From positions 171,981 to 235,980 of the forward strand of contig NZ_JRMV01000281.1 in NCBI RefSeq assembly GCF_000758755.1: DNA of 64,000 bases. Reading direction: 5' to 3'. How positions within the stretch are numbered: the first letter of the stretch is position 1; every line of letters begins with the position of its first letter. Below, one piece after another: positions 1 to 64,000 of this stretch. This DNA comes from Actinomyces sp. S6-Spd3 (lineage in GTDB: Bacteria > Actinomycetota > Actinomycetes > Actinomycetales > Actinomycetaceae). Under the pieces are notes generated by a model that saw nothing but the letters and a program-made list of their open reading frames with translations, ran no database searches and was not told where the DNA came from. The position numbers and the translations under genes are program-made.

Positions 1-105
1 CTCGGGGAGGAGGGGAGCGATGATCGCCTCGAGCTCTGCAACCTTGTGTGCATTTCCGGTAGCAAAAACCAGGCGAGGCGCATCTGCGCTGCGTACGGAG
101 CTCAC
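1..105 (-). CDS. rdgB: XTP/dITP diphosphatase (RdgB/HAM1), N-terminal part
   Basis: Only the first 35 codons are in the window; the gene continues past the left edge. The translation after a GTG start at 105 contains [17 protein letters not shown], the N-terminal phosphate-binding TGN-x2-K-xx-E signature of the HAM1/RdgB family. These enzymes hydrolyse non-canonical purine nucleoside triphosphates (ITP, XTP, dITP) to the monophosphate and so keep hypoxanthine and xanthine out of DNA and RNA. The GTG overlaps the TGA stop of rph (GTGA), so the two genes are translationally coupled. The rph-rdgB order is common in actinobacteria. Identification is firm although the sequence is short. Confidence 0.88.
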
Positions 106-881
106 AGTGCGGCCTCGGAAGAAACGGTGACTCCTGGATCCGCTGCCAACGCGCGTGCCTGGAGGTCGCGAATCTGAGCATTTCCTGCAGTCGCCAAGTC
201 GAGGAGCTCGCCGAGCTCGGTGCGGGAGAAGAGCGCGTGTTCAGCGGTTCCCTGAACCTCAACGAAAGAACCCGAACCAGTCTGGACGACGTTCATATCC
301 GTCTGCGCGCGCACATCTTCAACGTAGGGAAGATCGAGCATGGGGGTGCCATCGATGATGCCGACGGAAATTGCGCTTACCGAATCAGAGAGGACCTTCT
401 CAGGAGAAGAAGCGGCGATGATCCCCTTTGAGATCCCCCAAGAAATCGCCTCGTAAAGCGCAACATAGGCGCCGGAAATTGACGCGGTTCGGGTACCACC
501 ATCGGCTCGCAAAACATCGCAGTCAAGGACCAGAGTGTTCTCTCCGAGGGCTTTGATATCAACGATCGCGCGAAGCGAACGGCCGATGAGACGTGAAATT
601 TCGTGGGTGCGGCCGCCGATCTTTCCCTTGACGGCTTCGCGCTGGGAGCGTTCGGAGGTAGCGCGCGGAAGCATCGAATACTCTGCGGTCACCCAGCCTT
701 CTCCGCTGTCGCGCTTCCATCGCGGCACGCCCTCGGTGAGCGAAGCAACGCACAGAACGCGCGTGTTCCCGCATTCAATCAGTGCAGATCCTTCGCCGGT
801 TCCTGCCCAGGAACGGGTAATGGACATGGGGCGAAGCTGAGAAGGGGTGCGCCCATCGGCGCGAAGCTGAGAAGTAGTCAT
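102..881 (-). CDS. rph: ribonuclease PH
   Basis: 259 aa, the normal length for RNase PH, a phosphorolytic 3'-to-5' exoribonuclease that trims tRNA 3' ends and works in the cytoplasm as a hexamer. Family blocks are visible in order: the N-terminal RPMSITRSW segment, [14 protein letters not shown] (about 31-44), the basic [11 protein letters not shown] block (72-82), [17 protein letters not shown] (119-135) with the phosphate-site GGTRT, and [15 protein letters not shown] near residue 185. No Shine-Dalgarno sequence sits at a useful distance, but TAGGCT lies 6 nt before the ATG at 881, so the mRNA is probably leaderless. Its stop overlaps the start of rdgB. Divergent from nudC. Confidence 0.96.
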
Positions 882-887
882 GGCTCC

Positions 888-893
888 AGCCTA
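888..893 (-). promoter_or_regulatory. -10 element of rph (leaderless)
   Basis: TAGGCT read on the minus strand, 6 nt upstream of the rph ATG. This places the transcription start at or next to the start codon. The same hexamer with the same spacing occurs before the genes starting at 6443 (minus) and 61812 (plus). No convincing -35 is seen. Confidence 0.55.
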
Positions 894-941
894 ACGCGCA
901 TTTGCGTTGTGACTGAAGCGAAGGACAGCTACGGTTACATC

Positions 942-1922
942 ATGCCCCTTTTCGACACGATCAATGGTCTTCCCTTCGCCGACGAACAACTGTTTTTTCC
1001 GCGTGAACTTAGTGCGTGGACCCGACGCTTGAGCGCGCCCGGAGGCTATAGCGCGCTGCGCGATGAACTCGACGAACATGCACAAGAGCTTCACATTCTC
1101 GCGATGACGCCTGAGGGTAAGGTCGCGGTGCTGCCCGCGGACAGTGGGCATTATGAAGCATGGGACATGGGTGCAGCAGTTGAAGACTGTGATCGCGTGT
1201 TCTTTGCCGGGGTAGATTCGTGCGGCGTTGTGCGTTTTGTTGCGATCACATCCGAAGAAAGCCTGACCTCCATGCACGGAAAGTGGGAGGTGCCGGTGGA
1301 GGAACTCTCCTGGCTCTCCTTGCGTCACGAGGCCGCGCAATTGGATAGCGCAGATTGCACCAGTGCGGGACGGGCGCTGGCATTGTTGCGCTGGCAAGAA
1401 AAAACCCAGTATTGCTCATGCTGTGGCGGGCAGATGCACAGCGAAAACGGGGGAGAGACCCAGCGATGCGTGCAGTGTGATCGTTTGGAATACCCGCGCC
1501 AAGATCCTGCGGTGATTGTTTTGATTACCGATGAAGAAGACCGGATTCTTCTTGGGCACAACCGGTCGTGGACACCTGCATTCATGTCGCTCATCGCGGG
1601 ATTCGTGGAAGCAGGAGAAACCCCCGAGCACGCTGTCGTTCGCGAAGCAAAAGAAGAAGCAAATCTCGACGTCGAAGACGTCCGCTATTTCGCGACTCAA
1701 CCCTGGCCATTCCCGCGCTCGGTCATGATGGGCTTTACCGCCTCGGTGAAAGGCACTCCAACTCCTCAACCCGATATGGACGAAGTCGATGCCATGCGTT
1801 GGGTGACTCGCGATGAACTAATGGCCCTTGTCGAGTCGGGAGAACTCGAAATTCCCACTCACACCGCGATCGCGCGAAAGATGATCGACATGTGGCTCCA
1901 TCACCTTGGACGTGCTTCGTGA
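942..1922 (+). CDS. nudC: NAD(+)/NADH pyrophosphatase (NudC-type Nudix hydrolase)
   Basis: 326 aa from the ATG at 942. The protein has an N-terminal domain, a four-cysteine zinc ribbon (CSCC ... CVQC, roughly residues 155-177), a Nudix box GFVEAGETPEHAVVREAKEE (about 219-240) and the NudC-specific QPWPFPRS motif just downstream. NudC cleaves NADH/NAD to NMN plus AMP and in other bacteria also removes NAD caps from RNA. The last part of the Nudix signature reads EEANL, so the usual Gly is Asn. The open frame runs upstream to 603 through rph and a GTG at 909 is possible, but TACGGT lies exactly 6 nt before the ATG at 942, which fits a leaderless start. The stop overlaps the helicase GTG (GTGA). 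Confidence 0.92.
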   Translation: MPLFDTINGLPFADEQLFFPRELSAWTRRLSAPGGYSALRDELDEHAQELHILAMTPEGKVAVLPADSGHYEAWDMGAAVEDCDRVFFAGVDSCGVVRFVAITSEESLTSMHGKWEVPVEELSWLSLRHEAAQLDSADCTSAGRALALLRWQEKTQYCSCCGGQMHSENGGETQRCVQCDRLEYPRQDPAVIVLITDEEDRILLGHNRSWTPAFMSLIAGFVEAGETPEHAVVREAKEEANLDVEDVRYFATQPWPFPRSVMMGFTASVKGTPTPQPDMDEVDAMRWVTRDELMALVESGELEIPTHTAIARKMIDMWLHHLGRAS

Positions 1923-4000
1923 GCGCCCGCGACGAATCCGCAGCCGAGAAACTTCTGGAGGCTCTCGACCCGGATCAACGTGCGGTCGCCCAGTATGCGG
2001 CCGGTCCCATGGCCGTACTCGCGGGAGCCGGGACAGGAAAGACTCGCGCAATTACCTATCGCATTGCCTACGGGGTTGCGCGCGGAATTTATGATCCCGC
2101 CAATGTCTTGGCCGTAACCTTTACCAAACGCGCGGCCGTTGAAATGCGCGAACGTTTGGCAGCTTTAGGTGTTCCCGGCGTCCAAGCACGCACTTTCCAC
2201 TCGGCGGCACTGCGCCAACTGCAATTCTTCTGGCCCAGCGCGATTGGTGGGTCGATGCCCCCGCTGATCGAGCACAAGGCCTCGTTGATCTCATCGGCGG
2301 CGGCGCGCTTAGGGATCCGTGCGGATAAGGCGCTGGTTCGCGATCTTGCGGCGGAAGTTGAGTGGGCGAAAGTCTCCATGCTTGACGCCGATGCTTATGC
2401 CGATGCCGTTCGCACGAATACTCGTACCACGCCGGGGGATTTGAGTGTGGATGACGTGCTCTCTGTGATGGATGCCTATCAGATCGCCAAGGAAGAGCGA
2501 GGCGTCCTTGATTTTGAGGATGTTCTGGTCCTTACCGCGGGGATTATGCAAGATTACCCGGCGATCGCCAAGAGGATCCGCGAGCAGTATCGCTATTTCG
2601 TCGTCGATGAATACCAGGACGTGTCGGCCTTGCAACAGCACTTGCTCAACTTGTGGTTGGGCGGGCGCCACGATATTTGCGTCGTCGGAGATGTTGCGCA
2701 AACAATTTATTCTTTCGCCGGTGCTTCTCCTCGCTACCTCCAAGATTTTGCCGAGATCCACAAGGGCGCGCGAGTTGTTGAGCTTGTGCGCGACTACCGC
2801 TCAACCCCGCAGATTGTCAGTGCTGCCAACGCTTTGATGAAGGGAGAGCATTCTTCGGTGCTCAAGGGAGCAGTGAAGCTGGTATCCCAGAGAGAAGACG
2901 GCGTTCCCGTCAGCTATCGCAGTTTTGACGATGACGCGGAAGAAGCACGAGGCATTGCGGAAGAGATTCGTCAACTGCACGAGGCTGGTGCTGCGTATTC
3001 TTCGATCGCAATCTTGTACCGCACCAATGGGCAGTCTGAGTCCTTTGAAGCACAGCTTGCCGAGGCCGGGATTCCTTTCATTGTCCACTCCGGAATGCGC
3101 TTCTTCGAACGCGAGGAAGTACGGCGCGCAATGTATCTGCTCAAGAAACAGGCGACCATGTTGCGCAACGAAGGCAAGGATGAGAGTGATCTCGTCCAGT
3201 TGGTCGAAGACCTAGTGGGGATTGCCGGGTGGAGTGCGAAGGCGCCCAGCGGGCAAGGAGCCCTTCGAGAACGCTGGGATAACCTCAACGCAATCGTTGA
3301 GATGGCGCGCCAGAGAAAGGACGCGTCTTTCGTAGCTTTCGTCGCTGATCTTGCCGAAAGAGAGGTCTCGCAGGCCGCACCTGCAACACAAGGAGTGACT
3401 CTCTCAACGCTTCATGCCGCCAAAGGGCTGGAATGGGACAAGGTTTTTGTCGCGGGAGTAAGCGAGGGACTGATCCCGATTTCCTTAGCCCAAGGAGAAG
3501 ACGCGATCGAAGAAGAAAAGCGCTTGCTCTATGTGGGAATGACGCGCGCCCGCGATCGCCTCTGTGTCTCGTATTCGCGTTCTCGTCATGGCGGTAATGG
3601 AAAACGCAAGGCCTCGCGTTTCTTGAAGGATCTGTGGCCTCGGGACGACAAGAGCCGCACCCGGGTGGGCCGAGGAAGTGCGCTTGAAGGAGGTCGCTCC
3701 AAGAAGAACGCCGCGCGAGCGGCCCGTGCGGATTTTGAAGAAAACAATTCCCCGGAAGTCATTGAGCTCTTTGAGCGCTTGCGCGCATGGAGAAAAGCCG
3801 AGGCCGAGGCGCGTTTGATCCCCGCGTTTGCGGTCCTCACCGATAAAACCCTGCGCGATGTTGCAATCGCTCAGCCAAAAACCCTTGTTCAGCTCCGCGT
3901 CATCAAAGGAATCGGCGAAGTTAAGATCGACTACTTCGGACCCCAAATCCTGGCGATTATTCGAGGCGAAGAGGTCACAGTCGATACCGATCCTGCTTAA
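1919..4000 (+). CDS. uvrD2: UvrD2-type superfamily 1 DNA helicase with HRDC domain
   Basis: 693 aa from a GTG overlapping the nudC stop. ATP-dependent 3'-5' DNA helicase of the UvrD/Rep family: Walker A AGAGTGKT (35-42), motif II VDEYQD (about 229-234), GDVAQTIYSFAGA, the motif V region TLHAAKGLEWD and motif VI LLYVGMTRARDRL. The C-terminal 75 residues (FERLRAWRK ... VIKGIGEVK) form an HRDC domain, the arrangement of mycobacterial UvrD2. The four-cysteine zinc motif that joins helicase and HRDC in mycobacterial UvrD2 is absent: the linker (about 565-610) is Arg/Lys-rich and has no cysteine. Gene order nudC-uvrD2 matches mycobacteria. Its last 4 bases overlap the convergent gene ending at 3997. 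Confidence 0.94.
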   Translation: MSARDESAAEKLLEALDPDQRAVAQYAAGPMAVLAGAGTGKTRAITYRIAYGVARGIYDPANVLAVTFTKRAAVEMRERLAALGVPGVQARTFHSAALRQLQFFWPSAIGGSMPPLIEHKASLISSAAARLGIRADKALVRDLAAEVEWAKVSMLDADAYADAVRTNTRTTPGDLSVDDVLSVMDAYQIAKEERGVLDFEDVLVLTAGIMQDYPAIAKRIREQYRYFVVDEYQDVSALQQHLLNLWLGGRHDICVVGDVAQTIYSFAGASPRYLQDFAEIHKGARVVELVRDYRSTPQIVSAANALMKGEHSSVLKGAVKLVSQREDGVPVSYRSFDDDAEEARGIAEEIRQLHEAGAAYSSIAILYRTNGQSESFEAQLAEAGIPFIVHSGMRFFEREEVRRAMYLLKKQATMLRNEGKDESDLVQLVEDLVGIAGWSAKAPSGQGALRERWDNLNAIVEMARQRKDASFVAFVADLAEREVSQAAPATQGVTLSTLHAAKGLEWDKVFVAGVSEGLIPISLAQGEDAIEEEKRLLYVGMTRARDRLCVSYSRSRHGGNGKRKASRFLKDLWPRDDKSRTRVGRGSALEGGRSKKNAARAARADFEENNSPEVIELFERLRAWRKAEAEARLIPAFAVLTDKTLRDVAIAQPKTLVQLRVIKGIGEVKIDYFGPQILAIIRGEEVTVDTDPA

Positions 4001-4779
4001 GAAGCCAGGGGAAAGCGAAGATTGTGGCTCAGGAGGTCAAACTCGGTATGCGGCAGTGAAGCGAGGCCGTGCAAGCCTGTGGGGGAGGGAACTTCACAGA
4101 TGGGTTCCGACACACGGGGTGCGTGCTTCGACGCCGCGCCGTGACAGCCGCAGTCAGGGTTGATACTGAGTTCGTGCCACGAAACATCACCTGAAGCCGA
4201 GATTCGGAGAAAACGATTCGTGCAGGTGGAGTGTTCACAGCCAAAGCGCGCAAAGTCGTAGATCATCAAAGAAAGCCACGAGGCCGCCATATGTGTGAGC
4301 CAGGCAAGTGGTGCCTCGAGGCGCCACAGAGCAATGCCTCGTCCTTTTGAAGGGCTACGTTCTTCCGAGGACGAACCGATGCAGCGAGCACAGCAGGTGA
4401 GTCCTGGAATGACAAGAGGGCCAATATCCCACCAGCTCTCACTCTGACAGCTCAAGATGTGGGGAATGTCTTCGAGCATGAAAGAATCGCTTTGCTCAAG
4501 GTTATGAGCACCTTGAGAAGACACGATTGCCAGATCGACGGGCGAATACGAATTGCAATAACGCAGATCAGGGTAACGCTGCTCAAGATGAGCACGCATT
4601 GCTTGAGAACGACGCGGAAACGGGTGCTCACCTGGGAATAAGCGCGCTAATTCTGCACTGAGCCGCCGAGAATCGACCAAGCGCATTCTGGTGCTTGGCA
4701 GGGTCTGAACGATGAGGTCGACCGCGGCGACCGTGACGGGGTCAATCCCGTTAATTTCAAGGCTGAGAGAGTTCGTCAT
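3997..4779 (-). CDS. ThiF/cyclodehydratase-related Cys-rich protein
   Basis: 260 aa with a good Shine-Dalgarno sequence (ggaggaaca before the ATG). Contains VIPGLTCCARCI (about 127-138) and, about 80 residues later, a PDCGCHG block. This spacing resembles the zinc-binding CxxC ... CGC pairs of the E1-like/ThiF-fold proteins called TOMM precursor leader-binding or cyclodehydratase proteins. A homologue commonly sits next to uvrD2 in actinobacteria. The N-terminal 110 residues are diverged and no ATP-binding glycine loop can be recognised, so adenylation activity is doubtful. No precursor peptide, YcaO or dehydrogenase gene is nearby, which argues against a RiPP cluster. The role is unknown; assignment to the fold is from motif resemblance only. 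Confidence 0.6.
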   Translation of the reverse strand: MTNSLSLEINGIDPVTVAAVDLIVQTLPSTRMRLVDSRRLSAELARLFPGEHPFPRRSQAMRAHLEQRYPDLRYCNSYSPVDLAIVSSQGAHNLEQSDSFMLEDIPHILSCQSESWWDIGPLVIPGLTCCARCIGSSSEERSPSKGRGIALWRLEAPLAWLTHMAASWLSLMIYDFARFGCEHSTCTNRFLRISASGDVSWHELSINPDCGCHGAASKHAPRVSEPICEVPSPTGLHGLASLPHTEFDLLSHNLRFPLAS

Positions 4780-4913
4780 TGTTCCTCCGCACTGTCATGG
4801 ATAAATTCCATTGTGTACGCAAGGACACTTCGTGCGGGCACGTCGGCGCAATCTGTGGAAAACGCCGAAGGCCCGCGCACCCTGTGGACGAACTCGGTAC
4901 TTGCCTGTCAGTA

Positions 4914-6443
4914 TCAGGAAAGATCGCTGTCGGATCCGCTTGGCGGTTCCTCTGAGGAATCATCCCCCGAATCTGTTGGATGAGCGGCCTCGTCTGGCTG
5001 CCCAATCTGGTACCCAGCCTTACGGAGGGTATCGGCCTCGGGATCCATTGAGGGATCAAGGCCCTCGGCCCACCCCATCGAACCGTCCAAGAGAGACTCC
5101 AATGCCTGGTCCATATCGGCGCTGGCCTCAGCTTCGGCATGGCGAAGAGCGACGAAGGTTTCCGGGGAATCAAGCTCATTACTATTGGGGATCAGATCCG
5201 GGTGCGCCCACAAATCCTCACGCGCATGGGTTCCGCCGTCTTCAAACACCAACTGGAAGAGCTTTGCGGCATCTCGCGCGCGGCGCGGACGCATTTTCAA
5301 CCCGATGAGACTACCGAGAATCTTCTCAACTGGACCGCCCAGTGCGCGCCGGCGACGCATGAGTTCACGAAGCTGTTCAAGGTGAGGCAAGTAGGGGAGG
5401 GCCGCCTGAGCAGTGACGACATCAACCCACCCTTCAATGAGGGCAAGGAGGTTCTCTACTCGCTCCATTGCAGCGATCTGCTCGGGGGTGGGGGCAGCTG
5501 CGAAGATTTGCTCGTTGAGAGTGTCTTCGGTGAATTCACCGTTTTCCGGGTCGAAATGTGCTGCGGCTTCGGCGACTGCCTGTGAATCGATCGCAATGTG
5601 CTGGGCATAGCGCTCAACCGCGCGGGTCAGATCCCCAGAAAGCCACGGGACTCCGGAGAAGAGGCGGCGGTGTGCGCACTCACGCAGGGCGATGAATTGA
5701 AGAACTTCTTCGAAGGGGATGTCCAGTTCGTCGGCGAAATCCTCAACATTGCGCGCGACCAGAGCAGTTGTCGAACCATTGGTCAAAGGAATACCAACAT
5801 CGGTGGATCCCATGGCGCTCTGCGCAATTTTGCCAAGGGCGACACCGATCTGGCTTGCGAAAAGGAAAGAAGACATCTTCGGCAAAATGCTGCGCGTTGA
5901 GTTGAGCAAACTGGCGATATCAGGCATGTCTTCTGACGTTGAGGGATCAAGTTCGGGCAGGTGCTGTTCTTGCTCGTTGAGCACGTCCTCAAAGGCCTTG
6001 GCAACATTAGCCGCAACCGGCTCGCAGATCTTCTTCCATACCTCAGCGGTTCCGTCGATCCACTCGGCGCGAGTCCAGACCTGACGGTTGACGGGGCCGG
6101 GAGAAAACTCGACGGTGGCATCCAACCACAGATCTGCAACAGTCATCGCCTCACGGGCACGCTGCGCCTGCGCGGCAGTCACGGCAGTTTCTCGTGAATC
6201 CCATGCCTTCGACTGAGCGAGCTGAAGGGCGCTCTTCCAATCCACCGGTCCAACCGAAGGACCATTCATCATGATGGAGAACTGAGTCAATGCCTGCCGC
6301 ATGACCTCAGGATCGGGGAATTGGCTGTTGAGACTTTCGGGGTCAATCCCGCGAGCGCGCATGGATTCCATTGCCGCTCGGGCTGCCTGCTCGCCGAGCA
6401 GGTTACGGAGAAACTCTTCCATGTTCGATTCGTTGTCGCTCAT
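4914..6443 (-). CDS. zincin-like protein (DUF2342/Zincin_2), REXXH in place of HEXXH
   Basis: 509 aa. Acidic N-terminal region (MSDNESNMEEFLRNLLGE), central Zincin_2-type segment and an acidic low-complexity tail rich in Asp, Ser and Glu. The helix that should carry the zinc site reads LRECAHRRLFSGVPWL: Glu and the second His are present but the first His of HEXXH is Arg, checked on the nucleotide sequence (CGT). Metal binding and proteolysis are therefore uncertain, although the annotation tradition is zinc-dependent metalloprotease. The gene sits between the ThiF-like gene and the divergent PDZ/Lon protease, as in mycobacteria (Rv3195/Rv3194c). TAGGCT lies 6 nt before its ATG, indicating a leaderless transcript. 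Confidence 0.85.
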   Translation of the reverse strand: MSDNESNMEEFLRNLLGEQAARAAMESMRARGIDPESLNSQFPDPEVMRQALTQFSIMMNGPSVGPVDWKSALQLAQSKAWDSRETAVTAAQAQRAREAMTVADLWLDATVEFSPGPVNRQVWTRAEWIDGTAEVWKKICEPVAANVAKAFEDVLNEQEQHLPELDPSTSEDMPDIASLLNSTRSILPKMSSFLFASQIGVALGKIAQSAMGSTDVGIPLTNGSTTALVARNVEDFADELDIPFEEVLQFIALRECAHRRLFSGVPWLSGDLTRAVERYAQHIAIDSQAVAEAAAHFDPENGEFTEDTLNEQIFAAAPTPEQIAAMERVENLLALIEGWVDVVTAQAALPYLPHLEQLRELMRRRRALGGPVEKILGSLIGLKMRPRRARDAAKLFQLVFEDGGTHAREDLWAHPDLIPNSNELDSPETFVALRHAEAEASADMDQALESLLDGSMGWAEGLDPSMDPEADTLRKAGYQIGQPDEAAHPTDSGDDSSEEPPSGSDSDLS

Positions 6444-6449
6444 GTGTTG

Positions 6450-6455
6450 AGCCTA
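6450..6455 (-). promoter_or_regulatory. -10 element of the zincin gene (leaderless)
   Basis: TAGGCT on the minus strand followed by 6 nt (caacac) and the ATG at 6443. Same hexamer and spacing as at rph. Confidence 0.55.
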
Positions 6456-6577
6456 GCTGTGAGCTGGGCCGCGTTCTAGCTCAATGCCCAGTTTGGAACG
6501 AACTTAGCTCACAGCGCAATCGTCTTCACATACTTGCACATACTTCCGACTCACGAATGCTTCCATGCTGAGGGACA

Positions 6578-7768
6578 ATGACAGGTATGAATGAACTCCA
6601 TGACGATCCCAAAGTGAGCGAAGAAGATGCGCAGTCCAATGCTCGAAACCTGCGCTGGCTACGTAGACTAACGGTCACGGTTGTCGTCATGAGCATTCTG
6701 GGTGTGGCTGCCGCGGTTGTCCCACTGCCCTACGTCGCACGCCTCCCCGGGCCGACGGTGAATATTTTGGGGGCCGCGGCAACGAAAGATGGCACTGAGG
6801 AGCTTCTCTCCATCACAGGGACCAACCCCCTGACGGGTGAAGAAATCAAAAACCCAGATCCTTCGACCAACGCGGACAGCGGCCAATTGCGGATGGTGAC
6901 GGTCTCTGAGATGGGCGGGCCTGGGCGCAGGCTCAACGTCTATGGGTGGATTCAAGCGGAACTGACCCCGGCCTCGGAACTGGTTCCCTATTCGAAGGTC
7001 TATCCCGATAACGTCACCCGCGAGCAGGTTGATAACGCCAACAAAGCGCAAATGACGGGGTCGCAGTCGACGGCGAAAGTCGCGGCCTTGATGGAGCTCG
7101 GCTGGAAAGTCCCCGCGACGGTCAAGATTACGGGCACCGTCGAGGGCTCCGACGCACAGGGGAAACTACGCGAGGGCGATATTCTCCAATCGATCGAAAC
7201 CCCCGATGGGGTCCTTCACACAATCGAAACCCCAGCTGATCCTTTTGCCATCATGCGCAAGGTCGCTCCCGGCTCGACGCTCAAAGTCACGGTGAAAAAC
7301 GGTGAGGATCAACGGACAGAAACAGTTGTTTCTGCTGCCTCTGCCGGAGAAACAGAAGGCTCAAAGCTTGGGATCTACCTGGATGCGCAGGTGAATCTTC
7401 CCGTAGATATTCATTTCTCCTTGGAGAACATCGGCGGTCCCTCCGCAGGAATGATGTTCTCGCTGGGCATCATTGACCGCCTCAGCGAAGGAGACATGAC
7501 GGGCGGGAAGTCAATCGCCGGAACCGGGACCATGTCCTATGACGGCAAAGTTGGTGCAATCGGTGGAATTGCACAGAAAATGCAGGGTGCAAAACGCGAC
7601 GGAGCCAGCTGGTTCCTTGCCCCTGAAAGCAATTGCGATCAGGTCATTGGGCACGTCCCGGAGGGATTGCGGGTCGTGCGTGTGTCAACCCTTCATGAAG
7701 CTCACGAGGCAGTAGATGCGATTGCCGCAGACCGTGGGGATTCCCTTCCGACCTGCGAAGCCAAGTAA
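6578..7768 (+). CDS. membrane-anchored PDZ/Lon-like serine protease
   Basis: 396 aa. One N-terminal transmembrane segment (about 30-52, LTVTVVVMSILGVAAAVVPL), a PDZ-like region (about 170-250) and a C-terminal Lon (S16) proteolytic domain. The nucleophile is Ser289 in GGPSAGMMFS and the general base is Lys334 in GAIGGIAQKMQGAKR; the 45-residue spacing fits the Lon Ser-Lys dyad. There is no ATPase domain. The protease domain would lie outside the membrane. Neighbours are those of the mycobacterial Rv3194c locus. ATGs at 6578 and 6587 are both possible; the earlier one has GAGG close upstream. The natural substrate is unknown. Confidence 0.9.
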   Translation: MTGMNELHDDPKVSEEDAQSNARNLRWLRRLTVTVVVMSILGVAAAVVPLPYVARLPGPTVNILGAAATKDGTEELLSITGTNPLTGEEIKNPDPSTNADSGQLRMVTVSEMGGPGRRLNVYGWIQAELTPASELVPYSKVYPDNVTREQVDNANKAQMTGSQSTAKVAALMELGWKVPATVKITGTVEGSDAQGKLREGDILQSIETPDGVLHTIETPADPFAIMRKVAPGSTLKVTVKNGEDQRTETVVSAASAGETEGSKLGIYLDAQVNLPVDIHFSLENIGGPSAGMMFSLGIIDRLSEGDMTGGKSIAGTGTMSYDGKVGAIGGIAQKMQGAKRDGASWFLAPESNCDQVIGHVPEGLRVVRVSTLHEAHEAVDAIAADRGDSLPTCEAK

Positions 7769-7809
7769 GCCAAAGAACGTCAGGGGCAGGCGCGCGCCTC
7801 GTCGATTCC

Positions 7810-8355
7810 TTAGGAAAGCGAGGCTAAGAGCGCGTCCGTTAGCCCGGGGACCAATTGCGAACCCTGACCGACCTTGTCATCGCTGTCGAAAGTACGCGCG
7901 CGCAGAGCGCTCCACGTCTCACCGCTGCGCAGGGCTCCCGCTGTAATGCGAACATCGGTAGCCTTGGGATGATTCGAAATGAAAGCAAGAGCTTCATCGG
8001 GATCTTCCGGAGCCTGTGCTTCCACCTCGGGGGGAACAATGACGCGTTCGAGGCTCAGCGCTGCACCGACGACCGAAGGTGGCCACGCGAGGTGGGCGAG
8101 CATCTCTTCGAGGTCTTCCCCCTGGAAGTCTTCTTGGATGATTGCACTCAAATGAGTATCAGTGCCGTCCCATTCTTGGCGCAGGGCGTCTTTGAGTTCT
8201 TCAGGAAGATCAGGCTGTTCGAGAAGAGTCGCTGTGTGCACCAGAGCATAAAGGGAAGGCGCATGATCCCAGCCAACCAGTGATGCCGCTTTTTCAATGT
8301 CGAGAACGACATGAGCGAGGGCGAGCTGGTCGGCGGTGGGGGTGAGTTCATTCAT
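7810..8355 (-). CDS. PPA1309 family protein
   Basis: 181 aa, soluble, acidic, with no signal peptide or membrane segment. The features WDHAPSLYALVHTATLL and AWPPSVVGAALSLERVIVPP, with its position between the PDZ/Lon-like protease and the UPF0182 gene, match the actinobacterial PPA1309 family. Function is unknown. It is convergent with the Lon-like gene (42 nt apart) and divergent from the UPF0182 gene. No clear Shine-Dalgarno sequence or -10 element precedes the ATG at 8355. Confidence 0.78.
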   Translation of the reverse strand: MNELTPTADQLALAHVVLDIEKAASLVGWDHAPSLYALVHTATLLEQPDLPEELKDALRQEWDGTDTHLSAIIQEDFQGEDLEEMLAHLAWPPSVVGAALSLERVIVPPEVEAQAPEDPDEALAFISNHPKATDVRITAGALRSGETWSALRARTFDSDDKVGQGSQLVPGLTDALLASLS

Positions 8356-8407
8356 GCGCTCATTTTCCCACAGGCACTTGGCGCACGCAGATGCATGCGC
8401 GGCTGGC

Positions 8408-8413
8408 TAGAAT
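8408..8413 (+). promoter_or_regulatory. -10 element upstream of the UPF0182 gene
   Basis: TAGAAT at 8408-8413, followed by about 36 nt containing the purine-rich ribosome-binding site agagaggaag (8436-8445) and the GTG start at 8450. No good -35 at normal spacing. Confidence 0.4.
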
Positions 8414-8449
8414 ACACATATCGTGATCATTCTTTAGAGAGGAAGCTTT

Positions 8450-11400
8450 GTGAGCGATTCTCCCTTCTCCATCGGCAATAACCCCATCCAATTGCCCAAG
8501 ATTGAGTTCCGTCGCCCCAAGATCGGCCCCGGAGCCATCACCGTTGTGGTTTTGGTGCTCGTGGGGCTTTTTGTCTACGCTGCTTCATCGTTCTGGACCG
8601 AAATTCTCTGGTTCCAGCAGATGCATTCGACTCGGATCATTTTGACCCGGTGGGGAGCTATCGCTGCGCTGGCACTCATCGGTGCGGTGATTTCAGTAGC
8701 TCTCTTGCGCACGATGATTGGTCTGGCTCATCGTCATCGCGTGCCATCGGGCAGGGGAGAAGCAGGCGCGAATCTTCGCCAATACCAAGAAGCGATTGAG
8801 CCCCACAAGAAGGGGCTGGCCTGGCTGGTTGCGCTGCTGATCGGTATCCCCGTTGGAATCAGGCTCGCCGAAGGATGGCAGACTGTCCTCACGTGGCTCA
8901 ACGCGACACCCTTCGGGAAGACCGACCCGATTTTTGGGTGGGACGTTTCATTCTTCGTCTTCACTCTTCCCTTCCTTGAGCTGGTCGTCTCGTTCCTCAT
9001 GCGCCTTGTTCTTCTATCCCTGGCGGTCTCGCTTGCTGTGTCCTACCTCTACGGAGGACTGCAACTCACTCCGCGCCCGCACGCTCGGAAAAAAGTGCGA
9101 CGCCACCTGGGGATCCTCGCAGCCGTGGCCTCGGTGATCATCGGCGCAAACTACTGGATCGGACGCTATTCGCTGCTCACTCAAAGTGGGGACAACATTG
9201 ACGGCGCAATGTATGCGGACGTCAATGCCACCCTTCCCGCGCATTCGATCCTCGCGGTAATCTCGCTCGCGGTTGCAGTTCTCTTCCTTATTGCCGCTTT
9301 CCGAGGCACCTGGCGCCTTCCCACGATCGGCGTCGTTGTCACCGTGGTTGCCGCATTGGTCATTGGTGGCGCCTACCCCGCGCTCATCGAACAGTTCAGG
9401 GTCCGCCCGAACGCGCGTTCTCTAAACGCTCCCTACATCCAGAACAATATTGACGCGACTTTGAGTGCCTATGGTCTGGATGATTTGGACTACACGACCT
9501 ACGACGCAACGACTAGCGCTCAGCCCGGTCAGTTGCGCGAAGACTCGGAATCGACCTCGCAGATTCGACTGCTCGACCCGCAGGTGATCCGCAAGACTGT
9601 TCAGCAGCTTCAGCAGTCGCGTCCCTACTACTCCTTTGATTCCGGGTTCTTTGTCGACCGATACACCATCAATGGTGAACGTCGTGACACCGTCATCTCG
9701 ATGCGTGAACTCAACCTTGCTGGACTCTCGCAAGAACAGCAGACCTGGGTCAACCGGCACACCGTTTACACCCACGGTTTCGGTGTTGTCGCTGCCTACG
9801 GTAACACCATCACTTCTGATGGTCTTCCCGCCTACTGGGAGCAGTCCATCCCCTCGACGGGTGAAATGGGATCCTACGAGCCTCGCGTCTACTTCTCTCA
9901 GTCGGCGCCTGATTACTCAATCGTTGGTGGCCCAGAGGGCACCGCGCCCCAAGAACTTGACTACCCCGACGACAACGCTCCCGGTGGTCAGGTCTCCACA
10001 ACCTTCACCGGCAACGGTGGTCCCTCGGTTGGGAATGTGTGGAATAAGCTCCTGTACTCGATCAAGTTCGGGTCAACGGATATCTTCTTCTCCTCTCAAA
10101 CGAATGAAGAATCCCAGATCCTGTATGACCGTGATCCCTTGCTGCGAGTGGCAAAGGTTGCACCTTACCTGACTTTGGAACAGAAGGCTTACCCGGCGGT
10201 TGTTGATACCGATGGAGATCCTTCGACCCCGAAGCGTCTGGTGTGGGTTGTTGATGCCTACACAACCACGGATTCCTACCCTTATGCCCAGCACCAATCG
10301 CTGTCCTCCAGCACGGTCGATTCGCGCTCACAGTCGGTGGGAGAGTACATCCAAGGAAACTCCATCAACTACATGCGTAACTCGGTGAAAGCCATCGTCG
10401 ACGCCTATGACGGATCAGTGCGTTTGTTCCAGTGGGACGATAACGATCCGATCCTCAATACCTGGACGAAGATCTACCCCGGAACCGTGGAACCCAAGGC
10501 AAACATCTCTGCCGACCTGATGGGACACCTGCGCTACCCGGAGGACATGTTCAAGGTTCAGCGTGAACTTCTCACGTCCTACCACGTGCGTGATGCCGCT
10601 GATTTCTACACCGGTGGCGACCGCTGGCGACTGGCAGAAGAAACCTCGACTGCTGCAACAGCCAATGGCTCAATTCAGACCATGACTTCCTCGCAGCTGC
10701 AAGCGATCCGAGTGCAGCCGCCCTACTATCTGACCATGCAGATGCCTGGGCAGGACTCCGCAGAGTTCTCCCTCACCTCTGTGTTCGTCCCCGGTGGCGA
10801 GTCCAAGCGCGAGGCCATGGCTGGCTTCCTCGCAGTCGATTCGGAAACGGGAAGCCAAGCTGGGCAAGTTCGCGAGGGATACGGCAAGCTGCGATTGATC
10901 GCGCTGCCTTCCTCGACGACGGTTCCTGGCCCCGGACAGATCCAAAATGCCTACGACACGAACCAGACAATTGCCTCGCAATTGAACGTGTTGAACCTGT
11001 CGGATTCAACGGTCATTAGGGGTAACCTCTTGACCCTGCCCGTGGGTGGAGGCCTTCTCTACGTCCAGCCCGTGTACATTCAAGGATCGGGCGGCGCGAA
11101 CTATCCGGTGCTGCGTTTCGTCTTGACGGCTTTTGGTAATCGCGTTGGATTCGCCCCGACTTTGCAAGAGTCGCTGGATCAAACCTTCGGCGGGGATTCA
11201 GCTGCAAAGGTGACGGGTAAGGACACCTCCAGCAAGGATAAGAACCAAAATACCGATACGAATTCTGAGCCCTCACAGCAGCTCGCCTCTGCTCTGCAGG
11301 ACGCTAATCAGGCCATCCAAGATGGCCAAAATGCCCTGAAGAACAATGACTGGGCAGCTTATGGTGAATCGCAAAAACGCTTGAACGATTCCCTTGCCAA

Positions 11401-11452
11401 GGCTATTGAGGCTCAAAAGGCACTGGAAGCACAAAAGGGTTCCGGTTCCTGA
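8450..11452 (+). CDS. UPF0182 family integral membrane protein
   Basis: 1000 aa from a GTG with ribosome-binding site agagaggaag. The first 320 residues hold about seven hydrophobic segments; the rest is a large, probably extracytoplasmic domain rich in Tyr, Thr, Ser and Gln, ending in a polar tail (about 920-1000, QDANQAIQDGQNALKNNDW) that may form a short coiled coil. Typical UPF0182 landmarks are WTEILWFQQ near residue 50 and NIDATLSAYGLDD near 335. The family is widespread in actinobacteria and usually follows the Lon-like gene; its molecular role is unknown. A strong hairpin at 11473-11516 lies behind it. Confidence 0.93.
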   Translation: MSDSPFSIGNNPIQLPKIEFRRPKIGPGAITVVVLVLVGLFVYAASSFWTEILWFQQMHSTRIILTRWGAIAALALIGAVISVALLRTMIGLAHRHRVPSGRGEAGANLRQYQEAIEPHKKGLAWLVALLIGIPVGIRLAEGWQTVLTWLNATPFGKTDPIFGWDVSFFVFTLPFLELVVSFLMRLVLLSLAVSLAVSYLYGGLQLTPRPHARKKVRRHLGILAAVASVIIGANYWIGRYSLLTQSGDNIDGAMYADVNATLPAHSILAVISLAVAVLFLIAAFRGTWRLPTIGVVVTVVAALVIGGAYPALIEQFRVRPNARSLNAPYIQNNIDATLSAYGLDDLDYTTYDATTSAQPGQLREDSESTSQIRLLDPQVIRKTVQQLQQSRPYYSFDSGFFVDRYTINGERRDTVISMRELNLAGLSQEQQTWVNRHTVYTHGFGVVAAYGNTITSDGLPAYWEQSIPSTGEMGSYEPRVYFSQSAPDYSIVGGPEGTAPQELDYPDDNAPGGQVSTTFTGNGGPSVGNVWNKLLYSIKFGSTDIFFSSQTNEESQILYDRDPLLRVAKVAPYLTLEQKAYPAVVDTDGDPSTPKRLVWVVDAYTTTDSYPYAQHQSLSSSTVDSRSQSVGEYIQGNSINYMRNSVKAIVDAYDGSVRLFQWDDNDPILNTWTKIYPGTVEPKANISADLMGHLRYPEDMFKVQRELLTSYHVRDAADFYTGGDRWRLAEETSTAATANGSIQTMTSSQLQAIRVQPPYYLTMQMPGQDSAEFSLTSVFVPGGESKREAMAGFLAVDSETGSQAGQVREGYGKLRLIALPSSTTVPGPGQIQNAYDTNQTIASQLNVLNLSDSTVIRGNLLTLPVGGGLLYVQPVYIQGSGGANYPVLRFVLTAFGNRVGFAPTLQESLDQTFGGDSAAKVTGKDTSSKDKNQNTDTNSEPSQQLASALQDANQAIQDGQNALKNNDWAAYGESQKRLNDSLAKAIEAQKALEAQKGSGS

Positions 11453-11472
11453 TGTGCTGAAACATGATTGAT

Positions 11473-11516
11473 GTCGTTGGGGGCGGGAGGATTTCAATCC
11501 TCCCGCCCCCAACGAC
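11473..11516. terminator. bidirectional hairpin terminator between UPF0182 and PdtaS genes
   Basis: Perfect 19-bp stem (11473-11491 with 11498-11516) and 6-nt loop, very GC-rich (gggggcggga core). It lies between two convergent genes. There is no strong T-run on either side, so it may act as a protective or Rho-assisted hairpin. Confidence 0.75.
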
Positions 11517-11587
11517 ATTCACATCACAAGCGTTGTATCTAGACCCCTCCTCATTAATTCTTCAAGGAAGGATGTGGGTACAAACTT

Positions 11588-13057
11588 TCAGTCGGATAAA
11601 CGGGCCTTCAACGTGACGACGGTTCCGCCGCCTTCAGCAGGCTCCCAATCGATGCTGCCTCGAAGTTCGCCACGAACCATCTGATTAACGATCTGGGTCC
11701 CCAAACCCGTCATCGCCCGACCGGGCTGGATTCCTGCACCATTGTCAGTGACTGTAACAATGAGCTGGTCACCGTTGCGCTGCGCGTGGACGCGGATCAG
11801 CCCGTCCTTATCCGCAAGACCGTGCTCAACCGAATTCGATACAAGCTCGTTGAGAACAGTCGCCATAGCCTGCGCTTGTGCTGCTGCAAGGCTGCCGAAC
11901 TCACCGCTGGTCGTCACATCGACCGCATGATCGGTTGAGGCAAGCGTTCCGGCCATTCTCACAATCGTTCGCGCGACATCGTCAAAATCGACCTGCTCAT
12001 TGACGTCTTGCGAGAGGGCCTCGTGAACAGTCGCAATCGCCTGGACTCGCCGCTCGGCTTCCTTGAGTGCGGCCTGAACGCTTTCCAGATCAGAACGGCG
12101 AGACTGAAGACGCAGCAGAGCCGACACCGTCTGCAGATTATTCTTCACGCGGTGGTGAATCTCGCGAATCGTTGCGTCCTTTGTCATGAGTTCTTGTTCG
12201 CGTCGACGAATCTCGGTGATATCACGCGTCAAGATGACAGCGCCCAGACGCTTATGACCATCGACAAGCGGAAGCGCACGCAAGGAGATCGTGACCCCTT
12301 GAACCGATAGTTCGACGCGCCAGGGGGCGCGTCCCATCACGACGACTGCCAAAGACTCCTCAACGCTGTTCTCATCGCTCACAGCATCTGTGATGCGTTC
12401 GGCCAAGACTTCGCCAAATACGGAATCTTGACGGATTCCAATGCGACGCAGACACGACATAGCATTGGGGGTCGTCTGAAGGACCTTTCCATCTTGATCG
12501 ATGAGGATCGCTCCGTCTTGGACGCGGGGAACACCATGTGCGGAAGCTGTTGGAGCAGACTTGTAGGGGTACTCGCCCCGAGTGATCATCTCGCAGATGA
12601 TGTCCGCCGCGTCACTGGTCCAGGTATCAAAGTTTTGAGCAAGACGAGGCGAGGATAGGTTCGTTTCGCGCGTGAGCACCGCGATGACTTCGCCCTCGTA
12701 GGGGATCGGAACACAAACTTCAAGAACCGAGTAGGTACCGGCCCAATGCGGCGAAGTCGGGCGCACGACCTTGCCGGTTCTCATCGCCTCACGCAGCTCG
12801 GCCTCGCGAGCAAGAGGAAGATACAGGCCCCGCGGATCGTCAGCGTGAACGGTGATCGAGGTTGAGGGGCGGCAATTCTCGGCGGCGAAGAAGCGGTCAT
12901 CGTCTGTATGAAGCCACAACACCAAGTCGGCAGCCGCAAGGTCTGCAAGAACCTGCCAATCAGCCAAGAGCTGGTGCAAATGATCGTGAGCTCCCGGGGA
13001 CAGCTTAGGAGTGAATGAGACTTCTGCAGATTGGGCAAAGCTTGACATGTCCGACAT
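11588..13057 (-). CDS. pdtaS: PdtaS-like sensor histidine kinase (HisKA_2 family)
   Basis: 489 aa, cytoplasmic, no membrane segment. Domain order: N-terminal GAF-like region (about 20-170), PAS region (about 185-290), HisKA_2 phosphoacceptor HHRVKNNLQTVSALLRLQ (His near residue 299) and HATPase_c with VLNELVSNSVEHGL, DNGAGI and TGLGTQIV. In mycobacteria PdtaS works with the ANTAR RNA-binding regulator PdtaR, whose gene is not in this window. TATTGT sits exactly 6 nt before the ATG at 13057, so translation is probably leaderless; the ATG at 13048 is the alternative. The gene ends next to the hairpin at 11473-11516. Confidence 0.9.
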   Translation of the reverse strand: MSDMSSFAQSAEVSFTPKLSPGAHDHLHQLLADWQVLADLAAADLVLWLHTDDDRFFAAENCRPSTSITVHADDPRGLYLPLAREAELREAMRTGKVVRPTSPHWAGTYSVLEVCVPIPYEGEVIAVLTRETNLSSPRLAQNFDTWTSDAADIICEMITRGEYPYKSAPTASAHGVPRVQDGAILIDQDGKVLQTTPNAMSCLRRIGIRQDSVFGEVLAERITDAVSDENSVEESLAVVVMGRAPWRVELSVQGVTISLRALPLVDGHKRLGAVILTRDITEIRRREQELMTKDATIREIHHRVKNNLQTVSALLRLQSRRSDLESVQAALKEAERRVQAIATVHEALSQDVNEQVDFDDVARTIVRMAGTLASTDHAVDVTTSGEFGSLAAAQAQAMATVLNELVSNSVEHGLADKDGLIRVHAQRNGDQLIVTVTDNGAGIQPGRAMTGLGTQIVNQMVRGELRGSIDWEPAEGGGTVVTLKARLSD

Positions 13058-13063
13058 GTCTTC

Positions 13064-13069
13064 ACAATA
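13064..13069 (-). promoter_or_regulatory. -10 element of pdtaS (leaderless)
   Basis: TATTGT on the minus strand, 6 nt (gaagac) before the ATG at 13057. Confidence 0.5.
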
Positions 13070-13171
13070 GCGGCACTCGCCTCATTGTGAGAATCAACGG
13101 GCGGCAAGGATACAATCACTCCTGTGGACTTCGCTTCAACATAGGGGCGGAGCAGACAAGAAGATGGGACA

Positions 13172-13687
13172 ATGATGCAGGTCAATGGGGATGCGCAGTA
13201 TCAATGCTCGCCGGAGGCATTCGTCGAAATCAGTACGAACGGGGATTTCGTTCAGACGCGCTTTGGGGATTTTATTCGCGAGGCCGTGGTGGAGTACCCG
13301 CAGGCAGGCGCGGTGAGCGTTCGTGGACAACTCAACCCCGAGGCCCTTCCCGCGCGTGCGCGCTCGGCGGTCGAAAACCAAGTCCTCATCGAATACGACG
13401 AGGTGTGGACGCAGGTCGCTCCCAGGCACTTTCAAGCGAGATGCACCCTGAATGCTGAGGCGGTCTCTGTCAGTGCGCATCTGACTCAGAGCGTGAGCCC
13501 CGTGGAGTGGGATCTCAATCAGTGCCAGTGGGCGCTCAATGGCGAATACAGAATTGCAATTCCTCTTATTGGACGCATGGTCGAGGCCACGGTGGCCTCT
13601 CATTTCGACGACTTCTTCAAACGAGAGCACAAAATCGTCGATACATGGCTCAAGAGACATGCGGGCGAGTACTACATCGCGGAATAA
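13172..13687 (+). CDS. DUF2505 family protein
   Basis: 171 aa, no signal peptide or membrane segment. The layout of an N-terminal strand, alternating beta segments and a long C-terminal amphipathic helix (IGRMVEATVASHFDDFFKREHKIVDTWLKRH) fits the DUF2505 family, which is predicted to have the SRPBCC/START-like helix-grip fold that encloses hydrophobic ligands. No ligand is known. It is divergent from pdtaS and precedes an OsmC-family gene by 52 nt. ATGs at 13172 and 13175 are both possible. Confidence 0.75.
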   Translation: MMQVNGDAQYQCSPEAFVEISTNGDFVQTRFGDFIREAVVEYPQAGAVSVRGQLNPEALPARARSAVENQVLIEYDEVWTQVAPRHFQARCTLNAEAVSVSAHLTQSVSPVEWDLNQCQWALNGEYRIAIPLIGRMVEATVASHFDDFFKREHKIVDTWLKRHAGEYYIAE

Positions 13688-13739
13688 AACCCTTTCACTT
13701 CGGGTTGTGAACTGATAAAGAACACGGGAAGGACACATC

Positions 13740-14210
13740 ATGTCTGAAGAAATCAGCGAAACAACAGAGTCTGTAGCGGCTGCGGGTGGCCCCTCACGGC
13801 CTCTGTACTTGGAACGGACAGGAGTGCGTCAGTACGTCGCTCGTAATGCTCGCGGAGCTGAGGTTCTGGTCGGTGACGGCCCGGGACGCTTCACCCCGGG
13901 TGATTTGCTCAAGCTTGCGCTCGCCGGTTGCAATGCAATGTCCTCTGATGCGCGTTTCGCCGCAGTCTTGGGCGAGGACTTTGCGCAGATTGCCGGCGTT
14001 TCCGCCGAATACGACGAGGCCGCCGATCGCTTCACTTCCATGGAAGTTGAGCTTCTGCAGGACCTCTCTTCGCTCAGTGAAGAAGAGACAACAAATCTTC
14101 TTCGTCGTGCTGGTTCCGCTATTGAGCGCAATTGCACGATCGCACATAGCCTTTCTGAGCCGCTGCCTCACACCTTGCATATCGCCTCTGAACAGGTTCG
14201 CGAATCTTGA
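13740..14210 (+). CDS. OsmC family protein
   Basis: 156 aa with ribosome-binding site gggaagga 8 nt before the ATG. OsmC/Ohr proteins are cytoplasmic thiol peroxidases acting on organic hydroperoxides. The two active-site cysteines are present: Cys64 in LALAGCNAMSSD and Cys132 in ERNCTIAHSL. The N-terminal 20 residues are a polar extension. The closest type is the general OsmC-like branch rather than Ohr. A long perfect inverted repeat follows 7 nt after the stop. Confidence 0.88.
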   Translation: MSEEISETTESVAAAGGPSRPLYLERTGVRQYVARNARGAEVLVGDGPGRFTPGDLLKLALAGCNAMSSDARFAAVLGEDFAQIAGVSAEYDEAADRFTSMEVELLQDLSSLSEEETTNLLRRAGSAIERNCTIAHSLSEPLPHTLHIASEQVRES

Positions 14211-14217
14211 GAGTTGT

Positions 14218-14271
14218 TGCCTCTTTCGCCAGCGTGTGCCACTAGGCTTGTAGGCGCTGGCGAAAGAGGCA
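14218..14271. repeat. 17-bp inverted repeat flanking a -10-like TAGGCT upstream of thyA
   Basis: Arms 14218-14234 and 14255-14271 are perfect complements (17 bp) separated by 20 nt. The spacer contains TAGGCT at 14243-14248, the hexamer that serves as a putative -10 at several genes here. Transcription would start around 14254, at the edge of the right arm, leaving about 41 nt of leader before thyA. It could be the osmC terminator (no T-run follows) or an operator straddling the thyA promoter. Confidence 0.6.
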
Positions 14272-14295
14272 GAACAAAGCCGGAAGGGAAATGTA

Positions 14296-15099
14296 ATGAA
14301 CCAGGTTGATAGGCAATACGAAGACCTACTGGCAAAGATTATGCGTGAAGGTGTGGAAAAGACCGACCGCACGGGTACAGGCACGCGTTCCCTTTTCGGC
14401 GCACAGCTCCGCTATGACCTCTCACAGGGCTTTCCGCTCATTACGACCAAGCGCGTCCACATGAAGTCGATCATTGGCGAGCTCTTGTGGTTCCTCAGCG
14501 GGGATTCGAACGTGCGGTGGCTTCAAGAAAACGGCGTTCGTATCTGGAATGAATGGGCCGATGAAAATGGTGACTTGGGGCCCGTTTACGGTGTCCAGTG
14601 GCGCCGCTGGAATGCCGGGGATGGTCGTCAGATTGACCAAATCTCTCAGGTTTTAGAGACGCTGAAGACTAACCCTGATTCCCGTCGCATGATTGTGTCG
14701 GCTTGGAATGTTGGGGATCTTCCGCAGATGGCTCTTGAGCCTTGCCATGCGTTCTTCCAGCTCTATGTCGCCCAGGGGCGTTTGTCTCTACAGCTGTATC
14801 AGCGCAGTGCCGACATGTTCCTTGGTGTTCCCTTCAATATCGCCTCTTATTCCCTCTTGACCCACATGTTTGCCCAGCAGGCTGGCCTGGAAGTAGGCGA
14901 CTTTATTTGGACCGGGGGAGACTGCCACATCTACTCGAACCATGTTGAGCAGGTGAATGAACAGCTCTCGCGTGAGCCCTATCCCTTCCCAACTTTGAAG
15001 CTGCGCCAGGCGGATTCGATGTTCTCTTACGATTTCGACGACATCGAGATTGAGGGCTACGAACATCACCCGACGATCAAAGCACCGGTGGCCGTGTGA
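14296..15099 (+). CDS. thyA: thymidylate synthase
   Basis: 267 aa, normal ThyA length. Converts dUMP to dTMP using methylene-tetrahydrofolate and releases dihydrofolate. The nucleophile is Cys150 in [12 protein letters not shown]. Other family blocks are [11 protein letters not shown] (24-34), [52 protein letters not shown] (dUMP and folate contacts) and a C-terminal PVAV in place of the more usual PxAV end. Ribosome-binding site ggaaggga. It overlaps or abuts folA, which recycles the dihydrofolate it produces. Confidence 0.98.
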
Positions 15100-15149
15100 A
15101 CCACGGCGGAGGCGCTGCCCGGGAAATGACGGTTGGGGAGGAACCGCAC

Positions 15150-15704
15150 GTGCAGCATCGATCGGTCCCTCTTGCCTCGATTTGGGCCCAAACGGCTGAT
15201 GGCCTGCTGGGGTCGGGGACTGAAATGCTCTGGCGGGTTCCCGCGGATTTTGCTCACTTCAAGGCCGCAACAATGAACTGCCCGATTATTATGGGTCGTT
15301 CATCATGGGACGCCTTGGGGCGTCCCTTACCTGGTAGAACGTCCATTGTCATCACCCGAAACCCAGATCTGAAACTGGATGGTGCGCTGGTTGCGCATTC
15401 CTTGGATGAAGCAGTGCGACTTGGACAAGAGGATGCACGCGAGCGGGGCAGTGAGCGCGTGTGGATCACGGGCGGCGCACAGATCTACACGCAGTCAATG
15501 CCGCTGGTGGATGAGCTTGTCGTCTCTTTCTTAGAACTTGACGACCCCTGTCTTGAAAAGATCAAGGGCAGCGAACATCATGTGTATGCTCCAGAGATAT
15601 CCCCTGAAGAGTGGGGACTTGACCTGAGCCGCAGCGATGAGGCCTGGCGTCCCGCCTCAGGAGATGCCCTCCGCTGGAAAGTCGAGGTTTTCCGTCGCCT
15701 GTGA
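15150..15704 (+). CDS. folA: dihydrofolate reductase
   Basis: 184 aa from the GTG at 15150, which has an excellent ribosome-binding site (ggggagga, 7 nt upstream). The frame is open back to a GTG at 15096 overlapping the thyA stop and an ATG at 15126; those starts add up to 18 residues without DHFR character. DHFR motifs: ASIWAQTADGLLG (N-terminal strand and loop), the WRVPADFAHFKAATM helix with the substrate Asp, IIMGRSSWDALGRPLPGRTSIVITR (NADPH binding) and VWITGGAQIY. Reduces dihydrofolate to tetrahydrofolate. Its last 48 bases overlap the end of convergent rmuC. Confidence 0.94.
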   Translation: MQHRSVPLASIWAQTADGLLGSGTEMLWRVPADFAHFKAATMNCPIIMGRSSWDALGRPLPGRTSIVITRNPDLKLDGALVAHSLDEAVRLGQEDARERGSERVWITGGAQIYTQSMPLVDELVVSFLELDDPCLEKIKGSEHHVYAPEISPEEWGLDLSRSDEAWRPASGDALRWKVEVFRRL

Positions 15705-16889
15705 CAAGGGCGTCGTGAGAGTCTTTGCCTCCACGTGAACGCGCTCGAGGGGTTCGGGACTGAGATGAATTCCTGAGAGCTTCCGAGCGCTGACTAATGC
15801 TCGTGATTCAAAAGAACCGAGGAAAGAATTCCACGACTGCGATGCATTGTTGAGTGCGACGGAGACTTTCGATGCGTGTTTTCCAAGTGTTTGGAGCCGT
15901 TCGTAGAGTTCTTGAGAGAGCTGAATAATCTCTTGAGCCTGTGTGGATAGGCTTTGTTGACGCCAAGTGAAAGCAACTGTGCGCAGAATCGCCCATAGGG
16001 ACGTGGGGGAAGCAAGAACAACATTCATATTCAAGGCGTCGTGCATGAGTGAAGGATCGGTATGCAATGCTGCAGAGAGAATCGATTCGCTGGGAACAAA
16101 AGCGATGACATAGTCAGCGGCATGGGGGAGTTCTTTCCAATATTCCTTTCGGGAAAGTTCACTGACGTGGCGGCGCAAGGACTTCGCATGCTGGAGCATG
16201 AGCTGCTCGTATGTGAGTGTCTGATCCGAAGGATCCTCGCCATCAAGATGCAGGGGAGTGTCTTCGCTTTGGGCGCGCAAATAAGCATCCAGTGGGACTT
16301 TCGCATCAACTGGAATGCACTTATCTTGAGGGAGGAGGACGATCATGTCAGGGCGTTTGGATCGGCCTGCCGTTGGTACTTGGGTGTCAAAGTGAACGTG
16401 CTCGATAAGCCCGGCAGACTCAACGAGGGAACGTAGCTGGGCCTCTCCCCAAGTCCCGCGAAGAGGAGCGTGAGAGAGTGTGCGCGTGAGTTCTTGGGTG
16501 GACTGCCGGAGTAAATCTTCCGATTCTCGTGTCCACTTTAGTTGCTGATCAAGTGCGCCGATTTGCGCGGCCTGCTGTCGTTCTAAAGAACTGACGGAGG
16601 TTTGAAGGAGCTTTAAGCCTTCGTTGATCGGAAGGATTGTCTGCATAAGGTGTTGGTGCTGTGCAGATTCAAGCTGTGCTGTTTGGGATTGAGAATCGGC
16701 CAGGAGACTTTGGAAGGTGTGTTCTTGCGAGAGGCGTTCGCGCAGCTCTGCCACCTGGGCTTGGCTGCGTGCGAGGTCTTGTGAAAGTTCGAGGTGCGCG
16801 TGGAGTGCCCCACTGCGTTTACCCAGTGCCCACGATAAACAGGCTAGGGCTGCGCAGAGGACGAAGAAGAAAAAGTTCTGAGGTGTCAT
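15657..16889 (-). CDS. rmuC: DNA recombination protein RmuC
   Basis: 410 aa. N-terminal membrane anchor (about 5-22, FFFFVLCAALACLSWALG), a long Gln/Leu-rich coiled coil (about 30-130) and the RmuC nuclease-like core: RGTWGEAQLRSLVESAGL, RPDMIVLLP and IPVDAKVPLDAYLRA. RmuC limits inversions between short repeats in E. coli and has a predicted restriction-endonuclease-like fold. TAACAT lies 6 nt before the ATG at 16889, suggesting a leaderless mRNA. The 3' end overlaps folA by 48 nt in the opposite direction, an unusually long coding overlap. Confidence 0.93.
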   Translation of the reverse strand: MTPQNFFFFVLCAALACLSWALGKRSGALHAHLELSQDLARSQAQVAELRERLSQEHTFQSLLADSQSQTAQLESAQHQHLMQTILPINEGLKLLQTSVSSLERQQAAQIGALDQQLKWTRESEDLLRQSTQELTRTLSHAPLRGTWGEAQLRSLVESAGLIEHVHFDTQVPTAGRSKRPDMIVLLPQDKCIPVDAKVPLDAYLRAQSEDTPLHLDGEDPSDQTLTYEQLMLQHAKSLRRHVSELSRKEYWKELPHAADYVIAFVPSESILSAALHTDPSLMHDALNMNVVLASPTSLWAILRTVAFTWRQQSLSTQAQEIIQLSQELYERLQTLGKHASKVSVALNNASQSWNSFLGSFESRALVSARKLSGIHLSPEPLERVHVEAKTLTTPLSQATENLDFPAEGIS

Positions 16890-16895
16890 GGGAGG

Positions 16896-16901
16896 ATGTT
16901 A
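16896..16901 (-). promoter_or_regulatory. -10 element of rmuC (leaderless)
   Basis: TAACAT on the minus strand, 6 nt (cctccc) before the rmuC ATG at 16889. Confidence 0.5.
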
Positions 16902-16992
16902 AAACTGGGCACTTTCATCTGCGTCCACTTTGAGCGTGTGGATCTGCATGACCCATGTCACCCGACTCGAGTTGTGCTTTTGGGCCAAGACA

Positions 16993-17011
16993 GGTACCTT
17001 TTATAGGTACC
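16993..17011. repeat. GGTACC inverted repeat just upstream of the initiator tRNA
   Basis: GGTACC at 16993-16998 and 17006-17011 flank a 7-nt AT-rich core (ttttata). It lies 2 nt before the tRNA and overlaps where its promoter would be; TTGTGC at 16972-16977 with TACCTT at 16995-17000 (17-nt spacing) is a possible promoter. The remainder of 16902-17013 shows nothing else. Confidence 0.35.
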
Positions 17012-17013
17012 GA

Positions 17014-17087
17014 CGCGGGGTGGAGCAGTTCGGTAGCTCGCCGGGCTCATAACCCGGAGGTCGCAGGTTCAAATCCTGTCCCCGCTA
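17014..17087 (+). tRNA. initiator tRNA-fMet (anticodon CAT)
   Basis: 74-nt cloverleaf: acceptor cgcgggg pairing with ccccgct except for the first base, D arm gagc...gctc, anticodon stem ccggg/cccgg around ctcataa, and T arm gcagg-ttcaaat-cctgt. The unpaired position 1 (C against T at 72) and the three consecutive G-C pairs next to the anticodon loop are the marks of an initiator tRNA. Discriminator is A; the CCA end is not encoded. A textbook terminator follows. Confidence 0.96.
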
Positions 17088-17092
17088 CTAAT

Positions 17093-17122
17093 AACCCGGT
17101 CTCGAAAGAGACCGGGTTTTTG
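17093..17122 (+). terminator. Rho-independent terminator after tRNA-fMet
   Basis: 11-bp perfect stem (17093-17103 with 17108-17118), GAAA tetraloop and a T-run (17117-17121). Confidence 0.92.
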
Positions 17123-17226
17123 TATTTCTGCGCGCTTATCTGAGAAGACTCGCGTATTAAGCTCTCCGTTCCAATAAAAAATTGCGGCCTACGCTTCGCG
17201 TAGACCGCAATTGAGTGGAGGAACTT

Positions 17227-18267
17227 CTAGCCGCGCTTGCGCTTGCGCAATGCAGCGCCTGCACTTGCGCTCAGTGCCGCTGCTCCAGCAAGGAAAGCAA
17301 TGGGGCCACCCGTGCGCGCGAGCGTCGGCTTTGACGGGGTCGAAGCACTAGTCTGTGCCCCTGCCGAACTCGTGCTTGGGCTTACCGAAACCGTCGTTGA
17401 CTCACTAGCTGAAGGAGATGCAGCGCTTGTACTCACCGAAGCCGTCGGAGTGCTTGTGGTAGGTGTCGTTGAACTAACCGAAGGAGAAGGCGAGGGGGTG
17501 GGCGTTACACACGGCGAGGGGTCGAGGATTGGATCGACTTGTGTTCCAGCAGTCAGCGGAGCGACGGTGATATTGGCGGTCCAAGAGTCTGCGGAGGACT
17601 GTGCATTAGCGCCGGTGAATCCCGTGAGCGCCGCGGTGTTAGAGATGGTTGTTCCCGCGCCCTTTTCATTCACGCGTCCGAGCACGTGCAGCGTCGTGTA
17701 GTTCATGAAACCGAGCTGCCCTGCGCCGCCGTCCCAGATTCCAGTGCAGTGATCATAGGAACCAAAAGTCTTGGCATCAGTACAGGGGAAGGTGAAGTCT
17801 CGAATGAGGCCGTCGTCTGGGTTCGGATCAAAGTCGTGTCCTTCCCGGACCCAGAGGTGATCGACCGGAGGATAGGCAAGGATCTCGTTATTGCACAGTC
17901 GAGTCCACGAGTTTTGGTAGGTGATTCCCTCGGGCAGTAGGTCTTTCACATTGATGTTTGTCACTGTGCCAACGCCACGGTTAAGAATGTTGACGCGGTA
18001 AAGAACATAGTCGCCAACGTTAAAGTTCCCAATCGGGAAGTTAGCCGTCGAATCAAGAGCGATGGGGAGTCCGTTTGCGCCATAAACAGGCTGAGCGCCA
18101 GACATCTGGACGTGGGCCGCATCCTTCAAGACAATAAGATCAGCACCCTGGTTTGGATCAGCGCTGGCCTGGAACTTGGATGCTGAAACACCGACAATTC
18201 CCAGGGCAACACAGGCGCTGAGGAGTGCTGCACACAAACTGCGGCGTCGAGAACGATGGAGTGTCAT
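17227..18267 (-). CDS. LARTG-anchored surface protein with DUF11-like domain (paralogue A)
   Basis: 346 aa. Signal peptide (RRRSLCAALLSACVALGIVGVSA), then a region shared with the next gene that begins ADLIVLKDAAHVQMSG and contains VGDYVLYRVNILNRG and VKDLLPEGITYQNSWTR, the pattern of DUF11-type beta-sandwich repeats of surface proteins. A Pro/Ser/Thr-rich wall-spanning stalk (about 245-312) precedes the sorting signal LARTG, a hydrophobic stretch and the tail RKRKRG. LAxTG rather than LPxTG is the motif of class E sortases, typical of high-GC actinobacteria; no sortase gene is in the window. Weak ribosome-binding site agaagga. It lies 29 nt after paralogue B, probably in one transcript. Function unknown. 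Confidence 0.85.
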   Translation of the reverse strand: MTLHRSRRRSLCAALLSACVALGIVGVSASKFQASADPNQGADLIVLKDAAHVQMSGAQPVYGANGLPIALDSTANFPIGNFNVGDYVLYRVNILNRGVGTVTNINVKDLLPEGITYQNSWTRLCNNEILAYPPVDHLWVREGHDFDPNPDDGLIRDFTFPCTDAKTFGSYDHCTGIWDGGAGQLGFMNYTTLHVLGRVNEKGAGTTISNTAALTGFTGANAQSSADSWTANITVAPLTAGTQVDPILDPSPCVTPTPSPSPSVSSTTPTTSTPTASVSTSAASPSASESTTVSVSPSTSSAGAQTSASTPSKPTLARTGGPIAFLAGAAALSASAGAALRKRKRG

Positions 18268-18296
18268 GGTTTGTCGGTCCTTCTGTAAACGGGGGT

Positions 18297-19325
18297 TTAA
18301 TCGAGCTTACGCCTGCTCGAGACGAAAGATGATCCTGCAACAGTGGTGAGCACCGCTATCCCCCCAAGGAGTGCGAGGGGAACACCCGTACGCGCGAGTG
18401 TGGTTGTCTGCGGTGTGCGAGAGGCTGCTGTTGCGCTTGTCATTGCCGAGGCCTCGCTGGTGGTGGGCGTGGTAGTGGGGGCACTTGTGGTTGTGGAAGG
18501 AGCAGATGTACTCACCGAGGGGGAAGCCTGCGAAGACGTGGGGGAATCCGAAGGTGTCGGTGTTGAGCAAGGTGAGGGATCCGTGATCTCCTCAACCTGT
18601 GCACCGGTAGCAAGAGGTGCAACCGTAATATCTGCGGTCCACGAATCAACGGAGAGCTTTGAATTTTGAGGAGCGACATCCGCCAATCGAGCAGTGTTGG
18701 AAATTGTCTTTCCTGCGCCCTTCTTGTCGACACGTCCAAGGACGAACAAAGTTGAATATGAAGCGTATCCAAAATACTCAGTGCTACTCGTCCATGTTCC
18801 GCTGCAGTGGTCATAGGTCCCTGAGGAATATTCCTCAGGTGCGCGACAGGGGAAAGTAATCGGGCTGTCTGGGTACAGACTCTCGTCGGGATTCACGCTT
18901 TGGCTTTCGTGAACCCACAGGTGGTCGGTAGGAGCTATAACAATGTGTGTGCACCTGCGTGTCCAGGAGTTCTGATAGGTGACCCCTTCGGGAAGGAAAT
19001 CCGAAACAGTAAAGCTGTTCACGTCAGCATAATTGCGATTCAGGACATTGATACGGTAGACAACGTAGTCGCCGACCTCGAACTGTCCAATGGGAGCATC
19101 TGCGGTCGAATCAAGACCAATCGGGAGGCCGAATTCATCGTAGACGGGCTGCCCGCCCGACATCTGGACGTGGGCTGCATCCTTCAGGAGGATCAAGTCG
19201 GGGACGCGTTCTTCATCTGCCTGAGCCTGAAGTTGTGCGGTGGAGACCCCCGCAATACCCATTGCAACGCTAGCGGTGGCGAGGGTAGCAATGATGCTCC
19301 ACCCGCGCTGTGAACGCTTCAACAT
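18297..19325 (-). CDS. LARTG-anchored surface protein with DUF11-like domain (paralogue B)
   Basis: 342 aa from the ATG at 19325, which has ribosome-binding site ggagg 7 nt upstream; the open frame extends further but has no signal there. Signal peptide (SIIATLATASVAMGIAGVSTA), shared block PDLILLKDAAHVQMSG, DUF11-like VGDYVVYRINVLNRN and VSDFLPEGVTYQNSWTR, a Thr/Ser/Pro-rich stalk and the C-terminal signal LARTG with SRRKLD tail. It is a tandem paralogue of the following gene, with the same cysteine pattern around TFPC and YDHCSGTW (TFPC/YDHCTGIW in A), which suggests a conserved disulphide. Divergent from the membrane protein genes at 19517. Confidence 0.85.
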   Translation of the reverse strand: MLKRSQRGWSIIATLATASVAMGIAGVSTAQLQAQADEERVPDLILLKDAAHVQMSGGQPVYDEFGLPIGLDSTADAPIGQFEVGDYVVYRINVLNRNYADVNSFTVSDFLPEGVTYQNSWTRRCTHIVIAPTDHLWVHESQSVNPDESLYPDSPITFPCRAPEEYSSGTYDHCSGTWTSSTEYFGYASYSTLFVLGRVDKKGAGKTISNTARLADVAPQNSKLSVDSWTADITVAPLATGAQVEEITDPSPCSTPTPSDSPTSSQASPSVSTSAPSTTTSAPTTTPTTSEASAMTSATAASRTPQTTTLARTGVPLALLGGIAVLTTVAGSSFVSSRRKLD

Positions 19326-19481
19326 AACGTGCCTCCAAAACCTTAAAAACTCAGCAAGCTGTCTGAGCACAATACCGAGAAATGCTATCTGTAAGTAGCT
19401 GTTCAGTTCAAGAAAAACTGCCAGTTGTGCCTTAAAACTCATATGTTCTGAGCGAAAGGTCCTCGCTCACAACAGTTGTAG

Positions 19482-19487
19482 TATAAA
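19482..19487 (+). promoter_or_regulatory. -10 element upstream of the paralogous membrane-protein pair
   Basis: TATAAA at 19482-19487 in the divergent region 19326-19516, about 30 nt before the ATG at 19517; the ribosome-binding site gaggagga is at 19505-19512. No clear -35. Confidence 0.45.
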
Positions 19488-19516
19488 AATGTTGAAACAC
19501 ATTTGAGGAGGACAAA

Positions 19517-20236
19517 ATGAGTGAACCGACGATGCCGCCGAGCCTGCCGCCCATGAGCGGACAGTCAATTCCGCAGGGAAGCGTGCCAGCAACCGGCAGG
19601 ATTGAAAACGGTGACTACTATTTTGATAAGTTTGATGATCGTCCGATTCCCACAATGGTGAACCGACTGATCATTGAAAAAGGCTCGTGGACGAAAGCAA
19701 TCGTAGCCTTCGTTTTGGGTGGAGTTTTTCTCCTTGCATGTGTCAATTCCGTGCGCACTGAACAGTCAGTTGCAGCGATGATTCTTTGTTTCTTGATCGG
19801 GGCTCTCTTGATTGTCGCTGGGCTTGTCATGATGCCCCGCAAAGACTACATCGACTACCAGGGCTTCTATGTCACGAGCATTTTTGGCTCGAAGCGCTTC
19901 CCCTGGCCTCATTCGCGTACTAGTTTCTACGTCCGTAACACGCGGGCTGGAAACGCCGCTTCGGCGAGCGCTCGGATGACACAGACCTTCGACGTGAAAC
20001 TGATCAGTGCTGAGGGAATGCAGATTCCCTTGGGGATTGTCTTCACCGGTCCGAACTCCGATGAATTGGAATGGCGAGGCGTCGTTCAGTGCTCGCGTAT
20101 TTGGGATTGGGGCGTTGCAAGGGGCTACACCGTTGAAACGGGGGAGTATATTCCTCTTTCGGGAGTTGGAATTCACCAAGCACTTCGTCAGTCTCAGGAA
20201 GAACGCTACGGTCTTCGCCAGAACTTCAATCAATAA
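19517..20236 (+). CDS. membrane protein with PH-like domain (paralogue 1)
   Basis: 239 aa, strong ribosome-binding site gaggagga. A proline-rich N-terminus is followed by ENGDYYFDKFDDRPIP and two transmembrane segments (about 55-75 and 83-105). After these comes a beta-rich region (YIDYQGFYVTSIFGSKRFPWPHSRTSFYVR) resembling the bacterial PH-like bPH_6 domain (strand, strand, Trp). The C-terminus YIPLSGVGIHQALR ... QEERYGLR is nearly identical to the next gene. Not a recognised family of known function. Its TAA is directly followed by the ATG of paralogue 2. It is divergent from the two LARTG surface proteins and may share regulation with them. Confidence 0.72.
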   Translation: MSEPTMPPSLPPMSGQSIPQGSVPATGRIENGDYYFDKFDDRPIPTMVNRLIIEKGSWTKAIVAFVLGGVFLLACVNSVRTEQSVAAMILCFLIGALLIVAGLVMMPRKDYIDYQGFYVTSIFGSKRFPWPHSRTSFYVRNTRAGNAASASARMTQTFDVKLISAEGMQIPLGIVFTGPNSDELEWRGVVQCSRIWDWGVARGYTVETGEYIPLSGVGIHQALRQSQEERYGLRQNFNQ

Positions 20237-21019
20237 ATGAGTAATCTCCACGATCCTCAGCCTGCTGAGGATTCTTCTCGAGTATCACTTCCTCCCGCTG
20301 CTGGGGAGCGCATCGAGCCTCAGAAAGAAATTGCCTCGAAGATCGGGACGGTTGTAGACGGTGACTACTACTACGACCAAAACGACGAGAAGCCTATTCC
20401 TCTTGAAGCAGAGAGAATAGTCTTCGAAAAAGGCTCGACGTTTATGGTGATTTTGTCGTGGTGTTTAGCGCTCTTTCTCTCTCTGCCGTTCCCAACGATG
20501 CTGACCGAAGGAACAGACGCGGTCATTGACACGGATCATCCATTGATCTGGTCCTTCATGCTAGGGGGCGATCTGCTGATCATCGTCCTTCTCATTATTC
20601 ATGGTTTCCTTTATTTCCCAAGTACAGATTGTCTCGACTCCCAAGGGATCACCCTGTCGATCTTGTCAAGGAAAATACAGATTCCGTGGCCGCACTCGCG
20701 AACGGGTTTGTATGTTCGCCTTGTGAACCAGATAGGTCGAGGTCTTCAGACAGCTGAAGTGAAGGTGATTCGTCCAGACGGTTCCTCCGCGTTACTTCCT
20801 ATTACCTTCAGGGGAGTGGATTCAGTCAAAACTGAACGAAATGCTGTCATCCAATGCTCGCGGATCTGGGGCTGGGCGGTGGCAAAGGGCTATACCCAAG
20901 AGAGTGACGAGTACATTCCTCTTGCGGGACTAGGGGTTCAGCAGTCTCTTCGCCGTCGCCAGGAAGAACGCTACGGCCTTCGTGCCCATGTGAACGACAA
21001 CCAGGAAAACCTCCAATAG
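20237..21019 (+). CDS. membrane protein with PH-like domain (paralogue 2)
   Basis: 260 aa, starting directly at the stop of paralogue 1 (TAAATG) and so translationally coupled. Shares VDGDYYYDQNDEKPIP, two transmembrane segments (about 72-92 and 105-127), DCLDSQGITLSILSRKIQIPWPHSRTG (PH-like strands) and YIPLAGLGVQQSLRRRQEERYGLR with it. The polar N-terminal 45 residues and the loop between the membrane segments differ most. The arrangement looks like an old tandem duplication. Function unknown. A perfect 46-nt palindrome follows. Confidence 0.72.
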   Translation: MSNLHDPQPAEDSSRVSLPPAAGERIEPQKEIASKIGTVVDGDYYYDQNDEKPIPLEAERIVFEKGSTFMVILSWCLALFLSLPFPTMLTEGTDAVIDTDHPLIWSFMLGGDLLIIVLLIIHGFLYFPSTDCLDSQGITLSILSRKIQIPWPHSRTGLYVRLVNQIGRGLQTAEVKVIRPDGSSALLPITFRGVDSVKTERNAVIQCSRIWGWAVAKGYTQESDEYIPLAGLGVQQSLRRRQEERYGLRAHVNDNQENLQ

Positions 21020-21030
21020 GTCTTTCCTTC

Positions 21031-21076
21031 GTATAAAGGTGTGGGCCCGGCAGCTGCCGGGCCCACACCTTTATAC
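21031..21076. terminator. 46-nt perfect palindrome, bidirectional terminator
   Basis: Positions 21031-21053 and 21054-21076 are perfectly complementary (23-nt arms, AGCT centre). The ends are AT-rich (gtataaagg / cctttatac), so each direction has short T/A flanks. It separates the convergent membrane protein gene and valS. Confidence 0.85.
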
Positions 21077-21083
21077 CTAGAAC

Positions 21084-23843
21084 TTAGTTCTTCTTCTTAG
21101 CCGGGGCTTCGCCCAACTCGAAGGAAGCGACACGGATGGTGCCTTCATCTTCGGTAGAGTCTGCCGAGGCCTCGAAGTGAGCGGGACCCTGGATCTTCGT
21201 CGCGGCTGCAAGGTCTTCCAGAACTTCCTCAAGCAGGGGGATCATCTGCTCGGGAGCAGACACCGTCACCTCAAGGAAGGGGGTCCTGGGGGAGACTTTT
21301 GCTTCGGACTTCACGCGGCGAAGGACCACGAGTGCCTCGGAGGCAACGCCCAGCAACACGCTGGAAGCGTCCTCGATCGCGCCCTCAATACTCCCATCAG
21401 GGGTGACCTCAAGGTTGGAGGTGGTCGGCCATGCAGCCTGGTGGACGCTACCTTCGCGATACCAGCTCCACACCTCTTCGGTCACGAAGGGCAGGTAGGG
21501 AGCAAGCAAGCGAACGAAGGTATCGATGGCGATCGCCAGCGCTGCGCGGGCAGAAGCCGAAGCCTGATCACTCCACTTGCCCTCGCGGTTGTAGGCGCGT
21601 TCCTTCACGAGCTCCAAGTAGTCATCACAGAAGGTCCAGAAGAAGGACTCGGTGACTTCCAGTGCACGCGCGTGCTCGTAATTTTCCAGAGCCGTGGTCG
21701 CAGAAGAGACAACCTCGCGCAAAGCGGCAAGCATCGAACGGTCGAGGGGCTGGACAACGTGCGTGATATCCAGATCCAGATCTGCGTCTCCACCCATCGT
21801 GAGAGCGAACTTCGAAGCGTTGAGTACCTTGATGGCCAGGCGGCGGCCAATCTTCATCTGTGATTCGTCGAAAGCAGCATCCAAGCCCAGTCGAGCCGAA
21901 GCCGCCCAGTAACGCACCGCGTCCGAACCGAACTTCTCGAGCAGACCCATGGGGGTGACGACATTTCCCTTAGACTTCGACATCTTCTTGTGATCCGAGT
22001 CCAAGATCCACCCCGATAGACCGGCGTGTGCCCAGGGGAGTGCGCCGAATTCCAGATCGGCACGCACGACCGTTGAGAACAGCCAGGTTCGGATGATGTC
22101 CTGACCCTGCGGACGCAAGTCCATCGGGTAGGTACGAGAGAACAAGTCCTCGTCCTCAAGCCAACCGCAGGCAATCTGCGGGGAAAGTGAAGAGGTCGCC
22201 CAGGTATCCATGATGTCGAGTTCACCGATGAAACCACCGGCGACTCCGCGCTGATCCTCGGTGTAACCGGGAGCCGTATCCGATGAGGGATCGACAGGAA
22301 GCTGATCTTCGCTGGGGGTGATGATCTGGGTGTAATCGACTTCGCCACGGTCATCGACGCGGTACCACAGGGGGAAGGGGACGCCGAAGAAACGCTGGCG
22401 AGAGACCAACCAGTCGTTGTTGAGGCCACGTACCCAGTTCTCGTAGCGCACGCGCATGAAGTCCGGGTGGAACTCCAGTTCCTTACCGCGCTCGATGAGT
22501 TCCTGGTTCAGGTCCTTGCCAGTAGCAGGATTGACCCACGGCTTGCCACCGTTACGGATGTACCACTGACGCGAAGTCACGATCTCTAGGGGCTTGTCGC
22601 CCTTTTCGAAGAAGTTCGTCTGGCGCATCGTCTTCTGAGGTTCACCGCGCATCTCGCCGCTTGCCTCGAGGCGTGCAACCAGTGCCTCGCGAGCAGAGAA
22701 GGTTGTCTTCCCCGCAAGCTCAGCGAAGGCCTCGCGACCCTCAGCGGTGGTGATCCACTCGGGGGTTTCGGTCTGCAGGCGGCCGTCCTTGCGCAAAACG
22801 GTGCGCAGCGGAAGGTTCAGGTCACGCCACCAATCGATATCGGTCGTGTCACCGAAAGTACAGCACATGGCGATACCGGCGCCCTTGTCCATCTCTGCCT
22901 CGGGGTGGGGAAGAACAGGGACCTCAACACCGAAAACAGGAGAGGCAACCGTGGTGCCGAACAGCGGCTTGTAGCGCTCATCGTCGGGGTGAGCAATCAA
23001 GGCCACGCACGCGGGAAGGAGTTCGGGACGAGTTGTCTCAATGCAGACATCAACACCGTTCTCAACCGGCGCACCGGCTGCAGCGGCCTCGGCAGCGCGC
23101 GCGGGGTCGGTGATGTGGAAGGCGAGGCGGTGGTAGAAGCCCGGGTATTCGCGGCTCTCAAGCTCGGCCTGGGCAACCGCGGTCTGGAAGGTCACGTCCC
23201 ACAGGCCAGGAGCCTCAGCCTGATAGGCCTCGCCGCGCTCGAGATTGCGCAGGAAAGCAGCCTGGGCAACCTTGCGGGCGCGAGTACCGATGGTCTGGTA
23301 GTTCTGGGTCCAGTCAACCGACAGGCCCAAGTGGCGCCACAGATCTTCGAAGTGCTTCTCGTCCTCGACGGTCAAGCGCTCGCACAGCTCCACGAAATTA
23401 CGACGCGAGATCGGCACCTGATCGCGAGCCTTGATGGACTTGCCTTCGCCGCCAACATGAGGGGGCTCGAAGTTCGGATCATAGGGGAGGGTCGCATCGA
23501 CGCGAACCCCGAAGTAGTTCTGAACGCGACGCTCGGTAGGCAGGCCGTTATCGTCCCAGCCCATGGGGTAGAAGACCGATTTTCCCAGCATTCGCTGGAA
23601 ACGTGCGACGACGTCGGTGTGCGTGTACGAGAACACGTGGCCGACGTGAAGTGAACCCGAAACCGTGGGCGGGGGAGTGTCGATCGAGTAAACCTCTTGG
23701 CGGGGGCGGCTTCGATCAAAACGATAGGTTCCCTGATCTTCCCAACGCTGGTTCCACTGGGCTTCGAGGCCTTCAGTGGCGACCTTGTCCGGCACCTGGG
23801 GTGCGGGCAGCGAGGTTGGTTCGGCCTGGCGCTGAGCGCTCAT
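21084..23843 (-). CDS. valS: valyl-tRNA synthetase (archaeal-type)
   Basis: 919 aa. Class I synthetase: HIGH motif as HVGH (66-69, in TVSGSLHVGHVFSYTHTDV), the CP1 editing domain with CIETTRPELLPACVALIAHPDD, KMSKS as KKMSKSKGNVVTP (about 617-629) and an anticodon-binding domain. The wording around the active site (DTPPPTVSGSLH, YPMGWDDNGLPTERRV) is that of the archaeal/Rickettsia-type ValRS and not the usual bacterial PPPNVTG type, and the long C-terminal tRNA-binding coiled coil of standard bacterial ValRS is not apparent. Ribosome-binding site ggaga 8 nt before the ATG. TAGGCT at 23883-23888 is the likely -10. Confidence 0.95.
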   Translation of the reverse strand: MSAQRQAEPTSLPAPQVPDKVATEGLEAQWNQRWEDQGTYRFDRSRPRQEVYSIDTPPPTVSGSLHVGHVFSYTHTDVVARFQRMLGKSVFYPMGWDDNGLPTERRVQNYFGVRVDATLPYDPNFEPPHVGGEGKSIKARDQVPISRRNFVELCERLTVEDEKHFEDLWRHLGLSVDWTQNYQTIGTRARKVAQAAFLRNLERGEAYQAEAPGLWDVTFQTAVAQAELESREYPGFYHRLAFHITDPARAAEAAAAGAPVENGVDVCIETTRPELLPACVALIAHPDDERYKPLFGTTVASPVFGVEVPVLPHPEAEMDKGAGIAMCCTFGDTTDIDWWRDLNLPLRTVLRKDGRLQTETPEWITTAEGREAFAELAGKTTFSAREALVARLEASGEMRGEPQKTMRQTNFFEKGDKPLEIVTSRQWYIRNGGKPWVNPATGKDLNQELIERGKELEFHPDFMRVRYENWVRGLNNDWLVSRQRFFGVPFPLWYRVDDRGEVDYTQIITPSEDQLPVDPSSDTAPGYTEDQRGVAGGFIGELDIMDTWATSSLSPQIACGWLEDEDLFSRTYPMDLRPQGQDIIRTWLFSTVVRADLEFGALPWAHAGLSGWILDSDHKKMSKSKGNVVTPMGLLEKFGSDAVRYWAASARLGLDAAFDESQMKIGRRLAIKVLNASKFALTMGGDADLDLDITHVVQPLDRSMLAALREVVSSATTALENYEHARALEVTESFFWTFCDDYLELVKERAYNREGKWSDQASASARAALAIAIDTFVRLLAPYLPFVTEEVWSWYREGSVHQAAWPTTSNLEVTPDGSIEGAIEDASSVLLGVASEALVVLRRVKSEAKVSPRTPFLEVTVSAPEQMIPLLEEVLEDLAAATKIQGPAHFEASADSTEDEGTIRVASFELGEAPAKKKN

Positions 23844-23882
23844 ACATATTCTCCATCCGAGTCGTGGACTTATTACCGTCCA

Positions 23883-23888
23883 AGCCTA
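23883..23888 (-). promoter_or_regulatory. -10 element of valS
   Basis: TAGGCT on the minus strand, about 40 nt upstream of the valS ATG; unlike the leaderless cases this leaves a short leader with a Shine-Dalgarno sequence. An 8-bp inverted repeat TCATCGGC/GCCGATGA (23893-23900 and 23922-23929) lies just upstream and could be an operator. Confidence 0.4.
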
Positions 23889-24089
23889 CGTTTCATCGGC
23901 CCTCCGGTCTAGCGAGAACGCGCCGATGAGTCGCTCACAGTGGGGACGACACGGGAGCAGGCAGCGCCAAGCGCGTGACGTGTAATAAGACGTGTTCGTT
24001 ACATCCGCTCATCGAGCGGTCTGCGCGAGCGAAGAAGGAGAGCCTGAGTAGTCTGGATTAAGGATCGCTCACACTTGAAAAGGAGAGTC

Positions 24090-25448
24090 ATGGCTGCGGT
24101 GCACACACGTGATATCGGAGAAGAAACCCTCGATCTTCTTCGACGGCTGATCGCCTTGCAATCGGTCAATGACCTTACCCCAGATTCGGGACAGGAAATC
24201 AAGGCTGCCAATCTTTTTGAAGACTACTTTGCCGACCTTCCCGTGACGTGTGAACGCATTGAAGCCCATCCGGGTCGAACGACCTTAGTCGTCACGGTTC
24301 CCGGAACGGATCCCAGTTGCGAAGCTCTCACCCTTCTGGGACACACCGACGTTGTCCCAGTCGATGAAAAGCACTGGACGCACCCTCCTTTTGAAGGGGA
24401 AATCAGCGATGGGCAAATTTGGGGCCGAGGGAGCGTGGACATGCTCCACCTCACCGCTGCTATGGCTGTCGTCACTCGCCGCATCGCCCAAGAAATTGCC
24501 GATGGTGGCGCACGACCACGAGCGACCCTGACTTTCGTCGCTGCTGCGGATGAAGAAGCACGAGGCGGACTGGGAGTTCCGTGGATCGGTGAGCATCGCC
24601 CCGAGGCGTTCTCGTGGGATGCTTCGTTATCTGAAATGGGAGGCGCGCATATTCGAGGCGCCCGGGGCCGAGATAGCGTCGTTGTCATTGCCGGAGAAAA
24701 GGGAGCCGCGCAACGGCGTCTTCATGTACGCGGGGATGCCGGTCATGGATCGATTCCCCTTGGCCGAGTGAGTGCCGTCGAGATGCTAGGCAGGGTTTCG
24801 CATGCTCTCGCTCAAGCCCAATGGCCCCATGCCAGCGATGAAATCTGGGCGGGTTTTGTTCGCGCCTTCGAGTTCGATGCTCTTCTTGAAACTTCTTTGC
24901 TTGAGGGGAGCTACACCGGTGACTACAGCGAATTTGGTGATCTTGCTGCATACGCTCACGCCGTTTCGCATATGACTGTTGCGCAAACCGTTGTCAGGGC
25001 CGGAGGTCCGATTAACGTTCTTCCTTCCTCTGGCTACATTGAACTCGATATTCGTACTTTGCCTGGGCAAAGTGACGATGACGTCGATTGCGTGATTCTC
25101 GAGGCCTTGGGGGAGCTGGCCCCCCGCGTCCAGATCGAGCGCTTGCTCAGCGAGCCAGCCACGGCCTCGTCAATTGAGACGAAACTCTACCGAACAATCG
25201 AAGAAGTTTTTCGCGAAGCGCACCCCGGCGCAGTCGTGGTCCCCATCCTCTTCCCGGGAGGGTCAGACCTCAGGGTCGGCAGGCGCAAGGGGGGAGTGGG
25301 CTACGGTTTTGGATCATGTGCTTCCGGGGCGACACTCGGAGAGGTCTATTCGCAACTTCATGCTCACGACGAACATATGCCCATTGAAGACGTTGCCTCG
25401 ACCGCGCGTGAGCTAGAACGCCTTGTTCGCCTCTATATTGGCGAATAA
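24090..25448 (+). CDS. M20 family metallopeptidase
   Basis: 452 aa from the ATG at 24090 (ribosome-binding site aaaggaga); an in-frame TTG at 24075 lacks such a site. Dinuclear zinc peptidase fold: LLGHTDVVPVD (first His and Asp), WGRGSVDML (bridging Asp), AADEEARGG (catalytic Glu pair), ISEMGG-like SLSEMGG, GDAGHGSIP at the start of the dimerisation domain and LHAHDEHMPIEDV (last His ligand). M20 enzymes include carboxypeptidases, dipeptidases and deacylases; the exact substrate cannot be told. Placed 165 nt before an oligopeptide ABC operon, so a dipeptidase or acyl-amino-acid role would fit. Confidence 0.9.
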   Translation: MAAVHTRDIGEETLDLLRRLIALQSVNDLTPDSGQEIKAANLFEDYFADLPVTCERIEAHPGRTTLVVTVPGTDPSCEALTLLGHTDVVPVDEKHWTHPPFEGEISDGQIWGRGSVDMLHLTAAMAVVTRRIAQEIADGGARPRATLTFVAAADEEARGGLGVPWIGEHRPEAFSWDASLSEMGGAHIRGARGRDSVVVIAGEKGAAQRRLHVRGDAGHGSIPLGRVSAVEMLGRVSHALAQAQWPHASDEIWAGFVRAFEFDALLETSLLEGSYTGDYSEFGDLAAYAHAVSHMTVAQTVVRAGGPINVLPSSGYIELDIRTLPGQSDDDVDCVILEALGELAPRVQIERLLSEPATASSIETKLYRTIEEVFREAHPGAVVVPILFPGGSDLRVGRRKGGVGYGFGSCASGATLGEVYSQLHAHDEHMPIEDVASTARELERLVRLYIGE

Positions 25449-25613
25449 TTCCAGCACGTTTGGGGAATTTCTGCGCTTTGACTCTTGCCCAGTGAATGTG
25501 AGATTTGCTGTTACAAACGACCAGTACGTGGCACAACTCGCCAAGGGACCTGTTGACCCATATCGTTATATTTGTGCACGTCCGTGCGCGCCAAAGGAAC
25601 AAAGGAGAATTGG

Positions 25614-27203
25614 ATGCCAGCATCACGCATCACCATGAAAGCAGCCGCTCTTGTCTCAGCCGCTGTCCTTATGTGTACCTCGCTGGCAGCCTGTGCGCCG
25701 AAGAATGCCTCTTCGACGCAATCCTCGAGCAAGGCAGGGACAATTACGGTCGGTCTCCCGGGTTCTTTGTCGACCCTGGATACTGCCCACGAAACCGGAA
25801 TTATCAACTACTACGTTGCACAGGTGACCTCTGAAGGTCTGCTCGCTGTCGATAAGGACGGCAAGCTGGTTCCGGCAATTGCGACGGCTTACCACACGGA
25901 TGATGCGAAAACCTGGGTATTCCAGATCCGTCAGGACGCGAAGTTCCAAGACGGCAACCCCGTGACCATTGAAGATGTTCTCTTCTCGATCAACGTCGCG
26001 AAGGATCCCGAAAAGTCGCCTTCTTCGGCCGTGTACTGGACGGCAGGAATTGAAGCGGCGCAGACCGGAGAGTGGGAAATTACCATTACCCTTCCTTCTC
26101 CGGCCGAGAATTTCGGGTGGACCGTGACGGCAAACGGTGGCCTGTGGATTACTGAGAAGTCCTTCTACGAGGCCGCGCAGTCCTATGGTTCCTCCAAGGA
26201 CCTGATCATGGGGACTGGCCCTTACAAGGCAACCTCGTTCCAGCCCGACTCGAAGGCAGTTTTCGAGAAGAGCGGAACCTGGTGGGGTGGAGATACACCC
26301 GCGCAGACCATCGAGTTTGATTTCTTCTCTGATGAAAACTCGCGTCTTCTTGCTCAGCAAAGCGGTCAGATCGACATCTCGACTCAGCTCCCGACAGATC
26401 AGCTTTCTCAGTTTGAATCGATCAACGGAGTGAAGGTCCTGACCGAATCCGACCGTTCCTTCGTGGGATTGACCTTCGATGAAGGCGTTGCTCCCTTCGA
26501 TGACATTCACGTCCGTAAGGCAATCGCTCACGCTGTCGACCGAAAGGCCATCGTCGACTCGATCCTCAAGGGCCGAGGCGAAGTTGCGACCGGAATCGAA
26601 CCCAACGATCAGTTGGGCAGCGAGATCGGCGTCGATAAGGCTCGTGAACTCCAAGCCAATCTCCCCGTTGACTCCTTCAACATGGAGCAGGCTCGAGCAG
26701 AGCTCGCTCAGTCGAAGGTCCCCAACGGTTTCGACACCGAACTGACCTACCCGGCCTCGATTCCTGAAATGGGATCCGCAGCACTCGCTATTGCGGAGAA
26801 CCTCAAGCAGATCGGAATCAACGTCACGGTGACTTCGAAGCCCATCGAAGAGTGGGTTTCCAAGGTGGGAACGGGTGAGTACGGCCTGTACTACATGAGC
26901 TACACCTCGACGACCGGCGACCCCGCTGAAATCGCCGGCTGGCTGCTCGGTCCTAGTAATCCCGCACGTTATGTGAATGAGGAAGTTCAAGGTCTCATCG
27001 CCTCGTCGAACCAGGAGACGGATCCTCAAAAGCGCGCCGAACAAATTGTCGCTGCTGAGCGCATTGCCCAGCAGAACACGATTTACTCGCCGATCTGGTG
27101 GGGCAAGACTTCAACTGCTTTCTCCAAGACCGTCACTCCCAATAACTACACGTCCTACTTCTTCATGACCCCCTGGGCCGCGTCCCTGAACGTCACGAAG
27201 TGA
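25614..27203 (+). CDS. oligopeptide ABC transporter, substrate-binding lipoprotein
   Basis: 529 aa from the ATG at 25614 (ribosome-binding site aaaggagaa). Signal peptide with lipobox LAAC (Cys27), so it is a lipid-anchored extracytoplasmic binding protein of family 5 (DppA/OppA). Typical landmarks: GSLSTLDTAHETG, VTSEGLLAVDKDGKLVPAIA, FQDGNPVTIEDVLFSINVA, LIMGTGPYKATSFQPD and DIHVRKAIAHAVDRKAIV. It would bind short peptides, or possibly nickel or another small ligand, and deliver them to the permeases encoded next. First gene of a five-gene operon with overlapping stops and starts. Confidence 0.93.
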   Translation: MPASRITMKAAALVSAAVLMCTSLAACAPKNASSTQSSSKAGTITVGLPGSLSTLDTAHETGIINYYVAQVTSEGLLAVDKDGKLVPAIATAYHTDDAKTWVFQIRQDAKFQDGNPVTIEDVLFSINVAKDPEKSPSSAVYWTAGIEAAQTGEWEITITLPSPAENFGWTVTANGGLWITEKSFYEAAQSYGSSKDLIMGTGPYKATSFQPDSKAVFEKSGTWWGGDTPAQTIEFDFFSDENSRLLAQQSGQIDISTQLPTDQLSQFESINGVKVLTESDRSFVGLTFDEGVAPFDDIHVRKAIAHAVDRKAIVDSILKGRGEVATGIEPNDQLGSEIGVDKARELQANLPVDSFNMEQARAELAQSKVPNGFDTELTYPASIPEMGSAALAIAENLKQIGINVTVTSKPIEEWVSKVGTGEYGLYYMSYTSTTGDPAEIAGWLLGPSNPARYVNEEVQGLIASSNQETDPQKRAEQIVAAERIAQQNTIYSPIWWGKTSTAFSKTVTPNNYTSYFFMTPWAASLNVTK

Positions 27204-28153
27204 TGGTGCGTTTTCTTGCTCGACGCCTCGCGGGTTTCGCGGCGGTACTGCTAGCCCTGTCTTTCATCATCTTCTCCCTCTTGGACATGGTCCCGGGAGA
27301 TCCGGTGAAGATCTTGGTTGGCACCCGCCGCCTGACCCCCGAGGTTCGTGCTGCCATTACGCAAAAATACGGCCTCGACGAACCCTTTTTGATTCGTTAT
27401 TGGCACTGGCTCAGCCGCGCGCTCACGGGCGATTTTGGCGATTCGGTGCGCTCGGCGACCCCCGTCACGGACGTCCTCGCCGGGCGCGTCGGTCTGACAG
27501 CAACCCTCACGCTCATGTCCTTTATCATTGCGATCTGTGTCGGTGTGCCCCTGGGGATCTGGGCGGCACGCCGCGCAGGAAGCTGGGTTGATCGCTCCAT
27601 CGTCGGATGGAGCGTCGTTGGCATTTCCGCTCCCGGTTTCGCCCTGGGACTTGTCCTCCTCTACGTCTTCGGACTCATGCTCGGATGGTTCCCCATCTTC
27701 GGGCAGGGGGAGGGACTCCTCGATACCCTCTGGCACCTTGCTCTTCCCGCGCTTGCACTGGCAACGGGGATTGGAGCGATGATCGTGAGGATTACGCGCG
27801 CCGCGGTCATTGCAGAACTCAAGCAGGACTACGTGACTTTCGCGCGCTCTCGCGGCTTGGCCTCCAGGCGCATCACCCGCATGTACCTGCGCGCGGCCTC
27901 GCTGCCGATCATTACTTCCGCGGGACTGATCCTGGGTACTCTTTTCGGCTCGACTGTTCTTGTCGAGGAAGCTTTTTCTCTTCCCGGACTGGGGCAACTC
28001 CTTGCCGACTCCATCACCTATAAGGATGTGCCCGTCGTTCAGGCGATTGCTCTCTTGGTCGCGGTGGTGATCATCGCCGTTACTTTCGTTGTGGATGTCG
28101 CCGCTTTTGCGATCGATCCTCGTCAGAAGCTCGAAGAAGGGGGTGCCGCGTGA
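27203..28153 (+). CDS. peptide ABC transporter permease (DppB type)
   Basis: 316 aa; the ATG overlaps the stop of the binding-protein gene (TGATG), and a GTG 3 nt earlier is also possible. About six transmembrane segments, beginning VRFLARRLAGFAAVLLALSF. Family marks are DMVPGDPVKILVG, a TM2-3 loop, and the EAA-type loop ARSRGLASRRITRMYLRAASL that contacts the ATPase. It forms the membrane channel with the DppC-type partner. Confidence 0.94.
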   Translation: MVRFLARRLAGFAAVLLALSFIIFSLLDMVPGDPVKILVGTRRLTPEVRAAITQKYGLDEPFLIRYWHWLSRALTGDFGDSVRSATPVTDVLAGRVGLTATLTLMSFIIAICVGVPLGIWAARRAGSWVDRSIVGWSVVGISAPGFALGLVLLYVFGLMLGWFPIFGQGEGLLDTLWHLALPALALATGIGAMIVRITRAAVIAELKQDYVTFARSRGLASRRITRMYLRAASLPIITSAGLILGTLFGSTVLVEEAFSLPGLGQLLADSITYKDVPVVQAIALLVAVVIIAVTFVVDVAAFAIDPRQKLEEGGAA

Positions 28154-29016
28154 GCAGCGCTCAGCCTACTGATCGTTTCCGTTCGACTTTACGAGGCCTC
28201 GGCCACTTCGCGCGCACCATCCCCGGTTCCGTCGCCCTCTCCTTTGTGATCCTGGGTCTGGTTGCGGTCTGCGTGTTCTTCTCTTCGCTGTTGGCTCCTA
28301 ATGCGCTGGGTCAGAACGTGAGCTTGGGCGTGAGCCCCGCCGGGACGGTGAGCCACATTTTTGGAACCGATAAAGTCGGTCGAGATATTCTGGCTCTCAC
28401 TATTGCGGGGACTCGATCGGCGGTCCTTGGCCCCATCGTCATTGCCGGCGGCTCAATGGTATTGGGCTTGCTCTTTGGAATGACTGCCGCTTGGTGGGGA
28501 GGCTGGTGGGACACACTGGTTTCTCGCTCGTGCGAAATCCTGCTTTCTATGCCGGTCACCTTGTTGGCGATCGTCGTTGCAGGCGTGATTGGAGGCTCCT
28601 ACTGGGTGACCGTGGGCGTTTTGATCATCTTGTTCGCGCCCTCAGATATCCGCATGATCCGCGCAGCGACGCTCCAGCAGAAACCACAGCCCTATATTGA
28701 ATCTGCACAGGTTCTGGGATTGTCTTCTCCGCGTATCTTGGGCATCCACATTCTGCCCAATATCACCCCGATCGTGTGGGCGAACCTCTTTGTCAACGTG
28801 GCTTTTGCTCTTGTCTCTCTTTCAGGCCTGTCCTACCTTGGTTTTGGCGTGGGAGCTCAGGATGCAGACTGGGGACGCCAGCTTGCCGATGGACGTTTTA
28901 TCCTCGCTCAAAATCCGGCCGCCTGTGTGATCCCCGGTCTTGCCATCATCATTACCGCCACCGCAATTAACATCGCTGGCGATTGGTGGAGTGAAAGGCA
29001 GGAGGTGCGCTCATGA
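28150..29016 (+). CDS. peptide ABC transporter permease (DppC type)
   Basis: 288 aa from a GTG overlapping the previous stop (GTGA). About five to six transmembrane segments. DppC family features: the N-terminal LGHFARTIPGSVALSFVILG helix, HIFGTDKVGRDIL, and the cytoplasmic coupling loop YIESAQVLGLSSPRILGIHILPN. Partner of the DppB-type subunit. Confidence 0.94.
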   Translation: MSSAQPTDRFRSTLRGLGHFARTIPGSVALSFVILGLVAVCVFFSSLLAPNALGQNVSLGVSPAGTVSHIFGTDKVGRDILALTIAGTRSAVLGPIVIAGGSMVLGLLFGMTAAWWGGWWDTLVSRSCEILLSMPVTLLAIVVAGVIGGSYWVTVGVLIILFAPSDIRMIRAATLQQKPQPYIESAQVLGLSSPRILGIHILPNITPIVWANLFVNVAFALVSLSGLSYLGFGVGAQDADWGRQLADGRFILAQNPAACVIPGLAIIITATAINIAGDWWSERQEVRS

Positions 29017-30593
29017 CGACTGACGATATGGGTTTGTTGGCCTCGGGTATCAGTGTCTGGGCTGCTGATGGCCGCAGCCTCGTCGATGACGTGACGATTC
29101 AAGCGCGTGCAGGTCATACCCTGGTGATCGTTGGTGAGTCTGGTGCAGGCAAATCCATGCTTGCCCGCACGATCTGTGCCCTTACCCCGCATTCTCTTCG
29201 CGCTCAAGGACGCGTCGCCCTGCAGGGACGTGAATACGACATCGTGCGCAACGCGCGGGCCTTCAAGGACCTTCGTGGCCAAGGCATTGTCTGGCTTCCT
29301 CAAGACCCCTTCACTTCCTTGTCGCCGACTCAGCGATGCGGAGATCAGATTGTTGCCGGGCAGCGTCTTTCTCAGCGTGAACGTCGCGAGCGGATCGGGG
29401 AGCGTTTGCGCGAAGTCGGTCTTCCCGAGCGAGTCGCCCGAGCCTATCCGCATGAACTCTCCGGTGGCATGCGTCAACGCGTTGCCATTGCGGCTGCATT
29501 GGATTCTTCTCCTGCGGTCTTTATCGCCGACGAACCAACAACCGCTTTGGACGTGACGACTCAAAAAGAAATCCTTGACCTTTTGAGCGAACTTCGTTCG
29601 AGCCGGGGGATGGCGCTGGTTCTTATCACTCACGATTTGGCTCTTGCACGCGAGTATGGGGATGAAGTTGTTGTGATGCGCCATGGGCGCGTCGTCGAAT
29701 CGGGCGCTGTTGCAAAGGTTTTCGCTCACCCAGAAACTCCCTATACGCGTGAGCTCGCTGCCGCCGAGCCTCGCCTTGATGGTCCCAATCCTCGCCCTGA
29801 GAGTCCCGCTTCCACCGCGCAAACTGAGCTTCCTCCGCTTGTGGAAGCTCGTGACCTGGTCAAGGTTTTTCGCGGCCACGGGCGCGGAGGAAGACATGTC
29901 GCTGTCGATGGCGTTTCTTTCGCGATAAAACCACAAGAATCAGTGGGCATTGTCGGCGAATCGGGTTCGGGAAAGACAACGCTCGCGCGCCTGATCATTG
30001 GATTGGAAAAGGCTGATTCGGGCAGCGTGAGTATCAACGGTGTCGAGCGAGGACCTCGTCGCACGCGCGCCGGGGGACCGCCGCCGATTGGCATCGTCTT
30101 CCAAAATCCCTACTCCGCTCTCAATCCTGCTCGAAGCGTCGGCGCGACCCTTGCCGAGGCCTTGCGCGTGGGCGGCCGCGAGGTCAGTGAGGTAGCGCAG
30201 CTTCTTCAATCAGTTGACCTTCCTGCTTCCTATGCGGATCGCTACCCTGCGCGTTTGTCGGGCGGCGAGCGTCAACGCGTGGCGATTGCACGCGCCTTGG
30301 CAACGCATCCCCAGCTTCTGATCTGCGACGAGGCCGTTTCCGCCCTTGATGTTTCTGTACAGGCATCCGTTCTGGAGCTTCTGCTTCGCCTGCAACGCAC
30401 AGAAGGCTTCGCCTTGCTCTTCATTACGCATGACCTTGCAGTTGCACGCCAGATGTGCGACCGGTTAATTGTCATGAAAGATGGAGTCATCGTCGAAGAA
30501 GGGCCTACGGAAGATATTCTGCATTCTCCGCGCCAGGACTACACTCGCGCGCTTCTTGCTGCCGTTCCCGGACAAGAAGGCCACGATGACTAA
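29013..30593 (+). CDS. peptide ABC transporter ATPase, two fused ATP-binding domains
   Basis: 526 aa; the ATG overlaps the previous stop (ATGA). Two complete ABC domains in one chain: domain 1 with Walker A GESGAGKS, signature LSGGMRQR and Walker B VFIADEPTTALD; domain 2 with Walker A GESGSGKTT, signature LSGGERQR and Walker B LLICDEAVSALD. The chain corresponds to DppD fused to DppF, joined by a Pro-rich linker (about 255-270). This form drives oligopeptide import. The second Walker B lacks the usual Pro (DEAVSALD instead of DEPVSALD), a common variation. The last 8 bases overlap the next gene. Confidence 0.95.
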   Translation: MTTDDMGLLASGISVWAADGRSLVDDVTIQARAGHTLVIVGESGAGKSMLARTICALTPHSLRAQGRVALQGREYDIVRNARAFKDLRGQGIVWLPQDPFTSLSPTQRCGDQIVAGQRLSQRERRERIGERLREVGLPERVARAYPHELSGGMRQRVAIAAALDSSPAVFIADEPTTALDVTTQKEILDLLSELRSSRGMALVLITHDLALAREYGDEVVVMRHGRVVESGAVAKVFAHPETPYTRELAAAEPRLDGPNPRPESPASTAQTELPPLVEARDLVKVFRGHGRGGRHVAVDGVSFAIKPQESVGIVGESGSGKTTLARLIIGLEKADSGSVSINGVERGPRRTRAGGPPPIGIVFQNPYSALNPARSVGATLAEALRVGGREVSEVAQLLQSVDLPASYADRYPARLSGGERQRVAIARALATHPQLLICDEAVSALDVSVQASVLELLLRLQRTEGFALLFITHDLAVARQMCDRLIVMKDGVIVEEGPTEDILHSPRQDYTRALLAAVPGQEGHDD

Positions 30594-31692
30594 GGATATT
30601 TCGCGGATTTCGATTGAACCTGGTGACAATGGCTACGAGCGTCTGATTGCTCTAGGAGTCTCGCAAGAGCGTGCGAAAGACTGGGCGCGCCTTGGGCCTA
30701 AAATGCATGGAACCCTGTGGATCAACGGCCCCGTGGCGGTGTGGGAGGTTCACCGTGAACTGTCAGCACATTTGCGCATCGCGGGATGGACTTGTCTGTG
30801 TGGCGCCCAAGAAGTAGATGAAGACGCGCAAGCGATTCTCTTGCGTGAAATCGTGGAAGAGCTCTGCGATGACATGCGTTCACGGGATTTTCCCCTGATT
30901 AAAGCCGATTCATGGGCTGATGAAGGGGTTTTTATTGATGTCCTCCGCTCGAGTGGTTTTGAGCAGGTAACAATCAACGGGAACCCGCATCCCATTGAGA
31001 ATGATCGAGACTACTCGCATAGCGGTTGGCTGTTGTGGAATCCCGAATACGCGTCAGAAACCACGAATTTGGCGATCCCCGCATACGAGCACCAAAAGAC
31101 GGAATTCACCTGCGGTCCCGCTAGCGCCCTGATGACGCTCGGCGAGATTGAAGGCGACCCGCACACTGATTTTGTCAATGAGCTCAACCTTTGGCGTCAA
31201 GCGACCTACTCAGGGGGAGTGGGACACTTCGGCTTGGCCTCGGCACTAGCGGACCACGGCGCACAGGTGGAAGTTCTTGTATCGACCACCGAGCCCATCG
31301 TGGGAATTTCTAAAACCACGATGCTGGGAAAGCGGGCGCGGATCGCTCTTCACTGCGAACATATGGCGCGCGCACGCGAATTGGGAGTCGCCTCCCAGGT
31401 AAGGGAGTTGTCTATAGAAGACATCACCTCGGCCCTGGATGCGGGCAGACACGTCATTGCCTTAGTCGACCTTGCTCCGCTCAACGGGGAAGATACCCCG
31501 CACTGGCTCCTCATTTGGGGACGTGTTGGAGACTTCCTTCTGATTCACGATCCCTGGTATGACGAAGAGTTCGGTGAAACCTGGGTGGAAACCTACGTCC
31601 AGCCCCTGCATATCCGTGACCTGTGGGAAGCTGCGCAGTGGGCTGACGACACCCACGAGCGCGCTCTCCTTAGCGTCCGTACTTCTCGCTGA
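30586..31692 (+). CDS. C39-like peptidase with N-terminal GNAT-like region
   Basis: 368 aa from the ATG at 30586, which overlaps the ATPase stop by 8 nt and has aagaagg upstream. No signal peptide, so cytoplasmic. The C-terminal half is a papain-like C39/DUF3335-type domain: Cys176 in TEFTCGPASALMTL, His306 in DTPHWLLIWG and Asp322 in IHDPWYDEEF. The first 150 residues show a weak acetyltransferase-like helix and strand (AILLREIVEELCDDMRSRDF ... LRSSGFEQV), as in proteins annotated GNAT/peptidase C39, but a CoA-binding loop is not clear. As last gene of a peptide-import operon it may trim or modify imported peptides. Its 3' end overlaps the MFS gene by 23 nt. Confidence 0.82.
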   Translation: MTKDISRISIEPGDNGYERLIALGVSQERAKDWARLGPKMHGTLWINGPVAVWEVHRELSAHLRIAGWTCLCGAQEVDEDAQAILLREIVEELCDDMRSRDFPLIKADSWADEGVFIDVLRSSGFEQVTINGNPHPIENDRDYSHSGWLLWNPEYASETTNLAIPAYEHQKTEFTCGPASALMTLGEIEGDPHTDFVNELNLWRQATYSGGVGHFGLASALADHGAQVEVLVSTTEPIVGISKTTMLGKRARIALHCEHMARARELGVASQVRELSIEDITSALDAGRHVIALVDLAPLNGEDTPHWLLIWGRVGDFLLIHDPWYDEEFGETWVETYVQPLHIRDLWEAAQWADDTHERALLSVRTSR

Positions 31693-33271
31693 AATTCTTT
31701 TCAAAGGTTTCCAGCGATACTCCGCGTGTTTCGGGAACGATGAAAATGTAGAAGCACAAGGAAACAACGTTGATGAGACCAAACACGGCGTAGGTCCACG
31801 TTGCTCCCAAGTGCGTAATCATAACCGGGAAAACCCAGGTAACAACTGCATTCATCAACCAACCGCAGCCGACAGCGAAACCTTGTGCCACGCCTCGGAT
31901 CTTGGAAGGAAAGATTTCCGAAACCAAAACCCAGTTGACGGTTCCGGACTGCTTGGCGAAGACGAAGAGTGATACCAAAACCACGACCAGCCAGGGCAGA
32001 TATGTCGGGACTGATTGCGAGATTGTTCCATCACTTTGAACGTAGGGAGAGATCCCGAAGCCAAAGACGATCGCCAAAGCAAAAAGAGAAAGAGTCACGC
32101 CAGTTTCTTGGTAGATACCGACATGACGGCGAGCAAGACGCGACACCAGATAGAGGCCAAAACCGGCTCCTACGCACGCCACAGCACCTGTAATGACGTT
32201 CAGAGTAATGGAATCTGCTGCGGAGAAACCTGCTGCGGCAAGGATCTTGGGCAGGTAGTACATCGCGGTATTGATACCTGTGAGTTGATCAAAGCAGGCA
32301 AGACCGACGCCAATAACAAGTAAACGCCGAGTCCACTTGACCGACACCGTACGGCGCAGTGACCACTGTCCTTGAGCGTGCTGATCATGCTGAAGTGCCG
32401 CGATCTGTTCGATTTCTTCACGTAGGTTGTCGCGCTTGGGGTCGCGGATACGCTTGAGCGCGCCGATGGCCTCGTAGTAGCGGTCCTTGGAAGCGTACCA
32501 GCGCCCAGACTCAGGCATGAGGCGCATTCCCAGCCATAGGCACACGGCCGGGATCGTTGCAAGTACAAGCATCCAACGCCATGCCAAGCCATCACCACTG
32601 GTCACGACTGCGGTTGTTACGTGCTGGACTTGATCCCAGGGATACCATTGGCCGCCGCTCAAAGTACCTGAGGGGTCCTCGGAAACAAAGACCTGTGGTC
32701 CGCCGTGTGCGCTGGAAAGGATTGCGTTCATCGAATAGGCGAGAAGCTGGCCGAAGACGATCATGAACTGGTCAAGCGCAACCAGAGAACCCCGGACGCG
32801 CGTTGGGGCAGACTCTGCGAGGTAAACGGGAACAGTTGCCGAGGCGCCACCGACGGCAAGCCCCAAGATGAAGCGGAAAATGTACAAAATTGCGACATTC
32901 GGAGCGAAAGTACACCCCAGCGTTCCGAGAATGAAGATTCCCGCCAAAAGGAGAATATTGTGGCGGCGCCCGTAGCGATCAGATAGTCGGCCACCGACGA
33001 TCGCTCCCAGCGCGGCACCGAGGGCCAGAAAGGCGCCGACCAGCCCTTCTTCGAATTCATTGATGGCAAGGCCTCCGGCGCTGCGAGGCATATACATATA
33101 GGGCAGCGCGCCGGCGATGACTCCCGTGTCATATCCGAAGAGCAGGGAACCGAAGGTAGCGACTCCTGCAAGGAACGCGATGGAGCGCTTTGGCCCCGAA
33201 GCTGGAGTGTCTCGAGTCAGATCGTCGAGTTCCTTTTTGCTCAGCGCAGGAGGCGTTGAAGAATGAGTCAT
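31670..33271 (-). CDS. sugar porter family MFS transporter
   Basis: 533 aa, about 12 transmembrane segments. Sugar-porter signatures: FGYDTGVIAGALPYM after TM1, GRLSDRYGRRHNI (loop 2-3), MPESGRWYASK (PESPRW-type), PxQLTGIN-like FDQLTGINTAMYYLPKIL, and the C-terminal PETRGVSLETFEK. A proton-coupled importer of hexose, pentose or inositol; the specificity cannot be read from sequence. The ATG at 33271 is used because it starts the usual N-terminus, but an ATG at 33298 is in frame and neither has a strong ribosome-binding site. An inverted repeat TGTTCAT/ATGAACA lies upstream at 33323-33349. Confidence 0.92.
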   Translation of the reverse strand: MTHSSTPPALSKKELDDLTRDTPASGPKRSIAFLAGVATFGSLLFGYDTGVIAGALPYMYMPRSAGGLAINEFEEGLVGAFLALGAALGAIVGGRLSDRYGRRHNILLLAGIFILGTLGCTFAPNVAILYIFRFILGLAVGGASATVPVYLAESAPTRVRGSLVALDQFMIVFGQLLAYSMNAILSSAHGGPQVFVSEDPSGTLSGGQWYPWDQVQHVTTAVVTSGDGLAWRWMLVLATIPAVCLWLGMRLMPESGRWYASKDRYYEAIGALKRIRDPKRDNLREEIEQIAALQHDQHAQGQWSLRRTVSVKWTRRLLVIGVGLACFDQLTGINTAMYYLPKILAAAGFSAADSITLNVITGAVACVGAGFGLYLVSRLARRHVGIYQETGVTLSLFALAIVFGFGISPYVQSDGTISQSVPTYLPWLVVVLVSLFVFAKQSGTVNWVLVSEIFPSKIRGVAQGFAVGCGWLMNAVVTWVFPVMITHLGATWTYAVFGLINVVSLCFYIFIVPETRGVSLETFEKNFSEKYGR

Positions 33272-33322
33272 GGTCTCTATTGTGCATCCCCTCTTCATTG
33301 CTCGTGCACATATTTGGTGAAT

Positions 33323-33349
33323 TGTTCATGTGTTCTGGGGAAATGAACA
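33323..33349. promoter_or_regulatory. operator-like inverted repeat upstream of the sugar porter
   Basis: TGTTCAT (33323-33329) and ATGAACA (33343-33349) are a perfect 7-bp dyad with 13-nt spacer, 50-80 nt upstream of the sugar porter start. The position suits binding by a dimeric regulator; none is encoded next to it. Confidence 0.4.
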
Positions 33350-33374
33350 GATGCTCACTGTGTCCCATACATAG

Positions 33375-33421
33375 GCCGAGGCCGGAGCCGGCACGCCACG
33401 CGCACCCAGCCCCGGCCTCGG
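33375..33421 (-). terminator. hairpin behind the antiporter gene
   Basis: Arms CCGAGGCCGG (33375-33384) and CCGGCCTCGG (33412-33421) pair perfectly; the loop contains a smaller GCCGG-GCCGGC element. It lies 20 nt past the antiporter stop. There is no T-run, so Rho-independent action is uncertain. Confidence 0.45.
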
Positions 33422-33441
33422 GAATACAGATTGTGAACTGC

Positions 33442-34803
33442 TCAGAGGACCATCGCAGCAACCCAACCGCCAATCAAGAGCGGAACGTTGTAGTGCAAGA
33501 AGGTCGGGATCACAGTGTCCCGCATGTGGTCGTGCTGACCATCGACGTTGAGTCCTGCTGTCGGACCGAGCGTCGAATCCGAGGCCGGTGAACCGGCGTC
33601 ACCCAGTGCTCCAGCTGTGCCGATGATCGCCACCGTCGCCATGGGGGAGAAGCCGAGCGTGAGACACAGAGGGACGTAAATCGCCGAGATGATCGGCAGG
33701 GTCGAGAAGGAGGAGCCGATACCCATGGTGATCACGAGGCCGACAAGGAGCATGATGATTGCCGCGAGGACCTTTGAACCGTTGAAAAGAGCTGCGGTTC
33801 CATCAACCAAAGGCTTAATCTGGCCCGATTCGTTGAGGACCGAGGCGTAGCCCTGCGCGGTAATCATGATCAAGCCGATGAGGCTCATCATCTTCATGCC
33901 GCCACTGAAGACATCGTCGGCCTGCTGCCAGGGAACGACTCGCATGAAGAGCATCATGCACAGACCCACCAAAGAGCCAACGAGCAGCGGATCGGCTTCG
34001 GAATCCATTCGCGTGAGCACGGTCTGAATGACGAAGCAGACAACGAGAGCAGCGACTGCGGCCCAGACCTTCTTCATGTCAATCGGCTTGTCCTCGGATG
34101 AAGCGAAGGACGAGTCGCGTTGCTCGTAGGTGCGCGGCTTACGGTAGGAGAAGAAAAGCGCGATCGCACAACCGATTGCCATTGAAGCCGCGGGAATTGC
34201 CATTGCTGCCATGGGGTTGACAGAAGAGACATCCATGCCGGCGTCGTTGATGTTCTTGTAGAGAATGTCGTGCAGGAAGATTCGCCCGAAGCCGATGGGG
34301 AAGAACATGTAGGCAGTGACGATACCGAAGGTAATTGCACAGGCAATCATGCGGCGGTCCATCTTGAGCTCGTTCATCACGCCAATGAGCGGCGGAATAA
34401 GGAGCGGAATGAAGGCGATGTGAATGGGGATCAGGTTTTGGCTCATCACACCCATGACGAGGACGCCACCGACAATTCCCCATTTGGCGCCGCGAGCAAC
34501 TCGTGCGGAGCTCGCTGCATCCGCATTGCGCATGCGGTTCACAATTGCGCGCGCAAGCAGGGCCGGCAGACCTGAGTGAGCGACAGCCATGGCGAAAGCG
34601 CCGAGCAATGCGTATGAAAGGGCAATCTTTGCGCCTCCGGCGAGGCCGGTTTGGAAAGCGACCATCGTGCCAGAGATTCCCATTCCGGCGACAAGGCCGG
34701 CGACAACAGAGGCCACAAAGAGAGAGATAACGACGTGCACTCGGGCGAGGCTGAGCGCCAGCATGACGATGACCGAGAGGACGACTGCATTCAACAAAAG
34801 CAT
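33442..34803 (-). CDS. Na+/H+ antiporter family transporter (NhaC/YuiF-like)
   Basis: 453 aa, highly hydrophobic with about 11-12 membrane segments. Marks of the YuiF-type branch of the NhaC superfamily: SLFVASVVAGLVAGMGISGTM, GGAKIALSYALLGAFAMAVAHSG, NLIPIHIAFIPLLIPPL and, near the C-terminus, GIGSSFSTLPIISAIYVPL and GDAGSPASDSTLGPTAGLNVDGQHDH. Some members have been assigned as antiporters and others as amino-acid (histidine) transporters, so the substrate is open. The start at 34803 has only a weak ribosome-binding site (gga). The next gene upstream on this strand is proC, 160 nt away. Confidence 0.85.
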   Translation of the reverse strand: MLLLNAVVLSVIVMLALSLARVHVVISLFVASVVAGLVAGMGISGTMVAFQTGLAGGAKIALSYALLGAFAMAVAHSGLPALLARAIVNRMRNADAASSARVARGAKWGIVGGVLVMGVMSQNLIPIHIAFIPLLIPPLIGVMNELKMDRRMIACAITFGIVTAYMFFPIGFGRIFLHDILYKNINDAGMDVSSVNPMAAMAIPAASMAIGCAIALFFSYRKPRTYEQRDSSFASSEDKPIDMKKVWAAVAALVVCFVIQTVLTRMDSEADPLLVGSLVGLCMMLFMRVVPWQQADDVFSGGMKMMSLIGLIMITAQGYASVLNESGQIKPLVDGTAALFNGSKVLAAIIMLLVGLVITMGIGSSFSTLPIISAIYVPLCLTLGFSPMATVAIIGTAGALGDAGSPASDSTLGPTAGLNVDGQHDHMRDTVIPTFLHYNVPLLIGGWVAAMVL

Positions 34804-34890
34804 GTGTATTCCAAGAGGTTGCGTGTGTGTTTAAAACTGACGTGGATAAGGAGCAAAAGCTTCAGTCGGGTGCGAAGTAAGATGGAATGC

Positions 34891-34959
34891 GTGAGCTTTA
34901 TGGATAAGCTCCGACGAATCTTCGCGGGCGCGGGGGATTATCCTGACGGCGTCTCGTGA
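34891..34959 (+). CDS. possible leaderless 22-aa microprotein
   Basis: GTG at 34891 opens 22 codons (VSFMDKLRRIFAGAGDYPDG then VS) in the gap between the antiporter and proC. TAAGAT at 34878-34883 is 7 nt upstream, the same arrangement seen at clear leaderless genes here. The peptide would be an amphipathic basic helix (MDKLRRIF) with an acidic Gly-rich tail. No homologue is recognised and so short a frame can occur by chance. Confidence 0.25.
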   Translation: MSFMDKLRRIFAGAGDYPDGVS

Positions 34960-34964
34960 CGACG

Positions 34965-35771
34965 TCAGCCAAGATGATGGTCGCGCTCAACAGCAGCGTC
35001 GACCGCCGCGACAATCGCGGAAGATAGACCCGCGTCTTGGGCGGCGAGGAGACCAGCAATGGTGGTTCCGCCCGGGGAAGAGACCCGGTCAATAAGATTT
35101 GCGGGTACTTGCCCATTGTCGAGGCCATTGAGCATGAGTTGCGCGCTTCCCAAGAACGCTTGGGCGACGATGCGCGTCGAATCGGCCTTCGTGAGGCCGT
35201 GGTTTACGCCGGCCTCGGCCATCGCATCGATCATGCGGAAGATCCATGCCGGGGAGGAAGAAGCGATCGCTGTAAAAACAGGGAAGTACTTCTCACCCAG
35301 CACGATCGTTTGGCCGACCGAATCGAGGAGCTTGCGTGCCGCAGCGAGCTGTTCATCCGTTGTCCCCATGGGGCACAGGGCACTCATCGACTTGCCGATC
35401 TGCGCATTGACATTAGGCATGACGCGGACCAGGGGAACAGCAGCCCCGAAATCAGTGTAAATCTGATCGACTGTGCGACCTGCAGCAATAGAAATGACGC
35501 AGAGTTCCTTGGCGCAAAGAACGCTCTCGCGGATCTCGCGAATGACCTCTGACTGGACATTTGGTTTCACTGCAAGGACCAGAAGGTCGCTCTGCTCGGC
35601 GACCTGGCGGTTTGACGCGAGTGCAACGCCTCCCAACTCATCTGCCAAGTCCTCGGCGGCCTGGTGGTGCCGATCAGCGAACATCAGATCCGCGCCGCTG
35701 AAGCCAGCGGCCACGGCACCGCGCGCAATAGCTGAAGCCATTGCACCTGTCCCGATGAAGCCGATACGCAT
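34965..35771 (-). CDS. proC: pyrroline-5-carboxylate reductase
   Basis: 268 aa from the ATG at 35771 with ribosome-binding site aagga; the open frame is 16 codons longer but the extension (MVKITPTYTPSHSRTV) lies before the canonical N-terminus MRIGFIGTGAMASAIARG, which carries the NADPH-binding GxGxxA. Also present: VKPNVQ, VRVMPNVNAQIGKSMSAL and the C-terminal ProC signature region LIDRVSSPGGTTIAGLLAAQDAGL. It carries out the last step of proline synthesis. Upstream on this strand, TAAAAT (35811-35816) is a possible -10. Confidence 0.95.
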   Translation of the reverse strand: MRIGFIGTGAMASAIARGAVAAGFSGADLMFADRHHQAAEDLADELGGVALASNRQVAEQSDLLVLAVKPNVQSEVIREIRESVLCAKELCVISIAAGRTVDQIYTDFGAAVPLVRVMPNVNAQIGKSMSALCPMGTTDEQLAAARKLLDSVGQTIVLGEKYFPVFTAIASSSPAWIFRMIDAMAEAGVNHGLTKADSTRIVAQAFLGSAQLMLNGLDNGQVPANLIDRVSSPGGTTIAGLLAAQDAGLSSAIVAAVDAAVERDHHLG

Positions 35772-35866
35772 GACAGTCCTTGAGTGAGAAGGTGTGTATG
35801 TTGGCGTTATTTTAACCACACTTTACGTGTTGATTGCAACAAGGTCTCATCCTGCGTCCGGCAAAG

Positions 35867-35903
35867 TTATCCACAGAAACAGAGTGCAGACGATTCATCC
35901 ACA
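35867..35903. promoter_or_regulatory. DnaA-box pair between proC and comEA
   Basis: TTATCCACA at 35867-35875 equals the consensus DnaA box; TCATCCACA at 35895-35903 differs by one base, same orientation, start points 28 nt apart. They lie 50-90 nt before comEA. With only two boxes and no AT-rich unwinding element this is not an origin; DnaA-linked control of the competence operon is possible, as is chance. Confidence 0.35.
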
Positions 35904-35955
35904 GATTGACGCATCGGGGGAGCGCTGAGGGGAGAGAAGCGAGCACACTGCATGA

Positions 35956-36693
35956 ATGAACACTGACACGCAGATGCGCCGAAGACGTCACCTTCAACAG
36001 ATAGTGCTCTCCACGGAAACGCATGGCCTTGATGAGGAAGAACGTGACAAACCAGCGTCGCTTTCTCCTTTGCGCTGGAAACTGCAGTGGAAAACAGCTG
36101 CGGTCGTGCTTGCGGTTTGTGGAGTCTTCGCTGTGCTTGGGGTTGTGTTGGCTCCGTGGAAATCAGGAAGCGCGCCTCATCCTCCTTCAATCGACGAGGC
36201 CTTGGCTGAGGAATCCGCCTCCGCGCAGCCCGCGCCATCGGAATCCGCCAGCGATCTTTCGCATAGCATCGGTCCACAGATCGTCCTCCACGTGACGGGG
36301 GAAGTGCGCCGCCCCGGAGTGATCCGCCTCGTCAAAGGGACGCGAGTCATGGATGCAATCGAAGAAGCTGGTGGTTTCACCGAAGACGCCGATACACAGA
36401 GCATCAATCTTGCGCGAGTCCTTGTTGATGGTGAGCAGCTCAAAGTGCGCTCACTCAAGCAGGCGCAGTCTTCTCAGGCAGAAGGAAACGAAGCGGCTCC
36501 TCGAACGTGCGTTGATGTCGCAAGCGCCGATGCCGCTGGACTTCAGAATCTCGACGGTGTTGGGCCATCCCTTGCCAATCGAATCATCACCTATCGCCAA
36601 TCTCATCCCATCAGCGGCGTTGAGGATCTTGATGCTGTACCGGGGATCGGGCCATCGATTCTTGAAAAAATTCGTCAAGGTGCGTGTCAATGA
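35956..36693 (+). CDS. comEA: competence protein ComEA
   Basis: 245 aa. One N-terminal transmembrane segment (about 50-70, TAAVVLAVCGVFAVLGVVLA), a Ser/Pro/Ala-rich spacer, a SLBB-type domain (about 112-165, IVLHVTGEVRRPGVIRL) and two helix-hairpin-helix motifs at the C-terminus (LQNLDGVGPSLANRIITYR and LDAVPGIGPSILEKIRQG). ComEA binds incoming double-stranded DNA at the cell surface and passes it to ComEC. The stop overlaps the comEC start (ATGA). The ribosome-binding site is poor: a ggggagaga stretch lies 17 nt away. Confidence 0.94.
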   Translation: MNTDTQMRRRRHLQQIVLSTETHGLDEEERDKPASLSPLRWKLQWKTAAVVLAVCGVFAVLGVVLAPWKSGSAPHPPSIDEALAEESASAQPAPSESASDLSHSIGPQIVLHVTGEVRRPGVIRLVKGTRVMDAIEEAGGFTEDADTQSINLARVLVDGEQLKVRSLKQAQSSQAEGNEAAPRTCVDVASADAAGLQNLDGVGPSLANRIITYRQSHPISGVEDLDAVPGIGPSILEKIRQGACQ

Positions 36694-38243
36694 CGCGAAG
36701 GCCAGTCGATATTCGCTTGCTTCCCATCGCTCTTGCAGTGTGGTCGTCAACCTATGCATTCCTCAACGGTCGCTATGTCCTTGGCTGGAGCAGCGTAGCG
36801 GGGACGATCCTCTTCACTGCCTACAGCGGATTGGGGTTGCCTGGGCGCGCATGGCTGCTGCGGTGGAGCGAATGCGCTGCCACGATGAGCGTCATTGTGT
36901 GCCTAGGTGCAGCGTGTTTTTGGCTCGCAACAACTCGGGCTGCTGCTTGGGAAGAAGAGAGCACGCAGATCAGTGCGCATGGGCTGAATCTGCAGGGTTT
37001 TCACGCACGGCTCGTGAGTGAAGTGAAAGAAAGCCTTCCTCCAGATGAAGGACACACAACGAAGAAAAAGCAACGCGCTCGTTATTTCGCGAGGGCGCAG
37101 TACGTCATGGGGCGTCAGCCCATGACATTCCTGCTGTCCAGTGAGACAGTGCGATTTACTCACCTTCGACGCGGGGATGTCATCGCGCTCGATGGGAGGC
37201 TAGATCTTACCTGGTCCCATAGCATTCCCAACGTCGGGTCCATTCGTGTCAAAAAATGGGAGAATCTCCCATCAACGGATCGATGGTCACAGTTTTCGCG
37301 AGCATTTCGTGGCAATCTCGAGCAAGTAGTCGCTTCTCTTCCGCAGCATGCGCGCGCTTTAATTCCGGGCATGTCACTAGGGGATGATCATCAAGCCAGT
37401 GCCCAGATGCGCAATGACATGAAGACAGTGTCTTTCGCTCATCTCACAGCTGTCTCTGGCGCGCATATGTCGATCTTGTTAATGACCATTGGTCTTCTAA
37501 CGCCACGAAAGAAGACATGGAAATTGGTCGTACAACTGGCGGTTCTTCTTCTCTTCGTCGCGTTGGTCGGTCCCCAAGCCTCGGTTCTACGCTCTTTCGG
37601 GGTCAGCATCATTGCCTTTGGGGGAATGTGGCTGAACCGTGAAGGAGGAATATATTCATCGCTGAGTACCGTCGTGATAGCGGCCTGTCTGCTTTCTCCC
37701 TTCGATGCGTGTTCACTGGGTTTCTGTCTCTCTGTCCTTGCCACCTGGGGAGTGAGCGTTCCCGCCCGGTGGATTTCGCATGCAGGAGAAAAAGCTGGGG
37801 TAGCTGCCGAAAACGCATGGATCCCTCGAATGAGCGCATTGCTGGCGATCCCACTTGGAGCGCAAATTGCCACGCTCCCCGTCATGATCTCCATGAATTC
37901 ATGGATTGGACTGTGGTCGATCCCAGCACAAATTCTGATCTCTCCATTTGTCACTCCGGTAACCATCGCGTCTTTCGCAGCCGCTCTTAGCGCGCAGCTA
38001 TACGCCCCTATTGGTTTCGTCTGTGCGTGGATTGCCTCGTGGGGAACTGCATGGATCGCAGGTGTCGCCAGACTCTTTTCTTCCCTCCCCGGAGCTCGAG
38101 TCTCGCTTGGAAATACCGCTGGAATCTTTGCTGTGGGCGCAGGCATCGCTGTTGTTCTCATCGCTGCTGATCGCCTCCGGCGCTTCACGACGTCGAGTCC
38201 CCTCGAACGTGTCACACTAGGAGGGAAAAGCTTGCATATGTGA
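36690..38243 (+). CDS. comEC: ComEC/Rec2 DNA-uptake channel, short form
   Basis: 517 aa from the ATG overlapping the comEA stop. Contains the N-terminal membrane segments, an OB-like soluble region (about 80-210) and the Competence domain with the hallmark FAHLTAVSGAHMSILLMTIG (about 250) and about eight further membrane helices; NREGGIYSSLSTV and LLAIPLGAQIATLPVMI are also typical. Full-length ComEC proteins continue for about 250 residues with a metallo-beta-lactamase-like domain proposed to degrade the non-imported strand; here the protein ends after the membrane part (TTSSPLERVTLGGKSLHM) and the next gene begins immediately. It overlaps the holA open frame (GTGA). Confidence 0.92.
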   Translation: MTRRPVDIRLLPIALAVWSSTYAFLNGRYVLGWSSVAGTILFTAYSGLGLPGRAWLLRWSECAATMSVIVCLGAACFWLATTRAAAWEEESTQISAHGLNLQGFHARLVSEVKESLPPDEGHTTKKKQRARYFARAQYVMGRQPMTFLLSSETVRFTHLRRGDVIALDGRLDLTWSHSIPNVGSIRVKKWENLPSTDRWSQFSRAFRGNLEQVVASLPQHARALIPGMSLGDDHQASAQMRNDMKTVSFAHLTAVSGAHMSILLMTIGLLTPRKKTWKLVVQLAVLLLFVALVGPQASVLRSFGVSIIAFGGMWLNREGGIYSSLSTVVIAACLLSPFDACSLGFCLSVLATWGVSVPARWISHAGEKAGVAAENAWIPRMSALLAIPLGAQIATLPVMISMNSWIGLWSIPAQILISPFVTPVTIASFAAALSAQLYAPIGFVCAWIASWGTAWIAGVARLFSSLPGARVSLGNTAGIFAVGAGIAVVLIAADRLRRFTTSSPLERVTLGGKSLHM

Positions 38244-38278
38244 ATGGACGAGTACGACACGGAAGGGGAGCGTGGCCT

Positions 38279-39250
38279 ATGGCAGCGAAGACTCAGGCAG
38301 CACCGGTCACCCCTTGCCTTGCTCCCGTTGTCTTAATCAAGGGCAGCGAAAGCTTACTTGCAGATCGAGCGATGAGCGAGCTGCGACGCCTCGCGCACGA
38401 AGTCGATCCCAGCCTTGAGCGGACAGATCTTCCTGCGGGAAGCTACCAAGCAGGCCAACTGGACGTTCTCACCTCGCCTTCTCTTTTCGGTGAAAGTCGG
38501 ATGATCATCATCTCCGACCTGGAGAACATGACGGATGCCCTTGCCACCGACCTGCAGGCATACCTGAGCCAACCCGCTGCCGATGTATGGATCTTCCTGC
38601 GTCACCCGGGCGGCAACGCCAGAGGAAAGAAACTCCTCGACGCGATTGCGAAAGCCGGATTCCCGGTGATTCCGGCAGAACCGCTGAAAAATGATCGCGA
38701 TAAATTGGACTTTGTTCGCTCCGATGTACGCAACGCACACCGAAAAATTGAAACAGAGGCCGCGCAGGCCTTGGTCGATGCGCTAGGAAATGACCTCAGT
38801 GCACTCGCGGCAGCTGTTGCGCAATTGCTCAGCGACGTCCAGGGGACCATCACTCATAATGCGGTTCGCCGCTACTACTCCGGGCGAGTCGAGGCAACGA
38901 GCTTCGAAGTTGCCGATGCAATCGTGGGTGGACGCAGTGCACAGGCACTGACTTTGGTCAGGCACGCATATGCGACGGGAAGCGCTCCCGCTCAACTGGT
39001 TGCGGCAATCGCAGTGAAATTCCGGGCGATGGCGAAAGTTTCCTCACCCGCGGGACGGAAGAACCTCGGGATGTCTCCGTGGCAAGCCGAGCATGCACGC
39101 AGGGAACTGCGTTCATGGCCTGACCCTGCCTTGGCCTCGGCAATCACTGCAATTGCTCAAGCTGACGAAGACACAAAAGGGGCGTCGAAGGATCCTGAAG
39201 GAGCGGTGGAGAAGCTCGTCATGACATTGTGCCGCCTCCACCGCGGCTAA
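38279..39250 (+). CDS. holA: DNA polymerase III subunit delta
   Basis: 323 aa from the ATG at 38279 (ribosome-binding site aaggggag); a GTG at 38240 overlapping the comEC stop is in frame but adds 13 unlikely residues. Delta subunit of the clamp loader: VVLIKGSESLLADRAMSEL near the N-terminus, SLFGESRMIIISDLENM, DVWIFLRHPGGNARGKKLLDAI and the C-terminal collar region. It opens the beta clamp. The comEA-comEC-holA order is widespread. Four bases separate it from the convergent acyltransferase gene. Confidence 0.93.
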   Translation: MAAKTQAAPVTPCLAPVVLIKGSESLLADRAMSELRRLAHEVDPSLERTDLPAGSYQAGQLDVLTSPSLFGESRMIIISDLENMTDALATDLQAYLSQPAADVWIFLRHPGGNARGKKLLDAIAKAGFPVIPAEPLKNDRDKLDFVRSDVRNAHRKIETEAAQALVDALGNDLSALAAAVAQLLSDVQGTITHNAVRRYYSGRVEATSFEVADAIVGGRSAQALTLVRHAYATGSAPAQLVAAIAVKFRAMAKVSSPAGRKNLGMSPWQAEHARRELRSWPDPALASAITAIAQADEDTKGASKDPEGAVEKLVMTLCRLHRG

Positions 39251-39253
39251 AAA

Positions 39254-39835
39254 CTAGCTCCCCGCCTCTTCACTGCGCAGACGAGGAACGCAGGTCTTCT
39301 CGGGATGAATCCCAATAATTCCCGCATAAAACGCGCGGATAGCATCCATATCCTTGCTCTGATTCCCACTGAGCTCGATAGGGGCTCCCCAGCCATAGCG
39401 GCGTTGCCCGCCATCGATGAATCCGGGGACCACAGGCAAATTCGCACCCTGAGCGATGCGATAAAAACCAGATTTCCAATAGGGACGAATAGAACGCGTG
39501 CCCTTGGGAGCAATGACAAGGACAAAAGTTTCACTGGACTGAGCTAAAGCGATGACTCGCTCCACCAAATGGCCGGGATTTTCGCGGTCGACGGGGATCC
39601 CACCAATTGCCTGAACAAAACGGCCAATCACGGGCACGTCCGTGAGGTTCTTTTTCACCAAGAAATAGAAGGGACGTTGCAGCGCCCACATGGCAACAAC
39701 CATGTAGAAGCCATCCCAATTCGAAGTGTGGGGTGCTCCCAAAACGACGCAGCGCTCGGGAAGAGGATGCCCGGGCGTAAAAGTCCAGCGTGACACTCGC
39801 ATGACCAAATGAGCCAATGCCTTACGCAATCCCAT
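39254..39835 (-). CDS. lysophospholipid acyltransferase family protein
   Basis: 193 aa from the ATG at 39835 with ribosome-binding site gggagagg; the longer open frame has no protein-like content upstream. PlsC-type motifs: catalytic HxxxxD as APHTSNWDGF, and the glycerol-phosphate-binding block as APKGTRS, where the usual Glu of (P)EGTRS is Lys. GGIPVDRENPGHLV and VPGFIDGGQRRYGWGAPIE are further family segments. No transmembrane segment beyond short hydrophobic stretches. Likely a small 1-acyl-glycerol-3-phosphate acyltransferase; the Lys substitution may alter acceptor choice. Divergent from the MprF-like gene. Confidence 0.86.
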   Translation of the reverse strand: MGLRKALAHLVMRVSRWTFTPGHPLPERCVVLGAPHTSNWDGFYMVVAMWALQRPFYFLVKKNLTDVPVIGRFVQAIGGIPVDRENPGHLVERVIALAQSSETFVLVIAPKGTRSIRPYWKSGFYRIAQGANLPVVPGFIDGGQRRYGWGAPIELSGNQSKDMDAIRAFYAGIIGIHPEKTCVPRLRSEEAGS

Positions 39836-39956
39836 GTTGTTCCTCTCCCGGGTTGAGCCGTCACACAGTGTACGTGGAATCCTGGCCGCAGCGCTCTTCA
39901 ATGTGGGATTGACCCGGAAATATCCCTGATTGAACCCTGAAATGAGGGACTTCGAG

Positions 39957-39984
39957 TTGAGCTGTCGGAGCACTGTTCTAAGAT
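39957..39984 (+). promoter_or_regulatory. promoter of the MprF-like gene
   Basis: TTGAGC (39957-39962), 16-nt spacer, TAAGAT (39979-39984). Gives a leader of about 40 nt with ribosome-binding site gaaggag before the GTG at 40032. Confidence 0.5.
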
Positions 39985-40031
39985 CGACTTCGGGAGGAGC
40001 AGGGCGTTCCTCTGCCTGCGAAGGAGTTCCA

Positions 40032-42596
40032 GTGAGTTCAAGCCCATCCGCAAGGAGCGACGAACATACAGTCGTATCGCTTTCTACTCGCATTGCGCGC
40101 CGGTGGAGCGAATTGGTACGCATCCTTGGACAGTGGCTGCGAACCGCTCCATGCTCTGTATTCCTCTCACTTCTCATGCTGATTGCCGCCTGTGCGTCGC
40201 ATCTGACTCGCGCGAGGTGGATGCACGATCTTGCTGCTCAGGGCGGACACGTGCAACCCCTTCACACCTTCACCACTGTTTTGTGGGCTCCTTCAACGGG
40301 CATCATGATCAACCTGATCCTCATGATGCTCATCGTTGGCGGACTACTTGAACGCTTCCTTGGCTCAAAAGTCTGGGCGCTCTCGGCCGTCGTTTCACTT
40401 CCGCTATCACTCGCGGGATTGTGGGCCTGCGCTGCCCTGGCTCATAGTGCCTCGTTAAATTGGGCATTTCCCATGGTCAGCGGCCCGGTGAGCGGTTCCA
40501 TCCTCATCTTGACCTCCGCTTTGGGGACCGCCAGCGCGAAAATGAACCGCTTGTGGGCATGGCGCACGCGCATCGGTGTCCTTGTCATCCTCCTTGCGCT
40601 TTTCGCCTTCAGCAGTAGTGCAGGCTCGCTGGCCCGACTTTTCGCTTTCGTTTCCGGCTGCTTGGTCGGCGGCTTTGCGATTGGTTGGTCGACAAGGAAT
40701 CGTTCAATGCTGGGCATCGGCGATCCCGTTCGCCACGTGATCCCCCTGGTCATCACCGCCTACACTCTCGGTGCGGTCAATGCCATCTGGACTTTTACAA
40801 GCCATGGACTCTTGGCCTTTGATCGTGCGGCTTTTTCTCCCGAGCTTGCCGAGCAGCAGTACATGTGGGCCCTGTGCCAGCAAAATGAGGCACCCATGAG
40901 GTGTTTGAAGGAGGTCTACGGCAACTCCCTGATGCTCTACGCCCCTGTCGTTCTTGCTTCGATTCCTTTCCTCGTGCAGTTGGTCCTCGCCTTTGGACTC
41001 TTCCGAGGCCGCCGTGGAGCTTGGGTGGGAACGATAGTTCTTCAAGGCGCGCTGAGTGTCATCGGCGTTGCCCAGACGATCCTCTTCTTGGCATCGATTT
41101 CGGGTAGTGCAGAGGAAGTTCCTGAGGGATATTTCGCCGTCAATATTCCCACAATGAAGCTCTTGGTTGGTGTGGCCTTCCCGTTGATAGCAATGCTGCT
41201 CACCGCGTGGAATGCCTCTGCCTTCCAAGTCCGCGCGCCAAAGTCTCGCTGGAAGCGCGCGGGGATCATCTCCCTTGTTTCTTTCCTTGCTGGAGGTATT
41301 GTCGCCCTTGCTGTTGGCATGTCGATGCCCTACTACTTTGTTCCTGATGCCACACCACTGAACCTTTTTGAAGCGTATGTGAGCGCATATGCCCCAGCGG
41401 GCGCGCAATGGCTCTTTGACACCCCTTTGTATGCGACGACAGTGACGGCGGCGACTGCAACCGTCTGGATTCCCGTTGCGGTGTGGGTCATCAGTTCTGT
41501 GAGCTTGTTGAAGGTCTTTTTGGCCCCTGTTGCTGTAAGCCACGAGAAACAAGACGAGCTCCTGTCTCTGGTCACATCGCAAGGCGCGGGTTCCTTGGGA
41601 TGGATGCTCACCTGGCAAGGAAACTCAACGTGGATTAGTCCCGATCGCACCTGCGGCGTTTCCTACCGCCAAGAATCCGGTGTGGCCTTAACTCTCACGC
41701 AGTGCAGCGCCGATGAGGAACGCATCTCCTCTGCGATTTCGGAGTTTGCGACTTTCGCGACTGACGCCTCTCTTATTCCCGCCCTCTACTCAGTCCATGA
41801 AGAGTGGGCCAAAGAAGCGCACCGCTTAGGTTGGTCAACGGTCAAGGTCGCTGAAGAAGCAATTATCGACCTGGGAGATCTCGAATTTAAGGGGAAGAAG
41901 TTCCAAGACGTGAGGACTGCCTTCAACCATGCCAAGCGTGAAGGAATCCGTGCACAGTGGGCGTCTTACCCGGATCTTGACGAGGCCTCGAAGGAGCAAA
42001 TCCAGGCGATTTGCCAAGCATGGGCTGATGAGAAGGCTCTTCCTGAAATGGGCTTCACCCTGGGTGGTTTGCGCGAACTCGATGATCCGCAGACACGTCT
42101 CTTGCTTGCGGTCGATGAAGAAGACCATATTCACGCAGTGACGTCATGGATGCCTGTCCACTCGAAGGGCAGCGTCATTGGATTGACTCTGGACGTGATG
42201 CGGCGAGACGATCAAGGCTTCCGTCTGGCCATTGATTTTCTCATCGGTCAAGCTGCCCTCCTTGCGCAAGAAGAAGGACTACAGTTCATTTCCCTCTCCG
42301 GTGCGCCCCTGGCCGAGTCGGGCCAGTGTGAAGAGCCGGAAGACCTTCGCGATTCACACTTTGCATTCGCTCCGGTTTTGGATGTCATGGGTAATGCTAT
42401 GGAGCCCGTTTACGGCTTCCGTTCGCTTCTTGCCTACAAGAAAAAGTTCCAAGTTCGTTTTGTTCCCCTGTACCTCGCGATTCCCGATATCGCGCAGGCT
42501 CCCGCTGTCGGATTGGCAATTGCTCACGCGTATCTGCCTGGAATGAGTGCAGCAAGTGCCGTCTCCTTGGCTGCAAAGCTGGTTTCTCGTGATTAG
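40032..42596 (+). CDS. MprF-like aminoacyl-phosphatidylglycerol synthase with membrane domain
   Basis: 854 aa from the GTG at 40032 (ribosome-binding site gaaggag, 6 nt); a longer frame from 39930 lacks one. The N-terminal 500 residues have about 12 hydrophobic segments; the first group (STGIMINLILMMLIVGGLLERFLGS) recalls a rhomboid-like fold without an obvious catalytic Ser-His pair. The C-terminal part (about 505-850) is a DUF2156/LysX-type dual-GNAT domain that moves an aminoacyl group from tRNA to phosphatidylglycerol: FNHAKREGI, WADEKALPEMGFTLGGL, LDVMRRD and GFRSLLAYKKKFQVRFVPLYL. Such lipids lower surface charge and give resistance to cationic peptides. Lys or Ala as donor cannot be decided. 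An esterase gene overlaps its end. Confidence 0.87.
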   Translation: MSSSPSARSDEHTVVSLSTRIARRWSELVRILGQWLRTAPCSVFLSLLMLIAACASHLTRARWMHDLAAQGGHVQPLHTFTTVLWAPSTGIMINLILMMLIVGGLLERFLGSKVWALSAVVSLPLSLAGLWACAALAHSASLNWAFPMVSGPVSGSILILTSALGTASAKMNRLWAWRTRIGVLVILLALFAFSSSAGSLARLFAFVSGCLVGGFAIGWSTRNRSMLGIGDPVRHVIPLVITAYTLGAVNAIWTFTSHGLLAFDRAAFSPELAEQQYMWALCQQNEAPMRCLKEVYGNSLMLYAPVVLASIPFLVQLVLAFGLFRGRRGAWVGTIVLQGALSVIGVAQTILFLASISGSAEEVPEGYFAVNIPTMKLLVGVAFPLIAMLLTAWNASAFQVRAPKSRWKRAGIISLVSFLAGGIVALAVGMSMPYYFVPDATPLNLFEAYVSAYAPAGAQWLFDTPLYATTVTAATATVWIPVAVWVISSVSLLKVFLAPVAVSHEKQDELLSLVTSQGAGSLGWMLTWQGNSTWISPDRTCGVSYRQESGVALTLTQCSADEERISSAISEFATFATDASLIPALYSVHEEWAKEAHRLGWSTVKVAEEAIIDLGDLEFKGKKFQDVRTAFNHAKREGIRAQWASYPDLDEASKEQIQAICQAWADEKALPEMGFTLGGLRELDDPQTRLLLAVDEEDHIHAVTSWMPVHSKGSVIGLTLDVMRRDDQGFRLAIDFLIGQAALLAQEEGLQFISLSGAPLAESGQCEEPEDLRDSHFAFAPVLDVMGNAMEPVYGFRSLLAYKKKFQVRFVPLYLAIPDIAQAPAVGLAIAHAYLPGMSAASAVSLAAKLVSRD

Positions 42597-43851
42597 CATC
42601 CTTCACTATGTCCCACTCCTGCGTGTCTGGATTCCCTTCGTTGCCGCAGCACTGATCGCGGCTAGCCTTGTCTGGATCTGGCTGAAAGTCATGCGTCCAC
42701 TGTCGATCAAGGCGCGTTCGATGAGTGTTGTCGTGGGCATCATCCTTGTCGTTGTCGTCCACCAACTTGTCGAGCATGTATGGCATCCCGTCGCAGAAGG
42801 ACTGGGGCGAGTGACATGGCTGTGGGCATCGCCGGCTTTAGTTGCTGCAGTGATGGTTTTTGCTGGCTTGACCAGACGCAAGCAATGGTTGCGTCGTTTC
42901 TGTGCTGCACTGTGCGCGTGGTTACTGATCGCTGCCGGCGCAGCTTTGGGAATCAATTACCACTTCGAGGCCTATCCGACCATGGCCGAGGTCGTGGGCG
43001 GGGGAGTGCGCACCATTTCCTGGGACGAATTGAAGAATCCCGATGAAGAAGCGCGAAGCGCACGCGTCGCGGAGGGAGCGGTGGTCCGTGTTGATATTCC
43101 TTCTTCAGATTCAGTGTTCAAGCCACGCCAGGCCCTCGTGTATCTCCCGCCGTCCTATTTTGCCGATCCGCAGGCAACTCTTCCTGTGATTACTCTGCTC
43201 ACTGGCCAACCTGGCACTCCCCAAGATTGGTTGGTCTTGGGTAAGCTTCCTCAAACCATGGAGCAGTTCGCCGCAAGTAGAGGGGGGCGTGCTCCAATCG
43301 TCGCGGTTGTCGATGCCTTTGGAAGTCAGACAGCGAATCCCCTGTGCTCGGATACCTCTCATGGGAAAGTCGCAAGCTACCTGGAAGTGGATGTCCCGAA
43401 GTGGCTGCGGGAGAATTTCCCTGTTTCAACAGACGCCGGTCAATGGGCAATTGCCGGATTGTCCTCTGGCGGAACCTGTGCTCTTCAAGTAGCCACACGC
43501 GCTCCGCAGACATACCGCAGTTTCCTTGATATGTCGGGCGAGGCCCACCCCCAGCTGGGTAATGAAGAACGAACCATTTCTGAAGGTTTTGACGGAAGTC
43601 GCGAACTCTACGCGGCGAATGACCCAGTGCAGGTGATGAAAACACGTCGCTATGACGCTACGGCGGGGATTATTTCCTGGGGGAGCGACGATACATCGTT
43701 TAAAGAGGGACTGATTGAGGTCGATGAAGCGGCCAAGGCCTCGGGAATGACGGTTGAAACACGCTCATACCCGGGGGGACACAGCTGGAAAGTCTGGAAG
43801 GCAGCATTTGAAGACCAGCTGCCGTGGCTCGCAGAGCGTTTTGGACTCTGA
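42589..43851 (+). CDS. membrane-anchored esterase-D/antigen-85-fold hydrolase
   Basis: 420 aa from a GTG that overlaps the MprF-like stop by 8 nt. Four N-terminal hydrophobic segments (about 1-125) precede an extracytoplasmic alpha/beta-hydrolase domain (about 155-420): RQALVYLPPSYF, oxyanion region LLTGQPG, nucleophile Ser292 in GLSSGGTCAL, a candidate acid in ISWGSDD and His near 399 in YPGGHSWKVW. The tight pairing with an aminoacyl-PG synthase suggests, by analogy with corynebacterial and enterococcal aminoacyl-PG hydrolases, that it removes the amino acid from the lipid and tunes its level. This is inference from context. A Ser esterase acting on other wall esters is the alternative. Confidence 0.84.
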   Translation: MISILHYVPLLRVWIPFVAAALIAASLVWIWLKVMRPLSIKARSMSVVVGIILVVVVHQLVEHVWHPVAEGLGRVTWLWASPALVAAVMVFAGLTRRKQWLRRFCAALCAWLLIAAGAALGINYHFEAYPTMAEVVGGGVRTISWDELKNPDEEARSARVAEGAVVRVDIPSSDSVFKPRQALVYLPPSYFADPQATLPVITLLTGQPGTPQDWLVLGKLPQTMEQFAASRGGRAPIVAVVDAFGSQTANPLCSDTSHGKVASYLEVDVPKWLRENFPVSTDAGQWAIAGLSSGGTCALQVATRAPQTYRSFLDMSGEAHPQLGNEERTISEGFDGSRELYAANDPVQVMKTRRYDATAGIISWGSDDTSFKEGLIEVDEAAKASGMTVETRSYPGGHSWKVWKAAFEDQLPWLAERFGL

Positions 43852-43889
43852 GGCCACGACAGCCGGTTTACCGCTACCTGTGGTAGGGG

Positions 43890-44729
43890 TTAGTTCAGTT
43901 TTTCTACAGTGATTGTCAGGGAAATTGTGTGCGATTGGCCCGGCTGGAGGAAAACCGCGTTGTGGCGGACATTACCCACCTCAACACACACGAAGTGTTT
44001 CCAATCCTCGTGGTGCATATCTGCAGCCTTTGCCTCGGCGGGATTCCACACGATGGTCGACGCCGAGTTCTCCTTCTCGATGACGATACGACGGCCAAAA
44101 CCCGGGTCAAGGATTGAAACGGTCCCCGCGAAATCGAAGATCGAGTCGACCCGTCCCTGAGTGAAGGTCACGTCGCCTTTTTGAACAGAGTGCTCATTTG
44201 TCACCGTGCACAGCTGTTCGGCTCCGTCCAGCCCCACAACGCTGATCTCGCGGACATCTGAGACGTTGAAGTAGGGGTGCAAGGCCTCGTCCACGTAGAA
44301 AGCTTCCTCATCGGCGTTCGTCATTGTGAGCGCCAGATGAAGATGCTCCCCGAAGGTGGCATGAAGCTGAGCAGTAAAACGATGCGGGAACTTCGCCATC
44401 TCCGTCTTTGTCGTCGGAGCATAGGTGAAGGAAAGAATCGCACTGTCATCAGTGCGTTCAACCAGTTCCCACGTTGCATTCCTTAAGAAGCCGTGATTCT
44501 GAGCCTCGGATCCGGGTGCTGCCAAAGAAGCAGTCGCAACGCCGAACCACGGTGCACAAATCGGGACGCCGCCTCGTGCAGGCGTCGATGCCCACGGAAG
44601 GGAACGCTCGGAGAGCCACAGTACCGGCTCGGTGCCCGCAGGAGTCCATTCAAGGAATTGAGCACCGGAATCTGAAAAACTTGCGTCGCAGCGGTCATTG
44701 CTGGCGCGATAGACACGTCGGTTTGCCAT
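43890..44729 (-). CDS. D-hexose-6-phosphate mutarotase (aldose 1-epimerase family)
   Basis: 279 aa from the ATG at 44729, chosen because TATCCT lies 6 nt upstream (leaderless); the frame is open to a GTG at 44759. YeaD-type motifs: ARGGVPICAPWFG, NHGFLRNATWEL with the catalytic His, VDEALHPYFNVSD with the second His and the C-terminal KHFVCVEVGNV with the catalytic Glu. Interconverts alpha and beta anomers of glucose-6-phosphate or related sugars. Convergent with the esterase gene. Confidence 0.9.
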   Translation of the reverse strand: MANRRVYRASNDRCDASFSDSGAQFLEWTPAGTEPVLWLSERSLPWASTPARGGVPICAPWFGVATASLAAPGSEAQNHGFLRNATWELVERTDDSAILSFTYAPTTKTEMAKFPHRFTAQLHATFGEHLHLALTMTNADEEAFYVDEALHPYFNVSDVREISVVGLDGAEQLCTVTNEHSVQKGDVTFTQGRVDSIFDFAGTVSILDPGFGRRIVIEKENSASTIVWNPAEAKAADMHHEDWKHFVCVEVGNVRHNAVFLQPGQSHTISLTITVEKLN

Positions 44730-44735
44730 TGGACA

Positions 44736-44741
44736 AGGATA
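44736..44741 (-). promoter_or_regulatory. -10 element of the mutarotase gene (leaderless)
   Basis: TATCCT on the minus strand, 6 nt (tgtcca) before the ATG at 44729; there is no Shine-Dalgarno sequence. Confidence 0.45.
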
Positions 44742-44842
44742 GCGCGAGTAACGCCTCACACATAGTCCCTCGGAGAAGGGAATTCTGAAAAAACGGCGAT
44801 AAGCTTTCTGTGGAAGCGAATCGGTAAGTAATAGGGAGTCTT

Positions 44843-46765
44843 ATGACCATCCGCGAAGATCTACGTAATGTCGCGATTGTTGCACACGTTGACCACGGCA
44901 AAACTACTCTGGTTGACGCCATGCTGTGGCAGTCAGGCGCATTCAATGAGCGCGATACGGTAGAAAAAACCGGCGAACGCGTCATGGACTCCGGTGATCT
45001 GGAACGCGAAAAAGGCATTACGATCTTGGCCAAGAACACCGCGGTTCACTACCGTGGTCCCGCCGCCCAGAAGCTGGGCCTCGAAGGCGGTGTGGTCATC
45101 AACGTGATCGATACTCCCGGGCACGCCGATTTCGGTGGCGAGGTTGAACGAGGCCTGTCCATGGTTGACGGCGTCGTTTTGTTGGTTGACTCTTCCGAAG
45201 GCCCGCTCCCGCAGACCCGCTTCGTCTTGCGTAAGGCTCTTCAAGCGCAACTTCCCGTCGTCATCGTCGTCAACAAGGTTGACCGCCCCGATGCCCGCAT
45301 CGAAGAGGTTGTCTCTGAAACGCAGGACCTTCTTCTTGCTCTGGCCGAAGATCTAATGAGCGAAGGCGTCGACGCAGATGTGGATTCCCTGCTCGACGTT
45401 CCGGTTGTTTACGCCTCGGCAAAGGCCGGAAAGTCCTCGCTCACCAACCCCGGTGACGGCAATATCCCCACCGAGGACCTCGAGCCCCTCTTCGAAACGA
45501 TTCTTCACCGCATCCCCGGTCCCGAGTACGAAGAAGACGCACCCCTTCAGGCTCATGTGACGAACCTGGACGCCTCTCCATTCTTGGGACGACTCGCGCT
45601 GCTGCGTATCCACAACGGAACATTGCGCAAGGGTGAAACCGTGGGACTTGCTCGCCACGATGGAAGCATTAAGCCCGTTCGCATCACCGAGTTGCTTCGA
45701 ACCGAAGGCCTCGAACGAATCCCGGCCGAAAGTGCCGAACCCGGCGATATCGTTGCAGTCGCAGGTATTGAAGACATCACCATCGGTGAGTCTCTGGTCG
45801 ATCTCGATGATCCGCGTCCTCTGCCGCTGATTACCGTTGATGATCCGGCAATCTCCATGACGATCGGAATTAACACTTCGCCCATGGCCGGCCGTGTCAA
45901 GGGAGCAAAGGTCACCGCACGCCAGGTGAAAGACCGCCTTGATCGCGAGCTCGTCGGTAACGTTTCGCTGCGCGTGCTTCCCACCGAGCGCCCCGATGCA
46001 TGGGAAGTCCAAGGGCGTGGTGAGCTTGCTTTGGCAATCTTGGTCGAGCAGATGCGCCGTGAAGGTTTCGAGCTGACCGTTGGTAAGCCTCAGGTCGTCA
46101 CCAAGACCATCGATGGCGTGCGCTCTGAACCGATGGAACGCATGACTATCGACATTCCCGAGGAATACCTGGGATCGGTCACTCAGCTCATGGCCCAGCG
46201 CAAGGGCCGCATGGAAACGATGGCGAACCACGGTTCGGGTTGGATCCGCTTGGAATTCATTGTTCCTGCTCGCGGTCTGATTGGTTTCCGTACGCGCTTC
46301 CTGACGGAAACTCGCGGAACGGGTATTGCTTCGTCTATCGCCGAAGGCTATGCACCCTGGCAGGGAGCGATCGAACAGCGCCTCACCGGTTCGCTTGTTG
46401 CAGACCGCGCGGGACAGGCAACGCCCTACGCTATGACAAACCTCCAAGAGCGCGGTTCTTTCATCGTTGAGCCCGGCTCAGAGGTCTACGAAGGCCAGGT
46501 TGTCGGCGAGAATCCCCGCGGTGAGGATATGGATGTCAATATCTGCCGCGAAAAGAAGCAGACGAATACGCGTAGCGCGACCGCTGATGTGTATGAGTCA
46601 CTGACGCCATCACGAAAGCTGACTTTGGAAGAATCCCTTGAGTTCGCCGCGAATGATGAATGCGTTGAGGTGACTCCCGAGGCCGTGCGCGTGCGCAAGG
46701 TCGTTCTGGATGCGCAGGAACGCTTCAAGATCGCTGCGCGTGAGCGTCGTCAGAACAAGGACTGA
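44843..46765 (+). CDS. typA: translational GTPase TypA/BipA
   Basis: 640 aa with ribosome-binding site agggag. G-domain motifs: P-loop AHVDHGKTT (about 15-23), switch I with the EKGITI block, G3 [14 protein letters not shown] and G4 NKVDRPD. EF-G-like domains III and V follow, and the BipA-specific C-terminal domain ([35 protein letters not shown]). TypA binds the ribosome and helps 50S assembly under stress or cold. Followed directly by a terminator. Divergent from the mutarotase gene. Confidence 0.97.
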
Positions 46766-46779
46766 TCAGCAAAAGGTTT

Positions 46780-46813
46780 GCCCCGCGCGAGAAATAGCTC
46801 GCGTGGGGCTTTT
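46780..46813 (+). terminator. Rho-independent terminator of typA
   Basis: 12-bp stem (46780-46791 with 46798-46809, one G-T pair), 6-nt loop and TTTT. It also lies just past the stop of the convergent gene ending at 46816. Confidence 0.88.
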
Positions 46814-46815
46814 CC

Positions 46816-47196
46816 TTAAATCTGCGGCGGGGGAGGGACCTGCTTGCCGGTCACCATGGTCCGCGCGTCTACCTTCACACGGCCTCGCCTGGTGTCAATC
46901 ACCACGTGGGTCGGTGCCTTTTCGAGCAAGATCCCAAGGGCGTCGTGGAGTCCATCTTCCAAGCGGTAGCGAACCACCACGCGCGAGCCGAGCTCAAGGC
47001 GCATCCAGGGTAAACGGGCGATCGCTGCCGCTAACTGATCGTTTCCCGCAGGAGCAGCGGTGGCCTCGGCGCTGGGGTCGCCTGGAATTGCGTGCGAATG
47101 GTGTGGCGTAATACCCGGGCTCGCCTCGCTGGGGGGAGCGCCTAAAATTTGCCCACTATCAGCTGAAAAGTGCTCGGGATTCGCGTCAGGTGTCAT
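46816..47196 (-). CDS. small protein with actinobacterial GNAT-associated beta-barrel domain
   Basis: 126 aa from the ATG at 47196; TATTAT lies 7 nt upstream and no Shine-Dalgarno sequence is present. The first 60 residues are Pro/Ala/His-rich and disordered. The conserved part is LGSRVVVRYRLEDGLHDALG followed by VVIDTRRGRVKVDARTMVTGKQVPP. This pattern resembles the N-terminal domain of actinobacterial GNAT acetyltransferases (VVVRYRLPDG ... DVLGxL ... VKVP ... VVAAKxVPP), here without the acetyltransferase. A small beta-barrel is likely. Function unknown. It is divergent from fdxA, whose promoter overlaps its own. Confidence 0.65.
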   Translation of the reverse strand: MTPDANPEHFSADSGQILGAPPSEASPGITPHHSHAIPGDPSAEATAAPAGNDQLAAAIARLPWMRLELGSRVVVRYRLEDGLHDALGILLEKAPTHVVIDTRRGRVKVDARTMVTGKQVPPPPQI

Positions 47197-47203
47197 GTTG
47201 GCG

Positions 47204-47213
47204 ATAATAGAAT
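47204..47213. promoter_or_regulatory. overlapping divergent -10 elements (gene at 47196 and fdxA)
   Basis: On the minus strand TATTAT (47204-47209) is 7 nt before the ATG at 47196; on the plus strand TAGAAT (47208-47213) is 35 nt before fdxA. The two -10 elements share two bases, so RNA polymerase can occupy only one at a time. Confidence 0.5.
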
Positions 47214-47248
47214 GAACTGTTTGTCGGACCCAGTCCAAGGAGGAATAC

Positions 47249-47581
47249 ATGACGTACGTCATTGCCCAGCCCTGTGTTGACGTCAAGGACCGGGCATGCG
47301 TTGATGAGTGTCCCGTCGATTGCATTTACGAGGGGGAGCGCACCTTGTACATCCACCCCGATGAGTGCGTGGATTGTGGCGCCTGTGAGCCGGTGTGCCC
47401 GACCGAGGCAATTTTCTACGAGGACGACCTGCCCGGCGAATGGTCTGACTACTTGCAGGCAAATGCTGACTTCTTCGTCGACCTGGGTTCTCCCGGCGGT
47501 GCACAGAAGACAGGTCCTCAGTCCTTCGATGTCCCGTGGATTAGTGCCCTTCCTCCGCAAAACGAGGACTGGGACAAATAA
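47249..47581 (+). CDS. fdxA: seven-iron ferredoxin
   Basis: 110 aa, ribosome-binding site aaggagg. Cysteines at 9, 17, 21, 25, 40, 43, 46 and 50: C-x7-C-x3-CP and C-x2-C-x2-C-x3-CP. This is the pattern of [3Fe-4S][4Fe-4S] ferredoxins of the FdxA/FdxC group, with the 3Fe cluster held by Cys9, Cys17 and Cys50. Low-potential electron carrier in the cytoplasm. Its TAA is immediately followed by the dapC ATG, the conserved fdxC-dapC arrangement of actinobacteria (Rv1177-Rv1178). Confidence 0.96.
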
Positions 47582-48721
47582 ATGAGTCGTCTTCCGCGTC
47601 CGCTTGATCTTCCCGACTTTCCTTGGGATAAGCTCGCGCCCTACCGCAAACGTGCGAATGAGCATGCCGATGGAGTGTGTGACCTCTCTATCGGCACGCC
47701 GGTCGATCCAACGCCCGAGCTCATCCAAGATGCCCTTAAAGACAGCTCGGACGCTCCGGGCTATCCGACGGTGATCGGAAGCGTCGAGCTTCGCCGTGCA
47801 ATCCTCGCTTGGGGCAAGCGTCGCAATATGGTGGACGTGGGAGTGACAGGAGTTCTTCCCTCAATCGGATCGAAGGAAGCTGTCGCGTGGCTGCCATTCC
47901 TTCTGGGCGTGCGCCCTGGCGACACTGTCCTTTTCCCGCGGGCCTCGTATCCGACCTACGACATCAGTGCTCGTTTGGTAGGCGCCACTGCCATTCCGGT
48001 GGATCCCACGCACCCGGATTCTTGGCCGCAGGCACAGCTTGTCTGGCTTAATTCCCCGGGGAATCCTGATGGGCACGTTCTTTCACTTGAGCAGCTTCGA
48101 GCAGTTGTTCGGTGGGCGCGAAGCAACGATGCCATCGTCATTTCGGACGAGTGCTACGCGGCCTTGGCGTGGGAAGAACCCTATGTGAGTCACGGCGTTC
48201 CCTCGCTCTTGGATGAGCGTGTGTGCGATGGGGACTCCAGTTCTTTGATTGTGCTGTATTCCCTGTCGAAGCAATCGAATGTGGCCGGATACCGAGCCGC
48301 ATTGATGTATGGGGATCCGAAGCTTTTGGCTCCCGTGATTGAGGTTCGCAAGCATGCCGGAATGATGGTGCCCGCGCCTGTCCAAGCGGCGATGCAGTGT
48401 GCTTTGGGGGATACCGAGCATGTCCAGGCGCAGCGTGAGATTTATGCGCGCCGCCGAGCCCAGCTTGTCGACGCGGTCGCGGCTACCGGTTTGGAGCGTG
48501 ACAGCGACTCCGCTGCGGGCCTGTACCTGTGGGTGCGCGACCCGCGTGGCGTGATGAACTCTTGGGACCTCGTTGGTGCTTTTGCCGAGCGCGGCATTGT
48601 TGTCGCCCCCGGCGACTTTTACGGCGAGGCCGGGGTGGGCTTTGTGCGCATCGCGCTGACCGCGAGCGATGAACGTATTGCGGCGGCTTGCCAGCGCCTG
48701 GTCGCGGAGCCGGTTGTTTAG
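47582..48721 (+). CDS. dapC: succinyldiaminopimelate transaminase
   Basis: 379 aa, class I/II PLP aminotransferase. Features: DLSIGTPVDPTPELIQDAL, GSKEAVAWLPFLL, LVWLNSPGNPDGHV (substrate loop with the conserved Asn), VISDECYAAL (Asp binding the PLP nitrogen) and YSLSKQSNVAGYRAAL with the Schiff-base Lys. It produces N-succinyl-LL-diaminopimelate for lysine and peptidoglycan synthesis. The DapC assignment, rather than another aminotransferase, rests on its fusion-like position behind fdxA. It ends one base before convergent maf. Confidence 0.93.
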   Translation: MSRLPRPLDLPDFPWDKLAPYRKRANEHADGVCDLSIGTPVDPTPELIQDALKDSSDAPGYPTVIGSVELRRAILAWGKRRNMVDVGVTGVLPSIGSKEAVAWLPFLLGVRPGDTVLFPRASYPTYDISARLVGATAIPVDPTHPDSWPQAQLVWLNSPGNPDGHVLSLEQLRAVVRWARSNDAIVISDECYAALAWEEPYVSHGVPSLLDERVCDGDSSSLIVLYSLSKQSNVAGYRAALMYGDPKLLAPVIEVRKHAGMMVPAPVQAAMQCALGDTEHVQAQREIYARRRAQLVDAVAATGLERDSDSAAGLYLWVRDPRGVMNSWDLVGAFAERGIVVAPGDFYGEAGVGFVRIALTASDERIAAACQRLVAEPVV

Positions 48722-48722
48722 A

Positions 48723-49415
48723 CTAGTTCGAGGCCTGTGGGTTCCAGTGCTCCCATAGATCGGTCCATTTGAGGCCCAAGTCCGCCATCATGGTGCGCAC
48801 GAGCGGGATTGAAATACCGATAACGTTGTGGTGGTCGCCGTGGATTTCTTCGATGAAGGCTCCGCCGAGGCCGTCGATCGTGAAAGATCCGGCGACTTCT
48901 AGAGGTTCACCTGAGGCAACGTATGCGGCTGCTTCTTCTTCGCTAATCGCCCCGAAACAGATCTTGGTTGAGCAACTGTGAGCACTATTTGCAAGGATCT
49001 CCCACCCTGCAGTGTTTTCACGTAGGTGGACCAGGTAGTGTCCGCTCCACAGGGTTGCTTGGGACATCGACAGTTCTTTGACTCTTGTCAATGCAGTTTG
49101 AGAATCGTGGGGTTTGCCCAGCAGTTTGCCTCCGGATTCCAGCATTGAGTCACAAGCGACCAGGACGCATTCTCGCGGGAGCTTGCCTGCTTCGGGAACG
49201 TTAATCCTTCCCTCCACGATTGCCGAGGCTACGCAGTGGCCTTTCGCTGTGGCTAGGGCGCGCACTTTCTCTTCGGCGCTGGCGTAGGGGATAGCCTCGA
49301 GGACTGCATCTTCGTCGACCTCGGAGACGCAGACGATGGGATCGATACCGGCTTCTCGAAGAATTCGGAGTCTGGCGGGGGATTGTGAGGCTAAGACAAA
49401 CTGCATACTCAGCAT
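48723..49415 (-). CDS. maf: Maf family nucleotide pyrophosphatase
   Basis: 230 aa from the ATG at 49415 (the ATG at 49406 is the alternative; both have weak ribosome-binding sites). Canonical Maf start FVLASQSPARLRILREAGI with the SxSxxR phosphate loop, the EKVRALA helix, VACDSMLESGGKLLGKP with the catalytic Asp, and VAGSFTIDGLGGAFIEEIHGDHHNVIGI. Hydrolyses dTTP/UTP or modified nucleotides, preventing their incorporation. Convergent with dapC and divergent from the cyclase. Confidence 0.93.
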   Translation of the reverse strand: MLSMQFVLASQSPARLRILREAGIDPIVCVSEVDEDAVLEAIPYASAEEKVRALATAKGHCVASAIVEGRINVPEAGKLPRECVLVACDSMLESGGKLLGKPHDSQTALTRVKELSMSQATLWSGHYLVHLRENTAGWEILANSAHSCSTKICFGAISEEEAAAYVASGEPLEVAGSFTIDGLGGAFIEEIHGDHHNVIGISIPLVRTMMADLGLKWTDLWEHWNPQASN

Positions 49416-49445
49416 TTTCTCGTGCAGGAGGAGGTTTTCTTCACT

Positions 49446-49451
49446 AGAATA
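49446..49451 (+). promoter_or_regulatory. -10 element of the adenylate cyclase gene
   Basis: TAGAAT at 49446-49451, about 33 nt before the GTG start at 49484, with ribosome-binding site ggaggaa at 49474-49480. Confidence 0.4.
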
Positions 49452-49483
49452 ATGTGCGTTAGACCACACCTGTGGAGGAAGAT

Positions 49484-50506
49484 GTGAAGGACGACGTAGG
49501 AAACACTCGCGATTTTTCGACCGTGCATACCAACACATCTTCGCTTTTGGGTGGCCCGCAAACGCTCACGATTGAAGACGTTGCCTCCATGGCGGGCGTG
49601 ACTATTGAGGAAGTGCGGGATTTTTGGGTCGCAATGGGCTTCCCCTCCCCGCGAAGCGAAGAAAAAGTCTTCACCGAAAATGATGCGAAGCTCTTCCTTC
49701 AATGGTCGAGATTCATGGCTTCAGGTGCGATTGATACTGCAACGGCGCGTTCTCTTCTTCGGGCGAACTCTCACCTGGCCGATCGCCTTGGCCTGTGGCA
49801 GGTTGAAGCGCTTGTTGAAGATACGATGCGTCGCTTTGGCCTCGATGATACGGCTGCGCGCATGTATGTCCTCGACCATATCCGAGAGCGCGTTGACGTC
49901 CTTGAAGACGTCTTGCGTCACTCATGGCGACGTCAGTTGGATGCTCTTCTTAAACGAATGGATCATGAAATTTCGACTCGCGGCCATGAGGGCTTACAGC
50001 CTCGTTTTCCTCTCAATCGTTCCTTGGGCTTCGTCGATATGGTCTCCTACACGTCTTCGTCGGCAATTTTGGGTGGAAAACTAGTCGATCTCATCGGCCG
50101 CTTTGAGCAATTGTCCAGAGATGCTGTTACTGATGCCGGTGGGCGCGTCGTCAAGATGATCGGCGATGCGGTCATGTACATCGCAGATGACTTGGAGACG
50201 GGGCTTAGAGTAGCCGTGTCTTTGATTGAGCAGCTTGGAGCGGATGATCAGATGCTTCCCGTGCGTGCGTCATTCGTACGCGGCGATGTGTTTTCTCGTT
50301 CGGGCGATGTTTTTGGGCCGACGGTGAACCTGGCGTCTCGATTGGTGGATATTGCTCCTGTTGGCAAAATCTTGATGGATCCCACAACTGCGGCCGCAAT
50401 CGCTGCGGGTAAAGCGGGAATGGAATACGACGTTGAAGAGTTCCCAAGTGCAACGCTGCGGGGTTTTGGAACGATTTCCCCCTATTTGCTGACATATCGT
50501 CGCTAA
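49484..50506 (+). CDS. class III adenylate cyclase with N-terminal regulatory domain
   Basis: 340 aa from the GTG at 49484 (ribosome-binding site ggaggaa 5 nt upstream; GTG 49472 is in frame). Soluble. Residues about 25-165 resemble the adenylate cyclase regulatory domain (LTIEDVASMAGVTIEEVRDFW, a MerR-like helical fold as in mycobacterial Rv1264). The catalytic domain (about 170-335) has the metal Asp185 in GFVDMVSYT, the substrate Lys and second metal Asp in VVKMIGDAVMY, a substrate Asp in SGDVFGPTVN, and the transition-state Asn and Arg in VNLASRL. All key residues for ATP cyclisation are present, so it should make cAMP as a homodimer. Rv1264 responds to pH; whether this one does is unknown. 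Confidence 0.9.
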   Translation: MKDDVGNTRDFSTVHTNTSSLLGGPQTLTIEDVASMAGVTIEEVRDFWVAMGFPSPRSEEKVFTENDAKLFLQWSRFMASGAIDTATARSLLRANSHLADRLGLWQVEALVEDTMRRFGLDDTAARMYVLDHIRERVDVLEDVLRHSWRRQLDALLKRMDHEISTRGHEGLQPRFPLNRSLGFVDMVSYTSSSAILGGKLVDLIGRFEQLSRDAVTDAGGRVVKMIGDAVMYIADDLETGLRVAVSLIEQLGADDQMLPVRASFVRGDVFSRSGDVFGPTVNLASRLVDIAPVGKILMDPTTAAAIAAGKAGMEYDVEEFPSATLRGFGTISPYLLTYRR

Positions 50507-50590
50507 GACGCTCTCTTAAGGTGTTTTACCTGATCTTGTGATTTCATCCCATTTTGGTCAAGAAATCTACAAGAAATACCTGAAATCCGG

Positions 50591-50596
50591 TATGCT
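50591..50596 (+). promoter_or_regulatory. -10 element of the response-regulator gene (leaderless)
   Basis: TATGCT at 50591-50596, 6 nt (attacc) before the GTG start at 50603, with no Shine-Dalgarno sequence. Confidence 0.5.
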
Positions 50597-50602
50597 ATTA
50601 CC

Positions 50603-51283
50603 GTGACTACAGTGCTTCTCGTTGAAGATGACCCGGCTATCGCTGGCCCCTTGACTCGTGCTCTCGCGCGAGAGACCTACGATGTGCGTGCGCACGATCA
50701 TGGCCGGAGTGCACTTGAAGATCTTGATGGCATTGACTTGGTTGTTCTTGACCTGGGATTGCCCGATATGGATGGTTTGGACGTCGCTAGGGAGATCCGT
50801 TCTTCCGGCAGTGCTGTTCCGATCCTGATTCTGACTGCCCGTGCAGACGAGGTGGACATGGTTGTCGGCCTCGATGCTGGAGCTGACGACTACGTGACGA
50901 AGCCTTTCCGCCTTGCAGAATTGCTGGCTCGCGTGCGCGCTCTCCTTCGCCGCGGTGGTGGAGAAGTTGCTGACGGTGATCTCGTTGTCCAGGACGTTCG
51001 CATTGATGTAGCAGCGCATCGCGCATACGTCAGCGGTGTTGAGCTCTCTCTTACCGCAAAAGAATTTGAACTTCTGCGCGTTTTGGTGCGTGAAGCCGGA
51101 AACGTTGTGCCCCGCGATACTCTCATGCGCGAAGTGTGGGGGAATGGTCTGAGCGGCTCAACCAAGACCCTCGACATGCACGTCTCGTGGCTGCGTCGCA
51201 AGCTCGGAGATGACGCTGCATCACCGCGCTATATCACAACCGTTCGTGGAATGGGTTTCCGCTTCGAAAAGCCTTCCGCCTAG
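50603..51283 (+). CDS. OmpR/PhoB-type response regulator
   Basis: 226 aa from a GTG. Receiver domain with Asp9/Asp10 (VEDD), phospho-acceptor Asp50 (VVLDLGLPDMDG) and Lys99 (DDYVTKPF); C-terminal winged-helix domain with VELSLTAKEFELLRVLV and SWLRRKLGDDA...YITTVRGMGFRFE. Forms a two-component system with the kinase encoded 21 nt downstream. Leaderless start. In actinobacteria such pairs often control envelope stress genes, but the target cannot be inferred here. Confidence 0.95.
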   Translation: MTTVLLVEDDPAIAGPLTRALARETYDVRAHDHGRSALEDLDGIDLVVLDLGLPDMDGLDVAREIRSSGSAVPILILTARADEVDMVVGLDAGADDYVTKPFRLAELLARVRALLRRGGGEVADGDLVVQDVRIDVAAHRAYVSGVELSLTAKEFELLRVLVREAGNVVPRDTLMREVWGNGLSGSTKTLDMHVSWLRRKLGDDAASPRYITTVRGMGFRFEKPSA

Positions 51284-51304
51284 ATCAAGATTTAAGGGCT
51301 CGCT

Positions 51305-52630
51305 ATGCGTAAACGCGCTGCGCGAATGATTGTCACCGCAGTTGCGGTTGTGGCACTGCTGCTGGGAGTTCCCGGCGCGATCGCCTCGTCGATCTTGGTC
51401 TGGAATGCGCAGACGAGTGCATTGGATGCTCGTGTTCAGACTGTTCAAAGCGCCCTCGATCGGCGCATGGCAAGCAGCGGATTATCCGAAAGCTATGCGC
51501 GTGCTTGGGCACAAACACTGGTGACAGGTGGCGGCCCCACCTATGTGGAAGTGACTCTGCCTCAAACTCCCACTCCCATCACAGTCGGCCAGCCTCTGCG
51601 AGGACTCACGATTTCTCGCACTGCGTGGTCAGCCAATGGAGTGCGCGTCTCCATCACTGTTTCAGCGCGAGACGCGATCCGGGGAATTGCTCAAGTCGCC
51701 GGGCTCTTTTCCTTAGGAATCGTTGTCTCCTTGGCAGTTGGATGGGCCTTGGCCTCGCGTTTTTCACGGCGCCTATCCGCTCCGTTGATCTACCTGTCTG
51801 CACAGGCAGAACAAATCGGATCAGGTCAGGTCCGTGCGCGCGTCAAACCTTCAGGGATCGAGGAAATCGACCTCGTCCAAGAAGAACTTCAGCGCACCGG
51901 CGAAAAAATGGCGCGAAGGCTCGCAGCTGAGCGCCAGCTAGCTGCAGACGCCTCGCACCAACTGCGTACTCCACTGACGGCACTGTCCATGCGCCTCGAA
52001 GAAATCGAAATGATTTCAACGGAAGAAGAAGTCCAAGAAGAAGCCCGTTCCTGCCTCGAGCAGATTGAACGACTAACCACCGTCGTCACCGAGCTGCTGG
52101 ATACGAACAAGCGCCAATCCGCGGCAACAGAGGCAATCGATGTCCTCGAGGTCTTCAATACCCAGCGTGAAGAATGGGAAGAAGCCTTCGAGAAAGCCGG
52201 TCGAGTTCTACGATTCACCGACGAAGCCGGTACTCCGATTTTGGCCGATGAAGCAAAGATCGCTCAGGTTTTGGCAACTCTGATCGAAAACTCCCTGCGA
52301 TACGGCGCTGGAACAACGTGGGTTCATGCGCGCAATAGCGCAAATAATCGCGGAGTCGTCATCGAAGTCTCAGACGAAGGAGAAGGAGTCGAGGCCGACT
52401 TGGCCCCGCATATTTTCGAAAATGGCGTCTCCGGACACGGATCGAGCGGTATTGGACTAGCTCTGGCAAAGGACCTGATCGAAACGATGGGCGGGCGCAT
52501 TGAACTTTCGCGCACTGTCCCGCCACTTTTCACTGTCTCATTAGCTGCGATTCCTGCAACCTATGATCCCGGGCGCATCATGCCCGAAGGCGCTCTCGTT
52601 TCCATGGGGCGACGCTCGCGACGCTTTTAA
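51305..52630 (+). CDS. sensor histidine kinase
   Basis: 441 aa, ribosome-binding site aaggg. Two membrane helices (about 10-30 and 130-150) flank a 100-residue extracytoplasmic sensor region. HAMP (about 150-205) is followed by HisKA with the phosphoacceptor His near 218 in ADASHQLRTPLTAL and HATPase_c with LIENSLRYGAGT (N box), VSDEGEGV (G1), GHGSSGIGLALAKDLIETMG (G2). It partners the preceding response regulator. The short sensor domain has no recognised ligand-binding fold. Confidence 0.95.
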   Translation: MRKRAARMIVTAVAVVALLLGVPGAIASSILVWNAQTSALDARVQTVQSALDRRMASSGLSESYARAWAQTLVTGGGPTYVEVTLPQTPTPITVGQPLRGLTISRTAWSANGVRVSITVSARDAIRGIAQVAGLFSLGIVVSLAVGWALASRFSRRLSAPLIYLSAQAEQIGSGQVRARVKPSGIEEIDLVQEELQRTGEKMARRLAAERQLAADASHQLRTPLTALSMRLEEIEMISTEEEVQEEARSCLEQIERLTTVVTELLDTNKRQSAATEAIDVLEVFNTQREEWEEAFEKAGRVLRFTDEAGTPILADEAKIAQVLATLIENSLRYGAGTTWVHARNSANNRGVVIEVSDEGEGVEADLAPHIFENGVSGHGSSGIGLALAKDLIETMGGRIELSRTVPPLFTVSLAAIPATYDPGRIMPEGALVSMGRRSRRF

Positions 52631-52636
52631 TTGCCG

Positions 52637-52642
52637 TACACT
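52637..52642 (+). promoter_or_regulatory. -10 element of galE (leaderless)
   Basis: TACACT at 52637-52642, 7 nt (gaacaac) before the galE ATG at 52650. It lies just behind the kinase stop, giving galE its own promoter. Confidence 0.45.
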
Positions 52643-52649
52643 GAACAAC

Positions 52650-53645
52650 ATGAGCATTCTTGTTACCGGAGGCGCCGGTTACATCGGCGCGCATGTTGTC
52701 CGTCTTCTGCTGGAACGAGGCGAAAAGGTTGTTGTCGTCGACAACCTGACCACTGGGGCGGCGAATCGTATTGGCGACGCAACCCTGATCAAGGTCGATG
52801 TTGCTCGCGATGAAGCGCTCCCGAAGCTGACCCAGGCAATGATCGACGAAGACGTTACCGGTGTCATCCACTTTGCTGCACAAAAGCAGGTCGGAGAATC
52901 TGTTGAGCGTCCGGCGTGGTATTACCGCCAGAACATTGGTGGTCTGGCCAACGTCCTCTTGGCAATGGAAGAGGCCGGAGTGAAGAACATGATCTTCTCT
53001 TCCTCCGCAGCCGTCTACGGAATGCCTCCTGTCCCGGTGATCCCCGAAGATATCGAGAAGAAGCCGATTAATCCCTACGGTGAAACCAAGCTCATCGGTG
53101 AGTGGATGATGGCTGATGCTGAACGTGCGTGGGGACTGAATTGGATTGGCCTGCGCTACTTCAACGTCGCCGGAGCCGGATGGAATGACCTGGCGGACCC
53201 CGCGTGCTTGAACCTGGTTCCGATGGTCTTGGACCGCCTTGCTCACGGCGAAAACCCGAAGATTTTCGGAACTGACTACCCGACTGATGATGGCACGTGT
53301 ATCCGTGACTACATCCACGTCAAGGACTTGGCAGACGCACACATTTACGCTCTGGATGCTCTCAATCGTGGCGTTCCCGCGCACCGTCAATTCAACGTTG
53401 GTACCGGACTTGGAACCTCCGTTCGTGAAATCATCGATGGTCTGCGCGCCGTCTCCGGTTGGGATTTCCCGGTTGATGAGCTTGACCGTCGCGCCGGTGA
53501 CCCGCCGATGCTTATCGGTGATCCGCAGTCGATCGCGGTGGATTTGGGTTGGAAAGCAAACTACGGCGTGGCCGAGATTCTTCAGTCGGCATGGGATGCA
53601 TGGCAGGCAGGTCCCCGCGCGATCAAGGTTCCAACTCAGTCGTGA
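52650..53645 (+). CDS. galE: UDP-glucose 4-epimerase
   Basis: 331 aa from the ATG at 52650; the frame extends back into the kinase gene without protein-like content. Short-chain dehydrogenase fold: VTGGAGYIGAHVV (NAD-binding GxxGxxG, residues 5-17), DNLTTG, SSSAAVYG (catalytic Ser), NPYGETKLIGEW (Tyr-x3-Lys), LRYFNVAGA and DGTCIRDYIHVKDLADAH. Interconverts UDP-glucose and UDP-galactose. The UDP-galactose can feed Glf (63735) and so the galactofuranose glycan suggested at the right edge. Confidence 0.95.
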   Translation: MSILVTGGAGYIGAHVVRLLLERGEKVVVVDNLTTGAANRIGDATLIKVDVARDEALPKLTQAMIDEDVTGVIHFAAQKQVGESVERPAWYYRQNIGGLANVLLAMEEAGVKNMIFSSSAAVYGMPPVPVIPEDIEKKPINPYGETKLIGEWMMADAERAWGLNWIGLRYFNVAGAGWNDLADPACLNLVPMVLDRLAHGENPKIFGTDYPTDDGTCIRDYIHVKDLADAHIYALDALNRGVPAHRQFNVGTGLGTSVREIIDGLRAVSGWDFPVDELDRRAGDPPMLIGDPQSIAVDLGWKANYGVAEILQSAWDAWQAGPRAIKVPTQS

Positions 53646-53648
53646 ACA

Positions 53649-55313
53649 ATGCCTGACGCCAACGGCCTTCAATCGCCTGCCCGCGTGAACTGGACTGCAT
53701 CGACTGTTTCGATCAGTGATTTCGACTCACTCGAGCAGGCGATGGCTTGGCGTCGCTTTGGACCAGAAGCTGCCATCCACCGTTTCATCATGAAGCTGCG
53801 GATGGCGCTCTTGAGTGCGGATTACGTCTACGTTGACCGCAACCAACTCCTCGACGGCATTTGTTTCCTTTCGCTTGGCCCCGATGGGATTGCCGAGGCC
53901 TTGGGTGTCCCGCGATTTCAGGATCTTCCCTTAGTCGTGGGCTGCGAGGCGCCAACTCCACCCGCGGGTGGCTTTGCCCGTCCGGGGGATGCTCAGGAGA
54001 GAGCGCAATGGATTGCCCTTCAACGCAGCAGAGTTGAAAGTGAAACATTCGTCTCGGCCGCTTATGCTGCCCTCAACGCTTCGGGCGATACCGAGGCGAG
54101 TGCGGCCTCGGCTCGGCGTGCTCAACTGTGCACTCTGCTCGCGGACCTTGAGGAATGCGACTCAGAGGACATCGACTCCTATCCAGCGTATGTTCGCGTT
54201 CCTCGCCGCAGGCGCGAAGCTGAGGCGCTGGTAGCAACCGGAAGAGACCAGTGGCAAAGCGCAATGGAATCTCTGCGGGTACACCTGATCTCGTGGCCTC
54301 GCACCCCCAGCGTCGAAGAAATAGAATTTTGGGAGCGTCACGGCAGGATCGAAGACCTCGAAAATCCAGAGGCCCGCTCGATTGCTCTGACTCTTCGAGC
54401 TTGGCTCCCAGAATGGATTCGCAGCAACGGGGGACATGTCGCCCGCCCAGCTCGCAGGGGAGATGTCGTTGCTCTGCTTGCTCACTGGATGAACAATGCT
54501 GCGCCGCAAGATCTTGAGGTTCCTGGCGGACAGGTGTACTCAGGTTCCTTGACCGCCCCGCATGCGCGCTGCGCGTTGCGCTGGTTTTCTCTGCTGTACG
54601 AGGATGCTGCGACGCGGAAAAGACTTGCTCTTCTTGATGCACCGAGCTCGCGCATGAGCTTTACCATCGTTGCGACTGACTCGGGCGATGATGATCCAGA
54701 AACGCGTGCACAACGGCAGTGGGGAATGTGCGTGCGCCCGCTCAGTCGGGGTCAGATGTGGCGTGCGCGCCTGCTCGATAATGCGCGTCTAACCCTTGCG
54801 AGCTTTGGCGTCGCATTGAGCAAACAAGCACTTCGCGAAGTCGGTGCGGCACGCGGCTTGAGCGTCAATGGTGAGATTACCGAGGCCATGGCGACGTTGA
54901 CGCCAGAACAATACCAGCGAGTTCTGATCCACCCCATGACAAAGCGGGCCCGGGATGCGCAAAAGGAGCTCACTGCTGCCTCGGGAGCTTCTCCCGCCCA
55001 AGAAATTCGCGCGAAACGCTTGACGCGCAATTCTTGGCGTTCCCTTGCTCTTTTTATTCGTGAGTTCGCTATTGAGCCTCTCGAGTGGCGTAAACGAGTG
55101 ATGGGCGGCGTCCTTCGCTGCCTCGCGGTCACGGCGCTGGCGTTCATTTTGACCGCGCACGATTCGGGCTGGTTCGGTCCAGATAGCTTCTGGATGAATG
55201 TCGTGTGGACGGGGATTGCTTTCCTCGCGTCCTTCCCATATTCGGATATTCATGAATTACTTGAGCTTCGCCCCTCGCGGATGATGTCGGAAATTCGTTT
55301 AGCCGAGGCATAG
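53649..55313 (+). CDS. hypothetical protein with C-terminal membrane segments
   Basis: 554 aa, starting 3 nt after the galE stop, so probably co-transcribed. Not recognised. Mostly soluble and helical, rich in Arg, Ala and Leu; conserved-looking segments include DFDSLEQAMAWRRFGPEAAI, SFTIVATDSGDDDPETRAQR and LTPEQYQRVLIHPMTKRARD. Two hydrophobic segments close the protein (about 490-510 and 517-537), placing the C-terminus at the membrane. No catalytic motif, signal peptide or repeats are seen. Codon use is like its neighbours. Confidence 0.7.
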   Translation: MPDANGLQSPARVNWTASTVSISDFDSLEQAMAWRRFGPEAAIHRFIMKLRMALLSADYVYVDRNQLLDGICFLSLGPDGIAEALGVPRFQDLPLVVGCEAPTPPAGGFARPGDAQERAQWIALQRSRVESETFVSAAYAALNASGDTEASAASARRAQLCTLLADLEECDSEDIDSYPAYVRVPRRRREAEALVATGRDQWQSAMESLRVHLISWPRTPSVEEIEFWERHGRIEDLENPEARSIALTLRAWLPEWIRSNGGHVARPARRGDVVALLAHWMNNAAPQDLEVPGGQVYSGSLTAPHARCALRWFSLLYEDAATRKRLALLDAPSSRMSFTIVATDSGDDDPETRAQRQWGMCVRPLSRGQMWRARLLDNARLTLASFGVALSKQALREVGAARGLSVNGEITEAMATLTPEQYQRVLIHPMTKRARDAQKELTAASGASPAQEIRAKRLTRNSWRSLALFIREFAIEPLEWRKRVMGGVLRCLAVTALAFILTAHDSGWFGPDSFWMNVVWTGIAFLASFPYSDIHELLELRPSRMMSEIRLAEA

Positions 55314-55344
55314 AAAGCGCTTGACGCATATGAAAGGGCACAAG

Positions 55345-55857
55345 ATGCAATGGACGCAGCTGTGGCATGCACAGAGCTTCCCCCTGTGGGTGGAAGGAAA
55401 CGACGCGACCCCTCGAATGCATCGGGTGATGATCGGGGGAGACAGGGCCGGAGCCGTTGTTGTTGCTCGCAATGATCAGGGTGCCTTCGCACTTGTTCGT
55501 CAGCGTCGCCTCGCAATTGAACGCGACCTGTGGGAGTTCCCGCGCGGAATGAGCGAAGAAAGCGACGCGGATGGAATTGCAACCGGCCTGCGCGAGCTCC
55601 TTGAAGAAACCGGTTTTCATGGAGAAAACGGTATATCTCTGGGTCAGATCTATCCCGATTCGGGGATCCTTGGCGGGCACATCGAGGTTATTGCATGCAC
55701 CGTGCCCGAGCAGAAACGCTGCGAGATTGATGGTGAAGTCGACGCATTGCAATGGGTGAGCCTCGCTGAACTGCGCTCGATGATCGTTTCAGGCGAACTT
55801 CAGGACTCGATTTCGCTGGCTGCATTCACGCTGTGGAAGACTCGCGACGAAGCCTAG
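55345..55857 (+). CDS. Nudix hydrolase
   Basis: 170 aa from the ATG at 55345 (ribosome-binding site aaaggg, 6 nt); ATG 55330 and TTG 55321 are in-frame alternatives. Nudix box FPRGMSEESDADGIATG followed by LRELLEETGF: the catalytic REx2EE half is perfect, but the first half has one extra residue and lacks the usual Glu after the Gly. The ADP-sugar/NudF-like context (LWEFPRG, IYPDSGILGGHIEVIAC) suggests a nucleotide-sugar or NDP-linked substrate. 18 nt from the convergent LCP gene. Confidence 0.85.
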   Translation: MQWTQLWHAQSFPLWVEGNDATPRMHRVMIGGDRAGAVVVARNDQGAFALVRQRRLAIERDLWEFPRGMSEESDADGIATGLRELLEETGFHGENGISLGQIYPDSGILGGHIEVIACTVPEQKRCEIDGEVDALQWVSLAELRSMIVSGELQDSISLAAFTLWKTRDEA

Positions 55858-55874
55858 GCGAGGCCTCGGCAGAC

Positions 55875-57134
55875 TCAGAGCTTAGGAGTGAGATCGTCTT
55901 TCGTCAGTGTTCCCGCGCGGAGCTTGGCGAAGAAGTCGGGGGCGGTCGTGTCTTCCAAGAGGACAGCACTGCCCGCCGAGGTCGAGTATCCCAAGTCCTC
56001 AATTGGAGGAACACCGGTCATTCCAGAGTTTTGAGCACTGCGGAAAGCCAAAACAAGCTTGCCGACGTCGAGGACAGAAGAATCTTCGTCGACGGTAAAG
56101 GCTGATGCTCCCGCACGCTCGACGCGCAAAGCGCTCGAAGGATTGATCAATGTTGCCGGCTGCATGGCCTTCGATACGGTCTTCGAGACGACCTGGCGCT
56201 GGCGCTGAGCGCGTCCAATATCACCGAGCGGATCGGAGTAGCGCATACGCGCAAAGGCAAGGGCGGTCTTGCCATCTGCATCGTGGCAGCCCGCTTCCCA
56301 ATTGAGTTCGGAGCGCTCGTCATTGACTGTCAAGTCGTAGCAGAGGTTCACTCCGCCGACGGCATCGACGATGTTGGAAACTCCACCCATGCCGATCTCT
56401 GCGTAGTGATCGATCGTTAGTCCCGTGAGTTGTTCAACGGTTTGAACGAGGAGTGTGGGACCGCCGTAGGAATACGCCGCGTTGAGTTTGTCCCACCCGT
56501 ATCCGGGGATTTCAACGTAGGTGTCTCGGGGGAGCGAAATATTGCTGGTCTGCCCATTGGGAGCAACGTGAACCAGCATGATGGAGTCCGCGCGTTGTCC
56601 TTCGGTGTCGTCTGGAACTGAACCGTCGCCACGCGAATCAGAACCTGCAAGAAGATAGGTGGTTCCCGAGGTGCCCGCGGCGCCGGAAAGTGCATCGATT
56701 CGCTTGAGATGCGAATTTGCGTCGAAAAGGAGGTACGCGGGCCACGCAGCGATCAGGAGAATCACGACGAGGGTAACCAGCGGCCAGCGTCGCTTCTTCT
56801 TTCGACGAGGCCGCGGGGACACTGGCGTGCCTGCGGGGGCACTGGGAGGCGCTTGAACGGGCTGGAAGTGAGGCCTAGACGGTGTTGCCGCGCGCGGAAG
56901 CTCGGTTGCTGCAGGAGAAGACGGAGTAAAGCTCGGCGCCGAGGCTACGCGTTTGGCGCGCGGTGCAAAAGAGGGCGGCATGACCGTTTCTTTGGGCCCT
57001 GCCTGGGGAGCAGATTCTTCGACTCCAGGGGAAACAACACCATCGTCTTCGCTGTTAACAGAAGAGTTCTGAACCTCGGAGAGGCGCGGGCGCCTACGCG
57101 AGGGGTCGGGCTGAAAAGAAGGTGGTTGAGTCAT
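55875..57134 (-). CDS. LCP (LytR-CpsA-Psr) family cell-wall ligase 1
   Basis: 419 aa from an ATG overlapping the stop of LCP 2 (ATGA). A long Pro/Ser/Ala-rich cytoplasmic N-terminus (1-110) ends in a basic run (RPRRKKKRR), followed by one transmembrane helix (about 120-138) and the extracytoplasmic LCP domain: LLAGSDSRGDG, RADSIMLVHV, SLPRDTYVEIPGYG, DKLNAAYSYGG, VDAVGGVNLCYD and TALAFARMRY. The Asp and Arg residues that bind pyrophosphate and Mg2+ in this family are in place. LCP enzymes transfer lipid-linked glycans to peptidoglycan, which suits the glycosyltransferase/glf genes nearby. Confidence 0.93.
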   Translation of the reverse strand: MTQPPSFQPDPSRRRPRLSEVQNSSVNSEDDGVVSPGVEESAPQAGPKETVMPPSFAPRAKRVASAPSFTPSSPAATELPRAATPSRPHFQPVQAPPSAPAGTPVSPRPRRKKKRRWPLVTLVVILLIAAWPAYLLFDANSHLKRIDALSGAAGTSGTTYLLAGSDSRGDGSVPDDTEGQRADSIMLVHVAPNGQTSNISLPRDTYVEIPGYGWDKLNAAYSYGGPTLLVQTVEQLTGLTIDHYAEIGMGGVSNIVDAVGGVNLCYDLTVNDERSELNWEAGCHDADGKTALAFARMRYSDPLGDIGRAQRQRQVVSKTVSKAMQPATLINPSSALRVERAGASAFTVDEDSSVLDVGKLVLAFRSAQNSGMTGVPPIEDLGYSTSAGSAVLLEDTTAPDFFAKLRAGTLTKDDLTPKL

Positions 57135-58399
57135 CAGCGTTCCGCCGGGCAAGCTGCGGTGGGGCTTGCGCTTGCAGATGCGCTTGCCGAGGGTGACGTA
57201 CTCGGGGTAGCCGAAGCAGACGCGGAGCTGCTTTCAGAAGGCGAGGCCGAGGCACTCGGTGAGGCATTCGTCTGGCCTTCTTGGCCGCTACCGTTGGTGA
57301 ACTCAATTGCAGCGGGGAAAGGTTGATCCTTGCGGATTGCCTCCCAGGCCTGGCTGAACTGTGGCTCCAGATTGATGACGCGGTTGGGGTCAACGGGGGA
57401 GTACTGGTTCGGCGAGGTAATAAACTGAATATTCGCGCGGTCAATCGAGGACAGGGAGAGCAAAAGACCCACGTCGGTGTTGATATTCGACAGGTTTTGT
57501 GAAGGTTGGAGTGCGGATAGTCCCTGCTTGGTGAAGGACAAGAGCGAAGGAAGATCCGACACGAAGTTCTTGGCGAGCAATTCACGCATAATCGCCGCGA
57601 CCAGTTTTTGCTGATTTGAAATACGGCCCAAATCTGAACCGTCACCCACGGCATAACGCGTACGGGCATAGGCCAGAGCCGTTTTACCGTCGAGTTTTTG
57701 ACATCCCGCCTGCACATGCAAGTCCGAGCGGGAATCATCGATGTCTTCGGGGATGTCGAACCAGACCCCACCCAAAGCGTCGATGAGGCCTCGGAAACCG
57801 TGGAAATCAACGACGACGAAGCCGTCGATGTTCACGCCGGTCAACTGTTCCGTGGTCGCCTCGGTGCAGGCAATACCGCCTGCGATATCGGTGTCATTCG
57901 AACCGGTAGAGAAAGCAGAGTTGAACATTCCGGTGTAGGCGGAAGAAACCGTGCCATCTGAGCGCTTACACGCGGGAATGTCCGTAATGAGATCTCGGGG
58001 AATTGATACGACCTGAACCCGCGTGCGATCTGCGGAAATGTGCATAAGCATGGTCGTATCGGAGTGAATTGATGAAAGCTCCGCAGCGTCACCATTGGCG
58101 TCATCACCTTGGTTCTGGCGTGAGTCAATTCCAGAGATGAGGATATTGACGGGGCGTCCCTCGAAGGAATCGGAAGGCGCGGCGGTCTCGGTGGAGTTCG
58201 CGTTGCCCAGACCCTGGGTATTGATGGAGTTTGACGCAAGCTGGTTGCCGAAATCGCGGTAAATGAAGAAAGCGGTGGAAACCAGCAGGAGGACGCAGGA
58301 GAAGGCAACCAAAGAAATCACTCGTGCTGCACCACTCTTAAATGGGAGCGTTGCCGAGTGAGCAATCGGTCGCGCAATGCGTGATTGTGGAGTACTCAT
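57134..58399 (-). CDS. LCP (LytR-CpsA-Psr) family cell-wall ligase 2
   Basis: 421 aa. The ATG at 58399 is chosen because TATGAT lies 7 nt upstream (leaderless); ATG 58411 lies inside that element. One transmembrane helix (about 28-48), then the LCP domain: ILISGIDSRQNQG, HSDTTMLMHI, SIPRDLITDIP, VDFHGFRGLIDALGGVWFDIP, TALAYARTRYAVGDGSDLGR. A Ser/Ala/Pro low-complexity tail (about 375-421) differs from LCP 1. First gene of a two-gene LCP operon; the overlap ATGA couples it to LCP 1. Confidence 0.93.
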   Translation of the reverse strand: MSTPQSRIARPIAHSATLPFKSGAARVISLVAFSCVLLLVSTAFFIYRDFGNQLASNSINTQGLGNANSTETAAPSDSFEGRPVNILISGIDSRQNQGDDANGDAAELSSIHSDTTMLMHISADRTRVQVVSIPRDLITDIPACKRSDGTVSSAYTGMFNSAFSTGSNDTDIAGGIACTEATTEQLTGVNIDGFVVVDFHGFRGLIDALGGVWFDIPEDIDDSRSDLHVQAGCQKLDGKTALAYARTRYAVGDGSDLGRISNQQKLVAAIMRELLAKNFVSDLPSLLSFTKQGLSALQPSQNLSNINTDVGLLLSLSSIDRANIQFITSPNQYSPVDPNRVINLEPQFSQAWEAIRKDQPFPAAIEFTNGSGQEGQTNASPSASASPSESSSASASATPSTSPSASASASASPTAACPAER

Positions 58400-58406
58400 C
58401 GCCTTT

Positions 58407-58412
58407 ATCATA
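58407..58412 (-). promoter_or_regulatory. -10 element of the LCP operon (leaderless)
   Basis: TATGAT on the minus strand, 7 nt (aaaggcg) before the ATG at 58399. Confidence 0.5.
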
Positions 58413-58435
58413 TCGTTACTTGAAGAAAGGGCGCG

Positions 58436-59803
58436 CTATTTTTCGGCGAATTCTCCAAGTTTCCACTCAACGGCACCCGTGGCGGTGAGGGAAGGAATAA
58501 GGACTGCTCGTCCCTGCGCAGCGATGACAGGGCGTGAGTAGCCGGGGGTTTCCCCTAAGCGCGTGATCTGGCCGCTTTCCCATGAACGCAGGTACATCTG
58601 TGCATTGTTCGCCTGCGATCCGGCGCCCCACACGATTGCCTCTTCACCGATGGACACCCAAGGAGTTCGGGAATCGACCATGATCCACTGCGTGGGATAG
58701 TCCGCGGACTTACTGTCCCAGACTCCGAGGTAGGACGAGGCCGCGGAAGACGTCGTTGATGGACTAACGAGGACCGCATGGTGATCTCTGGCGGCGTAGA
58801 GCCCACTGATTCGATAGTCCTGTGATTTCAGGTCGAAGTGGGTGGTGACCCCTGAGAAATCCGTGCCGCTGAGCGTGACAACGCGAGAGGGGGCCGGTGA
58901 GTCCTTCGTAGTTGCAATCACGCTGAGTCCCTGCTCAGAGAGCGCGGGGTAGGCCCCAAAGAGAAGAATCTGCGGTTTGTTGGAGCTCGTTGAAGCGTCC
59001 AGGCTCTGAGTGACGATCAGTGAGTAATCTCCGTGATCAGTTGAGGCTTTTGCGCCGTAAAACGCATGTGTCCCATCGCTGACAGGGGGCAGCTCACCTG
59101 AGCTCCGGGGACTGTGAGCGGGAAGATCCGACCACGTCATCACGGTATGCAGACGTTGCTCGTCCATATTCCAGGAGTAAATCGTCCACGGAGCAAAGAC
59201 ATTGTCCTCTTGGTGGTCTCCGGTTGAGGAAGAAGAAACCTGCCGTCCGAGGAAAGTAATCCAGGGACCGCTTTGTGTCCCGTCGAGGGGTTCAACGTAG
59301 TTGCCGTCTTCTCGAAGTAAATCCGGCGAGAGCTCGCGTGTCCCTTGTGGGGAAAGAATCGCTGGCTTGTAGGAGTACAGGTCGCTCGGGTCATGTGTTG
59401 AGGACCCAAAAACCTGGGAGCCGTCGATGGGAAGAGAAGGAATCTGCCGGAAATCCCCGCCTAGTGTCCATTTCTCATCTACGGAAGATGCCTGGCTTTG
59501 CCCCGATGGAGACAATTCGCATGGCTGATCGCTTGCGTGCATCACGACAAGATCAAAAGGAAGAGAGAGATCTGTGCATACACGCTCGCGAGGATCCTCC
59601 AGCGCGGACTGCGCAACGAGAGGCTCGAAGACGCCGTCCATCTGACGAGGCGATACACTCGCGCTCGCCGAGGCCGAGGAATCCCCACTCCCTCCGCTTG
59701 CGCAGCCGCTAAGGGCGACAAGAGCGCAGGCACTGAGGAAAGCAAAGCGACGCAGGGATGCGCGGCCTCGGCGATGAAGGGAAGGCACCGACTTAGCGGG
59801 CAC
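58436..59803 (-). CDS. secreted lipoprotein of unknown function
   Basis: 455 aa from a GTG at 59803 that overlaps the end of the LGFP gene; a GTG at 59788 is equally possible (neither has a ribosome-binding site). Lipoprotein signal: basic RRGRASLRRF, hydrophobic AFLSACALVALSG and lipobox LSGC. A Ser/Ala linker follows. The rest is beta-rich with recurring Trp and Tyr motifs (APWTIYSWNMDEQRLHTVMTW, YLGVWDSKSADYPTQWIMVD, GEEAIVWGAGSQ), suggestive of a beta-propeller, though blades cannot be counted reliably. No enzyme motif. Probably translated by coupling to the LGFP protein gene. Confidence 0.75.
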   Translation of the reverse strand: MPAKSVPSLHRRGRASLRRFAFLSACALVALSGCASGGSGDSSASASASVSPRQMDGVFEPLVAQSALEDPRERVCTDLSLPFDLVVMHASDQPCELSPSGQSQASSVDEKWTLGGDFRQIPSLPIDGSQVFGSSTHDPSDLYSYKPAILSPQGTRELSPDLLREDGNYVEPLDGTQSGPWITFLGRQVSSSSTGDHQEDNVFAPWTIYSWNMDEQRLHTVMTWSDLPAHSPRSSGELPPVSDGTHAFYGAKASTDHGDYSLIVTQSLDASTSSNKPQILLFGAYPALSEQGLSVIATTKDSPAPSRVVTLSGTDFSGVTTHFDLKSQDYRISGLYAARDHHAVLVSPSTTSSAASSYLGVWDSKSADYPTQWIMVDSRTPWVSIGEEAIVWGAGSQANNAQMYLRSWESGQITRLGETPGYSRPVIAAQGRAVLIPSLTATGAVEWKLGEFAEK

Positions 59804-61695
59804 TGTAGATGCCAATGTGTTCGCGGCCGTCACGCTCAACCTCGGTTTGGAGGAAGTTTTGCGTGAAGGAAGGGAGGTGGTACCAGAACTGTTCCTCGCC
59901 GCCCCAGAGGTAGTGGACGCCCGGATCGGCAATACGCATCGAATCAGTGTTGGCGTCGTATGAGGTAACAACCATGATGTGGGAGAAGGTGGAGTTCGGG
60001 TGACCGTTGTAGTGGGGGCCACCTCGGCGTTCTTGAGCATCAACAGCCGTCGGCAATCCCTTGGAGAAGGATGCCTTCACGGAATCGCGGACCTGCTCAA
60101 CCGAAGGAGTGTGAATCGTCGTATAGGCATCGCGGCCCAGCCAACGATTCATCCCGTACTCGAAACGACGGTCATGGAAGCTCGTGTAGCCGTATCCCAC
60201 GGTGTTCATATAATCGCGGCTTGCTACGGCGTTGATGCTGAGCGGCGTTCCCTGTGCGGAGTGGTGAGCGCCGATCGCGTTGAGGATCATCCAACCACTG
60301 GTCGGACCGCAGAAATAGTTATTAGGCTGCCCGGCCCACGTGACATTGAAGTCATTGGTCTTCTCTAGAACTCCGTCTTCGAAGTTCTGCTTGTGACGGT
60401 TTCCGTCCCAGTAGGGTTCGGAGGTCGGGTATCCCAGGTGGCCACGTTCGTAACCGTGATTGCCGTATTCGGCAAGCAAATCCAGGGGAACAGCGTGAGA
60501 GCCAGAGCGCGGTGACCAGTATGCGGTTCCGCCTTGGAAAATTTGGTAGACGCCGCCGTTCGCGGAAGGCGTTTCATCTGAGGAGGGATAGCCCAGCTCT
60601 CCGCGCTCCCAGTTGTAGAAACCGTAGGTCCCCATGATTGCGTCGTGGACGAAATAGGAATCCGAGCCGGGGTGCCAGTATGCGGTTCCACCTTGGAAAA
60701 TCTGGAACACGCCACCGTTAGCGGACGGGGTTTCATTGCTCAGCGGGTAGCCGTAGCGTCCCCATTCATATCCGGCGCGTCCGTATGCTCCCAGCATTGC
60801 GTCGTGCACGTAGTAGGTGCCAGTGCGGGGGTGCCAGTATGCGGTTCCACCTTGGAAAGTCTGATACACGCCGCCACCTGCGGTAGTGGTCTCTTCGCCC
60901 GTCGGGTAGCCCATCTGGCCGCGTTCCCAGCCCTGAGCTTCCCACAGGTTACGGATACCACCGGTCACCCGGTGCGCGCCGGTGGATGGGTGGAAGTAGA
61001 TTGAGCCACCGGTAAAGTGTTGGTATGCGCCGCCATTGGCAGCGTCCTTCATCTCATCGCTCAAGGGCCAGCCTAGAGAGCGCCCCTCCGCTTCTGCGGT
61101 TTCGTAGCGTTCGAGGATTTTGCCCCAAATAGGGTGGGCGCCGCCTTGGCTGCTCCATCGAATTTGGCCGTTTTCATAGCTTTGGAGCGCGCCGCGAATT
61201 CCTGCGATCGTCTGGTTCTCTTCGTCAGAGGTCGGGAAACCGAGGGGGCCGTTTTCCCACTTTTGTGCGCTGTAGGCACTGTGGATTCCGTCGCGCGAGG
61301 CATGCGCACCGTACTGAGCAGTCCAGTAGATTTGGCCGCCGCGGTAGAACTGGATGAAAGCGCCGTCGCGGAGGGGAACTAGCCCAGAGGTGGCGCTGCC
61401 AAGTACGCCGTTTTCTCCGCCCAAGTCCTGCCAACGCTGACGGATTACGTCAGCGGGGGAGATCGATGTGGGGGGGGGGTGCAGTAACCGTGGTAGTGGT
61501 GGGCGCGGCCTCGTCAGGGGTTGCGTGTGCCGAGGCCGTGGGGGAAGTTGATGGCGTCGCCTCACTGGCCGCGGTGCTGACCGACGGGGAGGGGGATGGT
61601 GAAGCGGAAGAAGAATCTGCGTGTGTTGTAGGGGCAAGTGTAAGCGCAAACAGTGCTGACACTGCACAGGTTGATGCGATAGATGAACGCTTCAT
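59793..61695 (-). pseudogene. LGFP-repeat secreted protein with C39-like peptidase domain, frameshifted at a C10 tract (possible phase-variable gene)
   Basis: The start (ATG 61695, ribosome-binding site gggag) encodes a signal peptide (SIASTCAVSALFALTLAPTTHA) and a Ser/Pro/Thr linker, but this frame stops at 61450. From the poly(C) tract (61470-61479) on, another frame continues to 59793 without interruption: seven LGFP-type repeats (motifs such as NGPLGFPTSDE, RGQMGYPTGEE, RGELGYPSSDE) and a C39-like domain with Cys in NYFCGPTSG, His in TFSHIMVV and Asp in RIADPGVHY. One C fewer (9, or 12) joins both into a protein of about 630 residues. LGFP repeats are wall-binding modules in corynebacteria. 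The break is either a true OFF phase or a homopolymer sequencing error. Confidence 0.85.
61470..61479. repeat. homopolymer G10 (C10 on the coding strand) inside the LGFP gene
   Basis: Ten G on the plus strand between t61469 and t61480. On the coding strand it encodes prolines after VTA; with 9 C the frame reads on as TSISPADVIRQRW into the LGFP repeats, with 10 C it stops 7 codons later. Such tracts slip during replication. Confidence 0.9.
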
Positions 61696-61799
61696 GAAGA
61701 AGTCTCCCGGGGGGCAATGAAACTTACTCTTCAAACACCCTAACTCAAGCGATATCGAGACAGGTGAGCTTGGCTTGGCAATTTCATCACAATTGCCCG

Positions 61800-61805
61800 T
61801 AGGCT
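61800..61805 (+). promoter_or_regulatory. -10 element of the GT2 operon (leaderless)
   Basis: TAGGCT at 61800-61805, 6 nt (tatctc) before the ATG at 61812. TTGGCA lies about 19 nt upstream as a possible -35. Confidence 0.55.
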
Positions 61806-61811
61806 TATCTC

Positions 61812-62815
61812 ATGAGCAATCCACGAGTCATCGCCGTCGTCGTTGCATGGAACCGAGCAGCACTTTTACGTGAAACTCTTGATGGGCTTGCCGCTCAGAC
61901 CCGCCCTCTCGACGGCGTTGTTGTGGTTGATAACGCGTCCAGCGACGAGACTCCGCAACTCATTGCCTCTCACCCCGTTGTTTCCAACGTCGTCACTTTG
62001 CCGCAAAACTACGGTGGCGCTGGTGGTTTTGCTGCCGGAATTGCTAGGGCAATGACTGTGGGTGCCGACCTCGTGTGGATCATGGATGACGACACGATCC
62101 CGACCCCAACCGCGCTTGAAGTTCTCTTGCAAACCCGCGAGGCCTATCCCGGCACACCGGCCGTTTTGGCATGTCGAGCCGATTGGATTGACGGACGCGA
62201 GCACCCGATGAATGCGCCTCGTGAGCGCTTCTTGATCTCGCGTGAGCTTCGTGAACACGCGGCTGCCGTTGGTGCGCGTCAGATTCGCACGGCCTCTTTC
62301 GTTGCGATCATGATCGATGCTCGCGCGATTGAGGAAGAAGGGCTTCCTGAAGCCGCCTACTTCTTGTGGAATGACGATTTTGAATACACTGCGCGCCTAC
62401 TCAAGGGACGGGTGGGGCTTTACGTGGATGGCGCACGCGTTGAGCATCGGACGAAGACTTTTGGAAACTCCACTGCCGACCCGGGGCCGCGTTTCTACAA
62501 CGAAGTTCGTAACAAGGTCTGGGCGCTTGGTACCTCGTCTGGTTTTGGGCTCTTTGATCGCTGTGCTTTTGGGGCGGCGACCGCACTGCGCTGGGCAAAG
62601 ATGCTTGCGGCGTCTTCCGATCGCTCGGCTGCTGTGGATTACCTGCGAGAGGGTTTGCGTGATGCGTGGCGTCCGCCTTTGCGCTCAAGCGAGATCCTTC
62701 ATCTGACGGAAGTTGCCGATGAAGTCGCTGCTCTTGAACAGGGCCGGCGCGCTTGCGGGTGCGGCTGCGGATGTTCCTCTTCTGGAGCGCGTGAGTGCTC
62801 TAAGGGGGAGCATCA

Positions 62816-62819
<4 letters not shown>
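61812..62819 (+). CDS. GT2 family glycosyltransferase (GlfT1/galactofuranosyltransferase-like)
   Basis: 335 aa. GT-A fold: VIAVVVAWNRAALLRETLDG, VVVDNASSDET (UDP contact) and the metal motif WIMDDDTIPT; the acceptor region has FLWNDDFEYTARL and VYHxTK-like VEHRTKTFGNS. The arrangement resembles the galactofuranosyltransferases that start galactan in mycobacteria (GlfT1 type), and the glf gene follows two genes later. The C-terminus ends in an unusual Cys/Gly run, RACGCGCGCSSSGARECSKG, absent from typical members. The ATG of the next gene overlaps its stop. No Shine-Dalgarno sequence; probably leaderless. Confidence 0.85.

Positions 62820-64000
<1,181 letters not shown>

What the first reader, a model, noticed from the sequence alone, without database searches (positions are those of the whole stretch)
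59793..61695. Poly(C) tract places a secreted LGFP/C39 wall protein out of frame: candidate phase-variation switch
Signal peptide and linker (61695 down to 61470) and the seven LGFP repeats plus C39-like domain (down to 59793) are both intact but in different frames, and the only break is a run of ten C. Nine or twelve C would join them into one secreted protein. Homopolymer tracts inside surface-protein genes are the classic contingency-locus design, but this is not a well-known strategy for LGFP proteins of this bacterial group. The downstream lipoprotein could be switched along with it.
Basis: partly seen in the sequence, partly recalled or inferred. Interest (0 to 1): 0.85.

Follow-up and report, generated by a model that had tools for sequence, protein, structure and literature searches.

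The report
Ten-C run splits a wall-protein gene
In an unnamed Actinomyces relative, a run of ten C near the front of a wall-protein gene puts the export signal and the working part one base out of step; this may be an on/off switch like those known in other bacteria, but only the original sequencing reads can rule out a miscounted run.

Summary
Window 61470-61479 is ten G (C on the coding strand). It separates a signal peptide and linker (ATG at 61695) from an intact LGFP + C39-like part (to 59793), one base out of register. The genome has only two C runs of 9 or more, both exactly ten.

The gene is not decaying: dN/dS is 0.07-0.11 against three relatives. It is the only one of 55 matched sister-species ORFs that changes frame in the window. 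The sister (about 95% identical) has no tract there, but eight C in the leader of this same gene. The LGFP repeats are the most diverged stretch of the 64 kb.

Three of three full-length orthologs lack the tract, so it is young and not a conserved switch. Length variation could not be tested. My best reading is a recently gained, slippage-prone tract giving ON/OFF expression, as shown for Bifidobacterium breve pili (0.45). A miscounted run (0.28), a recent fixed loss (0.17) or RNA-level slippage (0.10) remain open. The galactofuranose/LCP neighbourhood suggests a wall-polymer-bound enzyme. Candidate new member of a known kind, unproven.

The parts
61470..61479 (-). run of ten C (coding strand) in the linker; frame junction
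   Evidence: sequence; absent from 3 of 3 full-length orthologs
61450..61695 (-). 5' ORF: Sec-type signal peptide (by eye) plus Ser/Thr/Pro/Ala linker, 81 aa, stops shortly after the tract
   Evidence: N-terminus aligns with the in-frame orthologs
59793..61460 (-). main body: 6 LGFP repeats found by Pfam plus a degenerate seventh, then C39-like domain; open, 555 codons
   Evidence: Pfam; PS1 structures 6swz/6sx4 match residues 90-313; dN/dS
59796..60377 (-). C39-like cysteine peptidase domain (Cys in NNYFCGPTS, His in SHIMVV, Asp in ADPG)
   Evidence: PF13529 34.4 bits; 94-97% identical in 3 orthologs; the triad assignment is recalled knowledge of papain-like folds, and the fold prediction failed
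61709..61714 (-). second C run in the leader next to the ribosome site: 6 C here and in two relatives, 8 C in the sister species
58436..59788 (-). putative lipoprotein (LSGC lipobox), GTG start 4 nt after the stop of the C39 gene; possible polar partner
   Evidence: my lipobox pattern matched 2 of the 4 species (window, ph3); no Pfam or NCBIfam family
55875..58411 (-). two LytR-CpsA-Psr ligase-like genes (wall-polymer attachment)
   Evidence: PF03816 on both
61812..63998 (+). divergent wall-polysaccharide cluster: GlfT1-like glycosyltransferase, second GT2, UDP-galactopyranose mutase (runs off the window)

Best explanation
A recently gained, slippage-prone poly(C) tract in the linker of a secreted wall protein; the sequenced consensus is in an OFF (frame-broken) state. 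When the tract has another length class, the Sec signal and the LGFP-C39 body would be one protein, exported and held on the wall by its LGFP repeats. In the present frame only an 81-aa secreted stub would be made, and the lipoprotein 4 nt downstream would probably be reduced by polarity. Length changes during replication would therefore switch the protein stochastically. Shown here: the tract, the frames, the constraint, the neighbours. Inferred: reversibility, switching, polarity, and the target being a galactofuranose-type wall polymer.
For: One of two C runs of 9 or more in 2.09 Mb, both ten. The other is ten G just 5' of an alpha/beta-hydrolase ATG, where the sister G017 has five; so, against the sister, both long tracts are expansions at places that can affect translation. 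The body is open with dN/dS 0.07-0.11 over 555 codons; by outgroup parsimony the window branch has 32 synonymous and 6 nonsynonymous changes, the sister 61.25 and 27.75. Of 67 sister ORFs of 120 aa or more, 55 match the window and 1 of 55 changes frame: this one; in reverse, 1 of 51 window ORFs does, the same one. The sister has its own long C run (8) in the leader of this same gene, one of only two C8 runs in that genome; chance about 0.002 if placed at random, about 0.01 if the 6-C run there is counted as a ready seed. The LGFP repeats hold the least conserved windows of the 64 kb against the sister (0.72-0.79; 30 of 32 two-kb blocks are 0.90-0.99), as expected of a surface part under diversification. 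Same architecture as a demonstrated switch in B. breve.
Against: No length polymorphism was observed; only one assembly of this species was available, and a second copy of the locus in it was sought and not found (1 match). All 3 full-length orthologs lack the tract, and a more distant homolog in G029 (70% identical over the C39 part) is open with no run of 7 or more in the gene. The 930-aa LGFP paralog of this genome has none either. In Cutibacterium acnes most tract lengths follow clades, suggesting slow change rather than active switching (PMC4746626 abstract passage and section 17). Composition alone would allow runs this long. A homopolymer of this length is where assemblies miscount.
Confidence: 0.45

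Rival explanations
1. Miscounted homopolymer: the real consensus length is in frame and the gene is an ordinary, always-expressed secreted protein with a short poly-proline stretch.
For: Long G/C homopolymers are error-prone; PMC9187656 warns that deposited G-tract lengths can differ from measured ones (passage). Strong constraint on the body fits a gene in use. The assembly has 281 contigs, platform unknown.
Against: No other frame break among 55 matched ORFs, although the window holds no other C run above 6, so this is a weak test. A tract of about this length would still be slippage-prone (inference).
Confidence: 0.28
2. Recent fixed loss of function in this isolate: a one-off slippage event, not a regulated or recurrent switch.
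For: Tract absent from 3 of 3 orthologs; a G024 gene cut by a ten-G run also looks N-terminally degraded, so such tracts can mark plain decay. Only 6 of 35 genomes of the genus have an LGFP match, so the family is dispensable in the genus.
Against: No second lesion, and fewer amino-acid changes on this branch than on the sister's (the sister's count is raised by its diverged repeats).
Confidence: 0.17
3. Slippage by RNA polymerase or ribosome on the C run yields a steady fraction of full-length protein, so the DNA length need not change.
For: Known recoding route at homopolymers (recalled); by eye no internal start with a signal peptide downstream of the tract.
Against: No unusual RNA structure around the tract: fold z-score 0.16, 108 of 200 shuffles at least as stable. 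Poly(C) is a less usual slippery template than poly(A) or poly(U) (recalled).
Confidence: 0.1

Closest known systems
Bifidobacterium breve sortase-pilus G-tract switch (bbr_0113, bbr_1889; PMC9187656, abstract, passages and section 15 read)
   Same: Actinobacterium; Sec signal in a short 5' ORF, body in another frame, G/C homopolymer between, no credible start in the body, reduced transcription downstream
   Different: Pilin with sortase rather than LGFP-C39 protein; tract is G on the coding strand and occurs in several Bifidobacterium species; length variation was measured there, not here
Cutibacterium acnes homopolymeric tracts (PMC4746626, passages and section 17 read)
   Same: G/C tracts within or before genes, including some of surface proteins and an autolysin
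   Different: 54 polymorphic tracts over 90 genomes, lengths mostly following clades; here two runs of 9 or more in one genome
Gardnerella homopolymer tracts (PMC11287997, passages read)
   Same: Long tracts in genes that appear to code surface proteins of an actinobacterium, one shown to vary in length
   Different: Many tracts per genome (median 20 G/C); here only two C/G runs of 9 or more and three of 8 or more
Corynebacterium glutamicum PS1 LGFP domain (PDB 6swz, 6sx4)
   Same: LGFP repeat array on a wall protein, E 1.4e-30 over residues 90-313
   Different: Joined there to a mycoloyltransferase domain (recalled), here to a C39-like domain

Membership tests
Homopolymer contingency (phase-variation) locus | homopolymer tract of 8 or more in the early ORF or control region | tested here: met
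   ten C, 216 nt after the ATG
Homopolymer contingency (phase-variation) locus | tract is the only lesion; coding on both sides intact | tested here: met
Homopolymer contingency (phase-variation) locus | tract longer than expected in its genome | tested here: inconclusive
   outlier against the genome's own run spectrum, not against base composition
Homopolymer contingency (phase-variation) locus | length varies among strains or within a culture | not testable with these tools
   one assembly per species; no reads; only one copy in own genome
Homopolymer contingency (phase-variation) locus | tract kept at the same site in related species (common, not defining) | tested here: not met
   0 of 3 full-length orthologs; the sister has 8 C in the leader instead
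Homopolymer contingency (phase-variation) locus | expression or phenotype switches reversibly | not testable with these tools
   needs culture work
LGFP-repeat protein (PF08310) | repeats above the curated cut-off | tested here: met
   6 stretches, 301.4 bits, cut-off 22; 6 places over cut-off in this gene
Peptidase_C39_2 (PF13529) | profile score above cut-off | tested here: met
   34.4 against 24 bits, profile positions 2-142 of 143
Peptidase_C39_2 (PF13529) | papain-like fold with Cys-His-Asp | tested here: inconclusive
   residues invariant in 4 sequences; model pLDDT 39.9, unusable
GlfT1 galactofuranosyltransferase (NF050113), neighbour gene | equivalog cut-off 330 bits | tested here: not met
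   95.1 bits, best of 11 families listed: GlfT1-like only
UDP-galactopyranose mutase (TIGR00031), neighbour gene | equivalog cut-off 303.75 bits | tested here: met
   340.1 bits

The most novel reading that the evidence does not exclude
This LGFP-C39 gene is a surface-diversification hotspot of this Actinomyces group: sister species have independently lengthened C runs at different control points of the same gene (linker here, leader in the sister) and exchanged its LGFP repeats, so that expression and ligand-binding surface both vary. The likely ligand is a galactofuranose wall polymer made and attached by the flanking genes, with phage or host antibody as the selecting agent.
Probability: 0.2. 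Interest if true: 0.62.

Novelty: new member of a known kind. Interest (0 to 1): 0.42.

Why it matters
If the tract varies, it would be a slippage switch on an LGFP wall protein, which I did not find described: searches of the held library for LGFP with phase variation (0 papers), Schaalia with phase variation (1 listing, on gastric cancer) and Actinomyces with phase variation and homopolymeric (1 listing, on phosphorylcholine genes) gave none; only the listings were seen, and the library lacks most subscription papers. It would show stochastic control of a probable wall-bound hydrolase in this group and suggest that LGFP repeats read a galactofuranose polymer outside the mycolate-bearing bacteria.

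Tried and rejected
Plain pseudogene: rejected as the leading view because no second lesion and no relaxed constraint were found.

General bad assembly: one frame break in 55 matched ORFs; not excluded for this one run.

Genus-wide poly(C) switch repertoire: 33 of 35 genomes have a C9 match, with counts of matching positions from 0 to 744. I took 18 stretches from six of those genomes and listed ORFs around the runs; I saw no shared pattern, several runs lie in G-then-C pairs or near masked N, and I did not classify them one by one. Dropped.

G024 ten-G run in an NAD(P)-binding gene: its two sides are in different frames but the start of the Rossmann profile is missing, and the other genomes gave only short partial matches or none; treated as probable decay, not support.

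Other C runs of own genome: the 8-C run at C279:61751-61758 has a 7-G run 16 bases before it, downstream of a gene that reads by eye as groEL; probably a terminator stem.

mRNA structure at the tract and promoter/terminator scan: nothing above shuffles. Structure prediction of the C39 part from 4 near-identical sequences failed (pLDDT 39.9); no fold search was made.

Full report
What is there. On the minus strand an ATG at 61695, after a GGGAG ribosome site, opens a Sec-type signal peptide (by eye) and a Ser/Thr/Pro/Ala linker. At 61479-61470 lies a run of ten C; the frame then stops at 61450 (81 aa). The LGFP and C39-like body is in another frame and runs open to the stop at 59793. Pfam gives 6 LGFP stretches (301.4 bits in all) and Peptidase_C39_2 at 34.4 bits. 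The LGFP part matches the solved C. glutamicum PS1 protein.

Is the run unusual? In the window every other homopolymer is 6 or shorter. In the whole 2.09-Mb assembly, subtracting overlapping matches gives 236 C runs (both strands) of 6 or more, 11 of 7 or more, 3 of 8 or more and 2 of 9 or more; both of the last are exactly ten. Extrapolating the decline gives 0.001 (from 6 to 7) or 0.2 (from 7 to 8) runs of ten or more. Composition alone would predict about 10.6, and 9 of 100 dinucleotide shuffles of the window held at least two C9 matches. So long runs are depleted in this genome and these two stand out, but the excess is against the genome's own trend, judged after the fact.

The second ten-run is ten G directly 5' of the start of an alpha/beta hydrolase. 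The sister species G017 has five G there and is 96% identical in the protein; the leaders of the other two relatives were not compared. The third longest run (8) has a 7-G run 16 bases before it and is probably a terminator stem.

Relatives. Of 58 genomes searched, own included, 16 have some match; three others carry the full body at 87-89% identity: G017 (record named Actinomyces marseillensis), G026 (Actinomyces sp. ph3) and G024 (deposited as Trueperella pyogenes 331_TPYO, but placed here in the same genus as the window) (the pairing of handles with names is mine, from equal coordinates and contig lengths). All three are in frame and none has the C run; their linkers differ in length. A more distant homolog in G029 (70% over the C39 part) is also open, with no run of 7 or more in the gene. 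In the leader, next to the ribosome site, there are 6 C in the window, G024 and G026, and 8 C in G017, one of only two C8 runs of that genome. The gene was chosen before I looked at G017, so this coincidence has some weight: about 0.002 by random placement, about 0.01 if one starts from a 6-C seed. The other two relatives show no such expansion.

Is the gene alive? Over 555 codons dN/dS is 0.073 to 0.114 for the window against the three relatives; for the C39 part 0.019 to 0.042. Counting changes by parsimony with G024 and G026 as outgroup gives 32 synonymous and 6 nonsynonymous on the window branch, 61.25 and 27.75 on the G017 branch (codons where the two outgroups differ, or where both window and G017 differ from them, were not counted; the G017 count is raised by its diverged repeats). 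Of 67 G017 ORFs of 120 aa or more in four of the five fetched stretches, 55 matched the window; 5 were flagged: one for a frame change (this gene), two for a stop in the window frame (not examined; probably spurious antisense ORFs), two for short coverage, of which one runs off the window end and the other matches the window's first bases. In reverse, 51 of 51 window ORFs matched G017; 7 were flagged: one for a frame change (this gene), five for stops and one at a stretch edge. In the DNA alignment several non-triplet gaps fall in one divergent ORF at 20237-21019, which the protein test did not flag. A second version of the locus elsewhere in the assembly was sought and not found.

A divergent domain. 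Against G017, 30 of 32 two-kb blocks of the window are 0.90 to 0.99 identical (mean about 0.95), but 300-base windows starting at 60201-60801, mostly in the LGFP repeats (60366 upward), are 0.72 to 0.79, the lowest of the 64 kb together with an apparently intergenic stretch near 17.0 kb. In codons 161-360 of the body (window 60381-60980) the window resembles G024 and G026 more than its sister, while the C39 part (0.85-0.94 to the sister) resembles the sister more. That looks like exchange of repeat cassettes in one lineage; constraint remains, so it is not simple decay.

Surroundings. Downstream, 4 nt after the stop, starts a putative lipoprotein with an LSGC lipobox, then two LytR-CpsA-Psr genes. 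Divergently upstream are a GlfT1-like glycosyltransferase (95.1 bits, below the 330-bit cut-off), a second glycosyltransferase, a UDP-galactopyranose mutase (340.1 bits, above cut-off), and an ABC exporter pair; its permease best fits galactan export Wzm (46.5 of 380 bits needed) and its ATPase best fits teichoic-acid export, galactan export third, all below cut-off. From this I infer that the cluster makes and attaches a galactofuranose-containing wall polymer and that the LGFP repeats hold the C39-like enzyme on it. Binding and enzyme activity were not tested; the C39 model was of no use.

Mechanism. B. breve pilin genes have the same layout; their expression was reported to depend on replication slippage at the G tract, with a range of lengths in the population and transcription strongly reduced beyond the short 5' ORF (abstract, passages and section 15 of PMC9187656). 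C. acnes and Gardnerella give further actinobacterial cases (PMC4746626; PMC11287997), with the caution that C. acnes lengths mostly follow clades. By analogy I prefer a young ON/OFF slippage site (0.45). A miscount of the run (0.28), a one-off recent loss (0.17) and RNA-level slippage (0.10) remain. Even if the count is wrong, a C run near ten should remain prone to slippage (inference). No data here show that the length varies.

Novelty. The kind is well known; the protein family and group seem new for it, as far as three literature searches in the held library go. Interest is moderate because the decisive datum, length variation, is missing.

Noticed in passing
window 60381-60980: LGFP repeats (codons 161-360 of the body) are the most diverged part of the 64 kb against the sister species (0.67-0.78 in 120-base steps; 300-base minimum 0.72) while most of the window is 0.90-0.99; looks like exchange of repeat cassettes.
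   Followed up: partly
L079:3036-3045 (G000:C272:131335-131344): The genome's only other ten-base G/C run lies just 5' of an alpha/beta-hydrolase start codon; five G in the sister.
   Followed up: partly
window 61709-61714; L125:1501-1508: C run in the leader beside the ribosome site: 6 in three species, 8 in G017; a stretch just upstream (TAGGGTGTTTGAAGAGT) is the same in all four.
   Followed up: partly
L124:1501-1508 and 1524-1531 (G026): Two 8-G runs 15 bases apart between two genes that look by eye like surface proteins; a possible promoter-type tract.
   Followed up: no
L123:1501-1510 (G024): Ten-base G run on the coding strand in an NAD(P)-binding gene with the two sides in different frames; gene looks N-terminally degraded.
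   Followed up: partly
window 61435-61455: A perfect 8-pair hairpin begins 14 bases after the tract (drawn in the fold); overall fold no better than shuffles.
   Followed up: no
L140 (G000:C281:235000-247000): The wall-polysaccharide cluster goes on past the window: UDP-galactopyranose mutase, ABC exporter pair, large unassigned proteins, a further glycosyltransferase.
   Followed up: partly
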